In this document: positions 1 to 18,354 of the stretch, one piece after another
Layout of the letters: each line of letters begins with the position of its first letter
Position numbering within the stretch: position 1 is the first letter of the stretch
DNA from: Proteobacteria bacterium UBA1844
GTDB lineage: Bacteria; Pseudomonadota; Gammaproteobacteria; Steroidobacterales; Woeseiaceae
Assembly: GCA_002338615.1 (NCBI GenBank)
Contig: DDIS01000147.1
Span: forward strand, 1 to 18,354
DNA: 18,354 nt
Reading direction: 5' to 3'
The notes under the pieces: model-generated
Seen by the model: only the letters and a program-made list of their open reading frames with translations
Told to the model about the DNA's origin: nothing
Databases searched by the model: none
Made by a program: the position numbers and the translations under genes

Positions 1-1
1 T

Positions 2-103
2 TCCCGGGTCACCGGCTACAAGCTCTTTGAACGCTACAAAGACTGCGGTCTGGATGCGCTTAACGTCTCTACATCATTAACGGGGGACACCGGCATTCAT
101 TAA
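2..103 (+). pseudogene. IS481-type transposase fragment, truncated
   Basis: Frame 2 is open from the window edge to a TAA at 101-103. Its first part (2-61) encodes SRVTGYKLFERYKDCGLDAL, which resembles the helix-turn-helix of IS481-family transposases, where 'SRxTGYKxxxRYxxxGLxGL' is typical and is normally followed by a basic 'DRSRRP' stretch and the DDE domain. Here the similarity stops at about 66, exactly where the near-palindrome at 67-164 begins, and the frame ends soon after. It is therefore a remnant interrupted or truncated by that repeat. The N-terminal part lies outside the window. The family call rests on motif recognition over only about 20 residues. Confidence 0.6.
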
Positions 104-164
104 ACTGATTTTGCGACGATCAATTTAATGGAAAACACCGATGTCCCCCGTCAATGATGTAGAG
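67..164. repeat. 98-bp near-palindromic hairpin (MITE/REP-like)
   Basis: Arms 67-93 and about 138-164 pair with two differences, and the pairing resumes inside with CATTAAACTGAT (99-110) against ATCAATTTAATG (119-130). The arms contain GGGGGACA next to the tips. Similar sequences border REP/RAYT-type IS200-like or MITE elements in proteobacteria. It ends ten bases from the 3' end of the tRNA gene and abuts the broken transposase reading frame, so insertion of a small non-autonomous element is a reasonable reading. A large transcription terminator is an alternative, but no T-run follows. Confidence 0.7.
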
Positions 165-173
165 CCTTTGTAT

Positions 174-250
174 TGGCGCGCCCGACAAGATTCGAACTTG
201 TGACCCCTGCCTTCGGAGGGCAGTACTCTATCCAGCTGAGCTACGGGCGC
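174..250 (-). tRNA. tRNA-Arg (anticodon CCG)
   Basis: Read on the minus strand, the 77-nt gene starts GCGCCCG and ends CGGGCGC, then discriminator G and encoded CCA (174-176). The anticodon arm is CTGCC-CTCCGAA-GGCAG, placing CCG in the 7-nt loop, so it reads CGG arginine codons. The D arm (AGCTCAGCTGGATAGAG) and T arm (TTCGAAT loop region) are both present. The 5' 40 nt also occur at 16333-16372. The tRNA is therefore a hybrid: the 3' half is original chromosome and the 5' half was delivered by the element. The gene looks intact and functional. Confidence 0.97.
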
Positions 251-251
251 T
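211..251. repeat. Left attachment site (attL), 41-bp direct repeat
   Basis: This is identical over 41 bp to 16333-16373. It runs from the anticodon loop of the tRNA-Arg (minus strand CCGAAG) to the first tRNA base plus one further base. Identity ends sharply at both sides. The strand exchange must lie within this block. The site shares the 5' half of the tRNA, the reverse of the usual arrangement in which elements duplicate the 3' end. Confidence 0.92.
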
Positions 252-265
252 GTAATGGTTTCAGC

Positions 266-271
266 GTTATA
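266..271 (-). promoter_or_regulatory. Candidate -10 box of the re-created tRNA-Arg
   Basis: On the minus strand TATAAC lies 15 nt before the first tRNA base. It is inside the element, so if it is used, transcription of the hybrid host tRNA depends on element DNA. No good -35 hexamer is visible at 16-18 bp spacing, so the call is weak. Confidence 0.35.
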
Positions 272-280
272 TCCGGGCAA

Positions 281-300
281 TGAGTTCTACTGTGAGTTCT
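281..300. promoter_or_regulatory. Integrase arm-type sites, left end (two TGAGTTCT copies)
   Basis: TGAGTTCT occurs at 281-288 and 293-300 in the same orientation, about 30-50 bp inside the left core site. TGTGAGTTCT (291-300) recurs exactly at 16304-16313 near the right core, and GTGAGTTCC lies at 16206-16214. Tyrosine integrases of the lambda/P4 type bind short arm repeats on both sides of the core, and this layout fits. The role is inferred from position and repetition. Confidence 0.55.
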
Positions 301-316
301 AATCGCCGGGAAACTT

Positions 317-349
317 CGCAGCCTCACCCGTCTTATTCGCGAGGTTGCG
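317..349 (-). terminator. Candidate terminator hairpin of the left operon
   Basis: CGCAGCCTC (317-325) pairs with GAGGTTGCG (341-349) over nine positions with one G-U pair and a 15-nt loop. It starts 14 bp beyond the stop of the last leftward gene (363-542). On the minus strand only a short AAGTTTCCC tail follows, so Rho-independent function is uncertain. It would separate the operon from the tRNA and the att core. Confidence 0.4.
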
Positions 350-362
350 GCGACACTATAAC

Positions 363-542
363 TTACTTTGGCTTCGGCTCAAGTGGCGCGTCTGGGTAGT
401 CACCTGGCCAAACCATCGTGTCCTGCACGCAGCCGTTGGTGAACTCCTGACGAAGCACAACCTTGCCGTTACGCAGGCGTAGTGGGTGGGGAGCACCCTT
501 CTTAATGAAGGGATCAGGACGTACTTGTAGATTGTTTGTCAT
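363..542 (-). CDS. 59-aa hypothetical protein, last gene of left operon
   Basis: The ATG at 542-540 follows an AGAGGA Shine-Dalgarno about ten bases upstream and opens a 59-codon frame. The product starts MTNNLQVRPDPFIKKGAPHP and ends with a proline-rich acidic/basic tail (PGDYPDAPLEPKPK). It has one cysteine, no membrane segment and no motif I recognise. Its start lies inside the C-terminal part of the small upstream frame (514-672), and it belongs to the compact series running leftward from 1197. The function is unknown. Good ribosome binding site, position and lack of a competing frame support it as a real small gene. Confidence 0.6.
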   Translation of the reverse strand: MTNNLQVRPDPFIKKGAPHPLRLRNGKVVLRQEFTNGCVQDTMVWPGDYPDAPLEPKPK

Positions 543-672
543 AGGACTTGTTCCTCTCTTGAATTCTCCTGTTCTTCAGCTCGGCTCCCAGTCTCTCGAC
601 GGTCGCTCGGGCACGGGCTTGGCCGCGAATCTGTGCGGCTCTATGGTTGTAGGTTAGGTATCTGTTCTTCAT
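514..672 (-). CDS. Possible 52-aa basic protein
   Basis: A frame of 52 codons starts with ATG at 672, inside the 3' end of the zinc-finger gene 641-985, and ends inside the next gene (363-542). Such a double overlap is common in compact phage-like operons. The product is strongly basic and Arg/Gln-rich, starting MKNRYLTYNHRAAQIRGQAR, and is probably helical. The upstream GAGAG is a weak ribosome binding site. It could be spurious, but otherwise the 98 bp between the neighbouring genes would be empty in an operon where the other genes touch. Confidence 0.4.
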   Translation of the reverse strand: MKNRYLTYNHRAAQIRGQARARATVERLGAELKNRRIQERNKSYDKQSTSTS

Positions 673-985
673 TGTTTGGGAATCTCTCGGTTACGTATTC
701 GTCAATCTGCTCTGGCGAGTATCCGCTCTCCTTCTCAAGAGCGCGTCGGTACTTTTCAGCAGGCGTCAGTCGAACTCTTTCGACGTAGTCAACTTGTCTT
801 TGGCTTTTATGAAGTAGCCCCTCCTTGGTGCGTTCCTCGATTCGCCTGCAAAGTTCACAGATGGTCGCTCGTGAGCTGCTGAACAGGTCGTCACTGTCAC
901 GATGCGTGAGGCACCGGGTGCATTGTCGAGTCGGTGGGCGTTCCTTGAAGCAGCGCCTGAGATACGTGCGCCTCGGTGGGTTCAT
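641..985 (-). CDS. 114-aa zinc-finger protein
   Basis: Cysteines occur as C22-x2-C25 and C43-x2-C46 (CTRC and CELC), a treble-clef or zinc-ribbon pair of the kind seen at the start of phage zinc-finger and endonuclease VII-like proteins. The rest is charged and probably helical (LTPAEKYRRALEKESGYSPE). The start codon overlaps the stop of the upstream zinc-ribbon gene by four bases, implying translational coupling. There is no HNH or other nuclease motif, so it could be a nucleic-acid-binding accessory protein. A second protein with the same cysteine layout lies at 6100-6486. The zinc finger is visible; the function is not known. Confidence 0.7.
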   Translation of the reverse strand: MNPPRRTYLRRCFKERPPTRQCTRCLTHRDSDDLFSSSRATICELCRRIEERTKEGLLHKSQRQVDYVERVRLTPAEKYRRALEKESGYSPEQIDEYVTERFPNNEEQIPNLQP

Positions 986-1197
986 CCGAAAGCACCATCA
1001 CATAACAGTCTGCGACGGATACGAATGTGCTCGCGGCGCTGGCGTGGGTTTTCGGAGCGATAGCCGAGGTCTCCCGGCTTAGGTTCATACTCAGCAAACT
1101 TCTCGGCTAACTCCTTGCGTATGTGGGCGCAGCCTTCGCAGGCGCGGTACAAACCCGTGCCCCATCCACAGATAGGACAGGTATTGAAAGCATTCAT
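982..1197 (-). CDS. 71-aa zinc-ribbon protein
   Basis: I chose the ATG at 1197 because GGAG lies seven bases upstream (CGGAGTATCTA) and the zinc ribbon starts at once. The product begins MNAFNTCPICGWGTGLYRAC and has a Cx2C-x9-Cx2C set at residues 7, 10, 20 and 23, followed by a basic C-terminus rich in Arg (RREHIRIRRRLLC). The frame is open further upstream, but those residues look non-coding. It is the first gene of the leftward operon, and its stop overlaps the start of the next zinc-finger gene. A small DNA- or RNA-binding regulator is likely; the partner is unknown. Confidence 0.65.
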   Translation of the reverse strand: MNAFNTCPICGWGTGLYRACEGCAHIRKELAEKFAEYEPKPGDLGYRSENPRQRREHIRIRRRLLCDGAFG

Positions 1198-1377
1198 TAG
1201 ATACTCCGGATTGGTGGTGGACGGGCTATACGGCGCTGTGCGCGAAGGCGACCGTCTCCTTGCGAGCCACGTCGACGGCACCGCCCCACCTGTTAGAAAT
1301 GTGACCGGGTTACTTCCCTGCACTACACACGAAGCTAAAGTTCAACTGATTCGTGTTGCCGCTCATTGGGGTGCGTG

Positions 1378-1608
1378 ATGGGATTATTAGTTTTGGTGAT
1401 TGTCGTCCTTGTGATGGCGTTGACCGGTCACTTCATGTTGGCTGTGAAGGGCATCGGGTGGTTCATAGTTGGATGGCTAGTTCTGCTGCTGCTCTACCTG
1501 GTTTGTTTAGGCATTTGGGAGTGGTTCGTTGACCTTATCGACATAAGCGACGAAACCGCAATGAAGAACGAGCTGAAACATCGAAAACAACTCGGCTACG
1601 ACGAGTGA
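1378..1608 (+). CDS. 76-aa membrane protein with two TM helices
   Basis: The product starts MGLLVLVIVVLVMALTGHFM. A first hydrophobic helix spans about residues 2-20 and a second about 30-48 (WFIVGWLVLLLLYLVCLGIW), followed by a charged cytoplasmic-type tail ending in GYDE. GTG at 1375 and TTG at 1366 are alternative starts; the ribosome binding site (GGGGTG) is mediocre. It is the first of three rightward genes and is divergent from the zinc-ribbon operon across a 180-bp gap. No family is recognised. A holin-like or toxin role cannot be read from two TM helices alone. Confidence 0.65.
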   Translation: MGLLVLVIVVLVMALTGHFMLAVKGIGWFIVGWLVLLLLYLVCLGIWEWFVDLIDISDETAMKNELKHRKQLGYDE

Positions 1609-1624
1609 TCGGGGCAGATCCGAG

Positions 1625-1641
1625 TCGATACAAAGTATCGA
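1625..1641. promoter_or_regulatory. Perfect inverted repeat TCGATAC-AAA-GTATCGA
   Basis: Seven-base arms with a 3-nt spacer lie between two rightward genes. The core GATAC...GTATC recurs in the palindrome at 3025-3042 on the other side of the same gene block. It is a candidate operator for a dimeric repressor. As a terminator it lacks a T-run on the plus strand. Confidence 0.4.
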
Positions 1642-1686
1642 AAAGTACATGTGATTCCCAGCCTCGATAATTGAGACTTGATACTG

Positions 1687-2223
1687 ATGGATAACGACCA
1701 GTACTACCTCACTGCGACGAAGGAATTTGAGAGTAGGTCTCGAATAGCTGCAAAGTGGGCGAAGGTACTGGCAATCTGCGAGGGCGATGAACGCAAAGCA
1801 AAGTACCGCTACATTCGCGAACGAGCTGGCGAACTCTCAGCAGCAGGACAAGCAGAGGCGCGCGAGAAAGGGCCTTCAAACGGTAAACTTGCGGAATGGC
1901 TGAAAGAGATGCAGGCAGCCCTTGGCGAGGACGATGTCGTCATTCGAGAGTTACAAAGAATGAAAATATTTGCGAGTCGCAATTCAGCCGGTGCTTGGAG
2001 TGTTTTTTATCCCGACGGTGCAGCTCAGATAGCTGCCGATGACGAGAGCTTTCATAGCTTGGCGCAACGCATTTTTTCGGATAAAGCTTCTCAGCAAGAA
2101 CCCTGCATGGATGTAAGCGTCCTCCCAAAACCGTCCGCCGCGAGACGGCTGTGGTCTTTTATTTTCTGGGCCTTAGTCGTGGCGTGGGTACTGGTAAAGG
2201 CCCTAAAAATCGGTCTTAACTGA
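1687..2223 (+). CDS. 178-aa protein with C-terminal membrane anchor
   Basis: The start is taken at ATG 1687 (MDNDQYYLTATKEFESRSRI); a TTG at 1678 in frame is possible and no strong ribosome binding site is seen for either. The first 140 residues are soluble, charged and mostly helical (KWAKVLAICEGDERKAKYRY), with no catalytic motif I recognise. A single hydrophobic helix near the end (about 158-173, WSFIFWALVVAWVLVKAL) gives a tail-anchored topology, with the soluble part in the cytoplasm. It sits between a two-TM protein and a soluble unknown, all rightward. The function is unknown; the membrane link of the module is the main clue. Confidence 0.75.
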   Translation: MDNDQYYLTATKEFESRSRIAAKWAKVLAICEGDERKAKYRYIRERAGELSAAGQAEAREKGPSNGKLAEWLKEMQAALGEDDVVIRELQRMKIFASRNSAGAWSVFYPDGAAQIAADDESFHSLAQRIFSDKASQQEPCMDVSVLPKPSAARRLWSFIFWALVVAWVLVKALKIGLN

Positions 2224-2291
2224 AAATATCGAGACATTGGCTCACATGGCATAGCAGAACACGGCGTTGCGCGGAGAAACAGGAGACAGTA

Positions 2292-2879
2292 ATGAATAGC
2301 GAGAATGATGCATCGACCAGAAATAACGTCGAATGTCTTGATATCAATCAGAACAGATTTCGGGTGCTCAATCTGATCGAAATTGAAACGCCGCACGGAA
2401 TTGCGGACCTTTGGCACGTCGAGGATTATAAAGAAGGGGCGTGTGAAGGAGCGATCTTTCGCGGCATATCCGAACGACACGGCGGCGATATAGTTACACA
2501 GGTGATCGTTGTCGATGGAACCTCCGACCCCGATGAGCCGGACATACAAAACATCGACGAAGAAAGCCTAAAAGGCACGGATGCGATGCTCGAAGCAGCG
2601 ACTCGTGCGATGTATGGTGCCGTTGACGCCACTATCGACTGGATGTCATCGTCACTCAGCCAGCCAGAACAGTTTCCGAGTGCAAAATTCGTAACCACTG
2701 TATTCCGAATCACGTCGGAAAGCCCCCATACGCTGGTAACATGCGTTCGCGCCATGATTGACGGACGCAAGGCGGTGTTGCTTGGGTATGTCCATGCAGA
2801 CGATGAACAGAGCGTTGGAAAGATGCTTGCGTGTTTGGTTGGCGCGGTGGTTTCCGCTCAAATCTCGACGCGTCAATAG
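2292..2879 (+). CDS. 195-aa hypothetical soluble protein
   Basis: A strong Shine-Dalgarno (AGGAGA, seven bases before ATG 2292) fixes the start. The product begins MNSENDASTRNNVECLDINQ, is acidic overall, and shows alternating beta-like and helical stretches (VTQVIVVDGT near 75, FVTTVFRIT near 135, AVLLGYVHAD near 162). It has no signal peptide or TM segment, although the C-terminal helix (MLACLVGAVVSAQIS) is hydrophobic. I recognise no family. It is the third and last rightward gene before a palindrome-containing gap and the convergent polymerase-like gene. It is probably cargo rather than core mobility function. Confidence 0.75.
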   Translation: MNSENDASTRNNVECLDINQNRFRVLNLIEIETPHGIADLWHVEDYKEGACEGAIFRGISERHGGDIVTQVIVVDGTSDPDEPDIQNIDEESLKGTDAMLEAATRAMYGAVDATIDWMSSSLSQPEQFPSAKFVTTVFRITSESPHTLVTCVRAMIDGRKAVLLGYVHADDEQSVGKMLACLVGAVVSAQISTRQ

Positions 2880-3178
2880 ACAACCTATTTGAGGTTCGGG
2901 ATGTGCCCGTTACCCCCCGGGTGTAGTCGTGCGGATTCTGGTCGGCTTTGGGCTAGTAATAGTGGTCAAGTAGAGGGAAGGCTGAGAACCAACCCCGCTA
3001 CTTGGAGGTTGCGTGAAGCTACCTGTAGATACGGGTATCTACCGCACCTTCTCCCGTCGTTCAGAGGCTAAAACCCTTTAATACCAACGGTTCTAGGCTT
3101 ATGAGAGTTACGATAGGGGGCGGTGAGTTACCTTCAGCAGTTACCCACCTTAGATATTCCCTCCTTAGAGGGTATGTA
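2880..3178. other. Convergent intergenic gap with palindromes, no gene
   Basis: This 299-bp stretch separates the rightward cargo and the leftward polymerase-like gene. I see no credible coding frame. GTAGATAC-GG-GTATCTAC (3025-3042) is a perfect 8-bp inverted repeat flanked by weakly pairing AGGTTGCG and CGCACCTT. CCCTC-CTTA-GAGGG (about 3160-3175) is a small hairpin immediately past the end of the 448-aa gene. Either may terminate transcription, but neither has a convincing T-run. Confidence 0.5.
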
Positions 3179-4525
3179 CTAGGCCGCTGAGACTGACTGT
3201 AACTTCGAGCCGTTGACAGTGACACTGACACGTCCACCTGTAAGTTCTTCGAAGGTCTCCCGCATTATCTTCGATGCGAGGTACTTTTTCGAGTAAGGAA
3301 CCAGTACACAGTCATGCTTGGGAAGGGCGACTACGCCCGCCTGCTTCAGCTTCAACAAAACCCTCACCAGAATCTGTGACTCGGTGAACATGAACCTGTA
3401 GCCAGCACCCGTGTACCAGAAGTCCTGAAGCCCAGGATGTGCCTTCTCGATGGCTTGGCAAACGTGCCGCACTTTCGTGCCGGGCGGGAAGTGACACTGC
3501 GTTTCCTTGGGCCAGCGTTTCAGTTGCCTCTTGGAGAACAGCATACTGGCGAGTAACTTCTTGATGCCCTTACGCAGTCTGTCAGGATTCCACTCGATCA
3601 CTTCTTCACCGGGTTTGGTGTCAATCACGTCAATGTCGTAGGCATCTGCAGTCAGATCGTGAGGTACACCTGCAGCAGCTCTCGCCAGTGCAACTTGCAT
3701 ACACTCGAAGTCAACTTCACCGATTGCCTCGCCGTTGATGGTGACAAGCTTGGCTTGCCGTGCTCTCAGTTGCTGCCAGAAGCCGCCGAACAGGCGACCG
3801 CCCTGCTTAAACGATGCGTTGTTGAAGTATCGCTGCAGCCGGGTGTCCGTCAAGTCAATCAGACGTGTGCCGGTGTACCCGATGTCGGCAGTACGGAGCT
3901 GCTCGTTGATCTCGCGTACTTCGCGACGGTATTTCTTACTGAGGTTGCTTTCCTTGTAGTCGATCCACTCCGCGCGCCCGTCGATAGCGTTTTTCGGGTC
4001 ATGCTTGCCAGTCTTTTGAATGACGATTTCTTGTTCGCCCTTCAGTTCTATGTCAGTGGTCTCGATGTCCCAGTGGTCGATTCGACCAATAAGGCGCTCA
4101 GTTGCACGCACTGCTGTGCGCTTACCTATTTGCCAGCCGCCTATCTCACAGACCTCCAGCCAATCCATTTCCGGCTTGGTCATTAGGTCTACAATGTATG
4201 GAAACTGATGGCTATCAGTGATTGCCTTGTATCTCGTTGCCTTGATGCTGGTGTCCAGCGAAACCGCGATACGTCCCTTCATGTTCTCTGAGGTCAGCGC
4301 ACGATGTATCAGGTCACAAACCAGTGCCTCGATACAGCCATCGAAAGTTACCCTGTCGTCAGCTTTACGTGCTCGCTTGCGGAGATTGAAGTACTTCTCG
4401 TAGTTCTCAAGTTGCGTGATAACGTCCCGAATCAGCGCGCGCAGCTCTGGTGACGCAGCTCGCCGCCACTTGTTCATAAGCCGGTCTCGGTCGTCGATGT
4501 GTCTGTTGTAGTTGTTGAAGTTCAT
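3179..4525 (-). CDS. 448-aa putative replication protein with polymerase A-like palm motifs
   Basis: The N-terminal 230 residues are helical, charged and unassigned. From about residue 242 (GGRLFGGFWQQL) the sequence resembles a compact family A polymerase palm. A motif A-like EVDFECMQVALARAAAGV (270-287) has Asp272; a motif B-like segment RKGIKKLLASMLFS (318-331) keeps the Arg-x3-Lys spacing (R318, K322); a motif C-like PKHDCVLVP (402-410) has His404-Asp405. Family A DNA polymerases and T7-type RNA polymerases use Asp in A, Arg/Lys in B and His-Asp in C. Here Phe-Ser replaces the usual Tyr-Gly after motif B, and thumb and exonuclease regions seem missing. I recall uncharacterised relatives beside integrases in Alphaproteobacteria. 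It is the last gene of the long leftward series, preceded by a structured leader that overlaps its ribosome binding site. Replication initiation or DNA synthesis for the element is inferred. Confidence 0.55.
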   Translation of the reverse strand: MNFNNYNRHIDDRDRLMNKWRRAASPELRALIRDVITQLENYEKYFNLRKRARKADDRVTFDGCIEALVCDLIHRALTSENMKGRIAVSLDTSIKATRYKAITDSHQFPYIVDLMTKPEMDWLEVCEIGGWQIGKRTAVRATERLIGRIDHWDIETTDIELKGEQEIVIQKTGKHDPKNAIDGRAEWIDYKESNLSKKYRREVREINEQLRTADIGYTGTRLIDLTDTRLQRYFNNASFKQGGRLFGGFWQQLRARQAKLVTINGEAIGEVDFECMQVALARAAAGVPHDLTADAYDIDVIDTKPGEEVIEWNPDRLRKGIKKLLASMLFSKRQLKRWPKETQCHFPPGTKVRHVCQAIEKAHPGLQDFWYTGAGYRFMFTESQILVRVLLKLKQAGVVALPKHDCVLVPYSKKYLASKIMRETFEELTGGRVSVTVNGSKLQSVSAA

Positions 4526-4535
4526 TTAAGTTTCT

Positions 4536-4620
4536 CTCTGTGTGATCTCTCCATGTAACCCAAGGTGACGAAGCAGGTAGGGGATCAATCCCACCTGCAT
4601 CGCGTCGGGTTCACACAGAG
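4536..4620 (-). ncRNA. Structured 5' leader of the polymerase-like gene (ATTGATC hairpin 1)
   Basis: Nested pairings in plus coordinates are 4536-4545 with 4611-4620 (perfect 10 bp), ACCC/GGGT at about 4558-4561 with 4607-4610, a bulged GACGA stem at 4567-4571, and an apical hairpin 4573-4578 with 4593-4598 extended by three G-C pairs. On the mRNA the loop reads ATTGATC. The outer stem's 3' arm runs into AGAGAG, the only Shine-Dalgarno candidate before the ATG at 4525, so folding would hide it. The same loop and nested design occur before the next gene upstream. A cis-regulatory RNA or a protein-bound translational operator is inferred. Confidence 0.6.
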
Positions 4621-4672
4621 AATGTGTATGGTTCGTTGATAAGCAGCGGCCTACTCGCCCGCTGGTGGCTTT

Positions 4673-5086
4673 TCAGGCGGCTGCTCGAAGTTCTGCCAGT
4701 CTCACCACAAGTTTTCGCTTCGAGTCCTCTGAAAGCTGCTTTTTGCGCCGAACCTTCAGCACTGGTAGGACGGCACGTACAGCGGCGATGCCAGGCAGGC
4801 TCACCCACGACTCCCCGGAACCCCGGTAAATCTTGTAGGTATCCTCTGTACTGGCCTTCCAGCTCTCAGATAGCACGTCCAGCATGCCTGTGACCTTGCG
4901 TTCTGACAGCGTCGCCGCCGCGGAGGTGGTATCAGTCAGCCACACGTCCCACGAGCCATCGACCATGGGTTCAATCTCGCCGTAACGGCCAACGATTTTG
5001 TAGTGGCCCGGCTCGTCGCATGTGGGCACTATTGCTGTCTTGCTGATCTGGCCATCGAAGGCGTCAAATAACTCTTTCTTGTTCAT
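4673..5086 (-). CDS. 137-aa hypothetical protein
   Basis: The ATG at 5086 follows AAGGAA seven bases upstream, within the leader structure. The product begins MNKKELFDAFDGQISKTAIV and has a beta-rich middle (HYKIVGRYGEIEPMVDGSWD), then a charged helical C-terminus with a basic KVRRKKQLSEDSKRKL stretch near 110-125 that could touch nucleic acid. No known domain is recognised. It lies between two genes of the leftward series and is separated from both by non-coding leaders of 147 bp and 264 bp, unlike the tightly packed genes further upstream. This implies it is translated under its own control. Confidence 0.7.
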   Translation of the reverse strand: MNKKELFDAFDGQISKTAIVPTCDEPGHYKIVGRYGEIEPMVDGSWDVWLTDTTSAAATLSERKVTGMLDVLSESWKASTEDTYKIYRGSGESWVSLPGIAAVRAVLPVLKVRRKKQLSEDSKRKLVVRLAELRAAA

Positions 5087-5093
5087 TTCATTT

Positions 5094-5180
5094 CCTTGCA
5101 GTTGTCGTTAAGTCACCCACAGCACAGCGGCACACATGTAGCGCGATCAATCGCTACAGAGGTGTGCCTACACTGCAAGG
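5094..5180 (-). ncRNA. Structured 5' leader (ATTGATC hairpin 2)
   Basis: Three perfect nested stems in plus coordinates are 5094-5102 with 5172-5180 (9 bp), 5129-5135 with 5162-5168 (7 bp) and 5138-5143 with 5152-5157 (6 bp). The 8-nt apical loop reads ATTGATCG on the mRNA. The 3' arm of the outer stem contains AAGG of the Shine-Dalgarno that serves the ATG at 5086, and its 5' arm starts CCTT, a direct anti-Shine-Dalgarno. The stems share no sequence with leader 1, yet architecture and loop are the same. The rest of the gap (5183-5350) holds no gene that I can support. Confidence 0.65.
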
Positions 5181-5350
5181 TGATAGGGTTCGAGCAGCCC
5201 ACCTACTCGCTCTACTTGCGCCAGCCTGCACTGACGACAAGTTGAGTTTTCGGCATCGGCTCAGGGATTCCTGAAGTACTCGACGGGGCACCTACTCACC
5301 TCACCATCGCTGGTAAGGTTTTCGGTCACCATGGCCGGAGTACCATGTTC

Positions 5351-5881
5351 TTAGCTGCGGTGCTTGAATTCATCAGCGCCGTTAAAGACGCCTTCCGCTT
5401 CCTGCTTGGCAAATTCTCGCTGAAGTTGAGCACGTCCAGATGGTGTTAGGGGCGAATCCGCATGCGCAGCAGCGTCGTCTACTCGACTCGCCTGCTTCGT
5501 GTACAACTCGGCCTGGGACAGAATCCCATCCATATGGAGGTCGGCTATCCGTTGTTGGTTTGCCTGTGCTTTCTGGTAGCCATCCACGGACGTAGCATCT
5601 CCTGCCTCGTGAGCCTTCTGCGCTAGCTCAGCGTATCTATTCGCTTCTGTCTGAGCAGCATCGTGCTCGGCAACCTTGCGTTGCATCGCATCGGTGCGGC
5701 GGGTAAGTTCGGTGTTACCTCTGCCTATCCGTGCAGACGCGCGCTTGAACGACTCGTTCGTCGCGTTCACGTCTTCATAGGTTATTCCTATAGGCTGCGT
5801 GGGGCGAGCGTTAAGGGCGATGCGGACATCGTCTTCGATAAAGTCTCCGCTGGCGTTCATTTGAATCTTGGTTACTGACAT
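5351..5881 (-). CDS. 176-aa helical hypothetical protein
   Basis: The ATG at 5881 is preferred over an in-frame start 48 bases earlier because CGGAG lies about nine bases before it. The product begins MSVTKIQMNASGDFIEDDVR. After a short beta-like N-terminus the protein is almost wholly helical, alanine/glutamine/arginine-rich and probably coiled coil (about residues 45-150, for example RTDAMQRKVAEHDAAQTEAN). The C-terminus is basic (EFKHRS). No TM or enzyme motif is seen. It lies 28 bp after the preceding small basic gene. It resembles scaffold-like or DNA-associated phage proteins only in general composition; the function is unknown. Confidence 0.7.
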   Translation of the reverse strand: MSVTKIQMNASGDFIEDDVRIALNARPTQPIGITYEDVNATNESFKRASARIGRGNTELTRRTDAMQRKVAEHDAAQTEANRYAELAQKAHEAGDATSVDGYQKAQANQQRIADLHMDGILSQAELYTKQASRVDDAAAHADSPLTPSGRAQLQREFAKQEAEGVFNGADEFKHRS

Positions 5882-5909
5882 TGTGATGTACTCCGTTATA
5901 TTGGTTGAA

Positions 5910-6113
5910 TTAGATACCCGAGCGGGCACGCTTCTGTTGCATCAACTCGTTCATGAGCCGTTGTCTTGGGTCGGACTTGGTGTGACGTGCATCACCCATC
6001 ATCTGGATGCGGTGCACGACGGTTCCATCCTTGCCTTTGAGAGTTCCCTTCCGGTTGCTCTCTCGTGAGCGTAGGTGCCTTAGCTCCTTTGCCCAGAATC
6101 TATCTGCGCTCAT
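5910..6113 (-). CDS. 67-aa basic hypothetical protein
   Basis: The ATG at 6113 follows AAGGAG ten bases upstream and overlaps the end of the zinc-finger gene by 14 bases. The product begins MSADRFWAKELRHLRSRESN, is rich in Arg and Lys throughout and ends QQKRARSGI. Its small size and strong positive charge suggest nucleic-acid binding, but no fold is recognised. The overlap and ribosome binding site support translation as part of the leftward operon. Confidence 0.6.
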   Translation of the reverse strand: MSADRFWAKELRHLRSRESNRKGTLKGKDGTVVHRIQMMGDARHTKSDPRQRLMNELMQQKRARSGI

Positions 6114-6486
6114 ACTGTGGTGCTCCTTGTCTTATCTGTGTCCTTTGTCGCAGCCACCGAAGACGTGCCTCAGCGACCGATTCGTTGTCGATTGGGTATT
6201 CGAAGTTAACGTCCCGGTAACCTATCTTGGCGAACCACTGATACTCAGTATTTAGGTTCACGCGATCTTCGTGCCAAGGCTCCTGAGCGAGCGCGTATTC
6301 GAGATGGCTGATCTCTGCCAGACGTTCAGGCCGTCGATACCTGTCCTTATGCTTGCGGCAGCAATCTCGGCAGTACACGTCCTTGCGGTCGCGAGTGGTG
6401 GCCTTGTTGTTATAGCCCGAGAACTGCTTCATGACCTTGCAGTCCGGGCATCGCTTCTGACGCTCGACAGCGGCTACGCTGCCCAT
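6100..6486 (-). CDS. 128-aa zinc-finger protein
   Basis: The N-terminal finger is C13-x2-C16 ... C39-x2-C42 (CPDC and CRDC, with an extra Cys43), followed by a basic helix KHKDRYRRPERL. This is the 'CPxC...F...CxxC...YR' pattern common at the start of phage zinc-finger proteins, including endonuclease VII relatives. The C-terminal 75 residues contain WF and RLRWLRQRTQIRQ but no clear nuclease residues. Its start overlaps the preceding gene by 13 bases. The cysteine layout matches the protein at 641-985, although the rest differs. A DNA-binding accessory role is inferred. Confidence 0.65.
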   Translation of the reverse strand: MGSVAAVERQKRCPDCKVMKQFSGYNNKATTRDRKDVYCRDCCRKHKDRYRRPERLAEISHLEYALAQEPWHEDRVNLNTEYQWFAKIGYRDVNFEYPIDNESVAEARLRWLRQRTQIRQGAPQYERR

Positions 6487-6719
6487 CGTTTTGACGGGCG
6501 CTCACCGTACACGCCAAGTTGCTTCAGTAAGCGAGAGGTCATTGCTGTGCTCCACTGACCACGTCCCGAGGGAGTGTTGAGCCGGTATGAGTTCAGGGAG
6601 TCCGTAATCTGGGCAATGGTCAGGTGAGATATACGCTCAACGAACCATCGGTATGACTCGGCACGCTCAGCGGAGCGGCGCTTCATAGCGGCTACGGCAT
6701 TGGTGTTGTCTTGAAACAT
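6474..6719 (-). CDS. 81-aa stand-alone recombinase-type DNA-binding module
   Basis: The product begins MFQDNTNAVAAMKRRSAERA. Residues about 32-70 read LTIAQITDSLNSYRLNTPSG then QWSTAMTSRLLKQLG. This is the pattern of the DNA-binding 'recombinase' segment of serine recombinases (helix, LN-x-x-x-x-TPxG, W[ST], helix). The C-terminus of the serine recombinase in this element (7817-8485) has a similar run. The resolvase catalytic domain is absent. The gene is the first after the repeat-rich non-coding region 6720-7402, so it may bind there, as an autoregulator, accessory factor or competitor of the recombinase. AGGAC before the ATG is a fair ribosome binding site. Confidence 0.6.
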   Translation of the reverse strand: MFQDNTNAVAAMKRRSAERAESYRWFVERISHLTIAQITDSLNSYRLNTPSGRGQWSTAMTSRLLKQLGVYGERPSKRWAA

Positions 6720-6798
6720 GATTGATGTCCTGTGGGGTTGTATTGGAGGTGACGCAATATCGGGAACGTCGGCGAAAAGTTCGTCGAACTTCTGTAGC

Positions 6799-7175
6799 GG
6801 GTGTCCACTGAATGCGTCTTAATTAATCGTCGGCGAACGTGTCGCTAACGTGCAGATTCCGAGTGGACACCTGAAGGACTGTTCCGGGCGGCTGATTCGG
6901 CGGCCGTAGACTGTCGTGGGTGTCTGCAGGGGATACCGGTTATTCCAAGGTGCTGATTCGACGGCTGTAGAATGTAGTGGGTGTCTGCTAGAGGTGCCGG
7001 TTATTCCGAGCCGTGGCGACCAAGGAATGTATAGCTGGGTGTCCTTGAATGTCCCCACAGTTATCCATGCGGCCTCCAGCAGTTGTTGAGAATAGTTCTC
7101 AGATCACTGTTCTGAGTGCCATCTGGAGATCAGATTCCGGGTCGTCGAACCTGCCTGATTGGTACGCGGGGTGTC
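6799..7175 (+). repeat. Iteron-like GGGTGTC direct repeats
   Basis: GGGTGTC lies at 6799-6805, 6918-6924, 6979-6985, 7037-7043 and 7169-7175, all in the same orientation. Spacings of 119, 61, 58 and 132 bp are near multiples of 60 bp. Three copies continue with C (GGGTGTCC) and two with TGC. An inverted copy, AGTGGACACC at 6862-6871, pairs perfectly with GGTGTCCACT at 6800-6809. On the minus strand each unit is preceded by an AT-rich GGAATAAC-type segment. They look like binding sites for one protein. Confidence 0.65.
6891..7012. repeat. Tandem duplication of a 61-bp unit
   Basis: Units 6891-6951 and 6952-7012 share GCTGATTCG at the start, GTGGGTGTCTGC in the middle and CCGGTTATTCC near the end, with roughly 80% identity and no length change. 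A degenerate partial third unit (ATAATTCCAAGCTGTTGATT, about 7188-7207) suggests older expansion of the array. Confidence 0.7.
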
Positions 7176-7317
7176 CTTGAGTGTTCTATAATTCCAAGCT
7201 GTTGATTTACTTGAAGTCAGCTGAAGGTCGATTTTGAGTGATTTGGAGGATAACTGGAGGTCAATTTTAGTCTGTGATTTTGGTGGCACTGTGGACAGGA
7301 TGTCCTAAGGTGGGGAA

Positions 7318-7399
7318 GATGCGCTCAGCGCATCGCGGGTGTGGTAGCCCGCTTCGCGTCAGAAGCCGACCGGGAACTTCATGTCACCAGGTCGGCTTC
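7318..7399. terminator. Three consecutive hairpins past the regulator gene
   Basis: Perfect stems are GATGCGC/GCGCATC (7318-7324, 7328-7334), GCGGG/CCCGC (7335-7339, 7348-7352) and a 10-bp GAAGCCGACC/GGTCGGCTTC (7362-7371, 7390-7399). The last lies four bases beyond the stop of the regulator gene. On the plus strand GTTTCATTC follows it; on the minus strand TTCCCC follows the innermost hairpin. They may terminate transcription from one or both sides, or be a small structured RNA or a recombination site. Confidence 0.45.
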
Positions 7400-7402
7400 G
7401 TT

Positions 7403-7663
7403 TCATTCGCCGTATGTTTGGCGTTGTCGACCGACTGGGAGTCGATCTACAAGTCGGTACTGAGGGTGCTTGTCGGAAAGCAGCAATAGAAGCTGCCAAG
7501 TCGACCCGGACATGGGCCTGTGGCTCGCTCCATCCATCATGTTCTTCTTCATCCCCGACTCGGACACTCCGAGCAACGCTGCCAGCTCAGCCTGAGTGAT
7601 GCCTGAACGGGTCTGAAGCTCGCTGACGATCTTCTTCACGTTCTTCGCTGTAGGTGTCAACAT
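7403..7663 (-). CDS. Cro/CI-type (XRE) transcriptional regulator, 86 aa
   Basis: A helix-turn-helix spans about residues 22-42, ITQAELAALLGVSESGMKKN, in the classic Cro/CI arrangement (Q-x-ELA-x-LLGVS-x-S-x-x-K). A second hydrophobic stretch WQLLLLLSDKHP follows. There is no C-terminal peptidase or dimer domain, so it is Cro-sized rather than CI-sized. GGAG eight bases before the ATG supports the start. It lies directly next to the repeat-rich control region and likely binds operators in this element. No divergent repressor gene is present beside it, which is unusual for a lambdoid switch. Confidence 0.8.
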   Translation of the reverse strand: MLTPTAKNVKKIVSELQTRSGITQAELAALLGVSESGMKKNMMDGASHRPMSGSTWQLLLLLSDKHPQYRLVDRLPVGRQRQTYGE

Positions 7664-7816
7664 GGCTTAGCTCCAAGGCTCGTGCGGCAGAGATTACGTC
7701 AGCTGCCTTATCAAGCCAACCGGTAAGTATCCACAGGCAATGACGTGTGCTGATGGTGGGAAGATCCCGGGCGACGGGCGAGACACGCTACGTGCATGAA
7801 CACCGCAGCCCGCCTG

Positions 7817-8485
7817 TCAGACAAGTTCCAGCCGTTTCATTAGCCGTCCTACGTTGTTGTGCGTCCATGGCGAGCCGTAAGGTGGGCTTACCATGCCACG
7901 ATTCAGCTCTCGGGCGATGGCCCGGAAACTCAAACCCGAGAACTTCGCCAATACGGCACGGTACCTCTCGGCCACTTCGAGTGCTCGCTGACGTTGCACT
8001 TCACGTCCACGTATAGCTCCGACCTTCAGGTTCTCCAAGTTACCCAGCGGTTCACCTCTCGCCTTCTTCGCGGCAAGTGCTGCCTTGGTGCGCTCGCTTA
8101 TTTTGCGGCGCTCCTCCTCGTTGAACTCGGCCTTTAGTCCAAGCATAAGGTTTCCCGCATCTGGGCCACTGTCGGCGTCCTCGAAGCTTACCCCGCTCCG
8201 CATCAGTTGCTTGACCAGCAGTGAGTCACGAGACAGTCGACACAGCTTCGCCACAATGACCGTAAGTCCCTGCTTCTTAGCGTCAGTGAGTGCGGCATCA
8301 AGTAACGGTCGTTGGTCACGCGGTAGCTTGCCGGATGCGACCTCGAAGTCGACTCGCAGCATCGTATGCCCATACACCGCACAGTACCGCTCGATTGCTT
8401 GTTGTTGAGCTTCAAGCCCAAGGCCGCTACTGCCTTGAGCCTTGGTACTTACTCGGCAGTACCCGATCACGATTCTATTTGTCAT
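7817..8485 (-). CDS. Small serine recombinase (resolvase/invertase family), 222 aa
   Basis: The start is ATG 8485 with GGAG seven bases upstream; an in-frame GTG nine bases earlier overlaps that ribosome binding site. The N-terminal resolvase domain begins MTNRIVIGYCRVSTKAQGSS with catalytic Ser13 in YCRVST. Arg59, Arg83 and Arg86 (CRLSRD) match conserved active-site arginines. The long E-helix FNEEERRKISERTKAALAAK and a C-terminal helix-turn-helix (about 185-220) complete a small recombinase. It lacks the large C-terminal domains of phage serine integrases, so multimer resolution or local inversion is more likely than integration, which the tyrosine recombinase would perform. I could not find a clear pair of invertible crossover sites. 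The repeat region 6720-7402 is a candidate res site. Confidence 0.9.
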   Translation of the reverse strand: MTNRIVIGYCRVSTKAQGSSGLGLEAQQQAIERYCAVYGHTMLRVDFEVASGKLPRDQRPLLDAALTDAKKQGLTVIVAKLCRLSRDSLLVKQLMRSGVSFEDADSGPDAGNLMLGLKAEFNEEERRKISERTKAALAAKKARGEPLGNLENLKVGAIRGREVQRQRALEVAERYRAVLAKFSGLSFRAIARELNRGMVSPPYGSPWTHNNVGRLMKRLELV

Positions 8486-8627
8486 CTTCGTCACTCCAGT
8501 ATCTGCGGGACGGTGTACATCTGTCGCCCCTCCGCAGTAAGTTGATCAGTCGCCATGCACCGATGGCAATGAAGCAGCCAGCCGATGCAAGCGTCAATTC
8601 GATCATGAACACGGTCAGTGTGGTCAT
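8475..8627 (-). CDS. 50-aa single-TM membrane protein
   Basis: ATG 8627 follows CAGGAG about nine bases upstream, and the frame upstream of it looks non-coding. The product begins MTTLTVFMIELTLASAGCFI. One TM helix (about 5-30) is followed by a basic then acidic cytoplasmic tail (RRGDRC ... YWSDEDDK). It overlaps the lipoprotein gene upstream by ATGA (8624-8627) and the recombinase start downstream by 11 bases. The pairing with a small lipoprotein resembles phage spanin or superinfection-exclusion gene pairs in layout only. The sequence is too short to assign. Confidence 0.6.
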   Translation of the reverse strand: MTTLTVFMIELTLASAGCFIAIGAWRLINLLRRGDRCTPSRRYWSDEDDK

Positions 8628-8854
8628 GACGGAAAACTCCTGCAGACGTGCCGATGCAGTATTGGATACTCCCACAGCCCCATCAGAAGCGTGGCACGTT
8701 CCCGGCACTTACGTAGCTCCGTGTGTTCGGACACGAGTGAGTAGTTGCCGCTCAGGTCAACTTCCTCGTAAAGGCCATACTTGTGTTTGCATTTGCCACA
8801 ACCAACGATTACCAGTAGCGCCGCAAGCACCGTTGTCCAAGTAAGTATTCTCAT
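8624..8854 (-). CDS. 76-aa lipoprotein
   Basis: The product begins MRILTWTTVLAALLVIVGCG, a type II signal peptide with lipobox IVGC and lipidated Cys19. The mature part is about 57 residues, charged, with two more cysteines that could pair. GGAG precedes the ATG at 8854. Start and stop each overlap the neighbouring genes by four bases, so the three genes 8851-9042, 8624-8854 and 8475-8627 are translationally coupled. Small lipoproteins of mobile elements often block superinfection or entry, but no specific family is recognised. Confidence 0.7.
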   Translation of the reverse strand: MRILTWTTVLAALLVIVGCGKCKHKYGLYEEVDLSGNYSLVSEHTELRKCRERATLLMGLWEYPILHRHVCRSFPS

Positions 8855-9042
8855 GTCGAATCTCCGTCACCATATACAGCAACCACGCTCGCATCGACGT
8901 GGTCGGTGTAGTCCATCTCGAAGCGCCCGTCGATCTCACCTAATAATGTGTCGATCCTGTAAAGCGCGCCCATCGCATCAAGCTCGTGGTTGATGCATCT
9001 GCGAATCGCGTCGCGTATTTGATTTATCAGTGATAACTTCAT
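8851..9042 (-). CDS. 63-aa acidic hypothetical protein
   Basis: ATG 9042 follows GAGGA about eight bases upstream. The product begins MKLSLINQIRDAIRRCINHE. The N-terminal half is helical (IRDAIRRCINHELDAMGALYRIDTLL has heptad-like hydrophobics) and the C-terminal half is acidic (EMDYTDHVDASV). No motif is recognised. It overlaps the lipoprotein start by four bases and lies 94 bp after the ArdC-like gene, a gap with no visible structure. Confidence 0.6.
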   Translation of the reverse strand: MKLSLINQIRDAIRRCINHELDAMGALYRIDTLLGEIDGRFEMDYTDHVDASVVAVYGDGDST

Positions 9043-9136
9043 GTCATGTCCTCGTTTCGTGGTAGCGGAGTTGTTGGCAGTAAAAAGAAAGTACAGTCAC
9101 GTAGATAGATGCCGGGTCTTGCCTTACATGCGGGTG

Positions 9137-10048
9137 TTATGCTGCTTCAGCCCATTCCGCAGCAGCGGTAATGTCGAGCCGTTCAAGCAGATAGTCGACT
9201 GCCTTCTGCGACATACTGGCGGCACTCATTATTGCCTTTGGATCATCCTTGAGTACCCGTAGCCATGACTTGATGTAGCTGGCATGGTTCGGCAGTTCCA
9301 TGTCGATCCCCAGCGCAGCCTGTATGTAGCAGCTTCCGAGTTCGGCTATGAGTTCCTCGAACGCATACGCCTCGGTGCCGAAACGTCCCTTCAGGTCACG
9401 ATCACATCGGCTCTTGTGGCCGGTGGCATGTGTTGCCTCATGCAGCAGTGTTGCCCGATAGACAACTTCGGAGTTGAACGCATTAGTCGGTGGCATCCTG
9501 ATCAGGTCACAGCTCGGTGAATAACACGCTCTGTCGCCACCATGCTTGATCTCGATCTCAAGTGCAGCGGATACGGCTTCACCCAGTGCGTCACCTGTAG
9601 CAATCTCCTCGGGAAGCTCCAGCACCTTGTGGCCCTTCAACTTGGCAAGTGCATCGCCCCGGCATTGATCCAAGTTCATCACGCGGTAACTCTTGGCCCA
9701 CATGAAAGTTTTGGTCTCTGTTCCACCGTCATCGGTCTCAACTTCACGTTTGCTCTTGCTCCAGAACACAACCTCGCATGTCTTAGCACCCTTGAAGTCA
9801 AGCTCCAGTTCCTTTGCCTTGTTCGGCGTGACCCAGCCAGTGCTTGTAAATCCTTGCTCCTCAGCTTCCATCATGAGCAGCCATACGTTGATGCCTCGGT
9901 ATGCTCTCCCGGTAACCGCGTTATGCGGCATACCATACGCAGCGCTGTTACCCTCGCTCCAGCCCTTGCGCCACGGCAACGTGCCCGCCTCCAGCGCTTT
10001 GACGATACGGTCGGTAATCCTTTGGTACAGCTTGTTGGTTGCAGTCAT
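9137..10048 (-). CDS. ardC: ArdC-like antirestriction protein, 303 aa
   Basis: The ATG at 10048 has GGGAGG seven bases upstream. The N-terminal ArdC domain (about 5-125) shows LYQRITDRIVKALEAGTLPW, NAVTGRAYRGINVWLL and GFTSTGWVTPNKAKEL, typical of this single-stranded-DNA-binding domain. The C-terminal zincin-like domain carries HEATH (203-207), an HExxH metal site, and a downstream FEELIAELG that should provide the third ligand. ArdC proteins protect incoming plasmid or element DNA from host restriction, and the length is typical. The preceding tiny gene stops two bases before its ATG, so the two are co-translated. Presence of ardC points to entry of the element as naked or single-stranded DNA at some stage. 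Confidence 0.92.
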   Translation of the reverse strand: MTATNKLYQRITDRIVKALEAGTLPWRKGWSEGNSAAYGMPHNAVTGRAYRGINVWLLMMEAEEQGFTSTGWVTPNKAKELELDFKGAKTCEVVFWSKSKREVETDDGGTETKTFMWAKSYRVMNLDQCRGDALAKLKGHKVLELPEEIATGDALGEAVSAALEIEIKHGGDRACYSPSCDLIRMPPTNAFNSEVVYRATLLHEATHATGHKSRCDRDLKGRFGTEAYAFEELIAELGSCYIQAALGIDMELPNHASYIKSWLRVLKDDPKAIMSAASMSQKAVDYLLERLDITAAAEWAEAA

Positions 10049-10049
10049 C

Positions 10050-10211
10050 TCAGCCTCCCTGCACTGCCGCCATGCGGCGCGCATTCTCTGCCCTAAGGTC
10101 ACGGGCGTTTTGGTCTTGAGTCATCTGGATGCGCCAGTCCATCTCGGCGTAACGCTCCTCACGTTCGGCACAAATCTGCGCAGCTGCGCGGGCTTGGTAC
10201 TTGGTCATCAT
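10050..10211 (-). CDS. 53-aa charged helical protein, upstream of ardC
   Basis: Two adjacent ATGs (10211 and 10208) follow GGAGAGAC. The product begins MMTKYQARAAAQICAEREER and is a single amphipathic, strongly charged helix ending MAAVQGG. Its stop codon is separated from the ardC start by one base (TGA-G-ATG), and the ardC Shine-Dalgarno lies inside its last codons. This indicates coupled translation. No domain is recognised. Confidence 0.65.
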   Translation of the reverse strand: MMTKYQARAAAQICAEREERYAEMDWRIQMTQDQNARDLRAENARRMAAVQGG

Positions 10212-10281
10212 GTCTCTCCGTTGTGGTAGTGGAGGTGGTGCGGTGTGTTACTGAATCCTCTGGGATAAGTGCGACCGAATT

Positions 10282-10491
10282 TCAGGCCGCGATTCTGAAC
10301 ATCTCGGCGTGCAGGTCTTCGAGTGCGGCGGCGTAGTCCTGTACGTTCAACTCACAGGGCGTACCTGGGAAGCGGTTTGCGGTATAGCTCATTGCGTCAC
10401 TTTCATCATCAGCATCGACCTCAAGCAGCATCTCAGCGTGGGTCAAGTGCCATGTGTGTGCAGAAATCTGAGTCAGTGTCATCATGGTCAT
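10282..10491 (-). CDS. 69-aa acidic hypothetical protein
   Basis: ATG 10491 is chosen because CCGGAG lies six bases upstream; two further ATGs follow within four codons. The product begins MTMMTLTQISAHTWHLTHAE and is acidic (VDADDESDAM), with a C-terminal helix DYAAALEDLHAEMFRIAA. The spread of His and acidic residues is notable, but no family is recognised. It is the most upstream gene of the long leftward series that I can support. It is preceded by the third ATTGATC hairpin. Confidence 0.6.
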   Translation of the reverse strand: MTMMTLTQISAHTWHLTHAEMLLEVDADDESDAMSYTANRFPGTPCELNVQDYAAALEDLHAEMFRIAA

Positions 10492-10524
10492 GTACTCCGG
10501 TACGTGTGGTAGATCCGGTGTGTG

Positions 10525-10567
10525 GGCTTGGTGGTGCCCACGGATCAATCATGGGCACTAACAAACC
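10525..10567 (-). ncRNA. Leader hairpin 3 with ATTGATC loop
   Basis: In plus coordinates 10525-10540 pairs with 10552-10567: a perfect 7-bp inner stem GTGCCCA/TGGGCAC, then a longer stem with two mismatches and one G-U. The 11-nt loop on the mRNA strand reads TGATTGATCCG. It lies 27 nt upstream of the Shine-Dalgarno of gene 10282-10491, so unlike leaders 1 and 2 it does not cover the ribosome binding site. An alternative partner exists: 10546-10559 matches the reverse complement of 10661-10674 with one mismatch, so two folds could compete. Confidence 0.55.
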
Positions 10568-11992
10568 TGCGAACGGTAGTCCTTCCAGCATCTCTCGATG
10601 GCTTACGGCTTGGCGTTCGGCTCGCGTGGTCGTCGGCGCCTGCATGATTCATGTGCACCCAGTGCCCATGATGGTAGTAACGGCTCAATGCGTACGGTCA
10701 TTCATGGTCTTGGGTTCACACGTCACAGCGGCAGGCGCTTGTGTGTGTGGTTACACAGGGCGCGCATGCACTTGCCTGTGATAGCCGCCTTTTTCGGGTG
10801 CGGTAGTTCCAGTCGACCGTGCAAGTCACTCTCATGACGCGGTCGGGACATGTTCCCGGCTGAGATGCGCACCCTGTGGTGCGGCTGCCTAGCGTTCGCA
10901 GTGTCAGCTGCTTAATCCCGTTCGGCTTTGATCCCGGCTGATCGGTGGGAGGGCTGTGAGGCGTGCTGCCCGTCGATCTGGGCGCAACCTTGACAGTACC
11001 CTCAGTCACCGTCAACTAGTTTCTCATAATCGGGCTGTTAACTCGGGCCATAACCGTTACTTTGCATTGGATACAGCACGGAGAATAATTATTACGGCAT
11101 GTCTCAATGTACCCTGTGTCTCCGTCCTTGCCGCTCCCATCGGATACTGGCCTAATGTACCGCGTTGCGGGCATGCGGGTAACCTTGACGCGCACACGCG
11201 GGCACACGTGCACGGGCGCGACGTAGAACCGCGTAATTACTTATCGCGGTACCTTGGCGCGCCTGCGAGTGCGTACGTGGGTGGGCGCGTTGGTATGTCT
11301 TGGCGGGCAGCGGGCTGCAGGTCGGCTTTGAGTGGACTACCAGGCTCACATACGCGCCACTTGGCACCAAGTCGGTAAAAACAGATACGGTCGGAAGGGC
11401 GGCAATGCTACCGGGCGTGGGCTTGCGAGTACCTGCGCGTTGACTCCGGGCACGCGTGCGGTGATATGTGCGGGCGTGGGTATGGGCCGGGCGCTGCGTG
11501 CAGTGGGCTTGAGGTCAACCTGCAGTTACTATCGGGCGCGTGCGTTGGTTGGCTTGTGGCCTGTGGTTGCTGGGTTGGAGCGGTACTGAACCACCGTCGG
11601 CAGATGATCCACCTTGGCTACAGCCACCGCGAGGCCGTGCATGAAGTAACTACCGCACGCACTCGCAGTCAACTGACGGGCGCACTCGCCTGCCTGTGCC
11701 GGGCACCCCACCGGGGGAAGCGGGACGGTGTGTACGTAAAGTCAGTACCTCGGAAAATCTCGGCTAATGTTTTGGTCTCTGTAAGTGACTCCAAGCCAAC
11801 TCCCAGTCAACCATCAGTCCTCCGCACGTACGGTCACGGGTGGAGTCGTTGGGTCAACTTGAAGCCCAGAGTGGGCCACCGCTTGTGTCCTGCCAGCAGC
11901 CTCACAGAAGCTGTCACGGGTATTTTAAAATAGGTCACTCAGGGATCTGCTATAGGCAACTTTAAGCTGACCCGCAGTTGAGCACTGGCCAC
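10568..11992. other. 1.4-kb gene-poor, G-rich structured region
   Basis: I find no convincing protein gene here: frames of 65-155 codons exist on both strands but lack ribosome binding sites, recognisable motifs and ordinary amino-acid composition. The plus strand is strongly G-skewed in the middle (27 G against 12 C in 11281-11340 by hand count), with recurrent GGGCGTGGG and GGGCGCG. Short perfect hairpins and palindromes are frequent: CGCACC-CTGT-GGTGCG (10868-10883), ACCGCG/CGCGGT (11228-11250), ACTTGG-CA-CCAAGT (11359-11372), AATAATTATT (11084-11093), TATTTTAAAATA (11921-11932). It may be an origin, a long structured RNA, the control region of the leftward operon, or decayed sequence. Confidence 0.5.
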
Positions 11993-12370
11993 TTAGATCA
12001 CTGAACAGGTTCCAAAGTACTGGCTAGCAATAATGTCTCCGAACATTATCGTGTTCCGGCTATGCACCGTCGCACCACTTTTGACGATGGACGTCGTCAT
12101 CACGTTTCCGGCATCGGTGACTTCGATGAACGATATACCGTCACTGCCTGAGATCGGCGTTACTTCATTCGATCCGTTGTTGCCCACCATATAAGCCTTG
12201 CCATTATCTTCGTCGATCACAAAAGACAACTTGAACTCATTGTCTATCGAATGCTTCCCGCCTTTATTGTCATTGTAGAACTCATAGATACAAGTAAACG
12301 TTATGGTTCCCGCTTTCGCGTCTGACAATGGAATCAGAGCAGTGAATATAAGAACAATAATTCTCAACAC
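11993..12370 (-). CDS. 125-aa secreted (periplasmic) protein
   Basis: The GTG at 12370 is chosen because AGGGAG sits six bases upstream and a signal peptide follows at once: (M)LRIIVLIFTALIPLSDAKA, with predicted cleavage AKA|GT. The mature protein of about 105 residues has TFTCIYEFYND near its start and QYFGTCSVI at its end, suggesting one disulfide between the first and last strands. It is beta-rich (FKLSFVIDED, AYMVGNNGSNEV). I recall similar small secreted proteins of unknown function in Alphaproteobacteria. The gene is divergent from the 303-aa protein gene, with a 271-bp spacer that includes AGTACGTACT (12521-12530). The function is unknown; it is probably cargo. Confidence 0.7.
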   Translation of the reverse strand: MLRIIVLIFTALIPLSDAKAGTITFTCIYEFYNDNKGGKHSIDNEFKLSFVIDEDNGKAYMVGNNGSNEVTPISGSDGISFIEVTDAGNVMTTSIVKSGATVHSRNTIMFGDIIASQYFGTCSVI

Positions 12371-12641
12371 GATTGTCTCCCTGATAGATTCAAAGAGCCT
12401 GCGCCAAATATCGAGAGTCTGCGCGAGGCGACCTGTAGCCATCTCGGTTGATTCAAATCGTAACATCTACACCGCTGGTTTGGGGCACTTACACGGAGTC
12501 TTTCGCAGTCAAAGCGAACGAGTACGTACTACTCAGCGCCCGAGACCTAGATAAGCCCGCACGTTCGCCAAGTTGTACTGGTCATCAAAACGTGATCGAA
12601 GTGAAAACATGCGGTAACCTTGCAGCTGACTGGGGGATGTG

Positions 12642-13553
12642 ATGGCGAACGACAACAATCGCGATGCCAATGATATGGTACTTGAGGATCATCTGATCCT
12701 TGAGTACCACGGCCCGGATGTCGAGGGCGGAAGCATGGAAGCCCGCAAGGTAGCTGCGCAGATCGTTGCGTTCAGCGACTTCTTAGATGTCGTCTCAGAG
12801 AGCGCATATGGTGAGCGCGCCCAGTTGCGGACAGAGGTGCAAGGCTTTCGCGGAGAGTCGTTTGACATTGACTTCGCGTATCACGTCGCAGGTCATGTTG
12901 CGACGCTTTGGTCAGTAGTTCCGACAAGCCCAAAGGAAGTTATCGACCTGATAAAGAATGCTTTCGCGTTGTGGCGACACCTCGGTGCAGAACCTCCCAA
13001 GTCCACTAATCATGCGGGAGGCAAGTCACAGTTGATAAACGTCGAGAACAATAACGGGCAGATACTTGCAGTCAGCAACAGCGTTTTCAACGTGGTAGCG
13101 AACCCAAAGGCGGGCGCAGCTGTCGGCACCTTTATCGGTGATCCGCTGAAGGCATCCGGCATTGACAGCGTACGCATTAGGTCTCGGCAAGCTGGAGACG
13201 AATCCCAGGTTTTAAAGAAAGACGGATACTGCTTTATACCTGTGGATGTCGAGCAGCCGCTGCCGGAAGCCGAGTTAGAGACGTGGCTGATCATTGAGTC
13301 ACCGAACTTCAAAGAAGGCAATAAGTGGCGCGTGTCGGACGGTCAAAGCAGCTTTGGTGTTTCGATGGGGGATGATGAGTTCCTGCAAGAAATCGACGAA
13401 GGGGCAAAGAGGTTTGGAAAGGGAGACATGTTGAGAGTACGCCTGTTGATTCAGCAGTCATCCGCTCTTGGCAAATTGTCTGCGGAACGTACGATAGTCA
13501 AGGTACTGGAGCATAAGCGCGGAGCAGAACAAAGTAGGATGTTTGAAGATTGA
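12642..13553 (+). CDS. 303-aa protein of a family of unknown function
   Basis: ATG 12642 follows GGGGGATGT; an in-frame GTG directly precedes it. The N-terminal part reads LILEYHGPDVEGGSMEARKV then AAQIVAFSDFLDVVSESAYG and VQGFRGESFDIDFAYHVAG. This matches a pattern I have seen in uncharacterised mobile-element proteins ('G..md...LA..L.al.d....A', then 'GSF.vdl'). A central segment QLINVENNNGQILAVSNSVF and a beta-rich C-terminal domain (about 180-300) follow. No TM or signal is present, and no catalytic motif is visible. It is followed by a membrane protein and a lipoprotein in the same direction, so it may be the cytoplasmic part of an envelope-linked module. Confidence 0.8.
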   Translation: MANDNNRDANDMVLEDHLILEYHGPDVEGGSMEARKVAAQIVAFSDFLDVVSESAYGERAQLRTEVQGFRGESFDIDFAYHVAGHVATLWSVVPTSPKEVIDLIKNAFALWRHLGAEPPKSTNHAGGKSQLINVENNNGQILAVSNSVFNVVANPKAGAAVGTFIGDPLKASGIDSVRIRSRQAGDESQVLKKDGYCFIPVDVEQPLPEAELETWLIIESPNFKEGNKWRVSDGQSSFGVSMGDDEFLQEIDEGAKRFGKGDMLRVRLLIQQSSALGKLSAERTIVKVLEHKRGAEQSRMFED

Positions 13554-13571
13554 ACAACTGGGCATGGTGGA

Positions 13572-13793
13572 ATGAAAAGGGTATCAGCGGTCGTCACCTA
13601 TACAAGCTCACCTAAGGTATCGAGAGATGTGCTGCTCGCCCCCAAATCGAAAATGGTGGCTTCGACGAAAGGTGAGCTTCATGGCAAGCAGATTGCAGTT
13701 CGAGCAATCGCTCAATCCACGTCAATATGTGGTCCATCCGGCGACCTTGGAAGCTTGGCCAAGGTGGCTTGCTGGTATCATGCACTACTATGA
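13572..13793 (+). CDS. Possible 73-aa protein coupled to the next gene
   Basis: A frame from ATG 13572 (MKRVSAVVTYTSSPKVSRDV) ends CTA-CTA-TGA so that its stop overlaps the ATG of the membrane protein at 13790 as ATGA. That gene has no ribosome binding site of its own, which coupling would explain. Against it, GGTGGA is directly adjacent to the start and composition is unremarkable. The 236-bp gap holds nothing else I can support. Confidence 0.3.
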   Translation: MKRVSAVVTYTSSPKVSRDVLLAPKSKMVASTKGELHGKQIAVRAIAQSTSICGPSGDLGSLAKVACWYHALL

Positions 13794-14413
13794 GTGCAAA
13801 CGGGATATCGTTCGTAGGCGTCCTAATCACTGTTATAGGTATGGTGATCACGGGCTGGGGCGTCTACAAGTCCGGCGTGGAGAGCGGCCAAAAGACCGAT
13901 GAGATCTTCCGCCTGAACGAGGAGTTGCAATCCCAGTCAACTGGGGGTAACAGCATCTTCTATTTCCATGTCGATGGATTCGGTACGCCGGATGCGAAGG
14001 CTCAATTGGAGGTCTGCGGTGAGTACGCAATCCGGGATGCAACTATCGAGGTCTTCGACGTTTCGGAACGAGGTGATCCTGGGACAGGGAGCTACAACCC
14101 TCTCGACTATCCGCGTAAACTTCACACTGTACAAGCAGCGGTTCATCCCTACAGGTCGCGCAAGCTACGCGTATTTCCTTTCGAGAGCAATCCGACGAAC
14201 GATTATTACAAGTACGTTGTTATCACGGACGCGACCAACGGCACGACACAACAAGACATCACATTCCGCCGCAAAAAGAGTGGCTGGAGCCAATCGTACG
14301 CAGTGGCTGCGGTGGATGACAACATGAAGAGAAAGGGATCAGTGTTGATAAAGTACTCGGATGAACCTACTGAGCCTCGGCCCAACCTAGAGTGCGGCAA
14401 CAACCTAGAGTAA
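13790..14413 (+). CDS. 207-aa membrane-anchored protein
   Basis: The start is placed at ATG 13790, giving MSANGISFVGVLITVIGMVI, a single N-terminal TM helix (about 7-26) followed by a short linker with KTDEIFRLNEELQSQSTGGN. This layout, TM helix then helical linker then 'TGG-[ND]-S' then beta domain, is familiar from uncharacterised membrane proteins in which the C-terminal domain is beta-sandwich-like. The C-terminal domain (50-200) has FYFHVDGFGT, ATIEVFDVSE and VVITDATNGT strands. A membrane-anchored beta-rich C-terminal domain is likely, but its side of the membrane is uncertain. No enzyme motif is visible. No clear ribosome binding site is seen, so coupling to a small frame upstream is possible. 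Confidence 0.7.
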   Translation: MSANGISFVGVLITVIGMVITGWGVYKSGVESGQKTDEIFRLNEELQSQSTGGNSIFYFHVDGFGTPDAKAQLEVCGEYAIRDATIEVFDVSERGDPGTGSYNPLDYPRKLHTVQAAVHPYRSRKLRVFPFESNPTNDYYKYVVITDATNGTTQQDITFRRKKSGWSQSYAVAAVDDNMKRKGSVLIKYSDEPTEPRPNLECGNNLE

Positions 14414-14455
14414 CTACGTTTTATACCTTGGTGACTTGGGATGGGGATACACACT

Positions 14456-14962
14456 ATGATTCGAACGGTATTGACTTGTATTCTGCTTGTAGGTTGCTCC
14501 ACCCCAGCGACTCTCTATGTGCATTCACAACCACAAGGCGCGTATTTGGTCGAGCGGAGCACGGGTACTGCTTGGGGTACTGCGCCTATTGCGCTGTCAT
14601 ATCAACCCCATATTTTGAAAGCTCACCGAACGGCCGACGGCTGCTATTTGGTCAATGGATTTGATGCTCGTTGGGTAAGCGGTGCCAAGGCATCTCTCGA
14701 CACGATCAAGTTATGCGGTAGCCCACACGGAACATATAACATTACTTTCTCACGCGATGTGTCGTTACCCGGAATGGACAAGGACCTACAGTTTGCGCTT
14801 CAGGTGCAAGCACTACTGGCTCAGCAGCAGCAGGCGGCAGCAGCGCAGACTCAAGCCTTGACTTCGCTATTTTCGACACTGTCAGCAACTCCATCCGTCT
14901 CGCCGACTGTCTCGTGCACCTCGCGACAAATAAGAGACACAGTACATACGGAATGCAGGTAA
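14456..14962 (+). CDS. 168-aa lipoprotein with PEGA-like domain
   Basis: ATG 14456 (GGGG eight bases upstream) gives MIRTVLTCILLVGCSTPATL, a lipoprotein signal with lipobox LVGC and lipidated Cys14; an in-frame ATG at 14441 would add five residues. Residues about 19-50 (LYVHSQPQGAYLVERSTGTA then WGTAPIALSY) follow the PEGA pattern of surface-layer-like repeats ('v.S.P.GA.v...G...G.aP'). The C-terminal part is a Q/A-rich helix (LLAQQQQAAAAQTQALTSLF) and a Ser/Thr tail with two cysteines. The protein is probably anchored in the outer membrane facing the periplasm. It ends the cargo block, 90 bp before the convergent integrase. Confidence 0.75.
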   Translation: MIRTVLTCILLVGCSTPATLYVHSQPQGAYLVERSTGTAWGTAPIALSYQPHILKAHRTADGCYLVNGFDARWVSGAKASLDTIKLCGSPHGTYNITFSRDVSLPGMDKDLQFALQVQALLAQQQQAAAAQTQALTSLFSTLSATPSVSPTVSCTSRQIRDTVHTECR

Positions 14963-15021
14963 GACCCTGATATGTATAGGCAAACGCTTTCCGTAAGGAC
15001 GAAAGTGAAATGTGCGGGGTC

Positions 15022-15037
15022 GACGATTGAAATCGTC
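15022..15037. terminator. Candidate hairpin between convergent cargo and integrase genes
   Basis: GACGAT-TGAA-ATCGTC is a perfect 6-bp hairpin in the 90-bp gap between two convergent genes; CTTTC/GAAAG (about 14988-15006) lies beside it. Position suits a bidirectional terminator, but no T-run follows on either strand. Confidence 0.35.
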
Positions 15038-15052
15038 ATCAGTCGGACTTCT

Positions 15053-16201
15053 CTACAACAACTCCACCGCCTTAAACTTTTCATCCTCACGCACGCTTAA
15101 GTAGATTGCAGTCGTCTTGATGTCGGTGTGCCCCATGAGTTCTGAGACCACCGAGATTGCAGTACCTCGAAGTACTAGCTGAGAGGCAAAATTATGCCTA
15201 AGCTGGTGGAATACGACGTGCTTCAGTCCCGCAAGCTTGCGGAATGACTCCCAGCTGCGCTTAAAACTACGGACAGGAAACACGTAGTCCTTCCCGGATT
15301 GGTGCTCTCGACCGCTGACAGTATTCCAGGTAACTAACTGATCGGCTAACTTCTCGGAAATCGGTATACGGCGTGTGGTTGCCGACTTGGAATTTGTGCC
15401 ACGCACGGTGATGATTCTCTCTTTCTCGTCTAAATCAGACCAGCGTAGTGACATTATCTCTCCGCGACGCATGCCGGTGTTGACTGCCACCCGGACAATG
15501 TAGGGAAGGTACGTAGGATGTGTGCGCTTCTGTTCCGTAGTGCCGAACAGAGCCATTGACTCCCAAGAGTTGAGAGCATCTGACAGCGACTTGAGTTCTT
15601 CTTCTGTTAGGTATAGGCGAGTCTTCTTCTTGTCAATCCTCGGTCGACTGACCGCTGACACTGGGTTCTTCTTCAGCATTTCCCATTCAACAGCCTTAGA
15701 GAACACACGGGAGAGGTCTCCCATGTGCCGCTTCACAGTCGCTGGCGCGTACTTCTTCATGGCCTCACCCTTATAGAGGTCAACCATGTGAGTGGTCACG
15801 TCTTTCAGCTTGGTACGCCCGATCTTGTGTCTGGCAAACTGGTGAGTCAGCCGCTTGATGGTTGCATCACCATCCTTGCGCTCAGCTATGCACCACGTCT
15901 TGAAGTCACCATCTACGAATGCCTTGAAGGTCACTGTCGATTGCTTGATGGTTACGTCCTGAACTTCAAGCTGGTGACGCAAATTCAACACAGCTTTGCG
16001 TGCATCGGCAACTGACAGCGCCGGGTACGTCCCGAGTTTCTGCTTGTTCTTCTGACCATGTTGATAGTACGGAGCGAAGAACACCACGTTGCCTGATGGG
16101 TTGGCTTCTACACGGAGGCCGTCTTCTTGAAGGGAGGTACGTCGCGCTGGAGGGTTGGCTTTGAGGCTGCGTATCTTTGCTTCAGTTATCTTCTTCGCCA
16201 T
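15053..16201 (-). CDS. int: Tyrosine recombinase integrase, 382 aa
   Basis: All catalytic residues are visible: Arg245 in TGMRRGEI, Lys272 in TNSKSATTRRIP, His332 and Arg335 in FHQLRH, His358 in MGHTD and nucleophile Tyr367 in AIYLSV. The N-terminal 80 residues (KITEAKIRSLKANPPARRTS, then DGLRVEANPSGNVVFF and LGTYPALSVADARKAV) form the arm-binding domain typical of P4/DUF4102-type integrases. A core-binding SAM-like domain (about 90-180) follows. Its length is complete. The gene lies at the right end beside attR, transcribed inward, and should act on the 41-bp tRNA-derived core together with the TGAGTTCT arms. No excisionase (AlpA/Xis-like) gene is obvious nearby. Confidence 0.97.
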   Translation of the reverse strand: MAKKITEAKIRSLKANPPARRTSLQEDGLRVEANPSGNVVFFAPYYQHGQKNKQKLGTYPALSVADARKAVLNLRHQLEVQDVTIKQSTVTFKAFVDGDFKTWCIAERKDGDATIKRLTHQFARHKIGRTKLKDVTTHMVDLYKGEAMKKYAPATVKRHMGDLSRVFSKAVEWEMLKKNPVSAVSRPRIDKKKTRLYLTEEELKSLSDALNSWESMALFGTTEQKRTHPTYLPYIVRVAVNTGMRRGEIMSLRWSDLDEKERIITVRGTNSKSATTRRIPISEKLADQLVTWNTVSGREHQSGKDYVFPVRSFKRSWESFRKLAGLKHVVFHQLRHNFASQLVLRGTAISVVSELMGHTDIKTTAIYLSVREDEKFKAVELL

Positions 16202-16205
16202 AACC

Positions 16206-16313
16206 GTGAGTTCCGTATGATCCCTAAGTGCAGGTCACAGGGTACTGTCGGGTTCTACTGAAGGCAAGGCGCAGAGCGCATGGATACTAGGCTTTAAGGT
16301 GTCTGTGAGTTCT
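16206..16313. promoter_or_regulatory. Integrase arm-type sites, right end
   Basis: GTGAGTTCC (16206-16214) lies just before the integrase start and TGTGAGTTCT (16304-16313) lies 19 bp inside the right core repeat. The second is identical over ten bases to 291-300 at the left end. The 131-bp segment between integrase and core holds no gene. Confidence 0.5.
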
Positions 16314-16332
16314 GAAGGATACCGACCCTGAT

Positions 16333-16373
16333 CTTCGGAGGGCAGTACTCTATCCAGCTGAGCTACGGGCGCT
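16333..16373. repeat. Right attachment site (attR), orphan 5' half of tRNA-Arg
   Basis: This is identical to 211-251. On the minus strand it is the first 40 nt of the tRNA, preceded by one shared base, and ends at CCGAAG in the anticodon loop, after which the sequence diverges to ATCAGGGTC. It is the original 5' half left attached to its native upstream region, so the old tRNA promoter may still drive a truncated transcript into the element. Confidence 0.92.
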
Positions 16374-16524
16374 TTATTTTCTGGTGCCACAAAAAATCAG
16401 GGTAACGGCCAGGTACCACATTCGATATCTGACCCTGTGCGACGACCTGATTCTACCGGTTTCGCCCTCTCGTGTACCATTCCGGAATCAGGATCGGCAT
16501 CCTGCGAATCATGCAGAGCTCCTT

Positions 16525-16920
16525 ATGAATGTTTTAGGCAACCTTGTTTTCCTGCTGTTCGGCGGTTTTATCATCGCACTTGGCTATGTGCTCGGCGGCA
16601 TTTTGCTGTGCCTGACGATCATTGGAATACCGTTTGGCCTGCAGTGCTTTAAGATCGCGGGTGGCGTGATTGCGCCATTCGGCCGCGAGGTACGGGAGAA
16701 AGAGCCGCCCGGTGGAGTTATTGCAATTATCCTGAATATTATCTGGATCATTTTGCCAGGCCTCGAACTCGCGATCATGCACCTTTTCCTCGCCGCGGCC
16801 TTCGGTATTACGATTATTGGTATTCCGATTGCGCTGCAACACATCAAGCTGATACCGCTCGCGCTGCTGCCTTTCGGGCGGGAAATGCGTGATCGAAACA
16901 CGGGTCAGGTGTACCCGTAA
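16525..16920 (+). CDS. yccF: YccF-family inner membrane protein, 131 aa
   Basis: The product begins MNVLGNLVFLLFGGFIIALG. It is almost entirely hydrophobic and contains two copies of the YccF (DUF307) repeat: LTIIGIPFGLQCFKIAGGVI then APFGREV, and ITIIGIPIALQHIKLIPLAL then LPFGREM. About four TM segments are expected. The start at 16525 is where the family begins; the frame is open 47 codons upstream, but that stretch does not look like protein. Length is close to the E. coli protein. It belongs to the host chromosome, immediately beyond attR. The biochemical role of the family is not established. Confidence 0.88.
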   Translation: MNVLGNLVFLLFGGFIIALGYVLGGILLCLTIIGIPFGLQCFKIAGGVIAPFGREVREKEPPGGVIAIILNIIWIILPGLELAIMHLFLAAAFGITIIGIPIALQHIKLIPLALLPFGREMRDRNTGQVYP

Positions 16921-16933
16921 CCGCGATTTTCGT

Positions 16934-16956
16934 GCCGGCCAATTTCGGCTTTTCTT
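16934..16956 (+). terminator. Candidate Rho-independent terminator after yccF
   Basis: GCCG (16934-16937) can pair with CGGC (16946-16949), followed by TTTTCTT. It starts 14 bp after the yccF stop. The stem is short, so confidence is modest. Confidence 0.4.
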
Positions 16957-16984
16957 GAACTATCTTCCCCGGTAGTATGTCCGA

Positions 16985-17017
16985 CCCCGCGAGGGTGGGG
17001 CTACCCGTTTCGGTAGC
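16985..17017 (+). other. Paired hairpins in the leader of the outer-membrane gene
   Basis: CCCC/GGGG (16985-16988 with 16997-17000) is followed at once by GCTACC-CGTTTC-GGTAGC (17000-17017), about 100 bp before the ATG at 17119. This could be part of a 5' untranslated region. I do not recognise a known riboswitch. Confidence 0.25.
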
Positions 17018-17118
17018 GGATAATGCTTTATCTTTCTATGTTCCGGATGGTTTTTGCGACCAGCGTGATTGCTGGTTGAGCGACCGTCTTTCAATTGTAA
17101 TTTAAGCGAGAAATCCAG

Positions 17119-17787
17119 ATGAAAATATCAACAAAAATACAGCTTGCGCTCTGCTGCGGAATTTTTTCCGTCGCGATAGCCGGCACAGCCTCGGCCCAGG
17201 ATCGGGCGCAAACCTGGGAATTCAATTTCGGCCTGTTTAACTCGGAATCCCTCAATGTCGATGGTAATCAGGGCACCAGTCTCGACGTCGATAGTGAAAT
17301 CGGCTTCAACCTGGGCGGTGCTTATAACTTCACCAACCGGCTCGCCCTGGGATTTGACTTCGGCTGGGTTTCACCGCGCTACAACGCGACGTTCCTGCCA
17401 GACACCGGTTTGCCGTACCAAACCGTCAGCGCGCGGCTCGACGCCTTCTCGATTCAGGGCAAGGGTACGTACAACTTCCTCGAAGGTCCGATCACGCCGT
17501 ACGTCGAACTGGGCTTTGGCTGGACGGACATCGATTCGAACATTATCGATGGCCCGGTGAATACGGGTTGCTGGTGGGATCCATGGTGGGGCTATATTTG
17601 CGCGCCGTTCTACGACACCTACAGCGAAACTGTCACGTCCTGGTCCGGCGCACTGGGTGTGCGTTGGGACATCAACCGTACCCTGGGCCTCAAAGCCTCC
17701 TACGGCCGGATCGACATGAATACAGGCGTCAACAGCGGCGACACCGAGATGGACCTGTGGAAGGCCGAAGTCGTCTGGCGTTATTGA
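17119..17787 (+). CDS. Outer-membrane beta-barrel protein, 222 aa
   Basis: A signal peptide MKISTKIQLALCCGIFSVAI followed by AGTASA gives cleavage near A26|Q27. The mature part alternates polar and aromatic/hydrophobic residues in strands (WEFNFGLFNSE, IGFNLGGAYNF, RLALGFDFGWVS, ITPYVELGFGWTD, LGLKASYGRID) and ends WRY, with a terminal aromatic residue as recognised by the BAM machinery. This matches the small eight-stranded OmpA/OmpW/opacity-like barrel group (PF13505 type). A Cys/Trp-rich loop (CWWDPWWGYIC, about 153-163) with two cysteines probably makes a disulfide-closed external loop. It is a host chromosomal gene; the substrate or ligand is unknown. Confidence 0.85.
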   Translation: MKISTKIQLALCCGIFSVAIAGTASAQDRAQTWEFNFGLFNSESLNVDGNQGTSLDVDSEIGFNLGGAYNFTNRLALGFDFGWVSPRYNATFLPDTGLPYQTVSARLDAFSIQGKGTYNFLEGPITPYVELGFGWTDIDSNIIDGPVNTGCWWDPWWGYICAPFYDTYSETVTSWSGALGVRWDINRTLGLKASYGRIDMNTGVNSGDTEMDLWKAEVVWRY

Positions 17788-17929
17788 GCGCCATCGTTCG
17801 ATAAGTAGCAGGCTACACGCGGGGCGGCGACCGTGCTGGCACACTGCGGCTGCGGCCGCGTATGCCGGTGCGGGGCGCCGAACTCGCATCTTGGCTCTCC
17901 CGAGCGCCAACCTGGCCCACCGTTTTCGC

Positions 17930-17935
17930 TATACT
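17930..17935 (+). promoter_or_regulatory. Candidate -10 box before the terminal lipoprotein gene
   Basis: TATACT lies 36 bp before the ATG at 17972 in GC-rich sequence. No clear -35 element is visible at the proper spacing. Confidence 0.25.
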
Positions 17936-17971
17936 CCGGCGCTTAGCGGACACGAATGATCGTTTGGGCAA

Positions 17972-18354
17972 ATGGTTACGACGTCTCGAATTCTGATAAC
18001 TTCACTTTTGGCCGGCTTCTTGTCGGCCTTTGCTGGCTGTGGCAGCGCGCCGCCGGCGGAGCCTGTGGCGGAACGGAGCCCGGAACCCGCGAGTACCTAC
18101 TTTATCGGCACGCAGGCAATTTATGCGCAGCTCGATCAGGGGTCAGGCGGCAGCTGGACGTTGCGCACCGTCACCGATTCGGCCGATCCGCCGGACAGCG
18201 GTTTCCTCCTGCGCCTGAACGACCTGGCACCGGCCTTCGACATACGGCTGGCCGAATGCGCGTCGCAGATCTATCCGGCGAATCATCGCTGCAATCCCGC
18301 CCAGCCATTTCGCAACAAAGACGTTGGTGTAATGGACAAGATTATCAGCGGCGG
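17972..18354 (+). CDS. Lipoprotein, partial (runs off the window)
   Basis: An ATG at 17972 opens a frame that stays open to the window end (127 codons). It begins MVTTSRILITSLLAGFLSAF and then AGCGSAPPAEPVAE, a lipoprotein signal with lipobox FAGC and lipidated Cys24, followed by a Pro/Ala/Glu linker. The rest (YFIGTQAIYAQLDQGSGGSW then TLRTVTDSADPPDSGFLLRL) is a soluble periplasmic domain that I cannot assign. The last visible part contains two cysteines. Strong third-position GC bias fits the host chromosome. The C-terminus is missing. Confidence 0.75.
   Translation, partial: MVTTSRILITSLLAGFLSAFAGCGSAPPAEPVAERSPEPASTYFIGTQAIYAQLDQGSGGSWTLRTVTDSADPPDSGFLLRLNDLAPAFDIRLAECASQIYPANHRCNPAQPFRNKDVGVMDKIISG

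Follow-up and report, generated by a model that had tools for sequence, protein, structure and literature searches.

Leaders of the rep genes of IncI and IncB plasmids are under antisense-RNA control and combine a U-turn loop with a stem that buries the Shine-Dalgarno (SD) sequence, and in phage Aeh1 an RNA hairpin reportedly sequesters the ribosome binding site of mobE. The DNA polymerase of phage T4, gp43, belongs to family B. In T4 and RB69, the DNA polymerase represses translation of its own mRNA by binding a hairpin in the leader; the two phages have hairpins of different length with an identical top and loop, and gp43 is described as a model of alpha DNA polymerases (PMC3014915). In phage N4, a single-subunit polymerase recognises promoter hairpins that have a 3-nt loop and a GC-rich heptamer and tolerate variation at some stem positions (PMC4496689).

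Here, we analyse an 18,354-nt stretch of DNA (the window; contig DDIS01000147.1 of Proteobacteria bacterium UBA1844) in which three genes are preceded on the minus strand by hairpins with a common apical loop (leaders A and B and hairpin C); a related leader (D) lies before a homologous polymerase gene in another genome. As in the IncI/IncB rep leaders, a replication gene leader combines a U-turn loop with an SD-burying stem, but no antisense RNA or consistent pseudoknot partner is seen here, and the loop is common to three genes and across genomes. The Aeh1 mobE hairpin likewise hides a ribosome binding site, whereas here a conserved apical loop sits on a nested structure and is repeated at several genes. 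Unlike the family B gp43, the protein encoded behind leader B is predicted to have a polymerase-A-superfamily fold. With the T4/RB69 gene 43 operator, our leaders share a structured hairpin upstream of the polymerase start that reaches the ribosome binding site, present in both B and D, and a top and loop that are kept while hairpin lengths differ (PMC3014915). They depart from it in distance and loop (~40 nt upstream with a UAAC loop in T4; 64-74 nt with a 7-8-nt (A/C)UUGAUC loop here), in the added SD-burying outer stem and in the two further genes involved, and binding by the protein is here a candidate interaction (PMC3014915). Stem variation and putative reading by a polymerase recall the N4 early promoter hairpins, but the loops here are 7-8 nt long, without the 3-nt loop and GC-rich heptamer of N4, and are accompanied by an SD-complementary outer stem (PMC4496689). 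In a limited search, we recognised no account of the element in the literature.

Genomic context of the leaders

The window contains an integrated mobile element of ~16 kb that encodes a tyrosine integrase and is bounded on each side by the same 40 bp of a tRNA-Arg(CCG) gene (211-250 and 16333-16372). Its other genes include one for an ArdC-type antirestriction protein (9137-10102; ArdcN and MPTase-PolyVal) and one whose product matches the candidate defence family PDC-S42 (12639-13553; PADLOC, E 1.2e-48). Between an HTH gene and an 81-aa gene, where no obvious gene is found, two 61-bp repeats lie head-to-tail with 79% identity (6882-7003) and could possibly be iterons or an operator. Just outside the element, a hairpin with 32-nt arms occupies 62-169 (z -8.3 for the piece 55-176); since a congeneric species has a 95% match to ~84 nt of it, it perhaps belongs to a small repeat family. 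It contains GATCAAT and was considered as a host sRNA partner of the loop, a candidate we rejected because GATCAAT is partly paired there and much of the hairpin matches the congeneric species.

Two nested leaders carry one loop on unrelated stems

Leader A precedes the gene of a 137-aa protein (4673..5086, minus strand), for which the protein search returns the self-match alone. RNA folding and inspection of the pairing place the 5' arm of its outer stem (CCTTGCAGT) at 5172..5180 and the 3' arm (ACTGCAAGG), which includes the SD AAGG (5097-5094), at 5094..5102, with Watson-Crick pairs at 9/9 positions. The inner rod between them (5129..5168; lower stem 5168-5162/5135-5129, apical stem 5158-5152/5143-5137) presents the apical loop AUUGAUCG (5151-5144). 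The 99-nt leader folds at -38.9 kcal/mol (z -3.9), which is equalled by 0/200 shuffles, and by 1/200 when a 92-nt piece is taken.

Leader B has the same architecture ahead of the gene of a 448-aa polymerase-A-superfamily protein (3179..4525, minus strand). The 5' arm of its outer stem (TTCTCTGTGTGA, 4611..4622) faces a 3' arm (4534..4545) that includes the SD AGAGAG (4539-4534); positions 4535-4545, which take in most of this SD, and 4611-4621 form 11/11 Watson-Crick pairs, or 12 pairs when G-U is counted. The inner rod (4568..4603), with its apical stem at 4598-4590 and 4581-4573, carries the loop AUUGAUCC (4589-4582), and a proximal segment (4546..4566) can serve as an alternative partner of the 5' arm, leaving the SD free. 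The 99-nt fold reaches -45.2 kcal/mol (z -6.6; 0/200 shuffles as good). The initial annotation had thus described the positions and pairings of both leaders correctly, including the ATTGATC loop read on the minus strand and the overlap of the 3' outer arm with the SD; its perfect outer stems of 9-10 bp are indeed perfect, with lengths of 9 (A) and 11 (B) Watson-Crick pairs. The start of gene B is overlapped by a short uORF, discarded as part of the design, for which no counterpart was recognised by eye in D.

The 448-aa protein matches PHROG 4756 (unknown function), has relatives at 63-75% identity (P0003-P0007 in the protein search), and its fold is equally close to single-subunit RNA polymerases and to DNA polymerases. 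Family A DNA polymerases have a glutamate steric gate five residues after the motif-A aspartate. In the alignment of the 448-aa protein, the position five after this aspartate reads Q, V, G or F, and the residue after HD is S, G, A or C instead of E, as judged by eye on the members inspected; ribonucleotide use or primer synthesis could be the meaning of this. Endonuclease-VII-like proteins are encoded in both polymerase-bearing stretches, the window (6100-6486) and locus L016 (5323-5742 and 7366-7905), with weak similarity between the two places (26-29% over 45-54 aa).

Just upstream of both leaders lies a common box, GCGAGTAGG..GCTGCT..CGAACC (5187..5210 at A, 4630..4658 at B, minus strand). 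The pattern, chosen after seeing the box, has 2 matches against 0.04 expected, and the local alignment of the two copies scores 29, compared with 23 for the 95% level of shuffles and 31 for the largest of 300; local alignment finds no such box before hairpin C or leader D. Ahead of leaders A and B, three copies of the heptamer GAGTAGG lie within 650 bp (5291-5297, 5202-5208 and 4650-4656, minus strand), two of them inside the box. The whole window holds four, a count that 14/200 shuffles reach; the heptamer is possibly an element-specific promoter or operator.

To place the outer stems against background, we counted Watson-Crick pairs over the SD zone with a 50-100-nt loop. At least 9 such pairs are reached by 5/1332 comparison leaders, with 9 in A, 11 in B and 4 in C; this background is rough, since the comparison leaders belong to mechanically called ORFs of >=150 aa on both strands. 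Long SD-zone stems become less rare once G-U pairs are counted, as 116/1332 comparison leaders then reach 9 and 14/1332 reach 11. When the distal segment is shuffled, pairing as good as that of the outer stem arises in 0/400 (A), 0/400 (B) and 7/400 (D) cases, and the distal SD pairing in D is only moderately exceptional.

A third hairpin repeats the loop at nearly the same distance

A third hairpin, missed in the initial annotation, precedes the gene of a 67-aa protein (10282..10485, minus strand), whose protein search returns the same 67 residues on its own contig and no other match. Hairpin C (10525..10567, minus strand) consists of a 6-bp lower stem (10567-10562/10530-10525) and a 9-bp apical hairpin (10558-10550/10542-10534) that presents AUUGAUC at 10549-10543. 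It forms only 4 Watson-Crick pairs over the SD zone, has no SD-burying stem and is a simpler member of the leader set. The octamer GATTGATC occurs three times in the window, always on the minus strand and with the third copy at 10543-10550, against 0.63 expected; 3/200 shuffles reach three. In A, B and C, the loop starts 65, 64 and 64 nt before the start codons of the 137-, 448- and 67-aa ORFs, respectively, and all three have SD-like motifs.

On the minus strand of the window, 22 hairpin placements (21 distinct places) have a 7-8-nt loop, >=7 bp and >=4 G-C pairs, and those with an ATTGATC(C/G) loop are A, B and C alone. For comparison, permuted control 6-mers fall inside the loops of such hairpins at 51/16410 sites over 1.47 Mb of loci, a set that includes overlapping entries and from which TTGATC itself is excluded.

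A homologous polymerase gene in another genome has a related leader

For the 63-75% identical relatives of the 448-aa protein, no DNA turned up in the scanned collections or in the searched genomes. Among the homologues with DNA, the best-scoring one (37% identical) lies in genome G098, of the same order. Its leader, D, is a nested rod with the apical loop CUUGAUCC on stems unrelated to those in the window; between the polymerase-gene leaders B and D, the loop is thus kept while the stems differ. When a loop of up to 110 nt is allowed, the upstream arm of D can form 9 Watson-Crick pairs, or 12 pairs if G-U is included, with the bases directly ahead of the GTG start. The apical loop of D lies 74 nt from the start, not 64. 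In a comparison of the window with 35.7 kb around D, the polymerase is the sole strong protein match. As judged from the sequences, the loop and the overall design appear to be kept before two diverged polymerase genes.

The initial annotation called the stems covarying, which was premature for two leaders of unrelated genes. With D included, 6/9 apical pairs are changed on both sides across A, B and D, and 92.6% of the cells pair, which 3-4/500 shuffles match; sliding the register of the alignment gives at most 2 pairs changed on both sides. The set comprises three sequences, and D was noticed during a search for such structure. Loops, stems, SD pairing, spacing and the recurrence before a homologous polymerase gene are all observed by sequence and folding prediction.

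The leader is restricted to a narrow clade

The 83 other homologue loci encode proteins 27-40% identical by best local alignment (82/83 aligned). A matching hairpin is found in 0/83 between -350 and +60 nt of the estimated start (L025 and L076 offer <150 nt upstream). Since these more distant loci are without the hairpin, we place the leader in a narrow clade and not in the polymerase family as a whole. The earlier proposal that structure and loop are conserved while stem sequence varies therefore holds for C, in the same element, and for D, before a homologous gene, but not for these 83 loci; likewise, the recurrence before homologous genes that a covariance-model search was proposed to reveal is seen in D, the lone positive among the homologue loci examined.

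Looser searches give the same picture. An NTTGATC 7-8-nt loop on >=7 bp occurs anywhere in 2/83 loci (L066 and L096), about the background rate, and a TTGAT-containing loop with >=4 bp lies near the start in 6/83, none in leader form. The model built from A, B and D (R1) yields five matches at E <=2 in the 83 loci, none convincing (the best, at 0.047, has a different loop), and in 31 further locus entries D's own match and three weak ones (0.17, 1.2 and 1.5). Four phage or plasmid homologue loci give 0 matches, and in three phage leaders the SD-zone stems reach 4-6 Watson-Crick pairs. On the basis of these weak R1 matches and the 83 loci without a leader-form hairpin, we reject broad conservation of the leader in the polymerase family. 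In Stappia sediminis, an isolated hairpin, GGGGAGGG[AUUGAUC]CCUUCCUC (L096, 9325-9351, minus strand), lies downstream of a distant polymerase homologue on the opposite strand; the same 25 bases occur in L132 and L151, presumably of one species, and the hairpin is probably due to chance.

On the genome that carries the window, R1 recovers A and B significantly (E 5e-5 and 2.5e-4), with the next match at E 0.36, which leads us to reject a wider chromosomal regulon; hairpin C scores too low for R1 (12.2 bits, E 0.86, the noise level). Across 16 other genomes, D is found at 1.1e-4 and the next match at 0.05, and 7/16 have some match at E <=1, taken as chance. Rfam covariance models give tRNA matches alone at E <=1, in the window and in L002 and L108, and no leader match. 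Among 82 folded leaders (79 of the 83 homologues plus A, B and D), the lowest fold z values belong to B (-5.3), L064 (-3.9), D (-3.5), L037 (-3.1), L055 (-2.5) and A (-2.4). Because loop-less leaders such as L064 and L037 also fold well, it is the loop, and not strong structure alone, that is special.

Alternative pairings and competing explanations

Folding predictions put the cost of an exposed SD at 3.2 kcal/mol in A (-38.2 for the SD-free fold, -41.4 otherwise) and at 3.1 kcal/mol in B (-41.7 and -44.8, respectively), and in the minimum-energy fold of D the 5' arm pairs with the proximal segment and the SD is free. When the segment 3' of the hairpin is shuffled, the alternative pairing is equalled in 0/400 (B), 2/400 (D) and 87/400 (A) cases; the proximal pairing is thus exceptional in B and D but not in A, and a switch between two states is plausible for the former two. 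The leaders might even work without any ligand, with the SD free first and then buried by rearrangement, which would open a translation window, or with run-through transcripts closed and internally started ones open. The ~3 kcal/mol between the two folds in A and B and the rarity of the alternative pairing among shuffles of B and D fit this intrinsic switch, which we nevertheless regard as quite unlikely, given that it leaves the conservation of the loop sequence unexplained and that the proximal pairing in A is unexceptional.

Alternatively, an antisense or small RNA could dock at the loop by loop-loop kissing, as in plasmid replication control. The YUNR U-turn is a motif of antisense-docking loops, and UUGA, which fits it, is present in all four loops (A, B, C and D), with a polymerase-like gene behind B and D. 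Cis-antisense systems, however, tend to diversify their loops, and here the loop is kept across genomes; a crude scan finds no sigma-70-like promoter on the plus strand opposite the leaders, and by eye there is no consistent pseudoknot partner (GAUCA only in B), so that antisense docking appears unlikely. UGAUCC may also be complementary to the 3' end of 16S rRNA. In the antitermination sites of phage lambda, nut, the linear box is boxA. A nut-like site, with a linear box and a loop hairpin bound by an N-like peptide, would draw on the post hoc box shared by A and B just upstream, but no such alignment exists before C or D, no boxA is recognised by eye and SD burial is left unexplained, making this reading very improbable. 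Somewhat better placed, though still improbable, is a role of the hairpins as DNA: as in phage N4, the element's polymerase would use them, single-stranded or as cruciforms, as promoters or as sites of priming. A fold equally near single-subunit RNA and DNA polymerases, variable stems, a fixed loop and a near-fixed distance to the gene would all suit such a role, whereas SD-complementary outer stems would not be needed and the N4 hairpins have 3-nt loops and a GC-rich heptamer (PMC4496689). Coincidence is the least probable reading of all. The pattern was picked post hoc, with the loop motif chosen from A and B, but C and D had no part in that choice, and only three of the 22 minus-strand hairpin placements carry the loop, the next closest differing from ATTGATC(C/G) at five positions.

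Discussion

Our preferred reading is that A and B are probably cis-acting translational control leaders, with C as a simpler member, and that their loop is recognised by one trans factor; we infer the RNA-level function, this factor and the direction of control from sequence and predicted folds. All three carry the stem-borne AUUGAUC loop 64-65 nt upstream of the start codon. Since the outer stem pairs with the SD in A and B and can do so in D, we take the closed mRNA to be a main state. A single factor reading the loop would then control the three genes jointly at the level of translation. The 5' arm of B and D has an alternative partner just 3' of the hairpin, with which it can pair and leave the SD free; which of the two states forms would depend on factor binding or on co-transcriptional folding.

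Among candidate factors, we tentatively rank the 448-aa polymerase-like protein first, as the most economical choice, because the loop precedes two polymerase genes that have diverged and recurs before two more genes, because the polymerase is the sole strong protein match between the window and the D region, and by analogy with the T4/RB69 precedent; its autoregulation is possible, with binding to the loop as the presumed step. When not engaged on DNA, it would repress translation from its own gene and from the two small genes. More speculatively, a polymerase-A-superfamily, possibly primase-like, enzyme would recognise a single loop, borne on stems of unrelated sequence, ahead of its own gene and of the two small genes that accompany it, and would flip two-state leaders between SD-free and SD-buried forms, such that the supply of replication protein tracks free polymerase. 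Such an autogenous operator would have arisen independently of that of T4 gp43, in another polymerase superfamily.

Leaders whose structure conceals the ribosome binding site are known. The same loop on unrelated stems, found at near-equal spacing before three genes of one element and again before a distant homologue, points to a shared RNA-binding factor. The leaders possibly represent a convergent evolution of polymerase autoregulation, and they offer a small system for testing how a replication protein may be rationed by mobile elements.
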